From Echinicola sp. 20G (GTDB lineage: Bacteria; Bacteroidota; Bacteroidia; Cytophagales; Cyclobacteriaceae), in contig NZ_AP024154.1 of NCBI RefSeq assembly GCF_015533855.1, positions 1,181,001-1,245,000 of the forward strand: a stretch of DNA of 64,000 bases, given 5' to 3'. The notes under the pieces are model-generated. The model ran no database searches and was not told the DNA's origin. It saw nothing but the letters and a program-made list of their open reading frames with translations. The translations under genes were made by a program, and so were the position numbers. Shown piece by piece: positions 1 through 64,000 of this stretch (the stretch's first letter is position 1; each line of letters starts with the position of its first letter).

Positions 1-1
1 G

Positions 2-49
2 GCTCATGTACGTCAAGCATTGGATGCTAAAGGAGATTATAACATTTAA
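2..49 (+). CDS. 3' end of an unidentified upstream gene (partial)
   Basis: A frame open from the window edge ends at a TAA at 47-49, giving a 15-residue tail that finishes AKGDYNI. The composition is protein-like and the next gene starts 11 bases later in the same direction, so it may be the end of an operon partner of the SRPBCC gene. Too little is visible to name a family. Confidence 0.4.
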   Translation, partial: AHVRQALDAKGDYNI

Positions 50-60
50 ATTTAATTATT

Positions 61-561
61 ATGGCCAATCAAAAATTCGACTGGAGCAAATTTACCATAA
101 AAACCCCGATCAAATCGGATGTGAAGGCCATCTATGAGGCATGGACCATTCCATCCAAAATTGAAAGTTGGTTTTTAAGATCAGCTGTATTTCACAATCC
201 ACTTGGACAACAAAGAAAACCTGATGAGACCATAAAAGTAGGTGATCATTACCAGTGGCTTTGGCATGGCTATCCTGATGAAGTCATGGAGAAAGGAGAG
301 ATATTGGAAATAAATGGAACAGATTTTCTGAAATTCAGATTTGGTAAGGTTGGTGTCGTGAGTGTAAAAATCAAAGCAGATGAAGGTAAGTCCATTATTG
401 AGCTAACCCAAGAGGATATCCCACACTTTGATGCCACTGAAGAGAACTTCCATGTTGGTTGTAAAACAGGTTGGACATTCTATCTGGCCAATCTCAATTC
501 TATCTTGCAGGGTGGAGTAGACCTTAGAAATAAAGGAGATAACGAAGCCTATATGGATTGA
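61..561 (+). CDS. SRPBCC / AHSA1-like domain protein
   Basis: A 166-residue cytosolic protein of the START-like SRPBCC fold, nearest to the Aha1 (activator of Hsp90 ATPase) C-domain-like family. The visible signature is the N-terminal strand and helix with IYEAWTIPSKIESWF (about residues 24-38), then alternating beta strands and a long C-terminal helix around the TGWTFYLANLNSIL stretch. There is no signal peptide. Members bind hydrophobic ligands or act on stress proteins; the substrate here is unknown. It starts at ATG 61, and the DNA-repair gene follows 21 bases later, so the two probably share a transcript. Confidence 0.75.
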   Translation: MANQKFDWSKFTIKTPIKSDVKAIYEAWTIPSKIESWFLRSAVFHNPLGQQRKPDETIKVGDHYQWLWHGYPDEVMEKGEILEINGTDFLKFRFGKVGVVSVKIKADEGKSIIELTQEDIPHFDATEENFHVGCKTGWTFYLANLNSILQGGVDLRNKGDNEAYMD

Positions 562-582
562 TATTTTATTTATCTTTCCTTG

Positions 583-1257
583 ATGCAAGCCTATATTAGA
601 ACTTTAGAAGACGAATTTAAGCGCCATGCCAATGGGGTAATTGCCCGTGGACAAAAAGCTTATATGAAAGATCATTTTGAATTTTTAGGATTAAAGACCC
701 CGTTAAGACGAAATATTCAAAAGCCATTTCTAGAGAAATCAACCCTCCCCAAAAAAGAAGACATTCCAGAACTGGTTGAAATCCTTTGGAACAAACCAGA
801 AAGAGAGTTTCAACTTTTTGCGCAAGAGCTTGTCGGAAAATACATCAAAAAGGTAGAAAAAGCAGATATTGACCTCTTTGAGTACATGGTTATCCACAAA
901 TCATGGTGGGACACGGTGGATTTTATCGCAGTGAAATTACTGGGCAAATACTTTTCTGTCTTCCCTGAACAGACCCAATTCTATGTGGATAAGTGGTTGG
1001 ACTCAGGAAATATATGGCTTCAAAGGTGCGCATTGATTTTCCAGCTCAATTATAAAAACAACCTGGATACCAAACTGCTTTCGCACAGCATCCATTCCCT
1101 TCTTGGGTCGAAGGAGTTCTTTATCAACAAGGCCATTGGCTGGATTTTGAGACAGTATAGCAAAACCGACCCTGCATGGGTACAGCAATTTGTGGATAAC
1201 ACAGCATTGGCAAATTTGAGCAAAAAAGAAGCTCTCCGATTGATAAAAGCCACTTAG
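583..1257 (+). CDS. DNA alkylation repair protein (AlkD-like, HEAT-like repeats)
   Basis: A 224-residue all-helical protein of the AlkC/AlkD HEAT-like glycosylase family, which removes N3- and N7-alkylated purines from DNA. Family features are an N-terminal basic helix (YMKDHFEFLGLKTPLRR), the central HKSWWDTVDFIA segment that carries the catalytic-cleft Trp and Asp of the family, NIWLQRCALIFQLNY, and FINKAIGWILRQYSKTDPAW near the C-terminus. I use ATG 583; an adjacent TTG at 580 would add one residue. The length is normal for the family. It converges on the PHP-domain gene with only 13 bases between the stops. Confidence 0.85.
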   Translation: MQAYIRTLEDEFKRHANGVIARGQKAYMKDHFEFLGLKTPLRRNIQKPFLEKSTLPKKEDIPELVEILWNKPEREFQLFAQELVGKYIKKVEKADIDLFEYMVIHKSWWDTVDFIAVKLLGKYFSVFPEQTQFYVDKWLDSGNIWLQRCALIFQLNYKNNLDTKLLSHSIHSLLGSKEFFINKAIGWILRQYSKTDPAWVQQFVDNTALANLSKKEALRLIKAT

Positions 1258-1270
1258 TCAAATACTATCT

Positions 1271-2479
1271 TTATTCCATGACAGGTTGTGTCCAAGCTGT
1301 TTCCACATCTCCAACTTGATAGGGGTTTTCTTTAGGTTTAGAAGAAACTATTTTAGCCCTTACATACAAGTCATCAGCTTGTAAAGTATAACTGGCTTGC
1401 AAACCATTTTCCTCTTTCAGCAATATACCGGACTTCTCTGGATCCGACTTTTTTGTTCCAAAAAACTGAACGGTATAGGAAACCCCTTCTTCTTTCTGAA
1501 TGAAAACCTCCAATTTCCCATTTTTAAAAACTATATCCTCCAATACCACTCCGGTACTGGCGTAAAAATCACCTCTCTCCATGGCCTCCACCAAAGCATC
1601 TGGGCTTAGTTCATCGGCCCGGACCATTACCCAGCCCCTACCTGGGTTACTGTTGCTTCCATTGAAAACATGATAATTATGCGCATCATCCACTGCCAAG
1701 CCATAAATCAAAGGCTTTTCATCTTTCAAATAAGCTACTTGTACCATATCCCAAAGCACCTCCATACTTGGTCGCAATGAATCACCATAATTATTCACCA
1801 TAGGGTGTCCATTATACACCTCAAAAAACCTCTCTCCATTTAAATCCATAATATCCTCTGGAGTGATGGCCCAGATAAAGTTAGGATGGTTGATGTGCAT
1901 AAACATGGGCTGGCCTATAGAATCTCTTTGCGCTTTCACTTTATCTAAATTCCGCTGCAACACGTCAGATACGGAACTGCCACCTTGAGGCTGCAAGACA
2001 TGCTGGATATTGGTGACATTCATATGTAAAGGCTTCTTGTCGAAGCTATCGCTGATTTCTTCAGATTGTACAATCAGAAACTCTCCCTCCTCTTCAAACA
2101 TCTGCCGGTATTCTTCTAAGGTTTTTAACTTTACTTCTATTCTTCCGGCACTATCTTCACGATATTCTACCCACTCATCTCCATACTTTTTGAAGTACTT
2201 CTCAAACGCCATTTCATGAGTGGGTGACTTAGGTATCAATTTCCATCTCTCTCCTTCTGCTAACGTATTATGATCGGAAAGTACCGCAAAATCATAGCCA
2301 TGCGACTTATACCAGTCCATAATCATTTCCGGATAATCATCTCCATCACTCCAATAGGAGTGCGTATGAAGGTTTCCTTTATACCAAACCTTGCTGCTTC
2401 CTGCTTCCTCTTTTGTATTAGGAGTACAGGATAATAAAAAACAAAGACCAAGTAATAACTTTAAAAAACAGAAGCGCAT
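1271..2479 (-). CDS. PHP-domain phosphoesterase-like lipoprotein
   Basis: A 402-residue exported lipoprotein with a lipobox FLLSC at residues 14-18, followed by a PHP-type metal-dependent phosphoesterase domain. Metal-ligand motifs are visible: NLHTHS at 36-41 (HxH), a following SDG at 44-46, LSDHN at 67-71, and later EEISD and VDDAHNYH. The C-terminal 90 residues look like a beta-sandwich. PHP domains hydrolyse phosphoesters in histidinol phosphatase and polymerase III; the secreted Bacteroidota versions have no settled substrate. It is likely periplasmic or surface anchored. It is divergent from the ExbD-like lipoprotein, with a shared 165-base upstream region. Confidence 0.75.
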   Translation of the reverse strand: MRFCFLKLLLGLCFLLSCTPNTKEEAGSSKVWYKGNLHTHSYWSDGDDYPEMIMDWYKSHGYDFAVLSDHNTLAEGERWKLIPKSPTHEMAFEKYFKKYGDEWVEYREDSAGRIEVKLKTLEEYRQMFEEEGEFLIVQSEEISDSFDKKPLHMNVTNIQHVLQPQGGSSVSDVLQRNLDKVKAQRDSIGQPMFMHINHPNFIWAITPEDIMDLNGERFFEVYNGHPMVNNYGDSLRPSMEVLWDMVQVAYLKDEKPLIYGLAVDDAHNYHVFNGSNSNPGRGWVMVRADELSPDALVEAMERGDFYASTGVVLEDIVFKNGKLEVFIQKEEGVSYTVQFFGTKKSDPEKSGILLKEENGLQASYTLQADDLYVRAKIVSSKPKENPYQVGDVETAWTQPVME

Positions 2480-2644
2480 AATCCTGATGTTAGTTTGTAT
2501 AAACTTAGAATTTTAATCAGAACCACATAAGAATTAAGGTGTTAAATAAATTTGATGTTTTTAGACCAAAAACAAACTAAATACTTATTTAATCAACTAT
2601 TTATTTAGTATATTGAATTGATTTCATCACAAAACCTTTTAATC

Positions 2645-2983
2645 ATGAGAATTGTAGGCATTTTTATCCTAACCGTAATCTTTTCAGTTGGTTTTAGCTG
2701 TTCAAGTGAGAGCCCAATGAAAGAAACTAAAACCAAAGACCAAATCGCTGTCCAAGTCAATTCCAACCAGCAGATACGCGTCAATGGCGAGCTATGTTCA
2801 TTGGAGGACTTTTCTAAAATTGTCGAAAAAGCAAAAGAAGAAATCGGTAATAAAGAAATTTTTGTCAGCTTGACCGTTGGAGACAATGTCAAAATGGGCA
2901 TCATCGCTGACATCCAGTCCAGCCTAAAAGAACTTGACTTAAGAAAAATACTTTACCGCTCAGGTCTCACAAACAAATCATAA
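2645..2983 (+). CDS. Small lipoprotein resembling the ExbD/TolR periplasmic domain
   Basis: A 112-residue product starting at ATG 2645 (an in-frame TTG at 2618 is less likely because the signal peptide begins at this ATG). There is a hydrophobic signal up to C19 with a weak lipobox (GFSC). The mature part reads like the C-terminal periplasmic domain of ExbD/TolR: IAVQVNSNQQIRVNGE (strand and turn), LEDFSKIVEKAKEE (helix), IFVSLTVGDNVKMGIIADIQ, then a final helix and strand. In true ExbD this domain follows one TM anchor with a conserved Asp; that Asp is absent and no exbB/tolQ is nearby. The homology call is by pattern only. Confidence 0.55.
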   Translation: MRIVGIFILTVIFSVGFSCSSESPMKETKTKDQIAVQVNSNQQIRVNGELCSLEDFSKIVEKAKEEIGNKEIFVSLTVGDNVKMGIIADIQSSLKELDLRKILYRSGLTNKS

Positions 2984-3073
2984 TCTTAGAATACTTTTTA
3001 AACTTAGTTGGTGATCATGGCTGAAACTTAATAACAACAATTAGACTCTGCTAGCTTTGAATACCAATTTACA

Positions 3074-3105
3074 AAAAGGTCCTGAGTATGTACTCAGGAC
3101 CTTTT
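3074..3105. terminator. Bidirectional Rho-independent terminator
   Basis: Arms 3074-3088 and 3091-3105 are perfectly complementary (AAAAGGTCCTGAGTA with its reverse complement) around a TG centre, with A/T tracts on both sides. It lies between two convergent genes and serves both. Confidence 0.85.
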
Positions 3106-3119
3106 CTTACTTAGTTTTA

Positions 3120-4184
3120 TTAGTCAATCTTTTTGAAAACTAATTCATCTTCTTCATTACTTAAAGTCAAACGACCTTCGCTGATTATAAAATCATAAGT
3201 TTGATCGTTCAGCTTTTTTAAAAAAACACCTTCCTTCTCCAAATTTGGACAGGCCATTTGAGTGGAAACCACTTTCCCGAAAGTAACCTTTTGATTCTCT
3301 ACTGTGATGTTTCCATTTATCCTATTACAACCTCCAAAACCATAGAACCGGTTTTCCATCAAATTAAATTCTAAATTGGGTGACTTTCCTTCCTTCATAA
3401 AAACCTCACCGTTTATGCTTTCCAAGGCCCAAATATCATTTAACCTATAATCACCTTGGTAATCCCCACAACCTGAATATTCTTTATATTCCTGTTCATC
3501 ACCCACCTTCACTCGTACAGTCACTCTATGTCCAAATTCTTTTCCTGACATCGTATCTTGACAGGGTGCTTTAAAAATAGTAACCTGCAAACTCCCCTTT
3601 TCGGTCTCTGCTCTATATGCTACCGCATTTACATCCTGGGGCCTTACTGGCTTGGTAACAGGAACGGTTATTGGTTCACCCTCCATAGGCTTAAAAGTTA
3701 TATTTTTGTGAAAGTCCATTTCCACTGACCAAAAAGGTTCATTCCCACTTGCTTTGAACCCAACAAATGACTTTTCCTTTAGCTTCATGTTAAAATTCTC
3801 AGGTTTTTTGGAGCGCAGTTGATAAAGTGCTGCTGTACTACCTTCTATGACATTTCCGGATTTATCCAACATCAAAATACCTTCCTCATTAACTTTAAAC
3901 TGTCTCATGCCTTCCGATGTGGGCTTATCTGAGAGCGTAATCATACCATCTGCACCCATCACAAAGTTTCCTTTATGCTCACTTACTTCCGAACTCCTAT
4001 CCTGATAAATCATTTTCTCAATATAACTAGCGTCTTTTTCCAAGGTCAGTTCATAACTGATTCCAGGACAATCAGCACAAGGCAAAACACCATAGTAAGT
4101 TCCTGTCGGTACTTCTTTCTTTTCTGAGGCACAACTGGCCAAAACAATTAATCCAAACAGGCACAAATAAAGTAAATTCTTCAT
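3120..4184 (-). CDS. NlpE-like / META-domain envelope stress lipoprotein
   Basis: A 354-residue lipoprotein (lipobox LASC at 15-18) with three domains. First is an NlpE-type N-domain with the GVLPCADCPGI motif (C36 and C39, the redox/copper-sensing CxxC of NlpE). Next is a central domain starting FKASGNEPFWSVEMDF, like the COG3650-type domain often attached to NlpE or META. Last is a C-terminal META/HslJ domain with FYGFGGCNRINGN and STQMACPNLE. In E. coli NlpE reports lipoprotein sorting and copper stress, and HslJ is heat- and novobiocin-linked. It probably senses envelope damage here; no Cpx pair is in the window. It is monocistronic, ended by the terminator at 3074-3105. Confidence 0.8.
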   Translation of the reverse strand: MKNLLYLCLFGLIVLASCASEKKEVPTGTYYGVLPCADCPGISYELTLEKDASYIEKMIYQDRSSEVSEHKGNFVMGADGMITLSDKPTSEGMRQFKVNEEGILMLDKSGNVIEGSTAALYQLRSKKPENFNMKLKEKSFVGFKASGNEPFWSVEMDFHKNITFKPMEGEPITVPVTKPVRPQDVNAVAYRAETEKGSLQVTIFKAPCQDTMSGKEFGHRVTVRVKVGDEQEYKEYSGCGDYQGDYRLNDIWALESINGEVFMKEGKSPNLEFNLMENRFYGFGGCNRINGNITVENQKVTFGKVVSTQMACPNLEKEGVFLKKLNDQTYDFIISEGRLTLSNEEDELVFKKID

Positions 4185-4318
4185 GATTCAGTTTTTTATT
4201 ACATGTATTATTTAACAAAACCTGAACCAAACTTGATCCCCATTGGAAAATGTTTTGTTAAAAATGCTTAACATATTACAAATCATTATCTTCATTTGAA
4301 GTAAAAACCCCGATAGCA

Positions 4319-4888
4319 ATGCATACCCTTCAACAATACATTAAGACTTACTTTGATTTAAAAGCTAATGACTTAGAAACGCTTGCATCGTTGTTTATTA
4401 GTGAAAAACTTTCAAAAGGGGAATACTATCTTAAAACCGGAAGCTATGATTCAAAATTAAGTTTTATCAAAACAGGGCACCTCAGAATATTTGATTATAT
4501 CAATGCCAAGGACATTACACAATGGATTTCATCACCTGGTGACTTTGTCACAGATTTACAGTGTTTGATATTTCAAGGTCCTGCCAGAAAGAATATCCAA
4601 GCCATTTCAGATTGTGAACTGTTCACCATCACCAAAACCAACTATCAGCGACTTCCGGATATCATTCCCAAATGGCATGAAATTGAGAAAATATTCATTG
4701 CAAAATGTTTTATGACATTGGAGGATCGTGTTTTTGGTTTTCTTTCCCTTTCCGCCGAGGAGCGGTTTCAACACCTTTTCGATTACAATAGAGAACTTTT
4801 TAACCAAGTCCCTCTCCATCAAATTGCTTCTATGTTAGGAATGAGTCCAGAAACCCTGAGCAGAATTCGCAAAAACTTGAATTCTTGA
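4319..4888 (+). CDS. Crp/Fnr-family transcription regulator
   Basis: A 189-residue protein with an N-terminal cyclic-nucleotide-binding-like beta roll (about 25-115, containing SFIKTGHLRIFDY) and a C-terminal winged helix with LHQIASMLGMSPETLSRIRK (about 166-185). It is short and lacks the canonical cAMP-contact RxS cassette, typical of the many Bacteroidota Crp paralogs of unknown ligand. An SRPBCC gene follows 60 bases downstream and a YdeI-like gene 32 bases after that, so it may control or be co-transcribed with them. It is divergent from the NlpE-like gene. Confidence 0.85.
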   Translation: MHTLQQYIKTYFDLKANDLETLASLFISEKLSKGEYYLKTGSYDSKLSFIKTGHLRIFDYINAKDITQWISSPGDFVTDLQCLIFQGPARKNIQAISDCELFTITKTNYQRLPDIIPKWHEIEKIFIAKCFMTLEDRVFGFLSLSAEERFQHLFDYNRELFNQVPLHQIASMLGMSPETLSRIRKNLNS

Positions 4889-4948
4889 TTTAGATCAAGA
4901 AAAACCTGCTCGGAGTAATAGACCTTTGGATAATAAAACTTATCCAAA

Positions 4949-5371
4949 ATGAAAATAGAAACACACATTCACATCCAATCCACACCTGAAAAAGTATGGA
5001 ATGTTTTAATGGACTTTGAAACTTATCCACAATGGAACCCTTTTATTAAAAGCGTAAAGGGCAAGATTCAATTAGGTCAAAGAATTACAGTGGACCTTCA
5101 AGGAATGACTTTCAAACCCAAAATTATAAAGTACCATAAAAACCGCTCTTTCTCTTGGCTGGGTCAGCTTGTCTTCAAAGGGATTTTTGATGGACAGCAC
5201 AGCTTCGATATAGTAGAAAATAAAAATGGAGGTACAGACTTTATCCACAGTGAAAAGTTCTCCGGACTGTTGGTGCCACTCCTGAGAAGTAAACTTCTTA
5301 ACGAAACTTTGCCTGCTTTTGAACTGATGAATAAAAAGCTAAAAGAAAGGGTAGAAGCTATGTCAATTTGA
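4949..5371 (+). CDS. SRPBCC (polyketide cyclase-like) domain protein
   Basis: A 140-residue cytosolic START-like protein. The opening ETHIHIQSTPEKVWNVLMDF and the YPQWNPFIKSVKG segment (about 28-40) are typical of the polyketide_cyc2/SRPBCC family, as are the FDGQHSFDI strand and the C-terminal long helix. The ligand is unknown. It lies 60 bases behind the Crp-family regulator in the same direction and is probably part of the same transcript. Confidence 0.75.
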   Translation: MKIETHIHIQSTPEKVWNVLMDFETYPQWNPFIKSVKGKIQLGQRITVDLQGMTFKPKIIKYHKNRSFSWLGQLVFKGIFDGQHSFDIVENKNGGTDFIHSEKFSGLLVPLLRSKLLNETLPAFELMNKKLKERVEAMSI

Positions 5372-5403
5372 TAAATTTATACTAGACCTTTATCATTGAT
5401 TCC

Positions 5404-5871
5404 ATGCAAGAAAAAAAGCCTCTAGTTGATAAAACATTCCTATTAAGCAAATTCCCTGGTAAAGGCGGCTGGACCTACACCATTATCCCTGAGATAAAAC
5501 CAGCAAAACACACTCACTTTGGCTGGGTGACTGTCAGGGGCAGTATTGATGGTTATCCTTTGGAGCACTATAAATTAATGCCCTTTGGAAATGGCCAGCT
5601 TTTTCTTCCTGTAAAAGCTGCTATACGAAAAAAGATTAAAAAAGAGGCCGGTGATCAGGTTAGGGTCATTCTCCATTTGGATGAAACTCCCCTTAAAATC
5701 CCTAATGAACTTCTAGAGTGCTTTGATTACGAGTCCAAAGTGGCCCTTGATAACTTTCATAGACTTCCAGAATCAGAGCAAAGAGCTTACATAGATTGGA
5801 TTTATGCTGCAAAAAAAGAAGAAACCAAAGCAAACAGGATTGCAAAAATGATGGAAAAACTTCTGCAATAG
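5404..5871 (+). CDS. DUF1905 / YdeI-OmpD-associated family protein
   Basis: A 155-residue protein of two parts. The DUF1905-like barrel (about 10-95) contains KGGWTYTIIPE, FGWVTVRGSIDG and a KEAGDQVRVILHLDE strand. The C-terminal YdeI/OmpD-associated helical motif (about 105-155) contains ALDNFHRLPESEQRAYIDWI and KKEETKANRIAKMMEKL. The function is not established; family members are linked to peptide and acid resistance in enterics. It is the last gene of the Crp-SRPBCC run. Confidence 0.8.
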   Translation: MQEKKPLVDKTFLLSKFPGKGGWTYTIIPEIKPAKHTHFGWVTVRGSIDGYPLEHYKLMPFGNGQLFLPVKAAIRKKIKKEAGDQVRVILHLDETPLKIPNELLECFDYESKVALDNFHRLPESEQRAYIDWIYAAKKEETKANRIAKMMEKLLQ

Positions 5872-6086
5872 CTGCTCAATTCTACTCTCCTATCAAGAGC
5901 GATCACGACAACTAACCGAAAAACAAGTATTTGATACTTTCATCAAACAATTAATAAGCAAAAGAAGTTAAATGCCTATTTTCATTCTAACAGTTTCGCT
6001 GAAAACATAACTCTCAACCGAATTGGTTATCAATTGAGTTTTAAAGCATTTTAATTATACAATAATCCCATAGTAAGTTCTAACTC

Positions 6087-7934
6087 ATGAATTCATTTTT
6101 CCGAAGAATCGTTTTAATCCTATTCATTGTCACAATATCCTTTTTGGAGGCCTATAGCCAATCGAGGCCCAACATTGTGTGGATAACTTCTGAAGACAAT
6201 TCCAAACATTACCTTTCTCTATTTGATTCAAATGGGATATCCACACCCAATATAGAGCGATTAGCAGCTACGGGCCTGGTCTTTGACCATGCCTTTTCTA
6301 ATGCCCCCGTTTGTAGTGTTGCAAGGTCTACACTAATTTCTGGCTGCTACGCCCCGCGCGTTGGTGTTCAATTTCATCGAAAGCTTCAAAAAGTCCCCTT
6401 ACCTAATGGACTCAAAATGTTTCCAACCTACTTAAGAGAAGCAGGATATTACACGACCAATAATGCAAAAGAGGATTACAACTTCATCAAAAATGATGGT
6501 GTCTGGGATGAATCTTCCAATAAGGCTTCTTACAAAAACCGAAAAGAAGGACAACCGTTTTTCCATGTTTTTAACATTGCCATTACCCATGAAGGGAGTC
6601 TCCACTTTGATGAAAACATAATGGATAAAACACCACTCGACGAACTACCAGAACCTGGCAGATTGCAGCCAAACCATCCTCAAACCGAACTTTTTAAATA
6701 CACTCGGGCTCGTTATCTATCCAAAATTCAGGATATGGACAAAAAAGTAGGGGAAGTAATCAATGAATTGGAAAAAGATGGACTCCTTGAAAATACATTT
6801 ATTTTCTATTTCGGGGATCATGGTGGTGTGATGCCAGGTAGTAAAGGCTACTTATATGAAACAGGACTTCATGTTCCATTAGTTATCCACATTCCTGAAA
6901 AATATGCTGACCTGGTAAGTTATCCACAAGGTAGCAGGGTAACTGACTTTGTGAGTTTCGTAGATTTTGCCCCTACAGTTCTAAAATTGGCAGGATTAGA
7001 ACTTCCTGAACATATGGATGGTAAACCTTTCCTAAATAAAAAATCTACCCCTACAAGACAACAAACTTTTGGTTACGCAGACCGCTTTGATGAAAAGTAT
7101 GATTTGGTACGCTCCCTAAGAAGTGGTAAATACAAATACATTAGAAATTATCAACCCTTCAACTTCGATGGATTGATGAATAATTACCGCTATCAACAAA
7201 AAGCTTATGAAGAATGGTGGGATTTATATCGCGGTGGAAAACTAGATAAAACCCAAGCTAGTTTCTTTAAATCGAGACCGGCCGAGATGCTTTTTGATGT
7301 GAAACAAGACCCATTCGAAACCAACAACCTAGCGCAAGATCCAGCTTACAGAAAAATTCTACTTTCCTTGCGTCAAGATCTTAGGGAATGGGAAACATCC
7401 ATGCCTGACTTATCTTTCTATCCGGAATTTTATCTGATCAATTCAGCTTTTAACGATCCCGTTGAGTTTGGAAAGTCTCATAAAAAGGTAATACAACAAT
7501 ATATAAAAATTGCAGATTGGAGTTTGGAGGATTATGATGAAGTAAAAAATTCCATTTCAAAAACACTTGATTCTTCTGACCCTTGGGAAAGATATTGGGC
7601 CTTAATCGTGGCGAGCAGCTTCGGTCAAGAAGCGAAAGAGATGCAGGTTACGATAAAAAGTATCGCGCTAAACGATCCAGAAAAAATCAACCGAGTGAGA
7701 GCCGCGGAATTCCTCGGCCTGCTAAAACTAGAAAATCCAGCTCCAATAATGCTCCAAGCACTGTACAATTCGTCAGACGGAAATGAAGCTTTACTGATTC
7801 TTAATTCAATCGCACTCATGCAAGATGGATCTGGTAAGTATGCTTTTGATATCGACACCAATAAAATCCATGATGAAGTTAAAAGTAACGAAGAAGTAAA
7901 AAGAAGACTATTATATTTAGTGGATCAAAACTAA
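6087..7934 (+). CDS. Secreted sulfatase (S1 family) with C-terminal HEAT-like region
   Basis: A 615-residue exported hydrolase with a signal peptide up to about A22-S26. The alkaline-phosphatase-fold core (about 27-450) has metal-binding TSEDNS at 34-39, the formylglycine-forming segment APVCSVARSTLISG with C76, and FYFGDHGG and GLHVPLVIH later. C-S-V-A-R departs from the usual C-x-P/A-S-R by Val in the proline position. Residues about 480-590 form HEAT-like helices (PWERYWALIVASSFG, INRVRAAEFLGLL), an add-on seen in some Bacteroidota sulfatases. It would need an anSME-type maturase encoded elsewhere. The substrate is unknown; sulfated polysaccharide is likely. Confidence 0.85.
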   Translation: MNSFFRRIVLILFIVTISFLEAYSQSRPNIVWITSEDNSKHYLSLFDSNGISTPNIERLAATGLVFDHAFSNAPVCSVARSTLISGCYAPRVGVQFHRKLQKVPLPNGLKMFPTYLREAGYYTTNNAKEDYNFIKNDGVWDESSNKASYKNRKEGQPFFHVFNIAITHEGSLHFDENIMDKTPLDELPEPGRLQPNHPQTELFKYTRARYLSKIQDMDKKVGEVINELEKDGLLENTFIFYFGDHGGVMPGSKGYLYETGLHVPLVIHIPEKYADLVSYPQGSRVTDFVSFVDFAPTVLKLAGLELPEHMDGKPFLNKKSTPTRQQTFGYADRFDEKYDLVRSLRSGKYKYIRNYQPFNFDGLMNNYRYQQKAYEEWWDLYRGGKLDKTQASFFKSRPAEMLFDVKQDPFETNNLAQDPAYRKILLSLRQDLREWETSMPDLSFYPEFYLINSAFNDPVEFGKSHKKVIQQYIKIADWSLEDYDEVKNSISKTLDSSDPWERYWALIVASSFGQEAKEMQVTIKSIALNDPEKINRVRAAEFLGLLKLENPAPIMLQALYNSSDGNEALLILNSIALMQDGSGKYAFDIDTNKIHDEVKSNEEVKRRLLYLVDQN

Positions 7935-7953
7935 ATTCTTTTACTTTAAAGCG

Positions 7954-8847
7954 ATGCTGGACTTTAGATTACAGGTATTTCACACGGTGGCCAAAAGGCT
8001 AAATTTCACCAAAGCCGCAGAAGAACTGTACATCACGCAGCCTGCTGTTACGAAACATATTCGGAACATTGAAGCGCACTACCAGGTCAAGCTCTTCCAC
8101 CGACAGGGAAGCAAAATTTCACTAACCCCTGCAGGAAAAGCCCTATATGAAGGCGCTGAAAAAATCCTTGGTATCTACAGGAACCTAGAATTCGAAATGA
8201 ATAATTTTGCCCAATCCCATCGAGGAGAGTTGAGGATTGGTGCAAGTAGTACAGTGGCTCAATATATCTTGCCTCCAATCTTGGCTTCTTTCAGGGAAAA
8301 GTTTCAGGACATTCAATTAACCCTTACAACTGGAAACACAGAACAAATTGAAAAACTGCTAAAAAAGCAGCAAATTGATCTAGGGATTATTGAAGGATTT
8401 TCCAAAAGTACATTCTTTAAGTATACCGAATTCATCAAAGACGAACTTGTCCTAATTGCAAGAGTTAGCCATCCCTTAAAACATAAAGAAAGTCTGAGCA
8501 AAGAAGAATTGCTGGATGTTCCATTACTCCTGAGAGAACCTGGCTCGGGCACCTTGGAAGTTATCTCCCACAGTTTAAAAGGGCAAGGAATCAGTCTTAG
8601 CCAACTTAAAAAAGAAATGCAACTGGGCAGCACAGAAAGCATAAAGCGCTATCTGGTCAATTCCAACGCTATGGCCTTTCTTTCCATTTTCACTGTTCTG
8701 AAAGAACTTCAACAAAACGAATTCATTATTATAGATGTGGATAACCTCCATATTGAACGTCATTTTTTCTTTATTCAAGCTCATGGAGAAAAGGAAAACC
8801 TCTCTTCCTTGTTTATGAAATTTGCCCTTCATCATAACTTGAAGTAA
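7954..8847 (+). CDS. LysR-family regulator (YeiE/CysL-like position)
   Basis: A 297-residue LysR protein. The winged helix at 1-60 (FRLQVFHTVAKRLNFTKAAE, YITQPAVTKHIRNIE) is followed by a LysR substrate-binding domain (about 90-290, starting RGELRIGASSTVAQYILPPI). It lies 78 bases before a YeiH-type exporter in the same direction, the arrangement of yeiE-yeiH and cysL/ywfK-type pairs, so it probably activates that exporter in response to a sulfur- or taurine-derived signal. It begins 19 bases after the sulfatase stop, so read-through from the sulfatase is possible. Confidence 0.9.
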   Translation: MLDFRLQVFHTVAKRLNFTKAAEELYITQPAVTKHIRNIEAHYQVKLFHRQGSKISLTPAGKALYEGAEKILGIYRNLEFEMNNFAQSHRGELRIGASSTVAQYILPPILASFREKFQDIQLTLTTGNTEQIEKLLKKQQIDLGIIEGFSKSTFFKYTEFIKDELVLIARVSHPLKHKESLSKEELLDVPLLLREPGSGTLEVISHSLKGQGISLSQLKKEMQLGSTESIKRYLVNSNAMAFLSIFTVLKELQQNEFIIIDVDNLHIERHFFFIQAHGEKENLSSLFMKFALHHNLK

Positions 8848-8925
8848 TCGGTCATTCCGAAAAACAATTTCCTTCACGCTGTTTGGTTCCCCATTTTTGT
8901 ATTATCCCAAACAGGAGTTATTGAA

Positions 8926-9909
8926 ATGGAAAAAATCAGTCAAGCTTTCAGAAACTTAATCCAGTTACAATCCTTTCTAGATCGTACTTTTAGCTTTCGT
9001 GAAATTCTCTTCTGGCTAGTAAGCATTTCTTGCCTATTCCCTATCATCTCTGCCCCCTTAGCGCTATTATTAGGACTATTATTTGCCAACTTTATTGGAT
9101 TCCCAATGGCCAATAATAAACAAAGGACAACTGATTACCTTTTACAATTTGCCATTGTAGGTTTAGGCTTTGGCATCAAAGCGGATGAAGCTATTGCCGT
9201 GGGCAAACAAGGCTTTCAACTTACGCTGGCAAGTATCTTTATCACACTTATTTTGGGATGGATACTTGGAAAACACTTCAAGCTGGACAAAAAAATAGCC
9301 TTTCTAATCTCTGCGGGCACGGCCATTTGCGGAGGTAGTGCCATTGCAGCAGTGTCCCCAGCCATCAAAGCCAACAAAAGTCAAGTTTCTGTCGCGCTAG
9401 GAACCGTCTTTATTCTTAATTCTTTGGCATTATTTGTCTTTCCAGTTGTCGGCCATGCTCTTGGGCTCAGCCCAACTCAATTCGGTACCTGGTGTGCCAT
9501 CGCCATCCATGACACGAGCTCAGTGGTAGGAGCAGCCAGTCAATTCGGTGAGCAAGCATTAGCTACTGCCACCACAGTCAAACTCGCACGTGCACTTTGG
9601 ATCATCCCAGTTACCTTAGTAGCGTCAATGGTATTCGGAAAAGGTCCAGGAAAAACCAAAATCCCCTATTTCATTGGCCTGTTCCTATTGGCCATAGTTG
9701 CCAACACCTATTTTCCATTTGTCGAAAAATACAGGGTGCAATTTATCCAAGTTGCCCATGCAGCGATGACCTTGGCCCTCTTCTACATTGGTTGTGGTCT
9801 ATCTAAAAAAATACTTTTTGCAGGTGGAATAAGAACATTTGTTCAAGCCGCTGCCCTATGGATAATTATCTCCAGTACAACACTCTGGGTTGTCACTTAT
9901 TATTTTTAA
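8926..9909 (+). CDS. YeiH-family putative sulfate exporter (UPF0324)
   Basis: A 327-residue inner-membrane protein with about ten hydrophobic segments. Family signatures are LQFAIVGLGFGIKADEAI (about 70-87), SAGTAICGGSAIAAVSPAIK (about 125-144), IAIHDTSSVVGAASQFG (about 192-208) and the IGCGLSKK end loop. The family is annotated as a putative sulfate or sulfite exporter; transport has not been firmly shown for most members. ATG 8926 has an AGGAG eight bases upstream, rare for this phylum. It is regulated in all likelihood by the adjacent LysR protein. The neighbouring sulfatase makes sulfate release a plausible link, but that is inference. Confidence 0.88.
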   Translation: MEKISQAFRNLIQLQSFLDRTFSFREILFWLVSISCLFPIISAPLALLLGLLFANFIGFPMANNKQRTTDYLLQFAIVGLGFGIKADEAIAVGKQGFQLTLASIFITLILGWILGKHFKLDKKIAFLISAGTAICGGSAIAAVSPAIKANKSQVSVALGTVFILNSLALFVFPVVGHALGLSPTQFGTWCAIAIHDTSSVVGAASQFGEQALATATTVKLARALWIIPVTLVASMVFGKGPGKTKIPYFIGLFLLAIVANTYFPFVEKYRVQFIQVAHAAMTLALFYIGCGLSKKILFAGGIRTFVQAAALWIIISSTTLWVVTYYF

Positions 9910-9917
9910 GGGTAAAA

Positions 9918-9946
9918 AAAGGGTACTGGAAAAACCTATACCCTTT
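9918..9946. terminator. Bidirectional terminator
   Basis: Arms 9918-9925 (AAAGGGTA) and 9939-9946 (TACCCTTT) with a small inner GG/CC pairing and T-rich flanks on both strands. It sits between the YeiH and DsbD stops. Confidence 0.7.
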
Positions 9947-9964
9947 CTCTATTTTATTTAACCA

Positions 9965-12130
9965 TTACTGTTTAAATGCAGCTTTGGCTTTATCCAAAAA
10001 GTCAACAAAATTCTGTGGATCTGTGTCATAAGCCTTAGGCCTGACCAACATCTTCTCTTCATGATCCAAAATCACATAATAAGGCTGCGCATTATTATTG
10101 AATTTGGTAATTTGAAAATCCGAATTTTGTTTTCCTATGGTTTTCTTCACCTTATTATCGTAAGTTGAGGTATACCAATCTGATTCTGGCAACTCCGTCC
10201 TTTCATCCACATACAAGGCGACCATGACAAAATCATTTTTCAACCTGCTCAACACTTCAGGGTGTGACCAAACTTTTGCTTCCATCTCTCTACAATTCAC
10301 ACAACCGTGTCCCGTAAAATCAATGAACAAAGGTTTGTTTTCCTTTTTAGCCACGCGCAAAGCTTGATCGTAATCAAAATATCCTTGAATACCATGTGGT
10401 AAATGCAGTAAATCAGCGAATTTTGGCTCTTCCGTCATTGGCTCGGCTATACTTCCACCTCCAGAAGTTTCCCTTATCATTTTCTCCAAGTTAAAATCGT
10501 GCGTAGACATCGGTGGCAAATAACCGCTTAAAGATTTGAGTGGTGCCCCAAATAAACCCGGTACCAGATAAATCACAAAGATAAATGTACCGATGGCGAG
10601 TAAAAGTCTAGGCACGCTAAGCTTTTCCAAAATGGAATCATGCGGCAGCCTAATTTTGCCCAAGAGATAAAAGCCCATTGAGGCGAATATCACAATCCAG
10701 ATGGCGATATAAATATCTCGGTCTAATAAGCCCCAGTGATAAACCTGATCGGCTGTACTGAGGAATTTGAAGGCCAAAGCCAATTCCAAAAAACCCAAAA
10801 CTACCTTTACAGAGTTTAACCATCCACCAGACTTTGGAAGCCCGTTCAACCATTCAGGGAAGATTGCAAATAGCGTAAAAGGAATCGCAAAGGCCAAAGA
10901 GAAGGCAAACATTCCCATAATTGGTTTGAGGATCTCACCACCAGCCGATTCGATCAAAATCGAACCTACGATAGGCCCCGTACATGAAAATGATACCAAC
11001 ACCAAAGTAAAGGCCATAAAGAAAACCCCTGTAAGTCCACCCTTATCCGCTTTGGCATCCATTTTATTGACCAAGCCGCTGGGTAAGGTAATTTCAAAAA
11101 GACCCAAAAAGGCCAAAGCAAAGAAAATAAATACCAGAAAGAAAAAGAGATTGGGAACCCAATGGGTAGAAAGCCAGTTGGCAAATTCAGGGCCCTGAAT
11201 GGCAGCAACAATAGTTCCTGCCAAAGTATAAATTACGATAATGCTCAATCCATAAATAAAAGCATTTCTGATACCTTGTGACCTCGACTTGCTCCTTCCC
11301 GTAAAGAAAGTAACCGTCATAGGGATCATTGGAAACACACAGGGAGTCAATAAAGCCGCCAAGCCGCCCAAAAAAGCTGCAATAACAAATGGTAGCATCG
11401 ATGTAGCATCTCCTTGCTTTCCCTCCGGATCCAAATCAACCTCCGGAACCTCGGTCACCTGCTTGTCAGCAGATTTCTCCTGAACTTCAGCATCATTGGA
11501 CAAAGAAGTCTGGGCGGTATCCACCTCTTGCTCCACAGAGGGAGCGATCACTTCACTTTTTTTTTCAGTTTCTTGAGCAGAAACTGCCTCATCTACATCT
11601 TCAGAAGTGGCAACTTCATTTTTTTTTTCTACTGTTTTCGTTTCGTTCTTTATGGCTGCATTGATATTCTTGCTGAAATCTTCTTCATATGGAACGCACT
11701 GACCAGTAACATCAGAGCACATTTGATAGGACATCACTCCCACAATTTTAACAGCTGTCTCTGTGATCTTAACTTTCTGTCTAAATTCAGCTTTGCCGGT
11801 AAAATAGCTTACCTCACCTTCCCAGATCTCATCCATCTTTCTCTTTGGCTTGATCGGGGTGAGTCCTCCAACTTTTTCAAAACCAGAAGATCCTTCCAAA
11901 CTCAATTCTGTAATCATTGGGCCTAAATCCGGATCAAAATCGTTGGAGTAGACATACCAATTTTCCGGAATCTCTGCCTTGAAAATCAGCTCGATTTCAT
12001 CACCTACAAATGGGGCTTCTTTGGAAAGGGACATTTGCCACTTTGGTGGCTCGATCAATTGTGCAAATGTTGAAAAACTCAAAAGACACAACAAAGCGAC
12101 AATCGGGAAGGACGTTTTAATGCTATTCAT
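9965..12130 (-). CDS. dsbD: DsbD-like thiol:disulfide interchange protein
   Basis: A 721-residue membrane protein. It has a signal peptide, an N-terminal DsbD alpha-like beta domain (about 25-150, IEPPKWQMSLSKEAPF), a low-complexity acidic linker rich in E, V and T (about 150-240), then the CcdA/DsbD transmembrane core with ALLTPCVFPMIPMTVTFF and SFSCTGPIVGSIL cysteines, and a C-terminal thioredoxin-fold domain with FTGHGCVNCREME (C610/C613). It carries electrons from cytosolic thioredoxin across the membrane to periplasmic disulfide isomerases and cytochrome c maturation. The long linker is variable in Bacteroidota. It is monocistronic with a terminator at each end of the gap to YeiH. Confidence 0.92.
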   Translation of the reverse strand: MNSIKTSFPIVALLCLLSFSTFAQLIEPPKWQMSLSKEAPFVGDEIELIFKAEIPENWYVYSNDFDPDLGPMITELSLEGSSGFEKVGGLTPIKPKRKMDEIWEGEVSYFTGKAEFRQKVKITETAVKIVGVMSYQMCSDVTGQCVPYEEDFSKNINAAIKNETKTVEKKNEVATSEDVDEAVSAQETEKKSEVIAPSVEQEVDTAQTSLSNDAEVQEKSADKQVTEVPEVDLDPEGKQGDATSMLPFVIAAFLGGLAALLTPCVFPMIPMTVTFFTGRSKSRSQGIRNAFIYGLSIIVIYTLAGTIVAAIQGPEFANWLSTHWVPNLFFFLVFIFFALAFLGLFEITLPSGLVNKMDAKADKGGLTGVFFMAFTLVLVSFSCTGPIVGSILIESAGGEILKPIMGMFAFSLAFAIPFTLFAIFPEWLNGLPKSGGWLNSVKVVLGFLELALAFKFLSTADQVYHWGLLDRDIYIAIWIVIFASMGFYLLGKIRLPHDSILEKLSVPRLLLAIGTFIFVIYLVPGLFGAPLKSLSGYLPPMSTHDFNLEKMIRETSGGGSIAEPMTEEPKFADLLHLPHGIQGYFDYDQALRVAKKENKPLFIDFTGHGCVNCREMEAKVWSHPEVLSRLKNDFVMVALYVDERTELPESDWYTSTYDNKVKKTIGKQNSDFQITKFNNNAQPYYVILDHEEKMLVRPKAYDTDPQNFVDFLDKAKAAFKQ

Positions 12131-12299
12131 AAATATTCAATACGAATTATCTGTATGAAAAGGTATTAATGCAGACTAAAGTTCCTGAAAACATTCAAAT
12201 TACCCTAATAGATATAATCAGAACAGACGAAACAATAGGGTAAAAACATTAAGTTTTAATGCCTTTACCCTAATTATAAATGATTTATTAATTCAACTG

Positions 12300-13685
12300 C
12301 TACTTAGAAAGTTGTTTAAACTCTTTAAAGAACTGCACAATGGTTTCAATGCCCAAGAAGTAGTTCTTCACCCCATAATGTTCATTTGGAGAATGGATCG
12401 CATCGGTATCCAAGCCAAAACCTAACAATATTGGGTCAAGCCCTAACTCTTCCTGGAATAGTGAAGTAATCGGAACAGATCCACCTTCTCGGGTCGGGAT
12501 TGCTTGCTTACCAAACACAGCAGAAACAGCCGCTTCAGCCGCTTTGTATCCCACTGATGATGTAGGAACTACAGCTGGCTTACCTCCATGATGAGGAGTG
12601 ACTTTCACTTTTACCGAGTCAGGAGCCAAAGATTCAAAATGCTTTTGGAACAATTCTGAAATCTCGTGATGATTTTGATGGGGAACCAATCTCATTGAAA
12701 TTTTAGCATAAGCTTTTGATGGAAGCACTGTTTTGGCTCCTTCACCTATATAGCCTCCCCAAATACCATTTACATCCAAGGTAGGCCTGATCCCAGTGCG
12801 CTCCAAAGTGGTAAATCCAGCTTCTCCCTCTACTGACTTAATATCCAGTTTACGCTTATAATCATCTAGGTCAAAAGGGGCTTCATTGAGTTTCTTCCTG
12901 TACTCAGCTGAAAGTTCTTCCACCTTATCATAAAAACCAGGAATAGTAATTTTTCTGTCCTCATCCTGTAGTTGGGCAATCATCTTACACAGGATATTAA
13001 TAGGATTGGCGACTGCGCCACCATAGGTCCCACTGTGTAGGTCACGATTAGGACCGGTCACCTCCACTTGCATATATGCCAGTCCTCTCAGACCAACAGT
13101 TACAGAAGGTGTATCCAGCGAAATCATGCTGGTATCAGAAATAAGAACCACATCGGCCTTTAACTTTTCCTTATTGGCTTTGATAAAGTTCTCTAGGTTA
13201 TCTGATCCGACTTCCTCTTCCCCTTCTATCATAAACTTCACATTACAGGCCAATTCCCCTTCAGCCATCATGGCTTCAAAGGCTTTGACATGCATGTAAA
13301 ACTGCCCTTTATCATCCGCTGATCCACGAGCAAAAATAGCCCCTTCAGGGTGCATTTCCGTCTTTTTAATTACCGGTTCAAAAGGAGCAGAATCCCAAAG
13401 TTCATATGGGTCAGCAGGCTGTACATCATAATGTCCATACACCAAAATGGTAGGCAAAGAAGCATCAATGATCTTTTCTCCATACACCACTGGGTAGCCT
13501 GGGGTTTGACAAATCTCTACTTGATCAGCACCGGCTTCCACCAAGCGCTCTTTCACATAATCAGCCGCCTTGAACACCTCTTCTTTGAATTTCGGGTCTG
13601 CACTGACAGATGGTATTCTGAGTAGGTCCAAAAGCTCATTGAGAAACTTTTCCTGATTTTGCTGGATATAATCTTTCGATGCCAT
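12300..13685 (-). CDS. M20-family dipeptidase
   Basis: A 461-residue cytosolic metallopeptidase of the M20 (ArgE/DapE/CNDP-like) family, cleaving dipeptides with a di-zinc centre. Visible motifs are YGHYDVQPADPYELW (H and D ligand region, about 85-100), ARGSADDKGQF (bridging Asp, about 118-128), IEGEEEVGS (catalytic Glu, about 152-160) and the C-terminal DAIHSPNEHYG. The dimerisation lid domain sits between about 205 and 320. The length is typical of the CNDP-like group. No signal peptide is seen. A TAnnTTTG-type element lies at 13718-13725. Confidence 0.93.
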   Translation of the reverse strand: MASKDYIQQNQEKFLNELLDLLRIPSVSADPKFKEEVFKAADYVKERLVEAGADQVEICQTPGYPVVYGEKIIDASLPTILVYGHYDVQPADPYELWDSAPFEPVIKKTEMHPEGAIFARGSADDKGQFYMHVKAFEAMMAEGELACNVKFMIEGEEEVGSDNLENFIKANKEKLKADVVLISDTSMISLDTPSVTVGLRGLAYMQVEVTGPNRDLHSGTYGGAVANPINILCKMIAQLQDEDRKITIPGFYDKVEELSAEYRKKLNEAPFDLDDYKRKLDIKSVEGEAGFTTLERTGIRPTLDVNGIWGGYIGEGAKTVLPSKAYAKISMRLVPHQNHHEISELFQKHFESLAPDSVKVKVTPHHGGKPAVVPTSSVGYKAAEAAVSAVFGKQAIPTREGGSVPITSLFQEELGLDPILLGFGLDTDAIHSPNEHYGVKNYFLGIETIVQFFKEFKQLSK

Positions 13686-13717
13686 ATTTGGGATTTTTGA
13701 TTGAAAATGTGAAAGTC

Positions 13718-13725
13718 CAAAATTA
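13718..13725 (-). promoter_or_regulatory. Candidate -7 promoter element for the M20 dipeptidase
   Basis: Read on the minus strand this is TAATTTTG, matching the Bacteroidota -7 consensus TAnnTTTG, 33 bases upstream of the start codon. The expected -33 TTG is present but about three bases too far. Confidence 0.35.
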
Positions 13726-13786
13726 CATTTTTAATAGAGGAATTCCACAAAACAATCCAATTTCCAGCAACTTCCATCGGAATTCA

Positions 13787-14398
13787 CTATTTCTTCCAGT
13801 CCAGCTGCGGCCAACTCAGTTTATAACGCACAGCAACCAGTCTTATCACCACCACCAAAAGAAAAGAGATGATCAAATTGACATTTCTTTCCACTCCAAA
13901 ATTAAAAAGGACAATAAAGAGAATCGCTCCCGCCAGACAGGCTGAGGCATAAACTTCCTTTCTCATCAAAATAGGGGTGTCATTGGTGAGCATATCCCGA
14001 ATCACCCCGCCCATCACGGCAGAAAACATTCCCATCATCGCGGCTATTTCAGGAGCCACTCCCATACTCAGTGCCTTTTCAGCTCCCAATACAGAAAACA
14101 AGGCAATCCCTAAAGTATCAAACAAGAACAAGGTCTTCCTCAATTTTGACATGGCTTTAAAGAAAAGTATGGCTGTAAGGATCCCTCCAAAAATAGCATA
14201 CAAATAGCGAACATCATTGATCCAAACCAGTGGGTAACTATCCAAAAGCACATCCCTGAGCGTTCCCCCTCCGATGGCCGTTATAAAACCTGTGAAGCCA
14301 GCTCCAAACACATCATGCTCCCTATCCTTCACCGCTAATGCGCCTGAGACAGCAAAAAAAAAGGTTCCGACCAAATCAAAAATGAACAGTAAATCCAT
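13787..14398 (-). CDS. Trimeric intracellular cation channel (TRIC/UPF0126, YicG-like) protein
   Basis: A 203-residue inner-membrane protein with about seven hydrophobic helices arranged as two repeats. Each repeat carries a glycine-rich motif: TAIGGGTLRDVLLDSYPLVW in the first and SAVMGGVIRDMLTNDTPILM in the second. These are the hallmarks of the bacterial TRIC family, proposed potassium or monovalent-cation channels. The length is normal. It is upstream of, and in the same direction as, the M20 dipeptidase, but a 101-base gap with its own promoter-like element suggests separate transcription. Confidence 0.9.
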   Translation of the reverse strand: MDLLFIFDLVGTFFFAVSGALAVKDREHDVFGAGFTGFITAIGGGTLRDVLLDSYPLVWINDVRYLYAIFGGILTAILFFKAMSKLRKTLFLFDTLGIALFSVLGAEKALSMGVAPEIAAMMGMFSAVMGGVIRDMLTNDTPILMRKEVYASACLAGAILFIVLFNFGVERNVNLIISFLLVVVIRLVAVRYKLSWPQLDWKK

Positions 14399-14472
14399 GC
14401 CTATTAAATTGAATTATGCTGTGTAAATATAATTAGAATCGTGCTGCAGATTTTAAGGGTTGCCGAAATGTT

Positions 14473-15099
14473 TCAATGGCGCTTATCCTTTTTAAAGATG
14501 AAAACCCCCATGGCTCTTTGACCATGAACCAAAACAGACTTGGGGTTTTCCAAATAACTTAGCTGATGCCGCTCTACCACCGTTTCCAAAAGTTTTTCAG
14601 TCAATAAAAATCGGCTTGATCCATCCGGCAAGTTATAAACCCCGTCCCCTATCATCTCGGATTTTTTTTCCATTTCTCCAAAACCTGTGGTCATTCTCAA
14701 GAATAAAATTCCCCCTGGCTCCAAAACACGAAGCATCTCATCAAACATCTGGTGAAAGTGGTCAGTATTCTTTGCAAAATGCAAAACAGCAGAACTGATG
14801 ATTGCCTGAAAAGCCCCTTGATGAAAGGGTAAATCTTCTACTGGAGCCACTTGAAATCTCAGCAGGTCGTATCGAGGCTGCAGAGAACGGGCATAAGTTC
14901 GAGCCATCTGAATGGCATTAGGGTTCTGATCTACCCCAAAAACCTGATAATTTTCTTGGAGCAAGTAAATCAGGTTCCTTCCCTCTCCACAGCCAGCATC
15001 CAAAATACGCATGTCTTTAGTAAACCTGCCTTTCAGAATTTGATCCAAGAGATAGATATCAATATTTCCTAGCAACTTATTGAGAGAAGAAACATTCAT
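14473..15099 (-). CDS. Class I SAM-dependent methyltransferase
   Basis: A 208-residue cytosolic methyltransferase. Motif I is MRILDAGCGEGRNLIYLL (about 31-48), an acidic residue ends strand beta2 (VFGVDQNP, about 54-61), and IISSAVLHFAKN (about 109-120) is the post-II strand. The substrate is not predictable. The start ATG overlaps the patatin stop by four bases (ATGA), so translation is coupled to the patatin gene. Confidence 0.88.
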   Translation of the reverse strand: MNVSSLNKLLGNIDIYLLDQILKGRFTKDMRILDAGCGEGRNLIYLLQENYQVFGVDQNPNAIQMARTYARSLQPRYDLLRFQVAPVEDLPFHQGAFQAIISSAVLHFAKNTDHFHQMFDEMLRVLEPGGILFLRMTTGFGEMEKKSEMIGDGVYNLPDGSSRFLLTEKLLETVVERHQLSYLENPKSVLVHGQRAMGVFIFKKDKRH

Positions 15100-15983
15100 A
15101 GATTCAATTGTTTAAGCGTGGCATGGGTCAACTCCCTGCCTGTTTCAATGATTTCCTTGGCGCGATAAAACTCAAATGTTCCGCATTGCTTTCTGGACAT
15201 TTGGACCACAGCATCAACTGGATGGTTCTGCAAAATATAATCAGAAAGTCTGTCCTGCATCATTTCAAATGATAGGTTCATCAAATCCAGAAAACTGGGA
15301 CTTTTGGGCTTTTCTTTCCTTTCCTGTGGAAAGTATTTGCTCATTTTGGATTTATACTCTGTCACCCAAGCTGGCACTGTAATAAATGACTTAGCTGATT
15401 TTTCTTCCGGTGCTTCTTTCACCAAACAGGAAATAGGCGCATTGACATCCGAAGCAATGACCAAATCACTTTTATAGTTCTTGGCCAAGCTTAAAGGGAT
15501 AGGGTTCAAAACCGCTCCATCCACATACTCTCCTTCCCCAATGACATAAGGCTTAATGACCGTAGGAATGGCTGCGGAAGCTCTGATTGCTTGGAATAAG
15601 CTCCCACTATCAAACGTAGTCTCTTCCCCTGTCAAAATGTTTACGGCGTTGCACGAAAACGGAATAGGCAAGTTCTCGATCAGGTCATCCCCTACCAAGG
15701 ACTCCACCGCCTGAAAAACCTTGTTGCCTTTAATGAACCCTCGGGTGGACAAAGTAAAATCCATCAAAGCAAAAACATCTATCCGATCCAAATTACAGAT
15801 CCAATCTCTGTAAAGATCCAATTTACCCTTGGCATATAGACCACCAATCAAAGCCCCCATGGAACAGCCTGCGATGGCATTGATTTTATAGTCCTGCTCT
15901 TCCAAGGCCTGGATCACTCCGATATGGGCCAAGCCTCGGGCTCCACCAGATGAAAGTACTAAAGAAACTGTCTTTTGAGGCAT
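15096..15983 (-). CDS. Patatin-like phospholipase (RssA-like)
   Basis: A 295-residue Ser-Asp dyad lipid acyl hydrolase. The oxyanion loop SSGGARGLAHIG lies at 11-22, the nucleophile elbow AGCSMGA contains S41, and the dyad Asp is in EYVDGAVLNPIP (about 152-163). There is no signal peptide, so it acts in the cytosol or at the inner-membrane face on phospholipid or lysophospholipid. It overlaps the methyltransferase downstream by four bases, forming a two-gene operon. A -7-like element at 16034-16041 could drive it. Confidence 0.9.
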   Translation of the reverse strand: MPQKTVSLVLSSGGARGLAHIGVIQALEEQDYKINAIAGCSMGALIGGLYAKGKLDLYRDWICNLDRIDVFALMDFTLSTRGFIKGNKVFQAVESLVGDDLIENLPIPFSCNAVNILTGEETTFDSGSLFQAIRASAAIPTVIKPYVIGEGEYVDGAVLNPIPLSLAKNYKSDLVIASDVNAPISCLVKEAPEEKSAKSFITVPAWVTEYKSKMSKYFPQERKEKPKSPSFLDLMNLSFEMMQDRLSDYILQNHPVDAVVQMSRKQCGTFEFYRAKEIIETGRELTHATLKQLNL

Positions 15984-16033
15984 GATAATTTTCTAAGAAT
16001 ACCTTACATTCATGTCAAAATAATTAACGAATC

Positions 16034-16041
16034 CAAAGTTA
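16034..16041 (-). promoter_or_regulatory. Candidate -7 element for the patatin operon
   Basis: The minus strand reads TAACTTTG, matching TAnnTTTG, with a TTG 17 bases further upstream (consensus spacing is 19). It is 50 bases before the patatin start and overlaps the leader of the divergent VOC gene. Confidence 0.4.
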
Positions 16042-16047
16042 TAAATT

Positions 16048-16470
16048 ATGCCAGACTACAACCCTTTTCATCTAGCTTTTCCCGTTAAAAACATAGAAGA
16101 TACCCGAGCCTTCTATCAAGGAGTTTTAGGTTGTGAAATTGGAAGAAGTACGGACAAATGGATAGATTTTAACTTTTTTGGACATCAGCTGTCAGCGCAT
16201 GTAAAGCCAGATGAATTGAGCAAGGCACTGGCCAATGAAGTAGATGGAAAGCAAGTACCTGTCCGGCATTTTGGTGCGGTATTGCCATGGGAAGAATGGC
16301 ATGATTTGGCCGAAAAGCTAAAAGCAAACGGTATGGATTTTATCATTGAACCAGGAATCAGGTTTGAAGGACAAGTGGGAGAGCAGGCCACCATGTTCTT
16401 TCTTGATCCAAGTGGTAATGCTTTGGAGTTTAAATCTTTTAAAGACCCCAGTCAGATTTTTGCAAAATAG
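16048..16470 (+). CDS. VOC-family (glyoxalase/dioxygenase fold) protein
   Basis: A 140-residue vicinal-oxygen-chelate protein. It opens [20 protein letters not shown] (beta-alpha with the first His ligand), then [31 protein letters not shown], and [15 protein letters not shown] with the last Glu ligand. It has two beta-alpha-beta-beta-beta modules in one chain, the size of a single-domain glyoxalase-like enzyme. The substrate is unknown. It is divergent from patatin with only 64 bases between starts. Confidence 0.88.
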
Positions 16471-16532
16471 AAAGAGGGGTTTTAACAACAGTCAGGGACA
16501 CACTCGCCTACCCCTTCTTCAATTAGCTATAA

Positions 16533-17564
16533 TTATAGTTCTATCCTTAGTCCCTCAGCATGGCTCTTTTGAGCCGCCTCTATCACTTTGAGGGTCATGA
16601 TGGCATCTTTCGCTTTTACTGCCAACTTTGCCTCACCCCGAATGGTCTTGGCAATATTCTCATAATAGGCCAAGTAATTGCCATCAAGTGTTGGGTAAGC
16701 AAATGATTCACCTTCCAAAAATACTTTACCATAGGATTCTTCAGACTCAACGCCCCAGCCTGAACTTCCTGGCAGAATCCCTTCTTTAAAGGCTGCCTCT
16801 TGAACATCCAAGCCATATTTACTGTAACTACCTTTGTCACCCAAAACCAGGAACTTTGGAAGAGGGGCATTCATCAGGATGCTGGCACTCAGCCGAACTT
16901 TCAGCCCTGGATACATCAAGGTCAAGTCAAAGAAGTCATCCGCGGCCACACCGTCCCGTTGCTTCAAAATCTCAGCATAAACCCAATCCGGTTTACCGAA
17001 TAGCAACAATGCCTGATCAATAAGATGAGCGCCCAAATCATAGAGTATTCCACTGCCAGGTACTTCCTTTTCACGCCAATTGTCATTGGGGACTGGCCTA
17101 AAGCGATCAAAATGAGACTCAAAATGTACAATCCTGCCTAAAGTGCCTTCCTCGATCAGTTGCTGTACGGTTTGGAAATCACCATCCCACCTCCTGTTTT
17201 GGAATGGAGATAATAAAAGCCCCTTTTCTTTTGCCAGTTCGTCCAAATGCTCAGCATCTGTAGAAGTAACGGTTATTGGCTTATCTACTACCACATGTTT
17301 TCCCGCTTCCAAGGCCATTTTGGCTTGGGAATAATGGTATTCATTGGGAGTACAGATCACCACCAACTCCACATCTGAAGAGGTCAACATTTCTTCCAAA
17401 CTTTTATAAACGGTGACCTGTGGATATTTTTCTTTGGAATATGAGTGATTTCTCTCAACAACAGCTGTAAGATCCAAAAGTCCCTGTTGATGGATAAGCG
17501 GGGCATGCATGGTCTGGGCTACTCTTCCAAAACCAACAAGCCCAGTTTTAATAGGTTTTGTCAT
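16533..17564 (-). CDS. Gfo/Idh/MocA-family oxidoreductase (YdgJ-like)
   Basis: A 343-residue cytosolic NAD(P)-dependent sugar/polyol dehydrogenase. The Rossmann motif GLVGFGRVAQTMHAP lies at 8-22, the EKP-type catalytic loop reads VVVDKPITVT (K about 95), and the C-terminal domain opens with NRRWDGDFQTVQQLIEEG and contains the GAHLIDQALLLFG helix with D/H residues. Overall it resembles E. coli YdgJ and scyllo-inositol dehydrogenase-like enzymes. Its ATG follows the response-regulator stop directly (TAGATG), indicating translational coupling. Confidence 0.9.
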   Translation of the reverse strand: MTKPIKTGLVGFGRVAQTMHAPLIHQQGLLDLTAVVERNHSYSKEKYPQVTVYKSLEEMLTSSDVELVVICTPNEYHYSQAKMALEAGKHVVVDKPITVTSTDAEHLDELAKEKGLLLSPFQNRRWDGDFQTVQQLIEEGTLGRIVHFESHFDRFRPVPNDNWREKEVPGSGILYDLGAHLIDQALLLFGKPDWVYAEILKQRDGVAADDFFDLTLMYPGLKVRLSASILMNAPLPKFLVLGDKGSYSKYGLDVQEAAFKEGILPGSSGWGVESEESYGKVFLEGESFAYPTLDGNYLAYYENIAKTIRGEAKLAVKAKDAIMTLKVIEAAQKSHAEGLRIEL

Positions 17565-18191
17565 CTATAATTTCATTTCAATGGCTTTCTTCATCAGCTC
17601 AATCGCAGTATTGACGCCCAGCTTGTGGTGGATGTTCTTACGATGTGTCTCAACCGTATACACACTCAAAAAAAGTTCATCAGCGATGGCTTGGTTATTA
17701 TGGCCTTCTTTAATCAAAGATAAAATCTGCAATTCTCTTCTCGAAAGCTTAAATTTCTGTTTGTAGGCATCATAATACTGATCTTCATCTACCTGCTTCA
17801 GTACTCGCTCAAAATGCATAACATGATGGCCATCGACAACTTCTCTAATGGTATAGATCAGCTCATCTGGATCAGCATCTTTCAATACATAGCCATCAAC
17901 ACCTTGTTTTTGGCATTTTTTAAAAATATCCTCATCATCGTACATGGAAAGTACAATTACCTTGACCTTGATCTTTTCCTTATTGATTTGTTGAATGGCT
18001 CCCAATCCGTCGAGACCAGGCATATTCATATCCGTCAAGACCACATCAACTTCATTCTTTTTCAAGAAGTCCACCAATTCCCGCCCATTGGTAAAAATAT
18101 CCAATACCTGCATATCCTCTTCATCTTGTAAGAGGTTAGCTATGCCCTTGGCAAACATTTTATGATCATCAGCTAATACTAGGCGAATCAT
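17565..18191 (-). CDS. NarL/FixJ-type response regulator
   Basis: A 208-residue regulator. The receiver domain at 1-120 has the acidic pocket D8/D9, phosphoacceptor D54 (VLTDMNMPGLDG) and switch KxxKD-type residue VLKDAD. The LuxR-type HTH lies at about 145-205 (LSRRELQILSLIKEGHNNQ, VYTVETHRKNIHHKLG). The histidine kinase lies 264 bases upstream, so they form a split pair. It is coupled (TAGATG) to the Gfo/Idh gene downstream, an unusual partner. A perfect palindrome at 18218-18235 lies in its leader or promoter. Confidence 0.93.
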   Translation of the reverse strand: MIRLVLADDHKMFAKGIANLLQDEEDMQVLDIFTNGRELVDFLKKNEVDVVLTDMNMPGLDGLGAIQQINKEKIKVKVIVLSMYDDEDIFKKCQKQGVDGYVLKDADPDELIYTIREVVDGHHVMHFERVLKQVDEDQYYDAYKQKFKLSRRELQILSLIKEGHNNQAIADELFLSVYTVETHRKNIHHKLGVNTAIELMKKAIEMKL

Positions 18192-18217
18192 CTTTTTGTA
18201 TAAAATTGGTAAAACAT

Positions 18218-18235
18218 GATACTTTTAAAAGTATC
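18218..18235. promoter_or_regulatory. 18-base perfect palindrome upstream of the response regulator
   Basis: GATACTTTT followed immediately by its reverse complement, 26 bases before the start codon of the regulator. It could be an operator or a leader hairpin. It is AT-rich, so chance is possible, but a 9+9 palindrome with no spacer is uncommon. Confidence 0.4.
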
Positions 18236-18455
18236 AAAAATGTCAATCCAACGAATATCTTTAAATTTTCAATGGATATGAAAGCACAGTAAGGATAAAA
18301 TCCATTTCCTGAGAAAAATCATTTTCTCAAAAAAGCTCAAGAATAATGATTATAATTAGAAATTACTCAAAACCGCAAATGAAGAGGCTTAATTCGTTAA
18401 GTTCTTGCTAAATCGCATTATTAAGGGTGTTTCTCACTACTAATTTAATAGTAAT

Positions 18456-19214
18456 CTAGGCAAAGGGCAATAAAAGTTTGATTTCTGTGCCCACATTTAT
18501 TTTTGAAAAAAGCTCTAAGTCACCACCAATCGTTTCAATTCTCGACTTTAAATTATGAAGTCCCATTCCTTTGGACTTGTCCTTTACATCGAAACCCTTA
18601 CCATCGTCTTTGATCATTAGCTCCAAGATGTCGTTCTTCAACTGTAGGGAAACTGTAATGAGATTGGGCTCCGCATGCTTCATGGTGTTATTTAGGCATT
18701 CCTGAATGATCCGGATCAACACCAGTTTCTTATCTTTCTCCAGTTCCAACTCATCAATGTTGCTTTCAAACTTAGTCTTACAAAACCCTGAACTTTCAAT
18801 CTTCAGGAGTTCCTGTTTGATAAAGTCAAATAGCTTCACCTCCTTCACCCAGTCCAAATTCAACCGCTTGGAAAGCGCCCTTACCTCCTTAATCGCTTGA
18901 TTGATCAACCTCTTACCCTCTGAGAAATTTTCTGGATCAGGATTATTTAACGTAAGCTTGGTCAATGAAAGAATTTGTCCCACATTATCGTGCAACTCTT
19001 GCCCAATAAAGGACAGGGTCTGTTCTTGAATCTCCTTCTCCACGCCCAAAATTGTCCTTTCATACTCTGCCTTCATATGATCCATCTTCTGCCGATTGCG
19101 GATTTGTTGCTGGCGATGAAAAAGTACCATCGCTACAATAAAACCACACATTACCAGAGTAATCAATACCCCTGAAGTAATTAAAAATACAAATTGAGCT
19201 GGATCAGATGGCAT
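18456..19214 (-). CDS. Sensor histidine kinase (HisKA_3, NarX/LiaS-like)
   Basis: A 252-residue kinase with one N-terminal TM helix (about 8-32) and no periplasmic sensor domain. A short coiled coil (34-66) leads to the HisKA_3 box FIGQELHDNVGQIL with phospho-acceptor H75, then an HATPase_c domain with IIQECLNNTMKHAEPN (N box), IKDDGKGFDV (G1) and KGMGLHNLKSRIETIGG (G2). Lacking its own sensor, it probably takes its signal from the membrane proteins encoded just upstream: the last 7-TM gene ends nine bases before this start. Its partner is the NarL-type regulator at 17565-18191. Confidence 0.92.
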   Translation of the reverse strand: MPSDPAQFVFLITSGVLITLVMCGFIVAMVLFHRQQQIRNRQKMDHMKAEYERTILGVEKEIQEQTLSFIGQELHDNVGQILSLTKLTLNNPDPENFSEGKRLINQAIKEVRALSKRLNLDWVKEVKLFDFIKQELLKIESSGFCKTKFESNIDELELEKDKKLVLIRIIQECLNNTMKHAEPNLITVSLQLKNDILELMIKDDGKGFDVKDKSKGMGLHNLKSRIETIGGDLELFSKINVGTEIKLLLPFA

Positions 19215-19223
19215 ATCGCAAGC

Positions 19224-19907
19224 TTAAGTGGTAAAATACTTTCCTTGAAACACCCTCGGAGCATAAAATGCTGCTCCCATTACTAGATAAGTTACCCCTG
19301 CTAACAACCGATTAAGGTCAAATAAGGATACTACCAATGCTTGATAATCTGCCTTTAATAAAAATGAAAAACTGGCCCAAATCAAGAACGTACTGGAATA
19401 GTAAAAAAACAACACAGTAATGATCCAGAAATAGGGGATGGATAAGAGATTGGAATTGATATAGTCATTTCTATTAAAGACCTTGTAATAAAAAGATATG
19501 CTAAACAGTATGATCAATAAACTATCATATATTAGAATATAATGTTGAAAAATGCTGGTAAAAGGTTGAAAAAAAATGGAATTAATCGTCCCAAAAAGAA
19601 GTAATAATACGATGGAAATATTGATCCTTTTCTTCATTAAGTTGGATCTGAAAACCATCTTAAAAAAAATAAGATAAAGAATAATAATCAGGTATATCCC
19701 AAAAAAATTATAGACAATATGGTTGTTTCCATTTTCACTATAATTTTTAACTATTTCTGACAAATACTCCTGAATAAACACGATTGCAAGCACAGAAAAA
19801 ATTAATATGTTGGCCTTTTTGTATTGCCTGTCAGTTTTAAAAATTAAAGCTGACAGGCTTACCAATGCTCCCACCAATATGGCAATCAGGTATAAATTAA
19901 AAGTCAT
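19224..19907 (-). CDS. 7-TM membrane protein A, paralog of 20431-21105
   Basis: A 227-residue protein made of about seven hydrophobic helices with short loops and no catalytic motif. I do not recognise a named family. It is clearly paralogous to the product of 20431-21105: shared blocks are the INSIFxQP segment after TM4, the PxFWIxT segment in TM6, and LNRxxAGxxYLxxGxxFYxP near the C-terminus. It is followed nine bases later by the histidine kinase, so it is plausibly the sensory membrane input for that kinase. It has low GC even for this window. Confidence 0.7.
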   Translation of the reverse strand: MTFNLYLIAILVGALVSLSALIFKTDRQYKKANILIFSVLAIVFIQEYLSEIVKNYSENGNNHIVYNFFGIYLIIILYLIFFKMVFRSNLMKKRINISIVLLLLFGTINSIFFQPFTSIFQHYILIYDSLLIILFSISFYYKVFNRNDYINSNLLSIPYFWIITVLFFYYSSTFLIWASFSFLLKADYQALVVSLFDLNRLLAGVTYLVMGAAFYAPRVFQGKYFTT

Positions 19908-19943
19908 TTCTGCTATTATTGATAAAGAGCCAAAATACTGATT

Positions 19944-20378
19944 TTAACAAGTTGGAGGACACATATTTCCATAATTATAAGCATCTTCTTCTTCGTCATC
20001 ACCATCTCCTTCATCTTCCTCAGTCATTAGACTCATCCTATCGACAGAGGAAACGCCCAACTCTACAAAGCTCTGATCACCTTCTTTATCCGTAGGTACC
20101 ATCGCCAAAGTCAATCTGCCCACGTACTCTTCTCCCAAAGTGCTTTCAAAACTATCATCATATTCTCCAAAGTAGAACTTGATTCCACCTTTTTCTGCAT
20201 CTGTTTTGGCTAAGACTTCCTCTATTTCCTTTCTACTGAACCAGATCCATTCGGTTTGATCCTTAATTTCCTTGCCTTTTTTGTTAACTCCTGGATAGCC
20301 TTTTTTTATTTCCTTCTCGTACTTCTTTCTAAGTTTCTTAAACTGATTTTTACTAAGTTTTTTGTTCTCTTTGCTCAT
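19944..20378 (-). CDS. Acidic protein with C-terminal CPPTC tail, unknown
   Basis: A 144-residue soluble protein, not recognised. The first 45 residues are very basic (Lys-rich, LSKNQFKKLRKKYEKEIKKG), the middle has a mixed fold (WIWFSRKEIEEVL, GGIKFYFGEYDDSFES, YVGRLTLAMVPTD), then comes an acidic run (DEGDGDDEEED) and a terminal YNYGNMCPPTC with the only two cysteines, the last being the final residue. There is no signal peptide or TM. It lies between the two paralogous 7-TM genes (gaps of 36 and 52 bases), so it is probably functionally tied to them. The tail could bind metal, form a disulfide or be a docking tag; this is speculative. Confidence 0.65.
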   Translation of the reverse strand: MSKENKKLSKNQFKKLRKKYEKEIKKGYPGVNKKGKEIKDQTEWIWFSRKEIEEVLAKTDAEKGGIKFYFGEYDDSFESTLGEEYVGRLTLAMVPTDKEGDQSFVELGVSSVDRMSLMTEEDEGDGDDEEEDAYNYGNMCPPTC

Positions 20379-20430
20379 CGCTTAAATGTTTAGGTGAATT
20401 ATTATTTATGGCGTGGCAGTTAAAGTTGGC

Positions 20431-21105
20431 TTACCTCTTACTATAATTCTTTTCTAGAAACAGGTATGGTGTATAAAAGGAGAGCCCAAATGAAAGGTAC
20501 ATGATCCCAGCCATTGCCCGATTCAGCCCCATCCAAGGTTTCAGAAGAGCATAATCTATGGAAGGGTTCCAATGATAGACCCCAAATAAAATTAACGCCT
20601 CCACATAAAAGAAAATAATACCCGTTACAATCCAGAAGTGAGGAACTGCTACTATGTTAGCATCTGCATAAATCCTTAACTTCAGCACCTGATAGAGAAA
20701 CCTCACGGACAAAAACAAAATAAAAAGACCAAATGGAATCATGCTGTATAACTGGAAAACCTTATCTATTGGCTGAATAAATATCGAATTTATCCCCCCC
20801 CAAAGATATAGCCCCATTAAAGCTAAATTGATCTTCTGCTTTGCTTCCTTTTTGACCTCAAGCAGTTTCAAATAAGACACTAACAAGAATGATTGCAGAT
20901 AAGTACCACAGATATTATACAACATAACATTGTTTATACCTCTACTCCCTGTAAATGCACCTGCTGCTTCCAAGAAAAGCACAAATGCTAAGGTAAGTAA
21001 TAAAATCTTATGCGTATTCTTGTATGCTGGTTTTTGGTAGAAATAATAGATGACGCTCCCGATTAAGCTACTCAGGATAACGCCCAAATATGCTGTTTGA
21101 CTCAT
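20431..21105 (-). CDS. 7-TM membrane protein B, paralog of 19224-19907
   Basis: A 224-residue protein with about seven TM helices (approximately 5-22, 33-50, 58-80, 90-109, 117-136, 148-170, 185-205). It shares INSIF-QP, P-FWI-T and LNR--AG--YL--G--FY-P blocks with the protein at 19224-19907, so the two derive from duplication. No enzyme or transporter motif is visible. It is first in a four-gene run: this gene, the acidic CPPTC protein, the paralog and the histidine kinase. An inverted repeat about 95-117 bases upstream (21199-21222) is a candidate operator. Confidence 0.7.
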   Translation of the reverse strand: MSQTAYLGVILSSLIGSVIYYFYQKPAYKNTHKILLLTLAFVLFLEAAGAFTGSRGINNVMLYNICGTYLQSFLLVSYLKLLEVKKEAKQKINLALMGLYLWGGINSIFIQPIDKVFQLYSMIPFGLFILFLSVRFLYQVLKLRIYADANIVAVPHFWIVTGIIFFYVEALILFGVYHWNPSIDYALLKPWMGLNRAMAGIMYLSFGLSFYTPYLFLEKNYSKR

Positions 21106-21198
21106 AAATACTCCTTTACACGTATTTAGTTTTTACACTTTGACAGTGCAAAATTGACTTTTTCTAATACGGCAAGATAGTAGGTTTGAGTAGGAAGA

Positions 21199-21222
21199 AA
21201 AATACCGTGATTCGGGTATTTT
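21199..21222. promoter_or_regulatory. Inverted repeat upstream of the 7TM/kinase cassette
   Basis: Arms AAAATACC (21199-21206) and GGTATTTT (21215-21222) around an eight-base spacer. The size and symmetry suit a dimeric NarL-type regulator. It is the only obvious symmetric site in the 268-base gap apart from the secDF terminator. Confidence 0.4.
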
Positions 21223-21324
21223 CAGTAACTGAGGTTTGAATTTGAAACCCTATAGAACACCTCCCAATTATGTTGCAACACCTAAAACCTCAATAAATTG
21301 ATATTGCATTTTCAAAAATCAAAA

Positions 21325-21352
21325 AAGGGGCTCTCCCATTGGAGAGCCCCTT
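21325..21352 (-). terminator. secDF terminator
   Basis: GGGGCTCTCC (21327-21336), loop CATT, and its perfect complement (21341-21350), extended by A/T pairs. On the minus strand it is followed by a T run, 22 bases after the secDF stop. Confidence 0.85.
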
Positions 21353-21373
21353 CTTAACATGTAGTTATTTCAA

Positions 21374-24340
21374 TCAAGCCAATTTTTTGGCCTCTTCTTT
21401 CTCTTGTTCGATTTCTTTCTTCATCAAATCCACTACGATAGGTGTAGCGATATAAATGGATGAATAAGTACCAATCAACACACCAATAAACAAGGCAAAA
21501 GAGAAACCTCTCAATACCTCGCCACCAAAGATTAGCAATACAATCACCACAATCAAAGTAGTGAATGAAGTAATCAAGGTTCTGGCCATCGTTTGGTTGA
21601 TAGCATCATTGAACATTTTCACCAATTTAGAAGTCCCTCTATTGGTCACATTCTCCCTGATACGGTCAAATACAATTACGGTATCGTTAATAGAGTAACC
21701 TATCACCGTCAATACCGCCGCTATAAATACTTGGTCGATTTCGAATGTTGCGCCAAATGCACTGGCAATCGCAAATGCCGCCACTACAAACAAAGTATCG
21801 TGGATCAATGCAATGATAGATGCCAATGAATATTGCCACTTACGGAACCTCAATAAGATGTAAAGGAAAATCGCCACCAAAGCAAAGAACATCGCTTCCA
21901 TAGATGAATTCTTGATATCATCAGCTACGGTAGCTCCTACTTTAGAAGAACCAGTGATCGCAAATGAACTGTCACTCAATTGAGTGGCATCATCTACATA
22001 AGCCAGTCCAGTTACTTCTGCAATACCTTCTCTAACTTTAGTTTCCACTTCGCTATTGGCTTCATCGGAATCTTCGTTGATCAAGTAAGAAGTTGTTACT
22101 TTAATGACATTATTGGATCCGTATGTTTTGGCTTCTACAGAACCATCAAAGGCTTTATCCAAACCAGTTTTCAAGTCAGAAGGAACCACAGGCTGGTTGA
22201 ATTCAACAATGTATGAGCGACCTCCAGTAAAGTCAACACCGAATTTCAAGCCATTGATTGCAGCAAATGCCAAACCTACAATGATAATCCCTGAAGAGAT
22301 CAAGTAAGCTACTTTTCTCTTGCCTAGGAAATCAATGTTAAGGTTGCTGAATAAGTTCTTAGAGAATGGCGTAGCAAAAGAAATTTTGCTTTGTTCACCT
22401 TTCTTGCTCAACCAATACACAATTACTCTTGTGATAAATACCGCTGAGAAGAATGAAGAAGCAATACCAATCATCAATACAATTGCAAAACCTTTTACAG
22501 GTCCCTGACCCAATGCATATAGAATGGCTCCAGTTAGGAATGTAGTAACGTTGGAGTCAAGGATGGCACTGAATGCTTTGTTATAACCACTGTTGATAGC
22601 TTGTAACAAACCAGCACCGGCAGCCAACTCTTCTTTGATCCTTTCAAAGATCAATACGTTTGCATCAATGGACATACCAATGGTCAATACGATACCTGCA
22701 ATACCTGGTAAAGTAAGTGCGGTACCCAATTGCGCCAAGATCCCCAAGATAAAGAAGATGTTGAAGATCAATGCTGCAGTAGCCACAAAACCACCTTTGG
22801 CATAGTAAGCGATCATAAACAATACTACAATCGCCAAACCAGCAACCATAGAGTTAACACCTTGTGCCTGAGCCTCTTTACCCAAAGTTGGGCCGATAAT
22901 GGCTTCTTCTACAATTTTGGTCGGAGCAGGAAGTGTACCTGATTTCAAGATATTTGCCAAATCTTTGGCTTCTTCCATGGTAAAGTTACCCGTAATCTCT
23001 GATTGACCATTTGGAATCTCACCAATAATATTAGGAGCAGTATACACATAGTTGTCCAATACTACGGCGATTCTTCTTCCGATATTCTCAGAAGTCATTT
23101 TTCTCCATTTTCTGGCACCATCAGCATTCATGCTCATGCTCACAGCAGGGTTAGAAGACTGATCCAACACTTGCTTGGCATCGGTGATCACATCACCTTC
23201 CAATGGAGCTTGATCTGTTCCTCTTGGTGTTTCGATTGCATGAAGTTCAAGTAGTTCAAGATCGTCTGCTTCACGAGGCTTCACTGACCACATAAAGGTC
23301 AGATCTCTTGGGATCAAAGATTTGATATCATCTCTCTTAAGAATTCTATTGATGGCAATCGTATCTTTTACTTCATATACTAAACCATAATTGGCTTTCA
23401 ATAGAGAGAATAAAGGAGACACCTCAGAAGAAAGAGAGTCAGCACCCTCTCCACCATCTGCCAATTGACGCTCTAGGTCAGTCAAAGTAGAATCAGCTTC
23501 CACCACTTCACCTTCTTCGGTTGTAGTTTCCACAGTTCCTTTTTTCGCTCTTGCTTCAGCTACTAAGGCTGAGTTGATACTCTGCAATACACCTTGGTAT
23601 TCGTTGATCTCAGCAACTCTCCAGAATTGTAGCTTAGCGACTCCTTGCAATAAATTTCTTACACGCTCTTGGTTATCCACACCTGGCAATTCAATCTGGA
23701 TTCTACCAGTACCTTGAATACGTTGGATATTAGGCTGGGAAGTACCAAAACGGTCAATACGAGTTCTTAGGATATTGAAAGAACGCTCGATGGCATTTTC
23801 AATTTCATTATCGATGATCTCAAGAATTTCACTATCAGAAGACTCTAGAGAGATTCTTCCTCTATTGGCAGCAGTAGCATAAATGGTGTTCAACTGCTTG
23901 TCACCTGATTTGTCTTTCCAAGAAGTGTAAAACAAGTCCACAAACTTTTCATTGGAAGTTTTGGATTGCTCTTCAGCTTCTTCCACAGCTGCATTGAATG
24001 CTTCATTTTGGCTGTTTCCTGCCAAACCTTTCACAATCTCCACTGGCGAAACGGCCAATGTCACGTGCATACCACCTTGAAGGTCTAGACCTAATCCTAG
24101 TTCAGTTTCCTTAACTTCTTTGAATGTATATTCTAGGCCAAGGAAGTTATAAACAGGCTCTCTCCAGATGGAGTCGAGGTATGATTGTTTTTTGGCATAA
24201 TCTAAATTGCCACTTCCATCTGTTGCATAGGCAACTGCGTCCTTTTGGACATTACTTGATACGTAGGTAAATGACAGATAATACAAGCATAAAGCCGTAA
24301 CCACCACTGTCAAGAACACAATGATCCCTTTGTTTTGCAT
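21374..24340 (-). CDS. secDF: Protein translocase SecDF fusion
   Basis: A 988-residue fused SecD-SecF, the usual state in Bacteroidota. TM1 (about 5-25) is followed by the SecD periplasmic domain P1 with LGLGLDLQGGMHVTL and RTRIDRFGTSQPNI. The first RND-like membrane block carries LTIGMSIDANVLIFERIKEE. Then comes SecF with KFGVDFTGGRSYIV and a second block with TVIGYSINDTVIVFDRIREN, and a Lys/Glu-rich cytosolic tail. It uses the proton gradient to pull exported chains from SecYEG. A long unique insert (about 255-330, Glu/Thr-rich) sits in P1, as in other Bacteroidota. A small secreted ORF precedes it by 92 bases. Confidence 0.96.
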   Translation of the reverse strand: MQNKGIIVFLTVVVTALCLYYLSFTYVSSNVQKDAVAYATDGSGNLDYAKKQSYLDSIWREPVYNFLGLEYTFKEVKETELGLGLDLQGGMHVTLAVSPVEIVKGLAGNSQNEAFNAAVEEAEEQSKTSNEKFVDLFYTSWKDKSGDKQLNTIYATAANRGRISLESSDSEILEIIDNEIENAIERSFNILRTRIDRFGTSQPNIQRIQGTGRIQIELPGVDNQERVRNLLQGVAKLQFWRVAEINEYQGVLQSINSALVAEARAKKGTVETTTEEGEVVEADSTLTDLERQLADGGEGADSLSSEVSPLFSLLKANYGLVYEVKDTIAINRILKRDDIKSLIPRDLTFMWSVKPREADDLELLELHAIETPRGTDQAPLEGDVITDAKQVLDQSSNPAVSMSMNADGARKWRKMTSENIGRRIAVVLDNYVYTAPNIIGEIPNGQSEITGNFTMEEAKDLANILKSGTLPAPTKIVEEAIIGPTLGKEAQAQGVNSMVAGLAIVVLFMIAYYAKGGFVATAALIFNIFFILGILAQLGTALTLPGIAGIVLTIGMSIDANVLIFERIKEELAAGAGLLQAINSGYNKAFSAILDSNVTTFLTGAILYALGQGPVKGFAIVLMIGIASSFFSAVFITRVIVYWLSKKGEQSKISFATPFSKNLFSNLNIDFLGKRKVAYLISSGIIIVGLAFAAINGLKFGVDFTGGRSYIVEFNQPVVPSDLKTGLDKAFDGSVEAKTYGSNNVIKVTTSYLINEDSDEANSEVETKVREGIAEVTGLAYVDDATQLSDSSFAITGSSKVGATVADDIKNSSMEAMFFALVAIFLYILLRFRKWQYSLASIIALIHDTLFVVAAFAIASAFGATFEIDQVFIAAVLTVIGYSINDTVIVFDRIRENVTNRGTSKLVKMFNDAINQTMARTLITSFTTLIVVIVLLIFGGEVLRGFSFALFIGVLIGTYSSIYIATPIVVDLMKKEIEQEKEEAKKLA

Positions 24341-24388
24341 GGTTTACTTAAATAAATATAATTTGTTGATTGATTACAATTGTAGAAA

Positions 24389-24405
24389 CCTGGCTTTAAG
24401 CCAAG
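24389..24405 (-). promoter_or_regulatory. Hairpin in the secDF leader
   Basis: On the transcribed strand CTTGGC-TTAAA-GCCAGG can form a six-pair stem with one G-U, 28 bases after the stop of the upstream small ORF and 49 bases before the secDF start. It has no T run, so it is not a terminator. It could be a regulatory fold acted on by a stalled ribosome; this is inferred. Confidence 0.35.
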
Positions 24406-24432
24406 CTGGAGATGATAGAAAAGTGGAATTAA

Positions 24433-24804
24433 TTACGGTGCATTTGGAGCTATGATCCGCTCCAAGAGAACTTCTAAAAAATGACTTGGATATTTGGCCA
24501 TTGAGGCCTGTGGTCTGACGATTTGCTCCTCAAAACCCACAATTTCATAAATCAATTGCATGGTGTTTTCTGCCACCAAGCTAGCAAAAGGGACCACTAC
24601 CGCATCAGTAGCTACATCCAAAAAAGTCTGATGATCCTGATCTTGATCATCATTATGATCGTGAACTTGCTCGGTCAAGTCACAATCATCATCTTGCAGG
24701 TTGATAAAAGAATGTGAATTAGAAATCAAAAAGCAGCATAAAGCCACCAAAAGGACTGTCATCCTTTGGTGCAATAAGTTCTGTTGTCTGCTTTTCCTAT
24801 TCAT
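24433..24804 (-). CDS. Small secreted protein upstream of secDF; candidate secretion-monitor leader
   Basis: A 123-residue product from ATG 24804 (a start at 24861 adds an unlikely N-terminus and would lie upstream of the -7 element; ATG 24762 is another option and gives a compact signal peptide). It has a basic n-region, a hydrophobic segment (TVLLVALCCFLIS), an Asp/His-rich stretch (DDDCDLTEQVHDHNDDQDQD), a helical middle, and a tail LEVLLERIIAPNAP ending at the stop. The same-strand secDF begins 92 bases later. Small exported ORFs before sec genes with Pro/Ala-rich C-termini are the architecture of arrest peptides (SecM, VemP, ApdA/ApdP types). Function here is inferred; a plain exported protein is the alternative. 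Confidence 0.6.
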   Translation of the reverse strand: MNRKSRQQNLLHQRMTVLLVALCCFLISNSHSFINLQDDDCDLTEQVHDHNDDQDQDHQTFLDVATDAVVVPFASLVAENTMQLIYEIVGFEEQIVRPQASMAKYPSHFLEVLLERIIAPNAP

Positions 24805-24810
24805 AGAAAG

Positions 24811-24818
24811 CAAATGTA
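24811..24818 (-). promoter_or_regulatory. Candidate -7 element for the small ORF-secDF transcript
   Basis: The minus strand reads TACATTTG, matching TAnnTTTG. It lies seven bases before ATG 24804, implying a very short leader, or a ~40-base leader if ATG 24762 is used. Confidence 0.4.
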
Positions 24819-24919
24819 GGTATTTTTTAAAACAAAAGCATTTTTTTGAAAAAAAATCCACCCTAACACAATAAAAGCTGCACTTCCCTACACATCAAGC
24901 ATTTATATTGAATGCAAAG

Positions 24920-26029
24920 TTAAACCTTGATAATAATATTCTTTTTCCACATCAAATAGGCAGGAATAAACAGGATGACCATCATCAGTAAAGCTCCACC
25001 CAAAGAAGCATTTTTAGGTTCTAGCCAGCCATTAAAAAGTACTTCCTGCAAAAAGAATTTCAGACTGACCATTTCTCCATTCAAGTTGAGCTTGATCAAT
25101 CCAAATAACTTTGCTATGATACCTGAAAGAAAGAATACGGTAATGGCATTCATCCCATAGATCACAAATGGCAGTGACCATTTTTGCCAACCTTTTACAT
25201 CCAAAATCCAGTAACATAATGCCAAACCTAAAAATGCCCATCCGGCAGTGTAGAGCACAAAAGAGCTTGTCCAAAGGGCCTTATTCAGTGGAAAAACAAA
25301 TGACCAAAGGTAACCACCTATTAACAATGCTAGGCCCCAGGTTACCCACTGTTTTAGTCTTGCACCATGTTCAGAGCTCCCCGTAAGTACTTTTCCACAG
25401 AAGATTCCCAACAAACAGGTTACAATGGCAGGCAAAGTGGAAAAGAGTCCCTCAGGATCCCAGGTTTTGGTTTGAGACCACATGTGTCCCATTAGAATTT
25501 GCTGATCGATCCAAGCTGCCAAATTCGTTCCCGCTTCCAAGTTTGCCTCTCCAATTCCCGGTACTGGAATCACCGTCATACAGATCCAATATAAAACCAA
25601 TATAGCCGCGCCTGTTGCCAGAGTAGTTCTGGGAGATAGGTAGAGATACATCAAAGTACTGATGAAATAAACCACCCCTATGCGCTGTAAAACACCGGGA
25701 AAGCGCAAGTTGGCCAAATCAAAGTAGGGAAATGCAGTGAGTAGAAGTCCAAGTCCAATCAATTTCAGCGACCTGATGAAGGCCTTTTTCACAAGCTGTT
25801 GCTTCTCTGCACCTTTCTTTAATTGCCCCCCTAGTGAAAGCTCAACAGCCACACCAACGATAAAAAGGAAAAATGGGAATATCAAATCAGTGGGTGTGCA
25901 TCCGTGCCATTTGGCATGTAATAAAGGCGGGTAAACCGCAGACCAAGAACCTGGGTTGTTGACCAAAATCATCGCAAAGATGGTAATGCCGCGAAACACA
26001 TCCAACGAAAGTATTCTCTTTTTAGACAT
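24920..26029 (-). CDS. DUF5009 / NagX-type membrane acyltransferase-like protein
   Basis: A 369-residue inner-membrane protein of about ten helices in the heparan-alpha-glucosaminide N-acetyltransferase-like group. Signatures are LSLDVFRGITIFAMILVNNP (8-27), LLHAKWHGCTPTDLIFPFFL with the conserved His (about 36-55), and FPGVLQRIGVVYF. HGSNAT acetylates terminal glucosamine across the lysosomal membrane; bacterial NagX genes occur with N-acetylglucosamine catabolism, role not firmly shown. Its ATG sits only eight bases after a hairpin plus T7 that looks like a terminator (26038-26057), an odd leader. It is downstream of the M28 peptidase. Confidence 0.85.
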   Translation of the reverse strand: MSKKRILSLDVFRGITIFAMILVNNPGSWSAVYPPLLHAKWHGCTPTDLIFPFFLFIVGVAVELSLGGQLKKGAEKQQLVKKAFIRSLKLIGLGLLLTAFPYFDLANLRFPGVLQRIGVVYFISTLMYLYLSPRTTLATGAAILVLYWICMTVIPVPGIGEANLEAGTNLAAWIDQQILMGHMWSQTKTWDPEGLFSTLPAIVTCLLGIFCGKVLTGSSEHGARLKQWVTWGLALLIGGYLWSFVFPLNKALWTSSFVLYTAGWAFLGLALCYWILDVKGWQKWSLPFVIYGMNAITVFFLSGIIAKLFGLIKLNLNGEMVSLKFFLQEVLFNGWLEPKNASLGGALLMMVILFIPAYLMWKKNIIIKV

Positions 26030-26037
26030 AAAAAAAA

Positions 26038-26057
26038 CGATTAGTAGCTACTAATCG
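26038..26057 (-). terminator. Terminator-like hairpin abutting the DUF5009 start codon
   Basis: CGATTAGTAG directly followed by its reverse complement, then seven T on the transcribed strand, then ATG. By structure it is an intrinsic terminator (AT-rich, ten pairs) for the M28 peptidase transcript, but it leaves no room for a separate promoter downstream, so attenuation or partial read-through is possible. Confidence 0.6.
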
Positions 26058-26096
26058 TCAAGATATTAATTAAATAATGATTAATTACCAGAAAAT

Positions 26097-26993
26097 TTAA
26101 TTTATGTTTTGATCCAACTCGATCGCGGCATCCAGAATTAACTTTACCACATTATAATAAAAATCTTGGTCCACCTTTTCGAAGGTATCCGAATCCTTAT
26201 GATAATCGGCATGGTCTTCTACGCCAAAGTAAACAAAAGGAATCTTTTCAGCATGAAAAGCTGCATGATCAGAAGCACTTGTCCAATCATCATGTCCAGA
26301 GCCTGGTAAGTCATGGCCAAACATCAGCTTCACCTTTGACTTCTTGGCAGCTGCTTCCAAGTGAGATTTTAATTGGGGATAATGATGTGTCCCCGAAACA
26401 TAGATTTCGTTCTTATCGCTTCTGCTGACCATGTCCATATTGATGTTCAAAGTCACTTGTTCCAAAGGAAAAGGAAAATCACGAACCAAAGCTTTGGCAC
26501 CTTGAAGTCCCCTTTCTTCCGCATCCAATGCAGCAAATATCATAGAATGCTGAGGATGGTTTTGAGAAAAATAGGCTGCCATTGCCAATAAGGCAGCAGT
26601 GCCGGAAGCATTATCATCAGCACCATTGTAAATTTTCCCATCACGCTCTCCCAAATGGTCGTAATGCGCAGTAACCACTATAATTTTTTCACTTTCCACA
26701 CCTGGGATAAAACCAACTATATTGGCCGCATTTTCCACCTTTTTATCTTTTCCGAAATCAAACAGCTGGGTATAGTCCTCATATTGACTGGTCAACCCTA
26801 GTGCCTTGAAGCGTTCTTTGATCAGTTGCTGCGCTTTCTTACTGCCTTCACTGAGCACAGCTCTCCCCTTTAATTCATCCGAAGCAAGGTATTTGAAATC
26901 CTGCATCAGTTGTGCCCTGTCTATTTCCTGAGCAGACAGTAAGCTTGAAGAAGCAATGAAAAGTATTAAAATGAGGATTTTTGGCGTTCTCAT
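26097..26993 (-). CDS. Secreted M28-family zinc aminopeptidase
   Basis: A 298-residue exported peptidase with a signal peptide to about A21-Q22, then a single M28 catalytic domain. Zinc-site motifs are VTAHYDHLGER (His ligand plus catalytic Asp), NGADDNASGTAALLAMA (bridging Asp), ALDAEERGLQGAK (catalytic Glu and ligand), VSRSDKNE and GHDDWTSASDHAAFH. It removes N-terminal amino acids from periplasmic or external peptides. It is transcribed toward the DUF5009 gene with a terminator-like hairpin between them, and is divergent from the unknown secreted gene with only 74 bases between starts. Confidence 0.92.
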   Translation of the reverse strand: MRTPKILILILFIASSSLLSAQEIDRAQLMQDFKYLASDELKGRAVLSEGSKKAQQLIKERFKALGLTSQYEDYTQLFDFGKDKKVENAANIVGFIPGVESEKIIVVTAHYDHLGERDGKIYNGADDNASGTAALLAMAAYFSQNHPQHSMIFAALDAEERGLQGAKALVRDFPFPLEQVTLNINMDMVSRSDKNEIYVSGTHHYPQLKSHLEAAAKKSKVKLMFGHDLPGSGHDDWTSASDHAAFHAEKIPFVYFGVEDHADYHKDSDTFEKVDQDFYYNVVKLILDAAIELDQNIN

Positions 26994-27067
26994 GGGATTA
27001 ACAGTTGATATGCATGAAGTATATCGGTGAAAATACTAATTTAGTCTTTCGGAACGATCAATTATCT

Positions 27068-28102
27068 ATGAAATATATTTCGGCCTTATTTTTCACCCTG
27101 TTGCTGTCATTTCAAACATTCGGCCAAAGTCAATTACCAGATCACTTTTTAAATGGCAAAGCCATAGTGCTGATCTCTTGTGCCCCTGATGCCAGGCCCA
27201 TCATGGAATGGAAAGAAATCGCTGAAACCATCCACCCGGCCTTAGTGGAAACAGGGGGGGACCCAATTGCCTATTATGAATTGGAGGAAGTGATTTTATC
27301 CGAGGAAATCCAAGCTGCCTATGCCAAAAACTTTGAGCAAAGAATGGTCAGAAATATTGTCACTATTACCCGCAAAAGTTCCGGGGATTTCTTTGTCAAC
27401 ATCATGGAATTTTCTGGAAATGGTAATTTGATCAAAGCCGGAAACCATTGGTCATTGAATGCTTCAGCGATAAGTGTACTCAATGAAAACCTTATAGCTG
27501 CTGGCAAAGGACTACGTTCAAAAAACCTGATGGCTCTCGATGTTCCAGCCTTCTTGCCTCCCTTGGTAGGAGGTGGTGAAAGCAGCAGCAGCCCATCAGG
27601 AAACCAAGGGCCAAGCCTACCTGCTTCAACAAGGTTCATTGCCAAAAACCCTCTCAACCTGGATGTCTTCAAATTAGGCATTCCTTTATCAGGAGCTTCT
27701 GGTGAAGCCGCTTTATTGACCCAGTTTCGCTATGACTTGTTAGGAAAATCTTCTGACCAGATCCTCGCCGCACAAAGGGCTGAAAAAGCAAGTTTGGAAA
27801 ACATTTTGAAAGAATATTATCCTTATGAAACGGTTTTTCTAACAGAAATCCGATCCGCTGATGCCCTAATCAAAGACCGGATCCAATTTGTATTGATGCG
27901 AGTGGAAGGCAGGGAAGCTGACTTGATGGAAAGTATGAGCTTGAATTCCACAAACATTGACGATCCAAATAGGATTGTTGTTAAATATTATATCAAATTT
28001 TTGGTCAGAAATGAATTATACACGGGCCCCGTTTGGGATGCTGACCCTGATGGAAAAACAGCTTTGATCAATTTCTTAAAAAATCTCAACCAGGAACAAT
28101 AA
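27068..28102 (+). CDS. Secreted protein of unknown function
   Basis: A 344-residue product from ATG 27068, chosen because a signal peptide (MKYISALFFTLLLSFQTFGQ) begins there; a TTG at 27005 would add 21 non-signal residues. The mature part has no motif I recognise: an N-terminal alpha/beta stretch (KAIVLISCAPDARPIMEWKE), a Gly/Ser/Pro-rich linker around PPLVGGGESSSSPSG, and a C-terminal beta-rich part with ILKEYYPYETVFLTEI and IVVKYYIKFLVRNEL. It is likely periplasmic. It is monocistronic, ended by the terminator at 28120-28153. Confidence 0.65.
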   Translation: MKYISALFFTLLLSFQTFGQSQLPDHFLNGKAIVLISCAPDARPIMEWKEIAETIHPALVETGGDPIAYYELEEVILSEEIQAAYAKNFEQRMVRNIVTITRKSSGDFFVNIMEFSGNGNLIKAGNHWSLNASAISVLNENLIAAGKGLRSKNLMALDVPAFLPPLVGGGESSSSPSGNQGPSLPASTRFIAKNPLNLDVFKLGIPLSGASGEAALLTQFRYDLLGKSSDQILAAQRAEKASLENILKEYYPYETVFLTEIRSADALIKDRIQFVLMRVEGREADLMESMSLNSTNIDDPNRIVVKYYIKFLVRNELYTGPVWDADPDGKTALINFLKNLNQEQ

Positions 28103-28119
28103 ACCTTTTTTTAAGTACA

Positions 28120-28153
28120 AAAGTCCCCAAAAGGCAAGCCATTTGGGGACTTT
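28120..28153. terminator. Bidirectional terminator
   Basis: AAAGTCCCCAAA (28120-28131) pairs with TTTGGGGACTTT (28142-28153), with an inner GGC/GCC pair. It serves the unknown secreted gene and the converging DinB-like gene. Confidence 0.9.
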
Positions 28154-28174
28154 ATCTTTAAGCTTTTAAGGAAG

Positions 28175-28702
28175 TTACCAAGCTCGGAACTGCGGAGGTT
28201 TAATACCATTTAGCCTTAGGTAAACCACTAAATTGCCCCTGTGATGGATCCCATGGCTATCTATTAGGTTTTCAGCTTGACGGCGAGTAATCATTGCCCC
28301 TCCAAATACTTCTATCTGCTCTGCCAATTCATCATCAGAAAGTCCCTTACAGGTTTCCGCAACATAATCAAAAGAATACTCCAAAGCTTTTTTTAGATCT
28401 GCTTTGGTCATACTGACACTTTCCATATCCATGGTCGGGTCAGCGCCGCCAAGAAAATTCTTGGCCATCATCACGTTTCCACCAGCTAAGTGCATGACCA
28501 TTTCGTCAAAACTGTTCACTTCTTCAACAGGCTTGAAACCAAGCTTGTCTTCGGGAATGGCTTCCAATATCTCAACTGTATAGCCTTTCATGGTATTCCA
28601 TTTGGCCAAAAACTCTTCTTGGGTGGTTTGTGCTTGTAGGGCATAAAATGAGGATGTGCTTAGTATAAACACTAAAACTAGGGTTTTGAAAATCTTGGTC
28701 AT
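28175..28702 (-). CDS. Exported DinB-family protein
   Basis: A 175-residue protein with an N-terminal signal peptide ending about QAQ (residue 25) and a four-helix DinB/YfiT-like bundle. Family positions that usually bind metal appear as a His in DEMVMHLAGGNVMMA (about 66-80) and HGIHHRGNLVVYLRLNG (about 150-166). Typical DinB proteins are cytosolic thiol transferases or of unknown role; exported copies are common in Bacteroidota. The metal and substrate are unknown. Confidence 0.85.
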   Translation of the reverse strand: MTKIFKTLVLVFILSTSSFYALQAQTTQEEFLAKWNTMKGYTVEILEAIPEDKLGFKPVEEVNSFDEMVMHLAGGNVMMAKNFLGGADPTMDMESVSMTKADLKKALEYSFDYVAETCKGLSDDELAEQIEVFGGAMITRRQAENLIDSHGIHHRGNLVVYLRLNGIKPPQFRAW

Positions 28703-28808
28703 GGTTTTTAGGTTTTGGTTAAGTACCTAATTTCGTGAAGTTTAATCATAAAACGTAGCATATGCGGCAAAATAATAGGCATTAAAGAAGAGTATCTTAT
28801 CTATTTTC

Positions 28809-28816
28809 TATCTTTG
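28809..28816 (+). promoter_or_regulatory. Candidate -7 element for gldD
   Basis: TATCTTTG matches TAnnTTTG exactly. It ends five bases before the gldD ATG, so the mRNA would be nearly leaderless. No -33 TTG is seen at the expected distance. Confidence 0.4.
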
Positions 28817-28821
28817 GGGAT

Positions 28822-29403
28822 ATGAAATTCAGGAATATTTGTTGGATTATATTGTTCGTGTTAGTGAGTTGCGACAAAACCTACTTACCCAAACCAAAGG
28901 GTTTTAACCGCATTGATTTACCTCAAAAAGAATTTGTAAAATTAAATGACAACTACCCTTATCAATTTGACCTTCCTGAAATAAGTGAAGTTGAGATGGA
29001 TTCCTTTAATCTCGAAGAAAAAAATTGGATCAACATCAGCTATCCAACTTTAGGCGCAAAAGTTCACCTCACTTACAAGGCCATCAACAACAACCAAAAC
29101 AATTTGAAAAGCTATTTGGATGATGCCTTTAACTTAACCGCTAAACATCAAGTAAAAGCCTACAGCATAGAAGAAGGTGTGATCAGAACACCAAAAGGTT
29201 ATACAGGGGTCGTTGCCGAGTTAAGCGGTGAAGTGCCCACCCAATTTCAGTTTTTTGTGACCGATTCAACCAACAACTTTCTAAGAGGAGCCTTATATTT
29301 TAATACAGCCGTGAAAAATGATTCCTTGGCACCTGTCATTGAATACATCAAAAGCGACATGATGCATTTGATCAACACCCTTGAATTCAAAACTAAGGAC
29401 TGA
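28822..29403 (+). CDS. gldD: Gliding motility lipoprotein GldD
   Basis: A 193-residue lipoprotein with an N-terminal signal and lipobox LVSC (C17). The mature N-terminus reads TYLPKPKGFNRIDLPQ and continues YPYQFDLPE, WINISYPTLGAKVHLTYKAI, and a C-terminal FLRGALYFNTAVKNDSLAPV, the conserved blocks of GldD. The protein is needed for gliding and type IX secretion function in Flavobacterium johnsoniae, acting at the cell envelope. The usual gldE partner is not beside it here. The next gene, a GHL10 glycosidase, starts 52 bases later and may be co-transcribed. Confidence 0.87.
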   Translation: MKFRNICWIILFVLVSCDKTYLPKPKGFNRIDLPQKEFVKLNDNYPYQFDLPEISEVEMDSFNLEEKNWINISYPTLGAKVHLTYKAINNNQNNLKSYLDDAFNLTAKHQVKAYSIEEGVIRTPKGYTGVVAELSGEVPTQFQFFVTDSTNNFLRGALYFNTAVKNDSLAPVIEYIKSDMMHLINTLEFKTKD

Positions 29404-29455
29404 TTTTTGTTTATAATATAATTGGCTTATCCTAAACCAGCTTGACCATAACTCC

Positions 29456-31066
29456 ATGAAATTCTCACTTCAAAGCATAAGCTATTTTGCTTTTCTGATA
29501 TTATTCGCTGCCTGTGCGGGGTCAAAAAAAATTCATCAGCCGAATGACACCCCAGTTGTCCAAGAGACTCCAGCTCCAAAACCCTCAGGAGAAAACCCTG
29601 TTACTACCCCTTCGGATCAACCGGAGACCTTACCACTATTTACTGCGCCTTCTAGGGAAATGAGAGGTGTCTGGATTGCTACTGTGGCTAATATTGACTG
29701 GCCTAGCTCTGGAAATGACAGTTTTGAAAAACAAAAAATGGATTTCCTTCAAATCTTGGATTTCTATCACCAGCGCAATTTCAATGCTGTATTTGTTCAA
29801 GTAAGGGCAGCAGGTGACGCTTTTTACCCTTCTGAACTGGCCCCGTGGTCCAAATTTTTAACTGGAAAAGAAGGACAATCCCCGAAAACCTCCATGGATC
29901 CACTCAAATGGATGATCCAAGCTGCCCACGAAAGGGGCATGGAATTTCATGCTTGGCTGAATCCCTATCGTGCCACCTTCAATCTCGACACCAAAGAGTT
30001 GAGCCCAAAACATGATTACTTCCGTCATCCTGACTGGATGATTACCTATGGCACCAAGCGATATTATAATCCCGGGCTTCCGGCAGTCCAAAACCATATC
30101 GCAAACATTGTCAAAGAAATCGTTCAAAAGTATGATGTGGATGGCATCCACTTTGACGATTACTTCTATCCCTACAAGATCAAAGGACTAGAATTTGCAG
30201 ATCAAAATGCCTATCGCCAACATGGAAGAGGAAGTTCTTTGGCCGACTGGCGCCGCCAAAATGTGGACCAACTGATCCGAAAAACAAGTGAAATAATTGA
30301 TTCAGAAAAGCCTTGGGTAGCTTTTGGAGTAAGTCCATTTGGGGTTTGGAGAAACAACTCGCAGGATCCAAGAGGCTCTGCCACCAAAGCAGGACAAACC
30401 AACTACGATGACCTCTATGCCGATCCATTGGTATGGATAAAAAATGGCTGGGTGGATTACATCGCACCTCAAGTATACTGGAGCATGGACCATGACGCTG
30501 CTTCTTACAGAACGCTGCTGAAGTGGTGGTCCGATAAGGCTCAAGATATCCCTATCTATATCGGAAACGGATCCTATAAAGTACGGAATGATGGAGACGA
30601 AGCGTGGACAAGTACTTTTGAACTACCCAATCAAGTGGCCTATGCACGCACAATCCCAGGAGTAGAAGGGAATGTTTTCTTCCGTGCCCGCTCCTTGATG
30701 GGAAACAACCGGGATGTGGCTAATCTGCTCCTTCAAAATGTATATGCCACTCCAGCTCTGGCACCTTCCCAAAAGATTCTTTCTGATGTCATGTCCAATA
30801 TTGAGCCTGAGATCAGCAGCAAACACCTTTCCGCCAGGGGACTTCAGTTGCAAATCTCCAATGCCTATCTCTCTAAAGAAGTAGTCCTCTACGGCTATAA
30901 TAATGCAGGCAGATGGGAATTGGTAGAAAACTTACGGACAAGTGGCTCTTTTGATGGAGAGACTTTTGTCTTTAACCACCCGGCCATCCAAAACTATCCT
31001 TTTCTTGCAATTGGATTCTTGGGAAATTATGGTGAGCTTTCCCAGCTTAAAATTTGGAAACCTTGA
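29456..31066 (+). CDS. GHL10-family glycoside hydrolase (DigH/YngK-like) lipoprotein
   Basis: A 536-residue exported protein with a likely lipobox (LFAACAG, C20), a Pro/Thr-rich linker (25-60), and a TIM-barrel GHL10 (PF02638) domain from about 65 to 400: REMRGVWIATVANIDWPSSG, FNAVFVQVRAAGDAFYPSEL, EFHAWLNPYR, DGIHFDDYFYPY, and VDYIAPQVYWSMDH. The C-terminal 110 residues form a beta domain. E. coli DigH cleaves denuded peptidoglycan glycan strands, so a role in wall remodelling or division is likely. Convergent with a sulfatase. Confidence 0.87.
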   Translation: MKFSLQSISYFAFLILFAACAGSKKIHQPNDTPVVQETPAPKPSGENPVTTPSDQPETLPLFTAPSREMRGVWIATVANIDWPSSGNDSFEKQKMDFLQILDFYHQRNFNAVFVQVRAAGDAFYPSELAPWSKFLTGKEGQSPKTSMDPLKWMIQAAHERGMEFHAWLNPYRATFNLDTKELSPKHDYFRHPDWMITYGTKRYYNPGLPAVQNHIANIVKEIVQKYDVDGIHFDDYFYPYKIKGLEFADQNAYRQHGRGSSLADWRRQNVDQLIRKTSEIIDSEKPWVAFGVSPFGVWRNNSQDPRGSATKAGQTNYDDLYADPLVWIKNGWVDYIAPQVYWSMDHDAASYRTLLKWWSDKAQDIPIYIGNGSYKVRNDGDEAWTSTFELPNQVAYARTIPGVEGNVFFRARSLMGNNRDVANLLLQNVYATPALAPSQKILSDVMSNIEPEISSKHLSARGLQLQISNAYLSKEVVLYGYNNAGRWELVENLRTSGSFDGETFVFNHPAIQNYPFLAIGFLGNYGELSQLKIWKP

Positions 31067-31089
31067 GCCGATTATTTTAAATCACTTAA

Positions 31090-32541
31090 TTAAAAAGGAC
31101 CTTTCCGATTAATTTCAGTAGCATTTTTGGCTGCCCCGGGCATTTCTCCTCGGATTCCAGATTGCGGTGTATTTATTCTAGACTCAGCGATTTCATACCA
31201 ACTTTTGGTGAGATCTTGGGGAGTAGTATCTCCTGTTTCCTCTTGCCACTGAAGCAAGACTTGTCTTATTTCTACCAAATCCTTTTGGTGGCTAGGATCT
31301 GCTGCCAAATTATAAAGTTGGAAAGGGTCATTTACGATATCATAGAGCTCTTCAGAAGGTCTTGGTGTCACAAAAATATCCGCTTGAATTGCAGATAAAT
31401 CACCTGCTTGACGAAGGGCTTCTAAGTCCTGATAAGAAGGGCTAGTCACTGCATCCAATGGACCTGACTGGGGAATGTTGGGTCTGGAGTTCAGAATATA
31501 CAACCATCTTTCAGACCGAACCATCCGCTCATGTGCCTCATAATCATGCCAATTGTGCTCTGCAAAAGCATAGTTCCTAAAGGGTAGATTGGGATCGACC
31601 AATTGTTGATGGAAGGATTTTCCTTGAAACTGCTTATCAATATCCACACCAGCCAATTGAAGAACTGTTGGGGCAATGTCTATGGAACTGATCAGTTGTG
31701 AACAAGTGGTTCCTTTTTTCCCTAAACCACTTGGCCAATGCGCCACAAAGGGTGTTTTCATACCCCTATCATTTACCCTGGTCTTGCTATGCGGAAATGG
31801 GCGACCATTGTCTGCCATAAAGAAAATGAGTGTATTATCTAGTGATCCCTGTTTCTTCAATTGATCCATAACTTTTCCCAAGAAACTGTCCAAGCGGGCT
31901 ATTTCGTCATAATATTTCGCCAAATCTGTTTTGGTAGCCATTTCATCGGCCAAGTAAAAGGGAGGAGTGAGTTCCTCAGCTAGATGTGTTCCAGAGAAAT
32001 CATTTGGTCCCCAAGGGCGGTGCGCGTCATGAGAAGCAAACCACATAAAAAAGGGCTTTTCCTTTGGTCTTTCGGCAAGAAGCTCCACCCATTTATCCTC
32101 TCCACCAGGACCTCCATCTTTGGTATGAACCTCGTCAAACCCTCTCATTGCATATTCACCCATGTGAAATTTTCCTGCCTGGGCTGTATAATAGCCTTGG
32201 GCCTTCAGAAATTCGGGAAGAGACTTCATATTCAAAGGAGGCTCGGTATGGAGCTCTGCCGCACCAGTATTATGTGGATAACGGCCTGTTAAAATTGAAT
32301 TTCTGCTAGGACTGCAAGAGCTGGCCGTCAAATACACATTTTCAAAGCGCAAGCCATCAGCAGCCATTTTGTCAATATTCGGTGTTTTGGCCTGAGCATT
32401 ACCATAGCAGCCCAAGTCATCCCAGCTCACATCATCAGCAATGATGATAATAAAATTTGTTTTTGAACTTTGGGCCCAAACCGGTGAAATAAAAATCAAC
32501 AGGGCCAGAAATATTCCAAAGGTTTGCTTCATCATCTGCAT
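31090..32541 (-). CDS. Secreted sulfatase (heparan N-sulfatase-like, S1 family)
   Basis: A 483-residue exported sulfatase with a signal peptide ending SPVWAQ (ATG 32541; ATGs at codons 3 and 4 are equally possible starts). Metal-site ADDVSWDDLGCYG lies at 35-47, and the formylglycine motif SSCSPSRNSILTGR has C76 in the canonical C-x-P-S-R form. FFMADNGRPF, with the later His/Lys residues, completes the site. The domain size fits the SGSH-like subgroup acting on N-sulfated glucosamine or related sugars, but the substrate is uncertain. No maturase is in the window. Confidence 0.9.
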   Translation of the reverse strand: MQMMKQTFGIFLALLIFISPVWAQSSKTNFIIIIADDVSWDDLGCYGNAQAKTPNIDKMAADGLRFENVYLTASSCSPSRNSILTGRYPHNTGAAELHTEPPLNMKSLPEFLKAQGYYTAQAGKFHMGEYAMRGFDEVHTKDGGPGGEDKWVELLAERPKEKPFFMWFASHDAHRPWGPNDFSGTHLAEELTPPFYLADEMATKTDLAKYYDEIARLDSFLGKVMDQLKKQGSLDNTLIFFMADNGRPFPHSKTRVNDRGMKTPFVAHWPSGLGKKGTTCSQLISSIDIAPTVLQLAGVDIDKQFQGKSFHQQLVDPNLPFRNYAFAEHNWHDYEAHERMVRSERWLYILNSRPNIPQSGPLDAVTSPSYQDLEALRQAGDLSAIQADIFVTPRPSEELYDIVNDPFQLYNLAADPSHQKDLVEIRQVLLQWQEETGDTTPQDLTKSWYEIAESRINTPQSGIRGEMPGAAKNATEINRKGPF

Positions 32542-32635
32542 GTTAGGTTTTAATAGGTCTTTGCGAAATACCTATAAATTATCTGTATAAAATTTTAAAT
32601 CAAACTTTTCAGACCAACATCAGGCAGAAACAACA

Positions 32636-32661
32636 AAAGCCGTCCAAATTTGGACGGCTTT
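32636..32661. terminator. Symporter terminator
   Basis: A 26-base perfect palindrome (AAAGCCGTCCAAA plus its complement) with flanking A and T tracts, 28 bases beyond the symporter stop. Confidence 0.88.
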
Positions 32662-32688
32662 ATTAATATCGATTACAAGTCAGGTATC

Positions 32689-34470
32689 TTAAAACAACTT
32701 GATCTTGCCCCAGCTTCTGATCAAAATAGTGAAGGCCAAAGCACTCACGATGGAAGCAATGATAGCTGACATGGTATTTTCATATAGCCAGAATCCAATG
32801 GCAAACAAGGCGGAGTAAATTGCTACCGAACCGGTCACCATCAAACCAATTTCGAATGGCAACTGACCTTGCTCAGCTTCTACTTCCGGATACTTGTTCA
32901 ACAGTTTTCTCCATCCATAGGCTGCTGGTTTTACTTTTTTATAGAAAGAAAGTAAGATTTCATCATTTTCTGGTTTGGTCACCAAGGTAACGATCACCCA
33001 AGTGGCCGTGGTCACACTGACACCATAAAGTAACTTCAAATACTCCATTCCTTCTGGGATATTGATGATACCAAACTTAGGGTTGATGGTTTCAAAGAAG
33101 ATGGCCACGATAAATGAAATGATCATCGCTGAAATTTCTGTGTAAGCATTGATCCTCCACCAAAACCATCTTAAAATAAAGATCAATCCAGTACCTGCAC
33201 CGATCTGAAGCAAAATATTAAACGCTTCAAGTGCATTGGACAAGGCCAAGGCCAATAGAGCGGCCAAGCCCATCAATACCACTGTTGAGATTCTTCCCAC
33301 GTTTACCAACTCCTTATCAGAAGCATCAGGCTTTACAAATCTTTGGTAGAAGTCATTTACCACATAAGACGAACCCCAGTTCAAGTGTGTAGAAAGAGTA
33401 GACATTACCGCAGCAATCAAAGAGGCCAATACAATACCAATCAATCCAGTTGGCAAGTAGGTCAGCATGGCAGAATAAGCCAAATCATCTCCCAATTTAT
33501 CTGCAGGAATATGTGGGAAAGCTTCTTGCATATCACTGATCTGTGGGAACACCACCAATGAAGCCAAAGCAATGATGATCCATGGCCAAGGACGAAGTGC
33601 ATAATGCGCTACATTGAAGAACAAGGTTGCTCCAATTGCATTCTTTTCATCTTTGGCAGAAAGCATCCTTTGGGCGATGTAACCACCACCTCCTGGCTCA
33701 GCACCTGGATACCATGTTGCCCACCATTGGATCGCGATAGGCATCAAGAACAAAGGAATCACCAAGTTCATATCATTAAAATCAGGAAGAAAAGATAACT
33801 TGTCAGACACATTAGGATGAGCCAACAGGTTGTCCAAAGATCCAATTTCTGGAAGATCCAAAATATAGATGGCAGCACCGATTGCACCGGCCATGGCAAT
33901 AAAGAACTGGAAGAAGTCAGTCAACAAAACCCCTTTCAATCCACCCAATGAACTATATACAACTGTCACAATTGAAGCAATCAATAAAGTTTGTACCGGG
34001 CTTAGTCCGAGCATCACCCCACCAATCTTAATGGCTGCCAGAGAGACAGTGGCCATGATCATAATATTAAAGAACACTCCCAAATAGATTGCTCTAAAAC
34101 CTCTTAAAAAAGCTGCTGCTTTTCCTCCATACCTTAATTCATAGAATTCCAAATCAGTATTGATTTCAGACCTTCTCCAAAGTTTGGCATAAACAAACAC
34201 AGTGAGCATACCGGTCAAAAGGAAACACCACCAAGTCCAGTTACCAGAGACACCATTATTCCTTACAATATCCGTAACCAAGTTAGGGGTATCCGCTGAG
34301 AAGGTGGTAGCAACCATGGAAACACCCAAAAGCCACCATGGCATACTTCTGCCAGATAAGAAGAAGTCCTTAGAACTTTTACCTGCAGATTTTGAGGTAA
34401 ACACGCCTATCAGCAAGGAAATGATGAAAAAGGCCGCAATAATGCCCCAGTCAATTGGAGAGATGTTCAT
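32689..34470 (-). CDS. Sodium:solute symporter (SSS family), sugar type
   Basis: A 593-residue inner-membrane transporter of about 13-14 helices. SSS signatures are SSKDFFLSGRSMPWWLLGVS (about 33-52), TFSADTPNLVTDIV (unwound TM1 sodium-site region), SLGGLKGVLLTDFFQFFIA (about 170-190) and LASLIAAVMSTLSTHLNWGS (TM8, sodium site). It is longer than proline/pantothenate carriers and closer to the SGLT/vSGLT sugar group, so a sodium-driven sugar or sugar-acid importer is likely. It is divergent from an N-acetylhexosamine-kinase-like gene, consistent with a shared sugar. An inverted repeat at 34524-34579 lies in its upstream region. Confidence 0.9.
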   Translation of the reverse strand: MNISPIDWGIIAAFFIISLLIGVFTSKSAGKSSKDFFLSGRSMPWWLLGVSMVATTFSADTPNLVTDIVRNNGVSGNWTWWCFLLTGMLTVFVYAKLWRRSEINTDLEFYELRYGGKAAAFLRGFRAIYLGVFFNIMIMATVSLAAIKIGGVMLGLSPVQTLLIASIVTVVYSSLGGLKGVLLTDFFQFFIAMAGAIGAAIYILDLPEIGSLDNLLAHPNVSDKLSFLPDFNDMNLVIPLFLMPIAIQWWATWYPGAEPGGGGYIAQRMLSAKDEKNAIGATLFFNVAHYALRPWPWIIIALASLVVFPQISDMQEAFPHIPADKLGDDLAYSAMLTYLPTGLIGIVLASLIAAVMSTLSTHLNWGSSYVVNDFYQRFVKPDASDKELVNVGRISTVVLMGLAALLALALSNALEAFNILLQIGAGTGLIFILRWFWWRINAYTEISAMIISFIVAIFFETINPKFGIINIPEGMEYLKLLYGVSVTTATWVIVTLVTKPENDEILLSFYKKVKPAAYGWRKLLNKYPEVEAEQGQLPFEIGLMVTGSVAIYSALFAIGFWLYENTMSAIIASIVSALAFTILIRSWGKIKLF

Positions 34471-34523
34471 AATATCCTAATGTATTTAGTGATTTAGTAA
34501 AATCGGTAACTTACTTTTTTTGG

Positions 34524-34579
34524 GTGCGTTAAAGTTGTTAAATGAAGTTTTATAAAATTTTACATTTAATAAAACGCAC
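34524..34579. promoter_or_regulatory. Nested inverted repeat upstream of the symporter
   Basis: Outer arms GTGCGTT (34524-34530) and AACGCAC (34573-34579); inner arms TTAAATG (34538-34544) and CATTTAA (34563-34569). The two nested pairs could form an imperfect leader hairpin for the symporter mRNA or a two-site operator. Confidence 0.45.
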
Positions 34580-34709
34580 TTTTGAAATAAATTTCACTAA
34601 TGTATTCAATTATTCACGAATTACAAAAAGTGAAATCTTGTTAACTTAACTTTAATTTTCCCAAAGAAAATAAATATTGACGAAAACATATATTAATACG
34701 CTTATTTTT

Positions 34710-34717
34710 TATTTTTG
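34710..34717 (+). promoter_or_regulatory. Candidate -7 element for the kinase gene
   Basis: TATTTTTG matches TAnnTTTG. No TTG is found 19 bases upstream. It would give a leader of about 115 bases. Confidence 0.35.
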
Positions 34718-34838
34718 CGTTCGGTTTACGCAATAAAAGGTTTCAAATTCTTTTGAATTATAAATTTCAGGTTGTACTTTAAATTTGAAATGGTAAGCAG
34801 AGCTGACCTTTTAGTAAACTTAAGGCGTTATCAAACTA

Positions 34839-35906
34839 ATGATTGAATTGAATATGAATGCGGTAATAGGTCAGCTTTTGAAGCACTATGGTCAGGAAGA
34901 GGAAGTTACTGAGGTTAAAAAATATGGCTCTGGTCACATTCATAAAACTTTTTTAGTGGACATTCCTTCTCAGCAATATATTCTTCAAAGCTTCAATCGA
35001 AAAGTCTTTCCTTTTCCAGACCGCATTGCAGGTAATTTACAGCAAGTAAAAACTCACCTTCATGGAAAAAACCTGGAGTTTAACTTGCCCCTTCCCATGC
35101 GCACCACTGCTGGTAAGCTGTTTACAGACCATGAAAACGTCTTCTACAGGCTATTCCCTTTTGTAGAAGGGAAATGTATAGACAAGGTAGAAAACCCAAA
35201 GCAGGCTTACCTGGCCGCTCAGGCTTTTGGAGGATTCATTAAAGCTTGTGCCGGTATCACAACTGATGGTTTGGAAGAAGTTATCGAAGGTTTTCATGAC
35301 CTTTCCCTTCGCTACCGACAGTTTGAAACGGCACTCAAAAACACTCAAATTGAGTTGTCTGGAGAAGTATTGGACATGATCGAGTTCTATAAAAAGCAAG
35401 TGCTTCTGGTAAGGAAGTACAAACACTATGTTGAAACACTTCCCCTTAGGGTCACCCACAATGATACCAAGATCAACAATGTTATCTTTTCTGATGACTT
35501 CAGTAAGATAAATGCCGTAATTGATCTGGATACCGTTATGGCAGGTTATGTTTTTTATGATTTCGGTGACTTGGTGCGTACAGTGGCCTGCACTGAAGAA
35601 GAAGGTTCTGTCGAATGGAGCAAGATCGATATCGACCTTGACAAATACGCAGCTTTGCTTCAAGGCTTTGTCGAGGCCATGGACTCAGAACTATCGACAG
35701 AAGAAAAAGAATCATTGCCTTTTGGAGGAGAAATGATGGCCTGTATCATGGGACTTCGCTTTCTCACGGACTATTTAAATGGCAATATCTATTATCCAAT
35801 CAGTTACCCAGAGCATAACTTTCATCGCTCTAAAAACCAAGCGCTCTTGCTTCAAGCCCTCCAGTCAAAGCGAGAATCCATTTCATTACTGATTAAAAAT
35901 GTCTAA
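34839..35906 (+). CDS. Aminoglycoside-phosphotransferase-fold kinase, N-acetylhexosamine 1-kinase-like
   Basis: A 355-residue cytosolic protein of the APH/ChoK fold. Visible are a nucleotide-loop region GSGHIHKTFLVDI (about 26-38), YILQSFNRKVFP with the ATP-binding Lys region, RVTHNDTKINNVIF (catalytic Brenner-type motif with D about 208) and NAVIDLDTVMAG (metal-binding D about 228). The spacing and sequence of HNDTKINN with IDLDT match NahK-type anomeric kinases, which phosphorylate N-acetylhexosamines at C1. It is divergent from a sugar-type symporter and upstream of a Gfo/Idh enzyme. Other sugar kinases of the fold remain possible. Confidence 0.75.
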   Translation: MIELNMNAVIGQLLKHYGQEEEVTEVKKYGSGHIHKTFLVDIPSQQYILQSFNRKVFPFPDRIAGNLQQVKTHLHGKNLEFNLPLPMRTTAGKLFTDHENVFYRLFPFVEGKCIDKVENPKQAYLAAQAFGGFIKACAGITTDGLEEVIEGFHDLSLRYRQFETALKNTQIELSGEVLDMIEFYKKQVLLVRKYKHYVETLPLRVTHNDTKINNVIFSDDFSKINAVIDLDTVMAGYVFYDFGDLVRTVACTEEEGSVEWSKIDIDLDKYAALLQGFVEAMDSELSTEEKESLPFGGEMMACIMGLRFLTDYLNGNIYYPISYPEHNFHRSKNQALLLQALQSKRESISLLIKNV

Positions 35907-36217
35907 GATACCAATTATCTGATATAGAGGGTTCATCTGAGGCATTCCATTCTTCTTTTCCTATTCATTTGGGGGTATTTTATTCTTTAGACGTATATAA
36001 TTGAGGTAATCAAAATATTCAATTTTGATTTTAGCGTGGATTTATCACAGAAAAAAGTAGGTCTATCAAAGTTTCAGTCCATAAGAGTAATCTTTAAAGA
36101 CTTTGCTTATCTCTAGTTAGATTACTTATTTTTTTTTGTATCTTGGATAGATTATTGTAAAAAGTTAGAATTACAGAATAAAATAACGGCTTTAACCTTA
36201 TAAATAAACAGTACCCC
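35907..36217. other. Intergenic region, 311 bases
   Basis: There is no ORF of note. It contains a nine-pair inverted repeat, AATCAAAAT (36008-36016) with ATTTTGATT (36022-36030), which might be a weak terminator for the kinase gene or an operator for the Gfo/Idh gene. A T9 run occurs near 36129-36137. No consensus promoter was found. Confidence 0.5.
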
Positions 36218-37549
36218 ATGAAAAAAAGAACATTTCTTAAAAATACAGCAGCCCTTGCCGCAGTATCTATGCTCCCTGGATCAGTGTGGTCCATGGCAAA
36301 AGGTAAGAGGCTCCGTACGGCACACATAGGTGTATCCAATATGGGTATGGCGGATTTGAAAGCCATCTCTTCTCATAGTTTAGTCGATGTAGTGGGCTTA
36401 TGTGATGTGGACAGCAACGCTTTGGCAACTGCAAAAGCCATGCACCCAAAAGCAAAAACCTATGCGGATTACCGTGAAATGCTCAAAGAAATGTCAGATG
36501 AAATCGATGCAGTAATTGTATCCACTCCTGACCATACACACGCTCCAGCTTCTATGTTGGCCATGGAAAAAGGCAAACCAGTTTATTGCCAAAAACCTTT
36601 GACCCATCATGTAACAGAGGCAAGGGCGATGAAAAAATTTGCCTCAGATAACAATATCATTACCCAAATGGGTATCCAGGTGCACTCTTTTTATGACTAT
36701 AAGCTAGCAACACACCTAATCCGTGAAGGCATCATCGGTAAAGTGAAGTGCGTTAGGGCTTGGTCTCCTAAAAACTGGGGCTTTGATGGAGAGGCTCCTG
36801 AAGGATCTGATCCAGTACCAAGCACTTTGGATTGGAACTTATGGTTAGGTACTGCCCCTGAAAGAGAATACAAAAAGGGTTATTACCACACAGGAAATTG
36901 GAGAAAAGTATTGGACTACGGCTGTGGTACTTTGGGCGATATGGGTGTCCATATCTTTGACACACCTTACAATGCTTTAGAGCTTGATGTCCCAATGACC
37001 ATCAAAAACAAATGCCGCAAACCAACTGGCTTTGGCTTCCCTGAGCACAATGAAGTGACCTATACTTTCCCTCAGACCCCATATACCACCGAAACCTTGG
37101 AATGGGTATGGTATGATGGGCCTGGAGCTCCTGCTAAGCACAAAGATTTGAAATTACCTAATGGAGATGAACTGCCAGGCCAAGGCGCCATGTTTATTGG
37201 TGAAGATGGAAGACGACTACTGCTTCCTCACTTTATGCAGCTACCTAAGCTAATTATAGACGGTGAGTATAAAGAATTGGATCTTAGTGGTACCGAACAT
37301 ATTGGCCAGCCTGTGAGGGATTATGACAGTGAAGGAGAAAAGCATTACCACCAGTTTGTGGATGCTTGCTTGGGTAAAGATGAGACCAGCGCTCCGTTTG
37401 ATTATGCAGCAAGGCTGACGGAAACTATTCTGTTAGGAACCATTGCCGGTAGATTCCCGAACAAAACACTTCACTGGGATGCCAAAACAGCCCGATTTGC
37501 AGAAGAAGAAGCCAATGCACTATTGGATGCACCATACAGAGAATTTTAA
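36218..37549 (+). CDS. Gfo/Idh/MocA oxidoreductase, exported (Tat-like signal)
   Basis: A 443-residue protein with an N-terminal export signal MKKRTFLKNTAALAAVSMLP (KRTF in place of the usual RRxF, so a weak twin-arginine motif). The Rossmann motif TAHIGVSNMGMADLKAI, the catalytic loop KPVYCQKPLTHHV (K about 121), and a C-terminal domain with LWLGTAPEREYKKGYYHTGN and GCGTLGDMGVHIFDT follow. This subgroup is abundant in Bacteroidota and Planctomycetes and acts on sugars in the periplasm with tightly bound NAD, often near carbohydrate genes. Monocistronic; terminator at 37571-37597. Confidence 0.9.
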   Translation: MKKRTFLKNTAALAAVSMLPGSVWSMAKGKRLRTAHIGVSNMGMADLKAISSHSLVDVVGLCDVDSNALATAKAMHPKAKTYADYREMLKEMSDEIDAVIVSTPDHTHAPASMLAMEKGKPVYCQKPLTHHVTEARAMKKFASDNNIITQMGIQVHSFYDYKLATHLIREGIIGKVKCVRAWSPKNWGFDGEAPEGSDPVPSTLDWNLWLGTAPEREYKKGYYHTGNWRKVLDYGCGTLGDMGVHIFDTPYNALELDVPMTIKNKCRKPTGFGFPEHNEVTYTFPQTPYTTETLEWVWYDGPGAPAKHKDLKLPNGDELPGQGAMFIGEDGRRLLLPHFMQLPKLIIDGEYKELDLSGTEHIGQPVRDYDSEGEKHYHQFVDACLGKDETSAPFDYAARLTETILLGTIAGRFPNKTLHWDAKTARFAEEEANALLDAPYREF

Positions 37550-37570
37550 TATGTATTAGTTGATTGATTT

Positions 37571-37597
37571 AAAAAGGGGGCTTCGGTCCCTTTTTTT
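37571..37597 (+). terminator. UUCG-tetraloop terminator
   Basis: A-rich 5' arm and GGGGG, closing C(TTCG)G tetraloop at 37581-37586, then TCCC and T7. A strong terminator 22 bases after the Gfo/Idh stop. Confidence 0.9.
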
Positions 37598-37655
37598 ATG
37601 CACTAATTGACCACCATCCATTTGACTTACTCATAAGTGAACCTTAATTTATGTT

Positions 37656-38651
37656 ATGAAAAAGTCTCTATTCCTTGTTTCTTTATCCATCATACTTTTT
37701 ACACATTGTCAAAAGGCCAGGCAAGAAAGCGTTTCAGAAGATATTTTTGACCGTGTCAGAAACCTGCCAGACAGTATCAAAATAAATGACATCACCATTT
37801 ATAACCTTTTCAAGTATCAAATCCTGGCCCACCGCGAAAATAGCTATGACAGCACCATGGTCATCGAAAAGGTTTTTGAAAGACATCCTAAAATCTGGAA
37901 GGAACTCTATGGGGTACTTTTTGATTCTGTCCGATTTTCCACAGAAGCAGGAATGATCAGTTGGAACAAAGACATCTATCAAGATCACTTGGATACTATT
38001 GAATCAAGAATAGATCAGTTACTTGAAGTAAATTTTGATTCTACGCTTAAAGCAAGCTTGACAGGATTAAAAAGACTGACTGGAAGAACCCCTGAAAATG
38101 TAAAACTGAGTATCATATTGTCCCCAGTAGAAGGAATCGGCTTTGGGGGAATGGAAAATGATGCTTTTATCCTTGACCTTTTGGATAGTAATTTCGATGT
38201 GATCAACATGGTTGAAGAAGGCATTCCCCATGAACTGAACCATTTCATTTATGAGCCTACCCGTGCAAATGACCCTGACAAAGAAAGTCCCCTGCGTTTA
38301 TGTATTGATGAAGGCTTTGCTTGTTATTACACCTATCGCTATTTCGATGGAGGAATTACAAAAGCACAAGCCGTAGAGCAAATGAGTGAAGCCGAGTGGC
38401 AATGGTATCTTGATCACGAAAAGGAAATTTTTGAACAATGTGCACCGCATTTCTTTCAATCCGGTGAAGACGACCCTTTACGTCAATTGGGAAAAGAAAT
38501 GGGTGCTCCCAAAACACTATTTTACTGGCTTGGCTTTAGGATTATTGAAAAGTACGTCCAAAATCATGGCAAAGGCTCTTGGAAGGATATCTATGAATTG
38601 CCTATCAAAGATGTCTTGGAGCAAAGTAACTATGCCGAATCTTTAAGGTAA
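37656..38651 (+). CDS. Putative zinc metalloprotease lipoprotein with HELNH motif
   Basis: A 331-residue exported lipoprotein (lipobox FTHC, C18). The N-terminal half is helical. The gluzincin-type active site EGIPHELNHFIYEP has H192-E193-x-x-H196, and a likely third ligand Glu lies in CIDEGFACYYTYRYF about 25 residues later, as in DUF2268-like predicted zinc proteases. The C-terminal helices (FYWLGFRIIEKY) fit that group. It acts in the periplasm or at the surface; substrate unknown. It stands alone between a terminator and recG. Confidence 0.75.
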   Translation: MKKSLFLVSLSIILFTHCQKARQESVSEDIFDRVRNLPDSIKINDITIYNLFKYQILAHRENSYDSTMVIEKVFERHPKIWKELYGVLFDSVRFSTEAGMISWNKDIYQDHLDTIESRIDQLLEVNFDSTLKASLTGLKRLTGRTPENVKLSIILSPVEGIGFGGMENDAFILDLLDSNFDVINMVEEGIPHELNHFIYEPTRANDPDKESPLRLCIDEGFACYYTYRYFDGGITKAQAVEQMSEAEWQWYLDHEKEIFEQCAPHFFQSGEDDPLRQLGKEMGAPKTLFYWLGFRIIEKYVQNHGKGSWKDIYELPIKDVLEQSNYAESLR

Positions 38652-38814
38652 AGTCAACTTAATTATTCTATTGAAAAAGTATAGGTGAGCAAAGAAGAAG
38701 CCCTAGCTAAATACCTCCAACAGGTACACAGGATTTACCAATAATCGCTAACATCTATAGCTTTTCACACGATTAAAAATTAATTTGTGGCCTAATTTAA
38801 ACTGACACCAAGAA

Positions 38815-38819
38815 AGGAG
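38815..38819 (+). promoter_or_regulatory. Shine-Dalgarno-like site deciding the recG start
   Basis: AGGAG four bases before the TTG at 38824. Shine-Dalgarno sites are rare in this phylum. It matters because the frame upstream reaches a TGA at 38803-38805 with no ATG. Confidence 0.6.
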
Positions 38820-38823
38820 TACA

Positions 38824-40917
38824 TTGCCGGGATTCTTTGATACCAAAATTGAGTTTCTAAAGGGAGTAGGACCACAAAAAGCCGCCTTGATCAATAAGGA
38901 ACTTAATATTTTTACCTTTGGAGAACTTCTCCAACACTATCCTTTCCGGTATGAGGATCGCACCAAATTTTACAAAATCAACCAGATCAATGGTAACCTG
39001 GAACATGTTCAGGTAATTGCTAAAGTCCGACGACTTGAAACGATTGGTTTGGCCCGTAAAAAACGATTGGTCGCCTACATCGAAGATGAGACTGGCGAGA
39101 TGGAGCTTACTTGGTTCAAAGGCATCCAATGGGTAGCCAAAAAACTCTTGCCTGGTGCCACTTATATTTTCTTTGGAAAACCCAACCAGTATGGCCGCAA
39201 ATTTAGCATTGCCCATCCAGAAATGGAACCCTTAACAGCTGCCCAGGAAGAAAAAAGCTCTTTTCAACCAGTTTATCCTACGACAGAGAAACTGCGGGTA
39301 AAGTACCTGGACAGCAAGGGAATTTCCAGAATTATGGCCACCTTGGTCCAAAACGCGTATCCCCAAATTCAGGAAACATTGCCTGACGATGTCTTACGTC
39401 GTTTTAACCTGACAGCCAAAAATGATGCCCTCAAGCAAATCCACTTTCCCGATGATCCAGAAAGGCTCAAAAGAGCCAGATTTCGGCTAAAATTTGAGGA
39501 ATTCTTCTTCGTGCAGCTAAGGCTTCTCAAATTAAAATTGACCAGGACTGAAAAATTTAAAGGACAAGTCCTCACACAAATTGAGCTGCTGAACCAATTT
39601 TACAAGGACCATCTTCCCTTTGACCTTACCAATGCACAAAAACGGGTCATTCGAGAATCCTATAATGATATGCGTTCTGGCAAGCAGATGAACCGGCTTA
39701 TTCAAGGCGATGTGGGCAGTGGCAAGACCATTGTTGCTTTTATCTGTGCACTGATCGCCATCAGCTCTGGCGCACAGACTTGTCTAATGGCCCCAACTGA
39801 GATTTTGGCCACACAACACTTTGAAGGACTTAAGGAGTTTGCTGATATGATGGGGCTGCGTATTGATCTTTTGACTGGCTCTACCAAAAAATCAGCGCGC
39901 AAAAGGATCCATGGAGAGCTTTTAAATGGGCAATTGCATATCCTGATCGGCACACATGCCTTGTTAGAAGATGTGGTGCAGTTTCAAAATCTAGGACTAG
40001 CCATTGTAGATGAGCAGCACCGCTTTGGAGTAGCACAGCGCGCCAAGCTTTGGGCTAAAAACAAAAACTACTATCCTCATGTCTTGGTCATGACCGCTAC
40101 GCCCATTCCAAGAACCTTGGCCATGACACTATATGGAGACTTGGACATCTCGGTTATCGATGAGCTTCCCGCAGGAAGAAAGCCTATCCAAACTATCCAT
40201 CGCTTTGACAAAGACCGACTGAAAGTCTTTGGTTTTATGAAAAAGGAAATCGAATTGGGCAGGCAAATCTATGTGGTCTATCCGTTGATCGAAGACTCTG
40301 AAAAAATGGACCTCAAAAGCCTTATGGATGGTTATGAAAGTATTTGTCGGGCTTTTCCCCAATATCCTGTTAGCATCGTCCATGGCAATATGAAACCGGC
40401 CGATAAGGAATTTGAGATGCAACGTTTTGTAAAGAACGAAACCAAAATCATGGTGGCCACCACTGTGATTGAAGTGGGGGTAAATGTACCCAATGCTTCA
40501 GTCATGGTCATTGAAAATGCAGAGCGTTTTGGCTTATCCCAACTCCACCAGCTTCGGGGAAGGGTTGGCCGGGGAGCAGAACAGTCTTACTGTATCCTGA
40601 TGAGCAAATATGAACTTTCCAAGGACAGCCGCGTAAGGCTGGACACCATGGTAAGAACCAATAACGGTTTTGAGATTGCTGATGTGGACCTCAAGCTTCG
40701 CGGACCGGGCGATCTGATGGGCACCCAACAAAGTGGGGTAGCCGACCTGCTCATAGCAGACCTCAGCAAAGACGCCCCCATCCTCACCATGGCCAGAGAT
40801 GCTGCGCAAGCACTTATCCAAGAAGACCCAAATCTACAGCTTCCACAAAATGCCATGGTTTTAAGGCAAATCAAAAACCAGAAGAAACACGCAGTCAATT
40901 GGAGTAGGATTAGCTAA
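38824..40917 (+). CDS. recG: ATP-dependent DNA helicase RecG
   Basis: A 697-residue helicase that reverses stalled forks and processes Holliday junctions. The N-terminal wedge/OB domain (about 1-230, FLKGVGPQKAALINKELNIF, YEDETGEMELTWF-like strand) is followed by the superfamily 2 motor: motif I GDVGSGKTIVAF, motif II VDEQHRFGVAQR, motif III VMTATPIPRT, motif V TTVIEVGVNVPNA and motif VI QLHQLRGRVGRG. The TRG-like C-terminus has GDLMGTQQSG. The start must be TTG 38824: no in-frame ATG lies between the upstream stop and the conserved N-terminus, and AGGAG precedes it. The length is normal. Confidence 0.96.
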   Translation: MPGFFDTKIEFLKGVGPQKAALINKELNIFTFGELLQHYPFRYEDRTKFYKINQINGNLEHVQVIAKVRRLETIGLARKKRLVAYIEDETGEMELTWFKGIQWVAKKLLPGATYIFFGKPNQYGRKFSIAHPEMEPLTAAQEEKSSFQPVYPTTEKLRVKYLDSKGISRIMATLVQNAYPQIQETLPDDVLRRFNLTAKNDALKQIHFPDDPERLKRARFRLKFEEFFFVQLRLLKLKLTRTEKFKGQVLTQIELLNQFYKDHLPFDLTNAQKRVIRESYNDMRSGKQMNRLIQGDVGSGKTIVAFICALIAISSGAQTCLMAPTEILATQHFEGLKEFADMMGLRIDLLTGSTKKSARKRIHGELLNGQLHILIGTHALLEDVVQFQNLGLAIVDEQHRFGVAQRAKLWAKNKNYYPHVLVMTATPIPRTLAMTLYGDLDISVIDELPAGRKPIQTIHRFDKDRLKVFGFMKKEIELGRQIYVVYPLIEDSEKMDLKSLMDGYESICRAFPQYPVSIVHGNMKPADKEFEMQRFVKNETKIMVATTVIEVGVNVPNASVMVIENAERFGLSQLHQLRGRVGRGAEQSYCILMSKYELSKDSRVRLDTMVRTNNGFEIADVDLKLRGPGDLMGTQQSGVADLLIADLSKDAPILTMARDAAQALIQEDPNLQLPQNAMVLRQIKNQKKHAVNWSRIS

Positions 40918-40926
40918 AATAAAAAA

Positions 40927-40957
40927 AACCACCCCCAGGTAAAACCTGAGAGCGGTT
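40927..40957 (-). terminator. Fucosidase terminator
   Basis: Imperfect stem between 40927-40940 and 40944-40957 (core CAGGT-AAA-ACCTG, three mismatches below it). A T8 run follows on the minus strand, 22 bases past the fucosidase stop. Confidence 0.65.
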
Positions 40958-40978
40958 AAGTATATAAACCAGTTTTAT

Positions 40979-43033
40979 TTATTTCGTAATTATGCCGATC
41001 TCCGCAAAGGAGGCCTCTTTTCCATCCAATGTCTTAGTTGCCTTTAGTTTGATAAACCTAGCTGGAACCGCATCAAAGCTTATTTTCTGCTCTATTGGGC
41101 TGTTGGCAATGTTTCCAAATTCTCCAGCGCTAACTGTCTTCCATTGCTTACCATCTGTGCTCACAGCAAAATCATAATGAGAAATCACACCAGACATATA
41201 GCGGTTTTGCATAGGCATATAGGTAAAGCCTTTTAAGCTTACTGCCTCAGCCAAATCGATCACTATCTCATCACTTTCACTGATGTAATTGGTGTAATCA
41301 TTTTCATCGATCGCCTGTGCCGCCTTTTCTCCCCCTCCGATTACTTCCCAGTTGACTTTGGCCAAATCCAAATCAGCTCTGCTAGGCTCACTCACTTTGC
41401 CTGAAGTTTTGTCCACAGCAATGGCCTTGACCGTATGGGCAGTTTTGATTTCAAACGCCCCCTCATATTTGTTAGAGCTTTCGGAAGGGTCACTGCCATC
41501 AGTGGTATAATAAATATCCACTCCTTGGTCTGGCACTTCCAAACTCACCATTCCTTCTACTGTTCGTTTTATTTCAGGAGCTAGAACTACCTTCGGTGCA
41601 TTATAGATGGCTACCTTTGAAATCGTAGGTGCAGCTTTCGCATCTTTGACAGTGAACCTTACTGCAGTAGCAGTTACATCAGGAAATCTCAAAATCCGCT
41701 TGTAACCTATGGTAGTTTCATCAGCAATCTGCTCCCAACCACCTTCTGTCTCTGCCTCCACAGTAAATGCTTTAACTCTTTGTCCCAAAGGAATGTACTC
41801 CTGAACCAAAAAACGATTAAAGGTGGTCGGCTCACCAAATGAAATGGTCAATGCCCCAGATACTTCTCCATCAGCTGTGGCCCAGTAAGTTGCTGGATCA
41901 TCATCCAAGACCATCTCTGCTTCAAAGCCATGGCCTCTTTCCACTGTAGCTGAAACATCCAGATCTGCTCTTGCCAGGTTATTGGCAAAATCCTCCTTCA
42001 CTTTCTCAGCCAACTTCAATACTTGCTCCACATCCCTTTCATGAATCAAACCTCTCTTATCAACAGGGAAGTTGAGGAGAAATGAACCATTTCGGCCTAT
42101 ACTTTCATAATAGATGTCCAAAAGTTCAGGTAAAGATTTCACTTTATGGTCTTCATATTCATGATAATACCAACCTGGACGAATGGAGACATCCACCTCT
42201 GCAGGAACCCAGTGTGTTCCATCTTCCTGGCCATCTGCATAGTCCGTGTGGTAATTAGGCATACCTCCATAAATTTCATCACGCAATAAGTTTGACCAGG
42301 TGGTTTTGTAAGCATGGCCTTCTTCGTTCCCTACCCATCTGACATCTGGTCCAGCATCACTAAAGATCACCGCATTGGGTTGAAGCTCACGAATGATCTT
42401 ATACGTATTTTCCCAATCATAATAGCTTTTTTTATCTACCCTTCTTTCTTCATTGGCTCCACCATAGTATCCGGTACCACCATTCGCACCATCAAACCAA
42501 ACTTCAAAAACATCCCCATAATTGGTCAATAGTTCACGAAGCTGGGCACGGAAAATTTCTATGTACTCTGGCGTTCCATAATCTTCATTGTTCCGATCCC
42601 ATGGAGATAGGTAAACACCAAATTTTAACCCATATTCTTTACAAGCCTCAGAAAGCTCCTTCAAGACATCTCCTTTACCATCTTTCCAAGTGGAGCTTTT
42701 TACAGAATGATCCGTAGTGGCTGTTGGCCAAAGACAAAAACCGTCATGGTGCTTCGCTGTCAAAATGATGCCCTTCATGCCTGCCTCTTTGGCTACTCGA
42801 GCCCATTGACGACAGTCCAGTGCGGAAGGATTAAAAGTCTTTGGATCTTCATCTCCCATACCCCACTCCATATTCGTGAAGGTATTCATATTGAAATGGA
42901 CAAAAGCATAAAACTCCATGTCTTGCCATGCTAACTGTCTTTCTGAAGGTACTGATTCCACCGGAGCCGGTGGTGCTACTTTCTCACTCTGACAGGCAAC
43001 TGCCAGAAGCAATAATATTAGATACTTTTTCAT
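40979..43033 (-). CDS. GH29 alpha-L-fucosidase lipoprotein with CBM-like domains
   Basis: A 684-residue exported lipoprotein (lipobox LAVAC, C14). The GH29 catalytic TIM barrel spans about 30-345: WARVAKEAGMKGIILTAKHH, FCLWPTATTDHSV, GLKFGVYLSPWDRN, and VFEVWFDGANGGTG with nucleophile D181. It is followed by a galactose-binding F5/8-type-C domain (about 365-475), a chitobiase-type C-terminal domain (YYTTDGSDPSESSNKYEGAF, about 490-545) and a second F5/8-C-like domain to the end. It releases alpha-L-fucose from glycans. No SusC/D or fucose-use operon flanks it. Confidence 0.93.
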   Translation of the reverse strand: MKKYLILLLLAVACQSEKVAPPAPVESVPSERQLAWQDMEFYAFVHFNMNTFTNMEWGMGDEDPKTFNPSALDCRQWARVAKEAGMKGIILTAKHHDGFCLWPTATTDHSVKSSTWKDGKGDVLKELSEACKEYGLKFGVYLSPWDRNNEDYGTPEYIEIFRAQLRELLTNYGDVFEVWFDGANGGTGYYGGANEERRVDKKSYYDWENTYKIIRELQPNAVIFSDAGPDVRWVGNEEGHAYKTTWSNLLRDEIYGGMPNYHTDYADGQEDGTHWVPAEVDVSIRPGWYYHEYEDHKVKSLPELLDIYYESIGRNGSFLLNFPVDKRGLIHERDVEQVLKLAEKVKEDFANNLARADLDVSATVERGHGFEAEMVLDDDPATYWATADGEVSGALTISFGEPTTFNRFLVQEYIPLGQRVKAFTVEAETEGGWEQIADETTIGYKRILRFPDVTATAVRFTVKDAKAAPTISKVAIYNAPKVVLAPEIKRTVEGMVSLEVPDQGVDIYYTTDGSDPSESSNKYEGAFEIKTAHTVKAIAVDKTSGKVSEPSRADLDLAKVNWEVIGGGEKAAQAIDENDYTNYISESDEIVIDLAEAVSLKGFTYMPMQNRYMSGVISHYDFAVSTDGKQWKTVSAGEFGNIANSPIEQKISFDAVPARFIKLKATKTLDGKEASFAEIGIITK

Positions 43034-43292
43034 TATGGGGTTTTAAGGTTGATCTACTAATATAAGTATTTGTAAAGTAGGATGAATGTATTTTAACTGA
43101 TTTAGAAAATTTTTAGTAAATACATGCAAAAATTGTACGCATTAAGGCAAAAGCACTAGTCCTTATCCAAAAATTTTCAATTATCTATCTTGAACCATTT
43201 ATATAAAAAATTAAAAGATCTTCGAAGATTGCGAACAAATTAATGTCCTTTTGGCTTCTTTTGGTTAGCATTTATATGGTTATGTTTACATC

Positions 43293-45551
43293 ATGGTATT
43301 TTTGAAAAAAGTATTGGCCCTTTTCTTTATTGTTTTGTTTCCAATGATGGTTTCCGCGCAAACGGTAATTACTGTTTTGGATGCTGAAAATGGAAATCCT
43401 ATACCGGGAGTACTCATTCGACTGTCCAACCAGACCAAGCTTATTGCTGATGAAAATGGTCAGGCCAGAGCCAATTTGAATCATCAGCTTACTGCTTTGT
43501 TTAGCCATTTAGCATATGAGGACTTGTGGAAAAACTTAGAACCCGGAAAAACAGACACAGTTCGCCTTTTCAAAAAAACCAATAGTCTTTCTGAAGTTAT
43601 TGTTTCTTCATTTGGTTCAACACGTAGCTTACTGGAACAAGCAGCAGCAGTAAGCCAAGTGAATGAAAAGGAACTTTATCGCTTCAATGAAACCTCCTTG
43701 GTCAATGCCTTTAACACGCGGTCTGGTGTAAGGATGGAGGAAAGGGCTCCTGGAAGCTACAGGATCTCCATCCGCGGTAGTTCTTTGAGAGCACCTTTTG
43801 GTGTGCGCAATGTCAAAATCTACTGGGATGACATTCCCTTTACTGCACCGGACGGGACTACGCCACTAAATATCCTTGACCTCAGCAATGTCCAAAACAC
43901 CGAAATTATCAAAGGCCCAGCTGGAAGCATTTATGGAGCAGGCAATGGTGGCGTGATCAGCTTCACTCCTAAAAAAATTAAAGCCAATAGCGCCAATGCA
44001 GATCTTGCAGTAGGTGATTTTGGCTTGCTAAAGTATCGTTTGGGAATGGAACAGTTATTAGAAAATGGGGACATTTATGCCAGTTTCGTCCAACAAAAAT
44101 CGGACGGATACAGAGACCACAGTGCCTTGGACAGAAAAGTATTCAACATGGGAGCAAATTTCTATCCCTCGAATAAACAGAGTATCTCCACCCAACTGTT
44201 GTATTCTGATCTTTTTTATGAATTGCCAGGAGGACTGACATCCGAGCAAGTGGCAGAAAACCCACAACAGGCTCGACCTGGATCAGCAGCCCAGAACGCT
44301 TCCATCAACCAGAAATCACTCTATGGTACTTTTGTTCATGAATATGATTTCAATACTAAATGGAGCAACAAAAGTGCTGCCTATATTCAAACTACAGATT
44401 TTGAAAATCCTTTTAACCTGGATTATAAAAAAGAAACCCAGTATGGCTACGGCGGAAGAACCAAGTTTACCTTAAATGATCAATGGGGACAATTTCCTGT
44501 TCGCTTGCTGCTAGGTGGAGAATACCAGTTTTCCAATACCAGCGCACAAAACTTTGGCAACCGAAATGGTCAGGCCGATACCGTGCGATTCAGTGATGAC
44601 CTGATTACCACCCAAGGATTTCTCTTTCAACAAGTCGAAGTCAACTGGACCAAAAATATGCTGATGACACTAGCTCTAAGCGAAAACTTTTCCCGCTTTG
44701 ACATCAATCGAAACATAGATGCTTCCACAGGCCTTCCTTATGCAGTAGAAAGAAAGTTCAATCCCGTCTGGGTGCCAAGACTGGCCTTTTCGGCTAAAAT
44801 CAATCGCTATTCTGCACTCTTTGGAAGCATCAGTGCCGGCTTCTCTCCTCCCACCATAGATGAAGTACGCACCAATGAAGGCTCGATCAATCTAGACCTG
44901 GAAGCAGAAAAAGGCATCAATTATGAAATGGGCTATCGTGGCAATTATAGCGACGGCAAGATCAATTTAGATATAAGTACATTCTACTTTAAATTAGATG
45001 AAACCATCACTACCTACACCAATGAACAAGGGGTAGTACTATTTAGAAATGCAGGAGCCACAGACCAAAAGGGTATTGAAGCACAAATTGACTATTCCCT
45101 GATCCGAAGCAATACAGCTTGGCTCCAAGAACTGAAACTGGGACATGCTTATTCATTTCACCACTTCTTATTCAAGAATTATGTGAATGATGGAGAAGAT
45201 TTTTCAGGAAACATGCTAACAGGCGTACCCCAAAACAACTTGGTCAACAGGTTAGATGTGGAAACCCAGTCAGGGCTTTATCTTAACGTGACCCATCAGT
45301 TTGTAAGTGAACTTCCTCTAAATGATGCCAACACGGTGATGCAGGACAGCTACAACTTACTTAATGCCCGGCTCGGTTGGCGAGGTAATCTCAGCAACAA
45401 GTTGGAGCTTGAAATATACGGAGGTGCTGACAACCTTCTGGATGAGCAATACAGTTTAGGAAATGATCTCAATGCGTTTGGAGGCAGGTATTATCAGCCC
45501 GCGGCCTTAAGAAATTTCTATGGAGGTATTAAAGTAAAAATGAGGTATTAG
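43293..45551 (+). CDS. TonB-dependent outer-membrane receptor
   Basis: A 752-residue outer-membrane protein. The signal peptide ends MMVSAQ (23), an N-terminal carboxypeptidase-regulatory-like domain spans about 24-95 (GNPIPGVLIRLSNQT), the plug domain about 105-220 (VSQVNEKELYRFNETSLVNA, RISIRGSSLRAPFGVRNVKI, IEIIKGPAGSIYGAG-like segment), and a 22-stranded barrel ends in aromatic residues (FYGGIKVKMRY). At about 750 residues it is of the siderophore/heme type, not a ~1000-residue SusC. The ligand is probably an iron complex, but no biosynthesis or partner gene is adjacent. Confidence 0.9.
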   Translation: MVFLKKVLALFFIVLFPMMVSAQTVITVLDAENGNPIPGVLIRLSNQTKLIADENGQARANLNHQLTALFSHLAYEDLWKNLEPGKTDTVRLFKKTNSLSEVIVSSFGSTRSLLEQAAAVSQVNEKELYRFNETSLVNAFNTRSGVRMEERAPGSYRISIRGSSLRAPFGVRNVKIYWDDIPFTAPDGTTPLNILDLSNVQNTEIIKGPAGSIYGAGNGGVISFTPKKIKANSANADLAVGDFGLLKYRLGMEQLLENGDIYASFVQQKSDGYRDHSALDRKVFNMGANFYPSNKQSISTQLLYSDLFYELPGGLTSEQVAENPQQARPGSAAQNASINQKSLYGTFVHEYDFNTKWSNKSAAYIQTTDFENPFNLDYKKETQYGYGGRTKFTLNDQWGQFPVRLLLGGEYQFSNTSAQNFGNRNGQADTVRFSDDLITTQGFLFQQVEVNWTKNMLMTLALSENFSRFDINRNIDASTGLPYAVERKFNPVWVPRLAFSAKINRYSALFGSISAGFSPPTIDEVRTNEGSINLDLEAEKGINYEMGYRGNYSDGKINLDISTFYFKLDETITTYTNEQGVVLFRNAGATDQKGIEAQIDYSLIRSNTAWLQELKLGHAYSFHHFLFKNYVNDGEDFSGNMLTGVPQNNLVNRLDVETQSGLYLNVTHQFVSELPLNDANTVMQDSYNLLNARLGWRGNLSNKLELEIYGGADNLLDEQYSLGNDLNAFGGRYYQPAALRNFYGGIKVKMRY

Positions 45552-45564
45552 GCTGTAAGCCGAC

Positions 45565-46497
45565 TCACTTAAACTTCACCACTTTTCCATGGGCTTGAGA
45601 AGTCATTTCCTCGGGGATGGCATGAGTGATTTCCTTATAAAGTAATTCCACCAAGCGTTTCTTCAAGAAACTTCGGGTCAAAATAATGCTTACTTCCCGG
45701 ATCGGCTCTTCACCTGCAAAAGGCCTTAATCGGGTCTTTTCTTCCTCACTCAAATCAAATGTTGCCAGCTCTGGTAATAAAGTCACTCCTTTGTATCGGT
45801 TGACCATATTCTTCAAACCTTCCAGTGATCCGCTTTCATAGTGAAAATTCATTCGCTGGAATTTGCTCTGGTCGCAAATATTAAGCACTTGATCCCTAAA
45901 GCAGTGGCCTTGCTGAAGCACCCAAAAATCATCCGCCATAAGGTCTTTCACCATGATTGATTCATGATTCAGCAAATGGTGCCCTTTAGAAAGGTAAGCG
46001 TAGAATTTCTCATAAAACATCGGTTTTTCCACAATTCCTTGTTCATCCAAAGGGGTCACGACGATTCCAAGATCCAATTCATCATTGCGCAATCGCTTGA
46101 CGATTTCCTCAGTGATCAGTTCTTCCACCTGAAGTTGTACATTGGGATATTTCTCTAAAAACCCCCTGATAAACAGGTGCAATAAATAAGGAGCCAAAGT
46201 AGGAATAATGCCCAACTTGATCACACCACTAATGTTTCCCTTGAGCTGGGCAATCATTTCATAAATTCCCTTGCTTTCAGAAACCACCTTTTTGGCTTGT
46301 TCGATCAACTGAGCACCAGTTTCTGTGGGGATTACAGGCATCTTAGATCGGTCAAAAATCACCACATCCAGCTCTCGCTCCAATTTATGGATTTGAGCAC
46401 TCAAGGTAGGTTGAGTAACAAAACAAGCCTCTGCAGCGTGTCCAAAGTGACGGTGCTTATCCACCGCCAACACGTATTCCAATTGTTGGATGGTCAT
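45565..46497 (-). CDS. oxyR: Hydrogen-peroxide-sensing LysR regulator OxyR
   Basis: A 310-residue LysR protein. The HTH is at 1-60 (LEYVLAVDKHRHFGHAAEAC, TQPTLSAQIHKLE) and the effector domain at about 90-300. The redox-active pair is clear: WVLQQGHCFRDQVLNICDQS places cysteines at 199 and 208, the same numbers as E. coli OxyR C199/C208. Peroxide forms the disulfide and activates antioxidant genes. A -7 element (46535-46542) and an AT-rich inverted repeat (46558-46580) upstream would suit autoregulation. Converges on the TonB receptor with a 13-base gap. Confidence 0.94.
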   Translation of the reverse strand: MTIQQLEYVLAVDKHRHFGHAAEACFVTQPTLSAQIHKLERELDVVIFDRSKMPVIPTETGAQLIEQAKKVVSESKGIYEMIAQLKGNISGVIKLGIIPTLAPYLLHLFIRGFLEKYPNVQLQVEELITEEIVKRLRNDELDLGIVVTPLDEQGIVEKPMFYEKFYAYLSKGHHLLNHESIMVKDLMADDFWVLQQGHCFRDQVLNICDQSKFQRMNFHYESGSLEGLKNMVNRYKGVTLLPELATFDLSEEEKTRLRPFAGEEPIREVSIILTRSFLKKRLVELLYKEITHAIPEEMTSQAHGKVVKFK

Positions 46498-46534
46498 GTG
46501 TCAATCTGGTTTTTAGCCCTTAAAAACATGAAAG

Positions 46535-46542
46535 CAAAGATA
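46535..46542 (-). promoter_or_regulatory. Candidate -7 element for oxyR
   Basis: The minus strand reads TATCTTTG, an exact TAnnTTTG, 38 bases before the oxyR start codon. No TTG at the ideal -33 distance. Confidence 0.45.
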
Positions 46543-46557
46543 TAAATCTTTTTCTTT

Positions 46558-46580
46558 TTATTTAGATTTGATATAAATAA
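46558..46580. promoter_or_regulatory. AT-rich inverted repeat upstream of oxyR
   Basis: TTATTTA (46558-46564) and TAAATAA (46574-46580) around nine bases, just upstream of the -7 element. Its position suits an autoregulatory LysR-type operator; the low complexity makes it uncertain. Confidence 0.3.
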
Positions 46581-46841
46581 TAATCTGATTTGCCGTATCC
46601 ATGCTTATTACATTAAATTCTTCGCCCAATTGATCAGAAGCATTCTAACTGCCATATAGGCCTCAGGACCGAAACAGACGATATTTTTTTTTCCATTCAT
46701 AACATAAAAGCTAACAATCATGTCTTTTTAACACCTTTACTTGTTGTATAATTCAGGCATCTAAAAATTCCTATTAACTTTACCAAAATAGTCACACGCC
46801 TATCCCAAATTATACCCACAACATTCAGTGATCTATACCCT

Positions 46842-47879
46842 ATGAGTTTATTGAGCCTTCATGAGATTAGTAAAAAGTTTCCTCAGTCCAAGCAATTTGC
46901 GGTAAAGGATATTTCTCTGGAAATTGGAGAGGGTGAAATTTTAGCCATAGTAGGTGAAAATGGCTCAGGAAAAACCACCTTATTGAAGCTTATTGCAGGC
47001 ATGGAACACCCAGACTCTGGTCGAATTATTTCTTCGGGACAAACCATTGTCAATGGTAAAACCGCCACCCCTGCCAACCAAAGAGGTGTCGGTGTTGTAT
47101 TTGAAGATTACGCTCTTTTCCCTCAAATGAACATCTTGGAAAATGTGCGTTGTGCCTTGCACCAACAGGAAAAAAATGCCAAGCAAATTGCCAAAGACAG
47201 CCTAGCTTTGGTAGGACTTGAGGATAGTTTTGGGGCTTATCCTCACCAACTTTCCTCTGGACAGCGCCAGAGAGCCGCATTGGCCAGGGCTTTGGCATCA
47301 AGGCCCAAACTATTGCTTTTGGATGATCCTTTCAAAAGCCTTGACACCCGCTTCAAAAACGAGATCAGTGAAGACTTGAGGGACATCGTTAAAACCAGTG
47401 GTGTCACGACGATTTTTGCCAGTCATCACGCAAAGGATGCGCTTTCTGTTGCGGACAGGATTGCTATCCTTCATAAGGGAAAATTACAGCAAGTGGACGA
47501 TCCGGTCAATATTTATAAATCTCCTGCCAATGCCTATGTAGCCAACTTTTTTGGTAAGAGAAATGAGATCATTGCCACACCAACAGAAGATGGTTTTTAT
47601 TCTGGTTTTGGATTTATCCCAGATCCTAACTCCAAAAATTATACGGAGAAAGTAAAAATCCTTTTCCGCTCAGAAGATGCCAAAATCAAAAAAAGTACTG
47701 AACAACCTCTCAGCGGTGAGGTGGTAAGAACCCTGTATTATGGGGACCACCAAATCGTAAAACTGGTAGATGATGAAGGTAGGCAAATCAGTATTAAAGC
47801 AGCTCCTAACCGCAACTTTGTCAAAAACGACCGCATGTTTTTTACCATTGGTAAATACGAAATAGAAGAAGCTTTCTAG
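46842..47879 (+). CDS. Orphan ABC-transporter ATPase with TOBE-like C-domain
   Basis: A 345-residue ATPase of the MalK/PotA/FbpC type (importer ATPases). The Walker A GENGSGKT (38-45) and signature LSSGQRQRAALARALA (137-152) are intact. Three switch residues differ: the Q-loop Gln is E88 (VFEDYALFP), the Walker B catalytic Glu is D162 (LLLLDDPFKSLD), and the H-loop reads SHH (H195 kept, Asp lost). Residues about 235-345 are a TOBE-like regulatory domain (RSEDAKIK, VVRTLYYGDHQIVKL). No permease or binding protein is adjacent. It may be a low-rate ATPase or regulatory subunit; this is inference. Confidence 0.85.
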   Translation: MSLLSLHEISKKFPQSKQFAVKDISLEIGEGEILAIVGENGSGKTTLLKLIAGMEHPDSGRIISSGQTIVNGKTATPANQRGVGVVFEDYALFPQMNILENVRCALHQQEKNAKQIAKDSLALVGLEDSFGAYPHQLSSGQRQRAALARALASRPKLLLLDDPFKSLDTRFKNEISEDLRDIVKTSGVTTIFASHHAKDALSVADRIAILHKGKLQQVDDPVNIYKSPANAYVANFFGKRNEIIATPTEDGFYSGFGFIPDPNSKNYTEKVKILFRSEDAKIKKSTEQPLSGEVVRTLYYGDHQIVKLVDDEGRQISIKAAPNRNFVKNDRMFFTIGKYEIEEAF

Positions 47880-47996
47880 AATTGACCATTCACAAAATCA
47901 ATCTTAAGGATTAGAAACGGATACTTGATAAATCAAATATCAAAGGTTATTTTGAAGGAATTATTTTCTGTCACATTAACCTAAACCCTTCTAATC

Positions 47997-49316
47997 ATGT
48001 CTACAAAGAATGACTCCCATTTTTCCAGAAGAAAGTTCATGGGAGCCTCCCTTTTGAGTGCCACAGGCCTCAGCTTATGGCCCCATCTCAATTTTGCCAA
48101 ATCTAAGGATCAGCTTAGCACATTACCTGCATCCAGTAAGGTCAGGCTTGGCTTTATCGGTATGGGTCGTCAATCTTACGGCATCATGAAGGGAATGATG
48201 TCCATTCCCCAAGTGGAAATCATCGCAGGGTGTGATGTATATGGGATAAAAAGAGAACGCTTCCAACATGCAGTAGGCGAACATTATGGTAAAAACCCAA
48301 TTGAAATTCCGGTTTATGAGAAATACCAAGATTTGCTTTCCAGAGAAGATATAGATGCAGTGGTCATAGCCACCCCGGATTTTTGGCACGCGCTGATTGC
48401 CATTGATGCTTGCCGCGCCAAGAAAGATGTTTACTTGGAAAAACCTTTGACCTTTACCATCAAAGAAGGACAAGCGCTGGTCAAAGCGGTTAGAGACAAC
48501 GGCACCGTATTGGCAGTAGGAAGCCAACAGCGCTCAGAAACCAATTTCCAGTATGCTGTTCGCTTGGTCCAAAAAGGACACATTGGGAAAATCAAAAAGG
48601 TTATGGTCAATGTGGGCCAACCGGAATCTCCAAAACCATATGATCTCCCCAAAGAAACCGTTCCGGCAGATTTAAATTGGAAACTCTGGCTTGGACCAAT
48701 CAAGCCTGTACATTATAACCATGAATTAGACCCGCCTATTTCGATCAATCCAGCCAAAAACGAAGATCTCTGGGGAGCATGGAGGTGGTACGAAGAAACT
48801 GGTGGAGGCTTGATGACTGACTGGGGAGCCCACATGTTTGACATTGCCCAATGGGGAATCAGCATGGACCGAAATGGACCAGTGGAGGTTATCCCAGCAA
48901 TGGGAAACAGCCCATTGACCTTCAAATATGAAAATGGTATAGTGATGACCACGGAGCCATTTGATGGAGATACCCGTGGAATAAAATTCATAGGAGAAAA
49001 AGGCTGGATCCAAGTTTCAAGAGGTGGTTTCAAAGCTTCTGATCCTAATCTGGTAGTCCCTGAAGATGAAGAAAGGCTCATTCAAGCCCCTCCCCATTAT
49101 ATTGACTTTATTGAAAGTGTTATCAGAAGAAAGGACCCAATTGCCACTGTAGAAATCGGGCACAGTACCTGTACCGTTTGTAGTTTGGGTAACATTGCCA
49201 ATAAACTTCAGCGTACACTCAAATGGGACCCTATCCAGCAAGTATTTATTGGGGACGAGGAAGCTATGGGCATGCTCCATTACAATTATGAAAATGGCTA
49301 TGAACTCAAAACATAA
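47997..49316 (+). CDS. Gfo/Idh/MocA oxidoreductase, exported (Tat signal)
   Basis: A 439-residue protein with a twin-arginine signal FSRRKFMGASLLSATGLS (9-26). The Rossmann motif VRLGFIGMGRQSYGIMKGMM, the catalytic loop KDVYLEKPLTFTIKEG with EKP, and the C-terminal domain (WKLWLGPIKPVHYNHEL, GGGLMTDWGAHMFDIAQWG) follow. It belongs to the secreted Bacteroidota sugar-oxidoreductase group and is likely to use a bound nicotinamide in the periplasm. It overlaps the following double-thioredoxin lipoprotein gene by 23 bases, which ties the two in expression. Confidence 0.92.
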   Translation: MSTKNDSHFSRRKFMGASLLSATGLSLWPHLNFAKSKDQLSTLPASSKVRLGFIGMGRQSYGIMKGMMSIPQVEIIAGCDVYGIKRERFQHAVGEHYGKNPIEIPVYEKYQDLLSREDIDAVVIATPDFWHALIAIDACRAKKDVYLEKPLTFTIKEGQALVKAVRDNGTVLAVGSQQRSETNFQYAVRLVQKGHIGKIKKVMVNVGQPESPKPYDLPKETVPADLNWKLWLGPIKPVHYNHELDPPISINPAKNEDLWGAWRWYEETGGGLMTDWGAHMFDIAQWGISMDRNGPVEVIPAMGNSPLTFKYENGIVMTTEPFDGDTRGIKFIGEKGWIQVSRGGFKASDPNLVVPEDEERLIQAPPHYIDFIESVIRRKDPIATVEIGHSTCTVCSLGNIANKLQRTLKWDPIQQVFIGDEEAMGMLHYNYENGYELKT

Positions 49317-50529
49317 AAAAACAATAATCCTTCTATCATGGGTGATCCTCTGCGGGCTTTTTGCCTGTGGAGGAAAGTCTGGTGATGATAAGAATAAAGA
49401 CATCCCCAAGCCTGAACCCAACACTCAAGAAAAAGCCTTTTTCACCCCAAACCCGCAAGCACTTTCAGAACAAAAAGTTGGTCAGCTTTCTATTGGCGAC
49501 TCTGCTCCCTATTTTAACCTTCCAGGTGTCGATGGACAATACCATTCCTTGGAGGAATACCAAGATGCCCAAGTACTGGTCATCAATTTTACCTGCAACC
49601 ACTGCCCAACAGCTCAGGCTTATGAAGACCGTTTTATACAAGCTGTCAAAGATTATCAGGATAAAGGGGTAGCTTTTGTGGCCATCTCCTCCAATTCACC
49701 GATAGGAATTTTACCAGAAGAACTCGGATACACTGACTTGAGCGATACATACCCCGAGATGATCGTCAGGGCGCAGGACAAGGCCTATAATTTCCCCTAC
49801 CTTTATGATGGCGACAAGCATGAGTTTTCATTGGCTTATGGTCCTACCGCCACTCCTCATGTATTTGTATTTGACCAAAACAGAAAACTAACCTATTCCG
49901 GCAGAATCGATGATTCCGAAAAGCCTGGAACCGGTCAAGCGGAGGACTTAAGGTTGGCTATTGAAAGCACCTTAAATAATCAGCCTTTGCCGGATCAGCA
50001 AGCTATCCTACCTTCTTTTGGCTGCTCCATCAAGTGGGCCTGGAAAAACCAATATGGAGAAAAGGTCAATGCAGCCTGGAAAGAAAAACCTGTAACCCTG
50101 AACAAAATAGACCTTAGTGAGCTAGAGAACCTGTTGAAAAATGACAGTGATGAATTACTGCTTCTTAACTTTTGGGCTACATGGTGTGGACCTTGCATCG
50201 TTGAATATCCAGAATTTATCGAAATCCAACGCATGTACGGTGACCGGAATTTCCACTTTGTCTCCATCAGTTTAGACGATCCCAACGCAGCAGAAAAAGT
50301 GCTTAAATTTCTCAAAAAGAAGTACTCTGCGGTCAATAACTACCTGGTTAATACAGAAGACAAATATGAAATTATTGACTTGGTCAAGAATGACTGGGAT
50401 GGAAGCCTTCCTCTCACCTTGCTTATAGAGTCGGGAGGAAAAGTAGCCTATAAAGTACCAGGAAGCATTGACCCATTAAAACTCAAAAAAGCCATAGTCA
50501 ACCACCCACTGATGGGGCGATATTATTAG
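49294..50529 (+). CDS. Lipoprotein with two thioredoxin-fold domains (redoxin + TlpA-like)
   Basis: A 411-residue product from ATG 49294 (ATG 49300 also possible), inside the end of the Gfo/Idh gene. The lipobox is GLFAC. Domain 1 (about 55-230) is an AhpC/TSA-type redoxin with INFTCNHCPTAQAYEDR (CxxC), TATPHVFVFDQNRKLTYSGR and the later FGCSIKW. Domain 2 (about 255-405) is TlpA/ResA-like with LLNFWATWCGPCIVEYPEF and LPLTLLIESGGKVAY. Both CxxC pairs are intact. The protein is a tandem thiol-disulfide oxidoreductase in the periplasm. Coupling to a secreted dehydrogenase may be functional or merely positional. Confidence 0.85.
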   Translation: MAMNSKHKKTIILLSWVILCGLFACGGKSGDDKNKDIPKPEPNTQEKAFFTPNPQALSEQKVGQLSIGDSAPYFNLPGVDGQYHSLEEYQDAQVLVINFTCNHCPTAQAYEDRFIQAVKDYQDKGVAFVAISSNSPIGILPEELGYTDLSDTYPEMIVRAQDKAYNFPYLYDGDKHEFSLAYGPTATPHVFVFDQNRKLTYSGRIDDSEKPGTGQAEDLRLAIESTLNNQPLPDQQAILPSFGCSIKWAWKNQYGEKVNAAWKEKPVTLNKIDLSELENLLKNDSDELLLLNFWATWCGPCIVEYPEFIEIQRMYGDRNFHFVSISLDDPNAAEKVLKFLKKKYSAVNNYLVNTEDKYEIIDLVKNDWDGSLPLTLLIESGGKVAYKVPGSIDPLKLKKAIVNHPLMGRYY

Positions 50530-50584
50530 GATTTTTTGCAGAAAAGTAAGTTTTTCATAAAGACAAGGACAGATTTTCAAATTT

Positions 50585-50614
50585 TTGTTTTGAAAAAGTA
50601 AATATTTATTTTTG
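50585..50614 (+). promoter_or_regulatory. Consensus Bacteroidota promoter
   Basis: TTG at 50585-50587, a spacer of exactly 19 bases, and TATTTTTG at 50607-50614: the full TTG-N19-TAnnTTTG pattern. Transcription would start about 50620, just at an inverted repeat (ACCAATT 50621-50627, AATTGGT 50633-50639) that would cap the mRNA. Best promoter in the window. Confidence 0.7.
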
Positions 50615-50676
50615 CACCTTACCAATTGTTGAAATTGGTAAGAATATTCCGCTTTCACGAAACTAAACCATTCTAC

Positions 50677-51504
50677 ATGCACCATGACCGCAGCGCTCAG
50701 TATTTTCATTGCTATGCCACCGCCAATGATAAGAGACTTTACCTGAAGGACATACAAAACCTGATCAGGATAAGAAATACCCCTCATGGTGTTGATAAGG
50801 TGATTCTTTTGATTGCTATCAGTAAGGTGAAGAGCTTAACGGTTTTTGATAAGCTTTTTATCAGGACCATCCGTAAATTGTTCGATCAACATCCCAATAT
50901 TGAACTACGAAGCATCTATTTCAAAGAGAATATTGGTCGGGATTTCAGTTCTTACGCCACCTTGCACCGAAGGGTAAAATCCATGGCCAACAATGAAGAT
51001 TATATTTTTTTCCAGAATAGAAGTGGCATTGGTCCTTATAAAAAAAGCTGGTTGGCATCATTTGCCCACCAGTTCAACAGATTTGATAACATAGCCATCT
51101 GTGGCAGCACCATCAACTTCAAAGACCACCATGGCAGGAGTCAAGATAATTTACCGCACGTGCAAACTTACGCTTTTCTCACAAAGCCTAAATTTCTCAA
51201 CATGTTTGGTGATGCTTTCCCAGCAGAAAGTGAATCAGAAAGACTCAAAATTATCCTGAATGGAGAAATAGGCTTGAGTCGGTTCTTTTTGGAACAAGGA
51301 CTTCGGATTACCTGTATGGAGTGGAAAGACAAACCTGTAAGCTCACATTGCCAACCTATCTGTGAAGATGATGTCAAAATCCGAGTGAAGGCAGATCATG
51401 CTTTTTATCACCGTAAATACTTCCGCAGAAATAAGAAGCCAAAAGTTAAAAATCCTATTCTTCACCCAACCAGTCAATATTTGAAAACCATGTTGAGTAA
51501 TTGA
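50677..51504 (+). CDS. Putative glycan-associated protein (glycosyltransferase-like)
   Basis: A 275-residue cytosolic product from ATG 50677; TTG codons at 50626 and 50629 are alternative starts. Features resemble rhamnan-synthesis-F-like glycosyltransferase proteins: VDKVILLIAISKV, YFKENIGRDFSSYATLHRRV (a GRD motif in loop), EDYIFFQNRSGIGPYKKSW, and AICGSTINFKDHHG. The match is weak and the family call may be wrong. The basic C-terminus (YFRRNKKPKVKNP) could contact membrane or nucleic acid. Driven by the promoter at 50585-50614. Confidence 0.5.
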   Translation: MHHDRSAQYFHCYATANDKRLYLKDIQNLIRIRNTPHGVDKVILLIAISKVKSLTVFDKLFIRTIRKLFDQHPNIELRSIYFKENIGRDFSSYATLHRRVKSMANNEDYIFFQNRSGIGPYKKSWLASFAHQFNRFDNIAICGSTINFKDHHGRSQDNLPHVQTYAFLTKPKFLNMFGDAFPAESESERLKIILNGEIGLSRFFLEQGLRITCMEWKDKPVSSHCQPICEDDVKIRVKADHAFYHRKYFRRNKKPKVKNPILHPTSQYLKTMLSN

Positions 51505-51514
51505 TGATAAAGAA

Positions 51515-51537
51515 AAAGGCCGATAAAATCGGCCTTT
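51515..51537. terminator. Terminator
   Basis: AAAGGCCGAT (51515-51524), loop AAA, and its complement (51528-51537), with A and T tracts. Shared by the convergent glycan-like and YcxB-like genes. Confidence 0.85.
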
Positions 51538-51545
51538 CTTATTAC

Positions 51546-52019
51546 TTATTGGATAAATCCTTTTCTTCTAAGGATTGTTTCTACAAACTTCCTTTCATTT
51601 TCCGTATTGAAAATTTTAAAAGGCAGATGAATGAACTGTGCCTTGGACATGGTCAATACAAAAGCATCTTTGGTCATCTCCGCTCTCTTGATCATGGACC
51701 AGTTAATAGGCATCCCCTGCTTGGTATTGATCTTCATTAGAATCTGACGGCTATCGATCTCATAGGCCAGCTTATCAAACATGATTTTGTTTTGTTCCAT
51801 CTGGCTTACCCCTGCAAACTGGATCACCCAAAAAAGGATATAAAGTAAATAAGCTACGATGGCCATGCTGATCCACCACCATGATGGGATCCAAAAATAT
51901 CCACAGCCAATGGCCACGGCAATCAAAATTACCCACCACTGTTCTTTGAGGACATTCGTCAAGCCCATTTTCACATATGTACCCGTTTCGAGTTTATATT
52001 TTTTGGTTTTTACAATCAT
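51546..52019 (-). CDS. YcxB-like membrane protein
   Basis: A 157-residue protein with two TM helices (about 28-45 and 52-73, WWVILIAVAIGCGYFWIPSW then IAVAYLLYILFWV-like) and a soluble C-terminal domain whose MFDKLAYEIDSRQILMKINTK, WSMIKRAEMTKDAFVLTM and KAQFIHLPFKIF segments match the YcxB/DUF-type beta domain. The function of the family is unknown. Single gene, ended by the terminator at 51515-51537. Confidence 0.55.
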   Translation of the reverse strand: MIVKTKKYKLETGTYVKMGLTNVLKEQWWVILIAVAIGCGYFWIPSWWWISMAIVAYLLYILFWVIQFAGVSQMEQNKIMFDKLAYEIDSRQILMKINTKQGMPINWSMIKRAEMTKDAFVLTMSKAQFIHLPFKIFNTENERKFVETILRRKGFIQ

Positions 52020-52188
52020 GACAATAGTTTTTCGAACGGCAAATATCTAACGATATGAGTTATTTAACAAATCAATTGGGAAATAGCCTTGATTTTTTTC
52101 CCATTTCGAAAAATAGCTACATCCTGAATTTCACCTTATTGACTTCTAACAATATTTCTTGTAAATTATCATAAACTAAAAAACTATT

Positions 52189-52422
52189 ATGAGCAGCCTC
52201 GTCATCGATATGATATTATGCGGAATAGCCTATGTGCTGCTCATCTATTTTATCGCCACGATGAACAAGCCCCCTTTCAACCGCGATAAAAACAACAATG
52301 GCGATGATGGTGATGGAGGCATAGAAGACACTACTCCTCCAAAAATTGATTTGCCGCCTGGTGTGATCTGGCCGAGTGATGGGCCTAAAAGCAAAAAACC
52401 TACCTCCCCGATGGAGGTTTAG
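52189..52422 (+). CDS. Small single-TM protein, unknown
   Basis: A 77-residue product with an N-terminal TM helix (SLVIDMILCGIAYVLLIYFI) and a short, acidic, Asn/Asp/Gly-rich cytosolic or periplasmic tail ending in a Pro-rich IDLPPGVIWPSDGPK. No family is recognised. The coding look is fair and the stop overlaps the fur stop on the other strand by four bases. Real but low-information. Confidence 0.6.
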   Translation: MSSLVIDMILCGIAYVLLIYFIATMNKPPFNRDKNNNGDDGDGGIEDTTPPKIDLPPGVIWPSDGPKSKKPTSPMEV

Positions 52423-52835
52423 CTACATTTATCACAAATCCCCAATACCAACAGACTTTTCTCTTTGACCACAAAGCCTTCAGGCAATTCGATCTCAGGT
52501 AGTGCTATTTCAGCAATGCACTGTGTTTCTCCACACACATCACATTTGAAATGTACATGTTCATGGTCATGATGATCCTCTGAAGCATCGTGGTGACATA
52601 GGGCGTATTTGGTAACTCCTGTATCATCCAGTACCTTATGAATAAGGTCACTATCCAAAAAAGTTTTTAATGTTCGATAAATGGTAACCCTATCAAAATT
52701 CTCCTTTAAAGCCTCTTCTAAATCGGAATGGGATAAAGCTATATTTTTGTTCAAGAAGGTTTTCAATACATCCCTTCGGCAACTGGTGACGCGAAGCTGA
52801 TGGTCTTTTAATATTTCTGCAGTTTTTAAAGACAT
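52419..52835 (-). CDS. Fur-family metal-responsive repressor
   Basis: A 138-residue regulator. The winged helix is at about 10-75 (RVTSCRRDVLKTFLNKNIAL, FDRVTIYRTLKTFLDSD) and the C-terminal dimerisation domain has the structural zinc cysteines in CDVCGETQC and CDKC, plus a His/Asp-rich insertion before them (CHHDASEDHHDHEHVHF). The His-rich loop is stronger than in a plain Fur and is seen in Zur and peroxide-sensing members, so the metal is uncertain. It may control metal uptake, perhaps the TonB receptor 7 kb away. Confidence 0.92.
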   Translation of the reverse strand: MSLKTAEILKDHQLRVTSCRRDVLKTFLNKNIALSHSDLEEALKENFDRVTIYRTLKTFLDSDLIHKVLDDTGVTKYALCHHDASEDHHDHEHVHFKCDVCGETQCIAEIALPEIELPEGFVVKEKSLLVLGICDKCS

Positions 52836-52956
52836 ATACGCTTTGGCTATTTAAGGATGAACATTGTGAATGGTAAAATACGGTAATTTATGGAATTTTT
52901 CCTACCTGTAAAACCATGCCTAATACTAAGGCAATTGATAACACCCTGTAAACCAA

Positions 52957-52986
52957 AAAAGAAGGAGAAATCGTTCCCCTTCTTTT
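52957..52986 (-). terminator. Metalloprotease terminator
   Basis: AAAAGAAGGAGAA (52957-52969), loop ATCG, complement with one A-C mismatch (52974-52986). On the minus strand a T-rich tail follows, 38 bases past the metalloprotease stop. Confidence 0.75.
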
Positions 52987-53024
52987 CTAATCATGATGCT
53001 GTCAATTTCAAATTACCTTTGATA

Positions 53025-55517
53025 TTACTTTGGATCCAGGATTAGATCTATCCTTACCAAAAGGTCTTCCAAGTGCAATTTGGAAATCTTATCTGAAGTT
53101 CTTGGAATAGCTGATTTTATTTGCTTTTGAAGTGTCTTTAATTCCCCTCTTGCTATAGGCCTAATGTCCGATTGTGATGCATTGATGGTTTTTCCTCTTC
53201 CACTGGCATCAGCTGTAAGTAGGTTTTCCATTTTCTCCACATAGGCACGCTGTAAACTTCTTCTGTAGACATCAATCGCTTTTCCAGCAGGAAGCTCTGT
53301 CCAAATGCCTTTTCTTAAGTCATCGAACAGCTCTAACATGGAGTAGGCTTCTTCACCGTTCAAGGCTGAGTTCTCTATCACACGAGCCAACCTTCCCCAG
53401 TCCAACAAACCGTTAAGGGCATTTACCTGCAAACTTCTTATCCTATCCGTATATCCGAAATCCTCTGTTCTGGCAACAATTTCATCATCAATAAGCCAAT
53501 CAGGCGTATCGAACAATTGCTCATTCAAGAAGGCTACCGCTGCTTTTTGAGTGGCTTTGTCCACATGGGTATAAACTACCTCATCCTGACCTGCTGAACG
53601 ATACACTTCATATACGCCCCCTACATTGGTACGAACATGTCCCATATATCGGTTGAACTGGGTCACAACTTGACCATACATCTCTTCCAAATCATCGTAA
53701 TTTTTGAACGGCTGATCTTCTTCCAATGACCACTCACGCAGTTTCGGCATGATGCGTTTCAAGTTCTTAATACCATATTCGGAGGCTTTCATGGAATTAT
53801 CTCCCAAATCCTCACTTTGGGTACTTGGGTCATAACTATTTCCCTGACGACCATAACGGTATACAGGATTTCCTTGCTTCTCCAAAATCCATTCATCCAA
53901 AATAGGTTGCTCTTCCTCTGGGGTCTTAGCATCTAGAATCGGCGTATATCCCCAAGCAATTGCATATTTATCATAAGGCCCTACATTTGGAAAAAGGTTG
54001 ACACCTTTGTCCTCTGGCTGGGCAATATAATTGAAGCGTGCGTAGTCCATGATGGATGGAGCCGTGCCATATTTCTTGGTAAACTCAGGACTTCTCAATG
54101 AATCCACAGGATAAGCATGTGAAGAAGCAAAGTTATGCGGCAAGCCCAAGGTATGACCTACCTCGTGAGCAGCGACAAACCTCACCAATCTTCCCATTAC
54201 CTCATCTTTAAATTTCACACCTTGTGCATCAGGATTGACTGCAGCAGTCTGAACAAAATACCAGTTTCTTAAAAGGTTCATCACATTATGAAACCAACCG
54301 ATATCTGATTCGATGATCTCTCCGGATCGTGGATCAGATACGTGAGGGCCATAAGCATTTTGTATATCCGAAGCGAAATATCGAATCACAGAATAGCGGG
54401 CGTCTTCTGGGCTCCACTCAGGATCTTCTTCTGGAGTTGGTGCATATTTGGCTTGAATGGCATTTTTGAAACCTGCCTGTTCAAATGCTACATTCCAATC
54501 TTCCACTCCAGCCTTGATAAAAGGCGCCCATTTTTTTGGCGTGGCCGGGTCTATATAATAAACAATAGGCTTTTTAGGTTCTACCAATTCTCCAGCCTTG
54601 AACTTATCCACATCTTCTTCTTTCACCTCAAGTCTCCACCTGTCCAGATATGTTCTTCTGGTCGCCTTTTGCTCGTCCAAACCATAATCTACCACTGAAG
54701 TAGAGAACCACCCTACGCGTTGGTCCCTGAGCCTTTGCATCATAGGAACCTCAGGTAGCAACACCATAGAACTGTTCATTTCCACCGTGATGGAACCCAT
54801 GCTTGAATTTGATGGCGGCTCGGAAGCCTCATAGGTCATCACATACCTGTTTTCTATGTTGATGGGATATGGCGTGATCCGATCAATATAAGAACGGTCA
54901 CTGCTCAATCGAGAGACCTTGTATTGCTTTCTATTGTTACTGGATAGCCCAATGGTCTTTACATCTGTGGAGAAAAGGTCTGTAACATCAATCACTGATC
55001 CCTTCTCATCTTTTGACTTTGCTTTGATGTCAAACTTAAAAATGATGGGTTCCAGGTTGGAGTTCTTGACTGCATTATAAATTGGCAATGAGTCAGCAGC
55101 TGTATTGCTGTAGGAAACCTTCTTAAGGAATATATCATCACCTCTTTTATCCCATCTCACCATTTGAGTGTTTTCACGCTCACCACCATAACCGAGACCA
55201 TCTGCTGTCTTTGCTATGGTCGTCACCAAAAGCATCTCACGGCCTAAAAGACTATCAGGTATTTCATAGTAATACTTGTTGTCAATCTGATGAACCGAAA
55301 ATAGACCTGCCTTACTCTTGGCCTTTGAGGTGATTATTTCTGCATATGGTTTTATGCCATTTTTGTTTTCCTTAGGCTTGGCTACCTCAGTTTCTTCATT
55401 CTTTTTGTCTTTTTTCTTTTTGCGCTGTGCTAATGCATCATGCCCTGACAGTAATGTGCCCAATACCATGGCACCTATCAACATGCTTTTCCAGCACTTT
55501 CCGGTAAAAATTTTCAT
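53025..55517 (-). CDS. Large zinc metalloprotease (DUF5117/DUF5118 type)
   Basis: An 830-residue exported protein. The signal peptide ends SGHDALAQ (about 31), with a KKKKDKKNEE basic/acid region after it. A DUF5118/5117 N-part (about 45-420) is followed by the metzincin-like site VRFVAAHEVGHTLGLPHNFAS (HExxHxxGxxH), then SPEFTKKYGTAPSIMDYARF with the Met-turn-type MDY, and a DUF4953-like C-terminal region. Such proteins are common in Bacteroidota as secreted or periplasmic peptidases of unknown substrate. A perfect inverted repeat overlaps the start codon (55517-55544). Confidence 0.9.
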   Translation of the reverse strand: MKIFTGKCWKSMLIGAMVLGTLLSGHDALAQRKKKKDKKNEETEVAKPKENKNGIKPYAEIITSKAKSKAGLFSVHQIDNKYYYEIPDSLLGREMLLVTTIAKTADGLGYGGERENTQMVRWDKRGDDIFLKKVSYSNTAADSLPIYNAVKNSNLEPIIFKFDIKAKSKDEKGSVIDVTDLFSTDVKTIGLSSNNRKQYKVSRLSSDRSYIDRITPYPINIENRYVMTYEASEPPSNSSMGSITVEMNSSMVLLPEVPMMQRLRDQRVGWFSTSVVDYGLDEQKATRRTYLDRWRLEVKEEDVDKFKAGELVEPKKPIVYYIDPATPKKWAPFIKAGVEDWNVAFEQAGFKNAIQAKYAPTPEEDPEWSPEDARYSVIRYFASDIQNAYGPHVSDPRSGEIIESDIGWFHNVMNLLRNWYFVQTAAVNPDAQGVKFKDEVMGRLVRFVAAHEVGHTLGLPHNFASSHAYPVDSLRSPEFTKKYGTAPSIMDYARFNYIAQPEDKGVNLFPNVGPYDKYAIAWGYTPILDAKTPEEEQPILDEWILEKQGNPVYRYGRQGNSYDPSTQSEDLGDNSMKASEYGIKNLKRIMPKLREWSLEEDQPFKNYDDLEEMYGQVVTQFNRYMGHVRTNVGGVYEVYRSAGQDEVVYTHVDKATQKAAVAFLNEQLFDTPDWLIDDEIVARTEDFGYTDRIRSLQVNALNGLLDWGRLARVIENSALNGEEAYSMLELFDDLRKGIWTELPAGKAIDVYRRSLQRAYVEKMENLLTADASGRGKTINASQSDIRPIARGELKTLQKQIKSAIPRTSDKISKLHLEDLLVRIDLILDPK

Positions 55518-55544
55518 ATAGTTAAAGGTTAGATTTTAACTATA
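55517..55544 (-). promoter_or_regulatory. Perfect inverted repeat at the metalloprotease start codon
   Basis: TATAGTTAAA (55517-55526) and its complement TTTAACTATA (55535-55544) around eight bases; the left arm includes the first base of the ATG codon. It would form a hairpin in the mRNA leader or an operator at the translation start. Confidence 0.5.
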
Positions 55545-55861
55545 AATAAACATTAGTTTGGTGAAAAGAGATACACAACAACGATGTTTTTTATGAATGG
55601 TCAATTTATGCCATTTCAGTACATAATTTGGTTGGCGTCCAACCCTGACCAATGACTAACTAACGAGCTGCTTGGCTGATCATTAACCAAAAGGCTATCT
55701 AAAATTCAAATTATCCACTAAAACATCTTATTTCTTTTTCAAAGTTTCACTTTATTGCATTAAATTAAGAAAATGTGAATTTTATTATTCCAATGGCAAG
55801 TTATTTGTGATCCATTGCACTTTCAATTAATTTAAATTTTCAACTAATCACTTTATATTTT
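55518..55861. other. Intergenic region between the metalloprotease and mscS
   Basis: 344 bases, AT-rich, with divergent promoters expected. Apart from the inverted repeat at 55517-55544 I see no ORF, RNA gene or consensus promoter. Confidence 0.6.
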
Positions 55862-56707
55862 ATGGAAATCAATGCAGAAACTCTACAGTCCTTTTATGAT
55901 CAAGGTGTTGAGCTCTTATGGGACATCATCCCAAGTTTACTCTATGCGATCCTTATCTACATTGTTGGTAAAATTATTATTAACAAAGTAGTAGGAACTA
56001 TCAAAAAAATCATCACCAATAAGGCCTCTGACCCTTCTCTTACAAACTTTCTTGTTTCTTTAGCAAGTGCACTCCTTTATATTTTATTATTCTTGACGAT
56101 TGCCTACGTCGTAGGTATTCCAGTCACCTCATTCGTTGCGATTCTGGGTGCTGCAGGTTTGGCCATTGGTCTGGCGTTACAAGGCTCCCTGTCCAATTTT
56201 GCTGGCGGGGTGTTGATATTACTATTCAAACCCTTCAAGGTTGATGATGTGATCGAGGCTCAAGGGCATTTGGGAGTGGTAGAGTCCATCGACATTCTCT
56301 ATACCAAGATGCATACCTTTGACAATAAGGACATTGTTATTCCCAATGGTGCTTTGGCCAATTCTGATATTATCAACATGTCCAATAAGCCAACCAGAAG
56401 AACAGAATTTAATGTGGGAGTAGCCTATGGAACCGATCTGAAGAAAACCAAACAGATCATGCAGGATGTATTTGCCAAAGACGAAAGAATCCATAGAGAC
56501 CCAGAGCCGGTGGTTTTCTTTACGAGCTTCGGCGATAGCTCTTTGGATTTGGTCGCCAGGGTTTGGACTGATGCCGCTAACTTATGGCCTGTGTACTTTG
56601 ACAATATGGAAGCCTTGAAAGAGGCCTTTGAAGCTAATGATATTGAAATCCCTTTCCCCCAGAGAGATGTAAACCATTTCTATCCAGAAGGGAAAAAGGA
56701 GGATTAA
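55862..56707 (+). CDS. mscS: MscS-family mechanosensitive ion channel
   Basis: A 281-residue inner-membrane channel of the small MscS type. TM1-TM3 (about 15-125) include the pore-lining TM3 VAILGAAGLAIGLALQGSLS with its Gly/Ala packing, then LLFKPFKVDDVIEA, the beta domain (YTKMHTFDNKDIVIPNGALA, about 145-165), and the alpha/beta C-domain. It opens on osmotic down-shock to release solutes. Monocistronic; terminator at 56721-56756. Confidence 0.93.
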   Translation: MEINAETLQSFYDQGVELLWDIIPSLLYAILIYIVGKIIINKVVGTIKKIITNKASDPSLTNFLVSLASALLYILLFLTIAYVVGIPVTSFVAILGAAGLAIGLALQGSLSNFAGGVLILLFKPFKVDDVIEAQGHLGVVESIDILYTKMHTFDNKDIVIPNGALANSDIINMSNKPTRRTEFNVGVAYGTDLKKTKQIMQDVFAKDERIHRDPEPVVFFTSFGDSSLDLVARVWTDAANLWPVYFDNMEALKEAFEANDIEIPFPQRDVNHFYPEGKKED

Positions 56708-56720
56708 TCCTCACGATTCA

Positions 56721-56756
56721 AAAAGAAAGGATGATTGCTCAATCATCCTTTCTTTT
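56721..56756. terminator. Bidirectional terminator shared by mscS and the small gene
   Basis: AAAAGAAAGGATGATT (56721-56736), loop GCTC, perfect complement (56741-56756). It sits 13 bases after the mscS stop and overlaps the last codons of the minus-strand small CDS. Confidence 0.88.
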
Positions 56757-56900
56757 TTCCTTTTTATTTTTGTTGGAGGCACAGCCTATATTTTTGCTCA
56801 GATCAAGATCATCAGGCAGCCCACCAAAACCTTCCTCCACATCCCATTCTTCTGCAATTTCTTCCTTAAGCTCCTTTATAGATTTCTTCTGCTTTTTCAT
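56739..56900 (-). CDS. Small 53-residue protein, unknown
   Basis: An ORF from ATG 56900 to TGA 56739: basic start MKKQKKSIKELKEEIAEEWD, then VEEGFGGLPDDLDLSKNIGC and a Lys/Asp tail. The composition and the GFGGLPDD...NIGC block look like a conserved short protein, not random sequence; the opposite-strand ORF over the same region (56731-56928) is compositionally poor. It lies 41 bases upstream of the M14 gene's stop, on the same strand. Its end is inside the terminator stem. No function known. Confidence 0.6.
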   Translation of the reverse strand: MKKQKKSIKELKEEIAEEWDVEEGFGGLPDDLDLSKNIGCASNKNKKEKRKDD

Positions 56901-56941
56901 ACTAACTCTAACGGATCAAGTTAGATAGAAGTTGAAGCGCT

Positions 56942-59470
56942 TTATTGCCCTACTAAAAAGATGGCATTGCTCATGATCAGTTTACCATTCTCCCAGAAAC
57001 TCCTGAACAATGGATTATCTACCATATAAATGACTTCACCGCTACCACGGTTTTCAACACCAAATACGATTGACTCTTCCATTCTCTGCTTCACTTTATA
57101 GCCAATAAAACCAGTGCGGTATTGCTCGGTACTTCTAATAGTCCCTGCATTTACACCATTATTGAGATATCCATATCGCTTAGAATTATTTTTGAGGGTA
57201 TAGTATTTACCAGAAGTCCCAAACCCTAAGGCATAAGTACTGTCCATTTCCACTTCAAACACAGCTCCTAATGCATTTTCTGAAATTGACATTCGTTCTC
57301 TTTCTTGGTAAGGAGCTATCAAACTTTCAGTATCATCTTCCAAATCAAGAGATCCTTCTTCAGGCATATCCTCTTCATGTGTATAAGTAGATAAATTATA
57401 ACCTTCTTTATTCACAAACATGTCCAAAGCCCCTTCTATGGCGATCAGCTTGCCCCCATCCTTTACCCAATTATCAACTTTTTCCTTCTCCTCATCCTTC
57501 CAAGTATACCGGCCGCTAGGCATTAGGATCACATCATATCTCGAAAGATCTAATCGAGATACTTCTTTGGCATCCAAAACACTAATTGGATAGGCCAGTT
57601 CCTGTTCGAAAAAGTGCCAAACCTCTCCAAAATTCAAAGATGAGGTTCCCTCACCACTAAGCACGGCCACCGAAGGGGCCATGATGGTCCTCACATATGA
57701 AGAGCCAAAATCTTTGCCCTTATCCACAAAGCCTGTCTTGGCTTTGCCCAATTCAAGCTGAAAGTTGTTGGCCAGGCCTACTACCCTTTCATGAAAATGA
57801 TCCAAATACTCATTTCCTCCTCGAGTAATGATCAGGCTTCCTGCTGGATAGGATTGTCCTCCTACATCAAATGCATATTCAGCATACCTTACACGAATAC
57901 CCTCTTGTAAAAGAGCCGCAAGAAATGCCGCATGCTTGACATCATTCCAAGGTGCGATATAGGCCAAAACAGCGTTATCCACATTATTTTCTTCAAAACC
58001 GGGCTGTGGATAAGGTTGATTCCCAGCCAGCTTTTCTTCCAAGGCATAAGCTTCTAAACCATAAGCATAGGGCAAAGCCCAACTCGTAATATCATATGTC
58101 AAACTATCTTGCAAATACGGTGAAGGTTCAAAGAGCACTTGTGTCAATACCGATTTTGACTGAGCTGTACTGATGATAATATCTTCTTTTGATAAACCAA
58201 AAGATACTTCCCTCCCATTCTGGTAGCTAAAACCTTCGAATTTTCCGCTTCTTCCGCTCTGTTGATAACTGATCCTGTTTTTATCCAATAAAGCCAATAA
58301 ACCGGCGATCCGAGCTGGAGGGTTGTCCCCTTTGATCACAAAACTCTTGTACTTCCCTCTAGGATTTTCACGATTGTTCTTAAAATAGGCTGTATACTCT
58401 GACAACAGCCTATCAGCATTTTTGGCGGTAATTTCGATGGCGGACATGGCCGTAGTATGATGGTGACTGATCCGATCCTCTAAGGTCAACGTATCACCTT
58501 CAGCAGTATGCACACCAATCCCTGCTGCACCTGACCCTCCCTGCTCAATGGTCATCCCAATGGCACCATTGTAAAGGGGATAAGTATCTCCATAACTAGG
58601 ATACAAAAGATCAAATACTTCTTTGGTAAAATAAAACCAGTTGTTCTCATCAAAATACTGGGCGGTGTTTCTGCCAAATGTATCTTGAAACTCTAATTGA
58701 TAATCACTCAATTGTTCATGCAAAGGGACTGCCGCCGGAGCAAAATAATAGGGGCTGTTGATACCTTGTTCATGAAAATCCAAGTGAATCTGTGGCATCC
58801 AATCTTGGTACAAAACCATCCTTTGTTGGGATTCTACTTGAGTCTGCCAAGCCCAATCTCTGTTGAGATCAAATAGATAATGATTGGCCCTTCCTCCTGG
58901 CCAAGGCTCCTGATGCTCGATGGATTGAAGATCCGGCTGGAGCTGGATGTTCATCTTTTGGTTGTACCACGTGGCATAGCGATCCCTACCATCAGGGTTG
59001 ATACAAGGGTCGATTACCACCAGGTTTTTCTCCAACCAGCCTTTGTTTTCAGTTTTTGCTGGATCTACCAAAGACCAAAGGGTCTTCATCGTAGCTTCCG
59101 AGGAGACGGCCTCATTGCCGTGGACATTATAACTCAACCAGGTTATGGGGATATTGGTCTCTGGACTTCCTTCTTCAAAACCTGCCCGACGTAAGTTATC
59201 CACACGAATTTGTTCCAACCGATTGATGTTATTCTGTGCTGACACAAATACCACCAACAAGGGTCTCATTTCATTTGTATGGCCATAATATTGTAATACC
59301 ACATTACTGTTATTAGCGGCTACGTGCTCAAAGTAATCCACAATCCGGTAATGTGGAGTAAATCGCTCTCCCAACTTATATCCTAAAAAAACCTCAGGAC
59401 TTTTGGTCTGGGCATGTAGGCAAAAGCTTAAAGAAACAAAAAAGAGGATCGTAAAGGCTTTTTGTAGCAT
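56942..59470 (-). CDS. M14-family zinc carboxypeptidase-like protein, exported
   Basis: An 842-residue product from ATG 59470 (the signal peptide MLQKAFTILFFVSLSFCLHA begins there; TTG 59485 is less likely). The M14 catalytic domain spans about 25-330: YNVHGNEAVSSEATMKTLWS (HxxE zinc ligands), DPCINPDGRDRYATWYN (substrate-binding Asn/Arg), HLDFHEQG (third His), and an EQGGSGAAGI catalytic Glu region. The remaining 500 residues form further beta-rich and alpha/beta domains, including a DJ-1/ThuA-like segment (YDVILMPSGRYTW). It degrades peptides in the periplasm. Confidence 0.9.
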   Translation of the reverse strand: MLQKAFTILFFVSLSFCLHAQTKSPEVFLGYKLGERFTPHYRIVDYFEHVAANNSNVVLQYYGHTNEMRPLLVVFVSAQNNINRLEQIRVDNLRRAGFEEGSPETNIPITWLSYNVHGNEAVSSEATMKTLWSLVDPAKTENKGWLEKNLVVIDPCINPDGRDRYATWYNQKMNIQLQPDLQSIEHQEPWPGGRANHYLFDLNRDWAWQTQVESQQRMVLYQDWMPQIHLDFHEQGINSPYYFAPAAVPLHEQLSDYQLEFQDTFGRNTAQYFDENNWFYFTKEVFDLLYPSYGDTYPLYNGAIGMTIEQGGSGAAGIGVHTAEGDTLTLEDRISHHHTTAMSAIEITAKNADRLLSEYTAYFKNNRENPRGKYKSFVIKGDNPPARIAGLLALLDKNRISYQQSGRSGKFEGFSYQNGREVSFGLSKEDIIISTAQSKSVLTQVLFEPSPYLQDSLTYDITSWALPYAYGLEAYALEEKLAGNQPYPQPGFEENNVDNAVLAYIAPWNDVKHAAFLAALLQEGIRVRYAEYAFDVGGQSYPAGSLIITRGGNEYLDHFHERVVGLANNFQLELGKAKTGFVDKGKDFGSSYVRTIMAPSVAVLSGEGTSSLNFGEVWHFFEQELAYPISVLDAKEVSRLDLSRYDVILMPSGRYTWKDEEKEKVDNWVKDGGKLIAIEGALDMFVNKEGYNLSTYTHEEDMPEEGSLDLEDDTESLIAPYQERERMSISENALGAVFEVEMDSTYALGFGTSGKYYTLKNNSKRYGYLNNGVNAGTIRSTEQYRTGFIGYKVKQRMEESIVFGVENRGSGEVIYMVDNPLFRSFWENGKLIMSNAIFLVGQ

Positions 59471-59606
59471 TGTAAAGTCATTCAAATTAGCTATTCGTTT
59501 TCACAAATTAAATTCTTTAACCAAGCTGCACAACTTATCCCATATGTATTTATTTTCCCTAACTTAGACAGAGTAAGCATTTTGATAGCCTGAACGGATT
59601 CCCAAT

Positions 59607-61118
59607 ATGAAAAACATTGCCATCATTGGCGGAGGAGCCAATGGCATCTCCACCTTTATCGAACTTTTTATTCAAATCGTTACCGCTAAACTCCAGAACA
59701 AGGTTAGCATAACCCTCATAGAAAAAGATGAAAAATTGGGCTACGGTCTTGCCTTTGGCACTCCCCAACCTGGACATATCCTAAATACTCAAGCCAATCT
59801 GATGGGCATCTTTGCCAATGAACCTGCACACTTTGCAGATTGGCTCAAAATCAATGGCGAAAAACATCGTGCTGACATCAAAGTGGATCACGACATGGAT
59901 AATGCCTATACCACCAGAATGCTTTATGGAGATTATATCGCGGAACAAGCCAACACTTATCTCAAAAGGGCCAAAAAACACCACTTATCGGTAAAAGTTA
60001 TCCACAGTGAAGCCATTGATATCATAAAGGAAAAAAATGAATATGAACTTACTTTTGCCGACCAAACAAGTCTAAAAGCCAATTATATTGTATTGGCCCT
60101 TGGCACTCCCAAACCCAGCACCTTTAAATCATTGATTCAATTCCCCGCTTACCTTGACTTCCCTTGGCCAACATCCAGGATCAAAGAAAAAATCCCTAGC
60201 AACTCACATGTAGGTGTACTAGGAACCAGCCTTAGTGCCATTGATTGCGTGATGACCCTGTTGGATAATGGCCATAAAGGCAAGATCAGTCTTTTTTCAC
60301 CCGATGGAAGCCTGCCCAGAGCGCAACCAATAGAACAAGGTGAATACGAAAGAAAACATTTGACTCTTGAAAATATCCACAAGATCAAAAGAAAAAGCCT
60401 TTCCAAGCCCCAGGTAAAAACCTTGATCAGGCTATTTATGAAAGAGGTAGAACATTATGAAGGCCAACCTGTGGATTGGAAAAGCCTTGATAGGACTGAT
60501 AAATCACCCAAAGACCTACTCGAATGGGACATAGCTTGTGCTGAAAAAGGGGGAGATGCTTTGATGAATGTAGCCTACTCCCTAAGATATGACAGCTCCA
60601 CCATTTGGAGCTGGATGGATACAGACCAAAAAGTACTTTTCAAAAAGTGGGTAGGTGGCCAATGGGCAATCAACCGACATCCAACCCCGCTTCATAATGC
60701 CAAAAAGCTCCTTAGGCTTTTTCAAAAAGGTCAACTGAATGTCCATTCCATGAAAAGCCCTGATGCAGTCACACCCGTTGGAAGTGGATTTAGCATCATG
60801 ACTGACAAGGAAGAAGTCATTGAACCAGCATTTTTGATCAATGCCACAGGTAGTTCTTCCGCTTTGGAAAATATGGATGGGGCGCTCATTCAAAACCTAC
60901 TCCAAAGAGAATACCTGAGTCCTTACGCAGTAGGAGGGGCGCTGATCAATGAAAGAACGATGCAGGTAATATCACCCAATGGAGGAGATGGAATCTATGC
61001 TGTCGGCCATCTAGCCAATGGTTTGTTGATGGATGTCAATGCTGTTTGGTACAATGTCCGTACCATAGGGACATTGGTCAAGGACTTGGTCTTTAGGTTG
61101 CAGGAAAAAGGGGCATAA
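59607..61118 (+). CDS. FAD/NAD(P)-binding domain protein (YdhS-like)
   Basis: A 503-residue cytosolic flavoprotein. The dinucleotide motif IAIIGGGANGISTF lies at 4-17, then EKDEKLGYGLAFGTPQPGH (FAD/second-strand loop), ILNTQANLMGIFANEPAHFA, VLGTSLSAIDCVMTLLDNGH (second GxG/SxA motif) and a C-terminal GDGIYAVGHLANG. This is the NAD_binding_9 (PF13454) group with E. coli YdhS. The substrate is unknown; often near sulfur or siderophore genes. Single gene. Confidence 0.87.
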   Translation: MKNIAIIGGGANGISTFIELFIQIVTAKLQNKVSITLIEKDEKLGYGLAFGTPQPGHILNTQANLMGIFANEPAHFADWLKINGEKHRADIKVDHDMDNAYTTRMLYGDYIAEQANTYLKRAKKHHLSVKVIHSEAIDIIKEKNEYELTFADQTSLKANYIVLALGTPKPSTFKSLIQFPAYLDFPWPTSRIKEKIPSNSHVGVLGTSLSAIDCVMTLLDNGHKGKISLFSPDGSLPRAQPIEQGEYERKHLTLENIHKIKRKSLSKPQVKTLIRLFMKEVEHYEGQPVDWKSLDRTDKSPKDLLEWDIACAEKGGDALMNVAYSLRYDSSTIWSWMDTDQKVLFKKWVGGQWAINRHPTPLHNAKKLLRLFQKGQLNVHSMKSPDAVTPVGSGFSIMTDKEEVIEPAFLINATGSSSALENMDGALIQNLLQREYLSPYAVGGALINERTMQVISPNGGDGIYAVGHLANGLLMDVNAVWYNVRTIGTLVKDLVFRLQEKGA

Positions 61119-61140
61119 ACTTAAGGGTTTAACTGCAACT

Positions 61141-61845
61141 TTAACCTATCCTCTCCAAGGCTTTTGCAGCATAATCTTGATACCAAGCTATTGGACATTC
61201 ACCTTTAAATTTTTCCAAATGCTGTTTTTTGAGGGAGACATTATCTCTCGTATCCTTTCCAATCCTTTGTAATTTGTGGTTCCACTCTTTATTGAGACCA
61301 TCCATCTCTTTTATAGCAGTGAGTGGGTCACTTAGTTCTATTGAAAAGCCCAGTCCAAGGCTAACTTCTTGTATATATTTCAAGTACCTATCATCAAATT
61401 GTCCTTTGGTAGCAACCAGTATTTGCCAGTATTCCCTCATCAAATCCAAAAGGTGAAATAGATTATCTCCTTTCCTTTTATTCATCAAGGCAGTTTCCAA
61501 CCACTCTAATGCCTTTTGAGTATTTCCAACCAATCCATTACACCTAATCAACTGCGAAGAAATATTATGATACAAAAATTCATAATCCTCATAAGCCAAG
61601 CGACTAATTGCTTGCTCATAATAGTGAACTGCTTCCCAATATTTACCAGCCTCCCAACTAAAAAAGCCATATTCCTGGTTTGTCCTGATAAAAAATACAT
61701 CAGGATCCATTTGATCTTTGATACTTCTAAAATACGCATCTAGGACTTTGAATTTCTTTTCCCAGTGTCCTTTTGGTATCTCAACAAATAATTTCATTAC
61801 CAGCTCTTTGGGCATAAAATCTTTCCGAAGCTGTTCTAAATCCAT
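61141..61845 (-). CDS. Uncharacterised protein with TPR-like helices
   Basis: A 234-residue cytosolic, all-helical protein. Central segments FFSWEAGKYWEAVHYYEQAI and LIRCNGLVGNTQKALEWLET have the spacing of tetratricopeptide helices, so it may be a protein-protein scaffold. No family assigned. Converges on the FAD gene with a 22-base gap. Confidence 0.5.
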   Translation of the reverse strand: MDLEQLRKDFMPKELVMKLFVEIPKGHWEKKFKVLDAYFRSIKDQMDPDVFFIRTNQEYGFFSWEAGKYWEAVHYYEQAISRLAYEDYEFLYHNISSQLIRCNGLVGNTQKALEWLETALMNKRKGDNLFHLLDLMREYWQILVATKGQFDDRYLKYIQEVSLGLGFSIELSDPLTAIKEMDGLNKEWNHKLQRIGKDTRDNVSLKKQHLEKFKGECPIAWYQDYAAKALERIG

Positions 61846-61906
61846 AGTTTAAAAGTTTATGTGATCAATTTATTAATAAAGGTAGCTACAAAGAACTTCA
61901 TATAAA

Positions 61907-61938
61907 AAAACCTGATAAACGGAAGTCTATCAGGTTTT
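61907..61938. terminator. Terminator
   Basis: AAAACCTGATA (61907-61917), loop AACGGAAGTC, complement (61928-61938). Ends the lipoprotein gene on the minus strand. Confidence 0.8.
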
Positions 61939-61963
61939 GGTTCAATTTATAATAGTTGGTTGT

Positions 61964-62776
61964 TTACTCACATTGCGTATCTTGGAGACTTGCATCCCAG
62001 CAATGATACAATTCATCGTCAAAGTGCATTTCACTCATTACCCTTCCGTAGCTCCCCTCTTTACTCCAATTGACATAGATTTCATCTCCAGAACTTACAT
62101 TGTTAATCATCACACTTCTATCCATATCCATAGAGCCATCCACTCCATAAGTAATGGAACTGCCTTTATTTTCTCCTTCCTTCTCTACCGTAAAGGTAGT
62201 TGTACCCTTGGCAGCTTCGTGATCATATTCCCAAGAATTGGACAACCACACAGAGGAAGATGATGGAGATTCATACAATTCCCAAGCGCCCATTTCACCA
62301 TTTAGTTTGGAAGTCCCAGTAAACCAGACAAAGTTATTAACTCCTTCACCAGAAATGTAACCTGTCCAAGCCACTTCCTGTCCATCAACATCGGCAGTAA
62401 GGCGTACCTCATAAGATCCTTTGCCTTCCACTTGGAAGCCTTTTTCCCAGACCCAAAGTTCTTGGCTCTCATTGTATACCGCTTCCACATCAACAGTCGC
62501 CTTAAATGCTGTCACAGGTACTGCCAAATGCGAATAAAGAATCATACTATAAACTCCTACGTTAATAGCAGCATAGGCCCAATTGCCAACAGCGATCTCC
62601 CTTGATCCTTCAGAGCCTTGATCATCAAACATGGTCATATCCGGAGCCATGCTGCTTTCAGGTGGCATGGTTGGCTTTTCCGACTGCTGTCCGTTTGGCT
62701 GTTCGTCATCTTTGGTACAAGACCCTAGCAGCACCAGTACTGCCAAAAAGATTCCTATCGATTTTTTCATAGTCAT
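61964..62776 (-). CDS. Lipoprotein of unknown function
   Basis: A 270-residue lipoprotein (lipobox LLGSC, C20) with a short acidic/Pro-rich linker (PPESSMAPDMTMFDDQGSEG) and a beta-rich body: KGSYEVRLTADVDGQEVAWT, NNFVWFTGTSKLNGEMGAWE, SSVWLSNSWEYDHEAAKGTT. No family recognised; the repeated strands suggest a beta-barrel-like or lipocalin-like fold, uncertain. Periplasmic or surface. Confidence 0.6.
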   Translation of the reverse strand: MTMKKSIGIFLAVLVLLGSCTKDDEQPNGQQSEKPTMPPESSMAPDMTMFDDQGSEGSREIAVGNWAYAAINVGVYSMILYSHLAVPVTAFKATVDVEAVYNESQELWVWEKGFQVEGKGSYEVRLTADVDGQEVAWTGYISGEGVNNFVWFTGTSKLNGEMGAWELYESPSSSSVWLSNSWEYDHEAAKGTTTFTVEKEGENKGSSITYGVDGSMDMDRSVMINNVSSGDEIYVNWSKEGSYGRVMSEMHFDDELYHCWDASLQDTQCE

Positions 62777-62972
62777 GTGGTGTTGGTTTAGTTTTCAAAC
62801 GTGTTGAAATACAAAGACAGTGCCAATGCATTCAACTCTAAAGATAAATCAATGAGACAAAAACATCAATTAACCACACCTATTTGTAAACCAATAAATT
62901 AGCTTCTTAAAGCAAAAAAAATGCATAAATCACCAATACAGTCTTTAAAGGATTTTCTTTATTAGTTTGAAA

Positions 62973-63230
62973 TCAAATAGAAGAGCTAAAAATTAAAGTG
63001 CCTGACATCAAAAACCGTTTTCCAGATGTTCCCTTCAAATATTTCTCATGATCTCTTGCCTCCAACCGTGTTGTAAAAATCTTCTTATAGATCAATCGAA
63101 AGGGACGGTAGGGTTTCGTTGTCCTTTCATAGCCCAAATTGTGGCGGTGAAGTCGATCCTCCAAATTGGCTGTCAGCCCTACATAAATATAATTCCTCTT
63201 TTCGCTCGATATCGCATAAACTGTATACAT
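62973..63230 (-). CDS. GIY-YIG domain protein
   Basis: An 85-residue single-domain GIY-YIG protein from ATG 63230: MYTVYAISSEKRNYIYVGLT with the V-Y and Y-V-G (GIY/YIG) pair, then NLEDRLHRHN with the conserved Arg and His, and FTTRLEARDHEKYLKGTSGK with the Glu. Longer frames into the tRNA-Leu gene are rejected because they translate the tRNA. Free-standing GIY-YIG proteins are frequent in Bacteroidota and often beside tRNA or rRNA genes; the nuclease role is presumed. It lies 15 bases beyond the tRNA terminator. Confidence 0.8.
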   Translation of the reverse strand: MYTVYAISSEKRNYIYVGLTANLEDRLHRHNLGYERTTKPYRPFRLIYKKIFTTRLEARDHEKYLKGTSGKRFLMSGTLIFSSSI

Positions 63231-63245
63231 AACCCTAAAATACAA

Positions 63246-63269
63246 AAAGCCTCGCTTTCGCGAGGCTTT
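63246..63269 (-). terminator. tRNA-Leu terminator
   Basis: AAAGCCTCGC (63246-63255), loop TTTC, complement (63260-63269); a T5 run follows on the minus strand. It starts two bases after the tRNA end. Confidence 0.85.
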
Positions 63270-63271
63270 CG

Positions 63272-63355
63272 TACCAGGAGCGGGAATCGAACCCGCACGG
63301 CCTAATGGCCACAAGATTTTAAGTCTTGCGTGTCTACCAGTTCCACCATCCCGGC
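63272..63355 (-). tRNA. tRNA-Leu (anticodon UAA)
   Basis: 84 bases folding as a class II tRNA. The 5' acceptor GCCGGGA pairs with TCCTGGT, the anticodon stem is CAAGA/TCTTG around loop CTTAAAA (anticodon TAA), a variable arm precedes the T-loop GTTCGATTC. CCA is not encoded, so it is added post-transcriptionally. Confidence 0.95.
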
Positions 63356-63430
63356 TTCTTCTAGTTTTCGTAGAAGTTACCTTTACTTGTTCCAAAGCTT
63401 TTTGTCAACCCTTACTTCAGAAACAAGAAA

Positions 63431-63447
63431 GCCCTTCTTTTAAGGGC
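63431..63447 (-). terminator. tRNA-Gly terminator
   Basis: GCCCTT (63431-63436) and AAGGGC (63442-63447) with loop CTTTT; a T-rich tail follows on the minus strand. Confidence 0.7.
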
Positions 63448-63454
63448 CCTTGAG

Positions 63455-63527
<73 letters not shown>

Positions 63528-63677
63528 TTGTTATGAAATCTATGACTTTGACCGTGTTATCTCCGTCATTGTGAGTGCAAATGTACGCAGCTTTTTTTAA
63601 ACTGCAATAGATGCCCAAAAAAAATTTCTCCTTTTCAAGCACCCAATACACTATTACACTGATTTTCAGGCAGATTT

Positions 63678-64000
63678 TTACTCCAACTTTTTCTTGATTT
63701 CATTCAGCTTCAACAAGGCTTCCACTGGAGATATGGTGTTAATATCTATGGCATCCAACAACTCCTGCGCTTCCTTGAATTTAGGATCAATCTCAAAAAG
63801 GCTCAATTGGAAATTGTTTTTGGGCACATCCTTCATCTTTTCTTTCTGTTGATGCATGTCCTTGTCCTTTTCCAAATGCCCCATTATTTCCGCAGCTCTT
63901 AGCACTACTGGATTGGGCATACCTGCCATTTGGGCCACATGGATACCAAAACTGTGCTCACTACCTCCTTCTTTTAGTTTGCGCATAAATATCACCTTAT
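63678..64000 (-). CDS. mutS: DNA mismatch repair protein MutS (C-terminal part)
   Basis: The last 107 residues of MutS; the frame is open to the right edge, and the gene begins beyond the window. The recognisable end of the ATPase domain, FMRKLKEGGSEHSFGIHVAQ and MAGMPNPVVLRAAEIMGHLE, is followed by a linker (NNFQLSLFEIDPK) and the C-terminal helices ALLKLNEIKKKLE. MutS recognises mismatches. The LSLF segment resembles the sliding-clamp-binding motif found near MutS C-termini. Confidence 0.95.
   Translation of the reverse strand, partial: KVIFMRKLKEGGSEHSFGIHVAQMAGMPNPVVLRAAEIMGHLEKDKDMHQQKEKMKDVPKNNFQLSLFEIDPKFKEAQELLDAIDINTISPVEALLKLNEIKKKLE

Follow-up and report, generated by a model that had tools for sequence, protein, structure and literature searches.

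The closest described system is the arrest-peptide family uDF_NAP-stop, which was defined by Fujiwara et al. 2024 (PMC10987492) on 396 upstream open reading frames (uORFs) from 400 genomes and which occurs mainly in subsets of three Bacteroidota orders. In vitro, peptidyl-tRNA amounted there to 30-50% with E. coli ribosomes and to >50% with B. subtilis ribosomes. The arrest needed the residues at positions -3 and -1 together with the stop codon, and according to the toeprint the A site was occupied by the stop codon. For another family, uDF_RQH_Enterobacterales, the same paper demonstrates that the downstream gene is induced. A further family described there, uA_NSP-stop, likewise arrests at the stop codon, ends with proline and belongs to Bacteroidota, but differs in its location before secA and in its occurrence in Sphingobacteriaceae.

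In a full-text search of the papers available to the analysis, the name uDF_NAP-stop was found in PMC10987492 alone. Further literature searches, judged by titles and the beginnings of abstracts, brought up no additional work on this family. The accessible parts of PMC12992588, which deals with arrest peptides in Bacteroidota, contain no mention of NAP-stop, and those of the earlier search paper PMC7897499 contain no term with the stems Bacteroid-, Flavobact- or Cytophag-. The kind of system considered here was already published in 2024 (PMC10987492), so that the initial annotation of this locus is outdated in its remark that it knew of no Bacteroidota example.

Layout of the secDF leader

The window, i.e. 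the whole stretch of 64,000 nt that was analysed, contains a gene for a fused SecD-SecF protein of 988 aa on the minus strand (21374..24340), which was recognized by the Pfam domains SecD_SecF_C (1.7e-80), SecDF_P1_head and SecD_1st. It lies directly downstream of a uORF of the uDF_NAP-stop type on the same strand (24433..24804), whose homologs are also located before secDF. The 123-residue ORF with a signal segment, an Asp/His-rich middle and the end ERIIAPNAP-stop at a distance of 92 nt from secDF had been described in the initial annotation, and this description was confirmed. The ATG is located at 24804 and ERIIAPNAP-TAA forms the 3' end, while the GTG at 24861, given as the end coordinate in the initial annotation, is the start of the mechanically determined ORF.

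A Pfam search returned no family for the uORF. A hydrophobic segment at about residues 16-28 (24721..24759, minus strand) is located behind a basic n-region and, based on hydropathy, would act as an export signal or a signal anchor. Judged by hydropathy and charge alone, the uORF comprises the N-terminal signal or transmembrane segment of uDF_NAP-stop. The Asp/His-rich middle is poorly conserved among 24 aligned sequences, and the number of Trp residues is 0.

The C-terminal 15 residues FLEVLLERIIAPNAP (24436..24480, minus strand), which stand out in the per-position information content of 121 uORF-bearing loci, probably represent the arrest sequence. The stop codon TAA (24433..24435, minus strand) would then be the A-site codon of the arrested ribosome, corresponding to the stall position shown for uDF_NAP-stop (PMC10987492). 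Within the last codons of the uORF a 7-bp hairpin was observed (24444..24465, minus strand), which would sit inside the arrested ribosome; by eye, a comparable pairing was seen in several, not all, homologs of the genus. The gap itself contains a 9-bp hairpin (24387..24407, minus strand), located 26-46 nt past the uORF stop and showing no clear U-run.

TACATTTG (24811..24818, minus strand), which spans -14 to -7 relative to the ATG, was identified as a -7-like element based on the enrichment of TAnnTTTG, which we take to be the -7 consensus of Bacteroidota. Both this element and the hairpin between the two genes had been pointed out in the initial annotation and were found again. In the genus-level homologs, TAnnTTTG was present at -14 or -13 in 11/11 cases. 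In the 60 nt preceding the uORF it was present at 95/120 loci, compared to 5.9 expected from base shuffles, but in the 60 nt preceding secDF at only 4/120 loci. Therefore, the uORF and secDF appear to be transcribed together from a promoter upstream of the uORF. The mRNA of the uORF would often be nearly leaderless, starting near the promoter element.

Occurrence before secDF in Cytophagales

A search with the uORF protein in 39 genomes (relatives and its own genome) gave a match in 16 of them. L014 and L015 were rejected as homologs, since an E of 0.04-0.05 and no secDF alongside look like chance. The remaining 14 loci, including that of the window, lie just before secDF, and all of them end with [AS]PNAP followed by TAA, TAG or TGA. 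The named relatives returned were three, all belonging to Echinicola, a genus of the Cyclobacteriaceae within Cytophagales, with E. arenosa showing 97% identity. An HGSNAT-like acyltransferase was observed on the other side of the uORF at 5/16 loci (within a flank of ~1.5 kb).

To keep the uORF itself out of the query, SecDF alone was used as query in phylum, order and family samples, and the DNA before secDF was then read. Loci were counted if an ORF on the same strand, 60 codons or longer, ended with [NQKHR][AG]P-stop within 320 nt of secDF. This was the case at 112/121 distinct secDF-anchored loci of Cytophagales. The last three residues of these 112 ORFs were NAP (92), QAP (9), KAP (3), KGP (2), HAP (2) as well as QGP, RAP, HGP and NGP (1 each). 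The same rule yielded 0/58 secDF loci in other orders of the same class, the 58 being those fetched out of 61 genomes of this class, 0/121 in antisense orientation and 2/121 in the region 640-960 nt upstream. Based on this secDF-anchored count and the controls, the presence of the uORF is beyond chance. The initial annotation had anticipated that the position before secDF is kept, and a lack of such conservation, which it had named as evidence against its reading, was not seen.

Nine loci appeared to be misses. Two of them carry the ORF further upstream: at L108 it ends with LSPQAP, comprises 153 codons and is located 920 nt before secDF, while at L236 it ends with VQPNAP, comprises 121 codons and is located 369 nt from secDF. 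Other open frames lie between the NAP-type ORF and secDF at L108, as if inserted. Six of the 7 loci without ORF originate from genomes of 1.1-1.6 Mb (rounded; G342, G363, G031, G037, G338 and G350), and these six represent every genome of that size in the Cytophagales order sample. That the ORF is absent from these small genomes (up to about 1.6 Mb) suggests a loss on genome reduction. The seventh locus, L178, belongs to a genome of ordinary size (G026, 4.2 Mb) and counts against the best explanation given below.

The small-genome loci without ORF are L087, L088, L089, L096, L162 and L169. Two copies of secDF are present in G365 (L098/L159) and in G392 (L214/L236), with a NAP-stop ORF at each copy. 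Among the loci from other orders, L042 and L055 comprise ORFs before secDF with the ends VRAGPVC and VRAGPIA, which resemble the published uDF_RQH_Flavobacteriales.

Across the loci the uORF has a length of 109-146 aa (120 loci), and a basic n-region was found in 117/120. The distance from the hydrophobic segment to the C-terminus was 83-123 residues at 121/121 loci, the last 40 residues being left out of the search, and therefore agrees with the spacer of >30 residues from signal to arrest site that characterizes uDF_NAP-stop.

For arrest peptides of the Sec pathway a patchy occurrence has been described. In the sample of this one order, the uORF is nearly fixed. The near-fixation together with the absence in six small genomes provides a good system for the question why some lineages keep export monitoring.

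Conservation of the C-terminal motif

The motif was determined from 121 uORF-bearing loci out of 130, including the loci of the genus. The information content was >1 bit from -1 to -15, while 0.4-1.0 bits were determined for -16 to -31 and lesser peaks of 1.0-1.5 bits at -32, -37 and -39. This agrees with the expectation in the initial annotation that the last codons are more conserved than the rest, the values upstream of -15 being mostly lower. The positions -1 (4.3 bits) and -2 (4.1 bits) are fixed by the selection rule and their invariance is given by construction. Apart from these, high values were found at -3 (3.4 bits), -6 (3.3 bits), -10 (3.4 bits) and -11 (3.1 bits). The corresponding residues were N at -3 in 102 of the 121 loci, I at -6 in 102, L at -11 in 95 and F or L at -10 in 120. 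The C-terminal proline of N-A-P directly at the stop, a feature of uDF_NAP-stop, is kept among the homologs.

The codons used for Pro, Ala and Asn in the tail differ among the 121 loci, and the stop codon was TAG in 51, TAA in 49 and TGA in 21 cases. Since tail codons and stop codon vary, it is the peptide and not the DNA that is conserved. As judged from this alignment, selection acts on the peptide end adjoining the stop. An arrest tied to one release factor was rejected, as all three stop codons are present.

A pattern search for NAP-stop in the genome resulted in 57 matches, some of which comprise TGG instead of a stop. The matches with a real stop were translated (30 loci returned and 18 further stretches with 19 matches), and the 8 matches that were not fetched all end with TGG. 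Considering length, signal-like start and position together, the uORF before secDF was the only such case among the translated matches. At L124, a stop-to-stop frame of 102 codons with the end TNAP was observed. The second match in the window (13345-13356) was rejected, as it represents a frame of 6 codons within another gene. In the regions before secA and yidC of the Echinicola genome no such ORF was seen.

Proposed regulation of secDF

Altogether, we consider it highly likely that the uORF encodes an arrest peptide of the uDF_NAP-stop type, that its stall is regulated by export and that slow export raises the expression of secDF, for which a link at the transcript level is favoured. Architecture, conservation and the one promoter signature before the uORF were observed in the present analysis and form the basis of this reading. 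From there, we infer that export is sensed, that secDF is induced and that the one is linked to the other. The N-terminal signal would direct the growing peptide to the Sec machinery, where active export would pull on it and release the block. With slow export, the ribosome would remain stalled 92 nt before secDF and secDF expression would increase. As in the tna operon, the stalled ribosome might thereby protect the common transcript against decay or premature termination.

Sec-linked arrest peptides usually act through an mRNA structure that masks the start of the downstream gene. A translational switch of the SecM/VemP type, in which the start of secDF would be masked and the arrested ribosome would unmask it, is nonetheless unlikely for the present loci. 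In its favour, the gaps, folded with the terminal 57 nt of the uORF and 40 nt of secDF, showed a mean of -18.8 kcal/mol compared to -14.0 kcal/mol in shuffles. Moreover, hairpins of -7 kcal/mol or stronger were present in 42/121 gaps, a higher share than the 10% observed upstream of secDF at 58 loci of other orders. Compared to other tandem gaps (23/51), however, these strong hairpins were not more frequent, and 38 of the 42 begin >12 nt past the stop, beyond the stalled ribosome. The start of secDF was more open than in shuffles (0.576 vs 0.497, 121 loci). Removing the part covered by the ribosome, with 57 nt of the uORF end included in the fold, caused no extra opening, the gain being 0.015 compared to 0.010 in shuffles (121 loci, p 0.34). 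For the window's own region as a whole, folding was no better than in shuffles (z -0.33). An intrinsic terminator in the gap was rejected, with a T-rich tail at 9/42 strong hairpins compared to 14/23 in other tandem gaps. As an order-wide rule, the folding and hairpin results weigh against a SecM-type unmasking and an intrinsic attenuator. The gap of L013 contains a palindrome with GCAGG in its arms as well as another stretch resembling it, which may represent a small dispersed repeat.

The tail could also be kept for a finished exported protein, for example as ligand of an envelope protein, instead of for an arrest. A plausibly exported product of fairly constant length and the lesser conservation at -32, -37 and -39 would agree with this, but conservation is strongest in the 15 residues at the stop, and the uORF retains its place before secDF. 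Additionally, uDF_NAP-stop arrests ribosomes in vitro and needs the stop codon for it (PMC10987492), and we regard a role of the tail in a finished protein as very improbable. Hardly probable, too, is a uORF that merely feeds ribosomes to secDF by termination-reinitiation, in which case an arrest would lower secDF. The open start of secDF and the promoter signature seldom found directly before it point in this direction. However, gaps of 57-279 nt across the loci are long for reinitiation, and the sign would be opposite to that of known monitoring substrates.

Returning to the proposed export-regulated stall, an effect at the transcript level is favoured over the opening of a hairpin at the start of secDF and serves as our leading guess. 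In the case of TnaC, a ribosome that has stalled at the stop codon prevents Rho from reaching the transcript (PMC8429421). A route of this type would fit both the stop-codon arrest and the open leader, again as a leading guess only. The more specific proposal for Cytophagales, that export is sensed by the stop-codon arrest of the uORF and relayed to secDF by TnaC-like antitermination or transcript protection and not by start unmasking, is a tentative one, possible rather than probable.

With regard to Rho, the C-over-G skew in the 60 nt before secDF was 0.43 for all uORF loci compared to 0.07 in other orders, and within the family the last 60 nt before secDF showed 0.36 compared to 0.12 for other tandem gaps (p 1.2e-4). 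In the first 60 nt past the uORF stop, the skew did not differ from that of ordinary leaders of the window (p 0.51). A rut-like C spacing past the stop was not enriched (6/26 in the family, 15/52 at other tandem stops), and the maximum C-minus-G count showed no difference (p 0.23). Since the rut-like spacing is not commoner and the skew of the first 60 nt is ordinary, the Rho route finds no direct support in these data.

The bacteria considered here are not known to rely on Shine-Dalgarno sequences. The combination of a stop-codon arrest and an open downstream start bears on how a stalled ribosome can control the next gene without such reliance.

Comparison with known arrest peptides

SecM, VemP and ApdA/ApdP share with the uORF that an exported peptide is encoded before a sec gene and serves as a presumed or shown sensor of export. 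VemP stalls at a sense codon. The same holds true for SecM and ApdA/ApdP, whereas uDF_NAP-stop stalls at the stop codon, i.e. during termination (PMC10987492). They also differ from the uORF locus by a RAGP/RAPP-like C-terminal motif, known from SecM, ApdA, ApdP and RQH, which is absent from the tail ERIIAPNAP-stop, and by a sequestering structure, which was likewise not found. The arrest-peptide reading of the initial annotation is consequently strongly supported with respect to identity, given the conserved tail and position and the arrest of the family in PMC10987492, with the qualification that this family arrests at the stop codon, unlike SecM and ApdA/ApdP. The functional reading given there is very probably right.

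TnaC of E. coli ends with proline like the uORF and blocks release with the stop codon in the A site (PMC8429421), as predicted for the uORF. In contrast, TnaC comprises 24 aa with Trp as sensed molecule and Rho as output (PMC8429421), while the uORF encodes 123 aa, lacks Trp and starts with a hydrophobic segment. If the proposed link applies, the uORF would combine a sec-monitoring peptide with an output of the TnaC type, kept across nearly a whole order.

With uDF_NAP-stop, the uORF shares the small ORF before secDF, the affiliation to Bacteroidota, the export signal, the long spacer and the proline of NAP at the stop. By these sequence features the uORF is a member of this family, and it most likely jams its own ribosome at the stop codon and reports on protein export. 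Compared to the published family, the present sample shows a near-complete coverage of Cytophagales and a conserved tail of 15 residues, a longer motif that may already be contained in the published logos, with several residues accepted at -3 (N, Q, K, H or R) and two at -2 (A or G). The description of uDF_NAP-stop is thereby extended by the coverage of Cytophagales, by the 15-residue motif and the variants it tolerates, by the promoter architecture common to the loci and by evidence that speaks against a sequestering hairpin.
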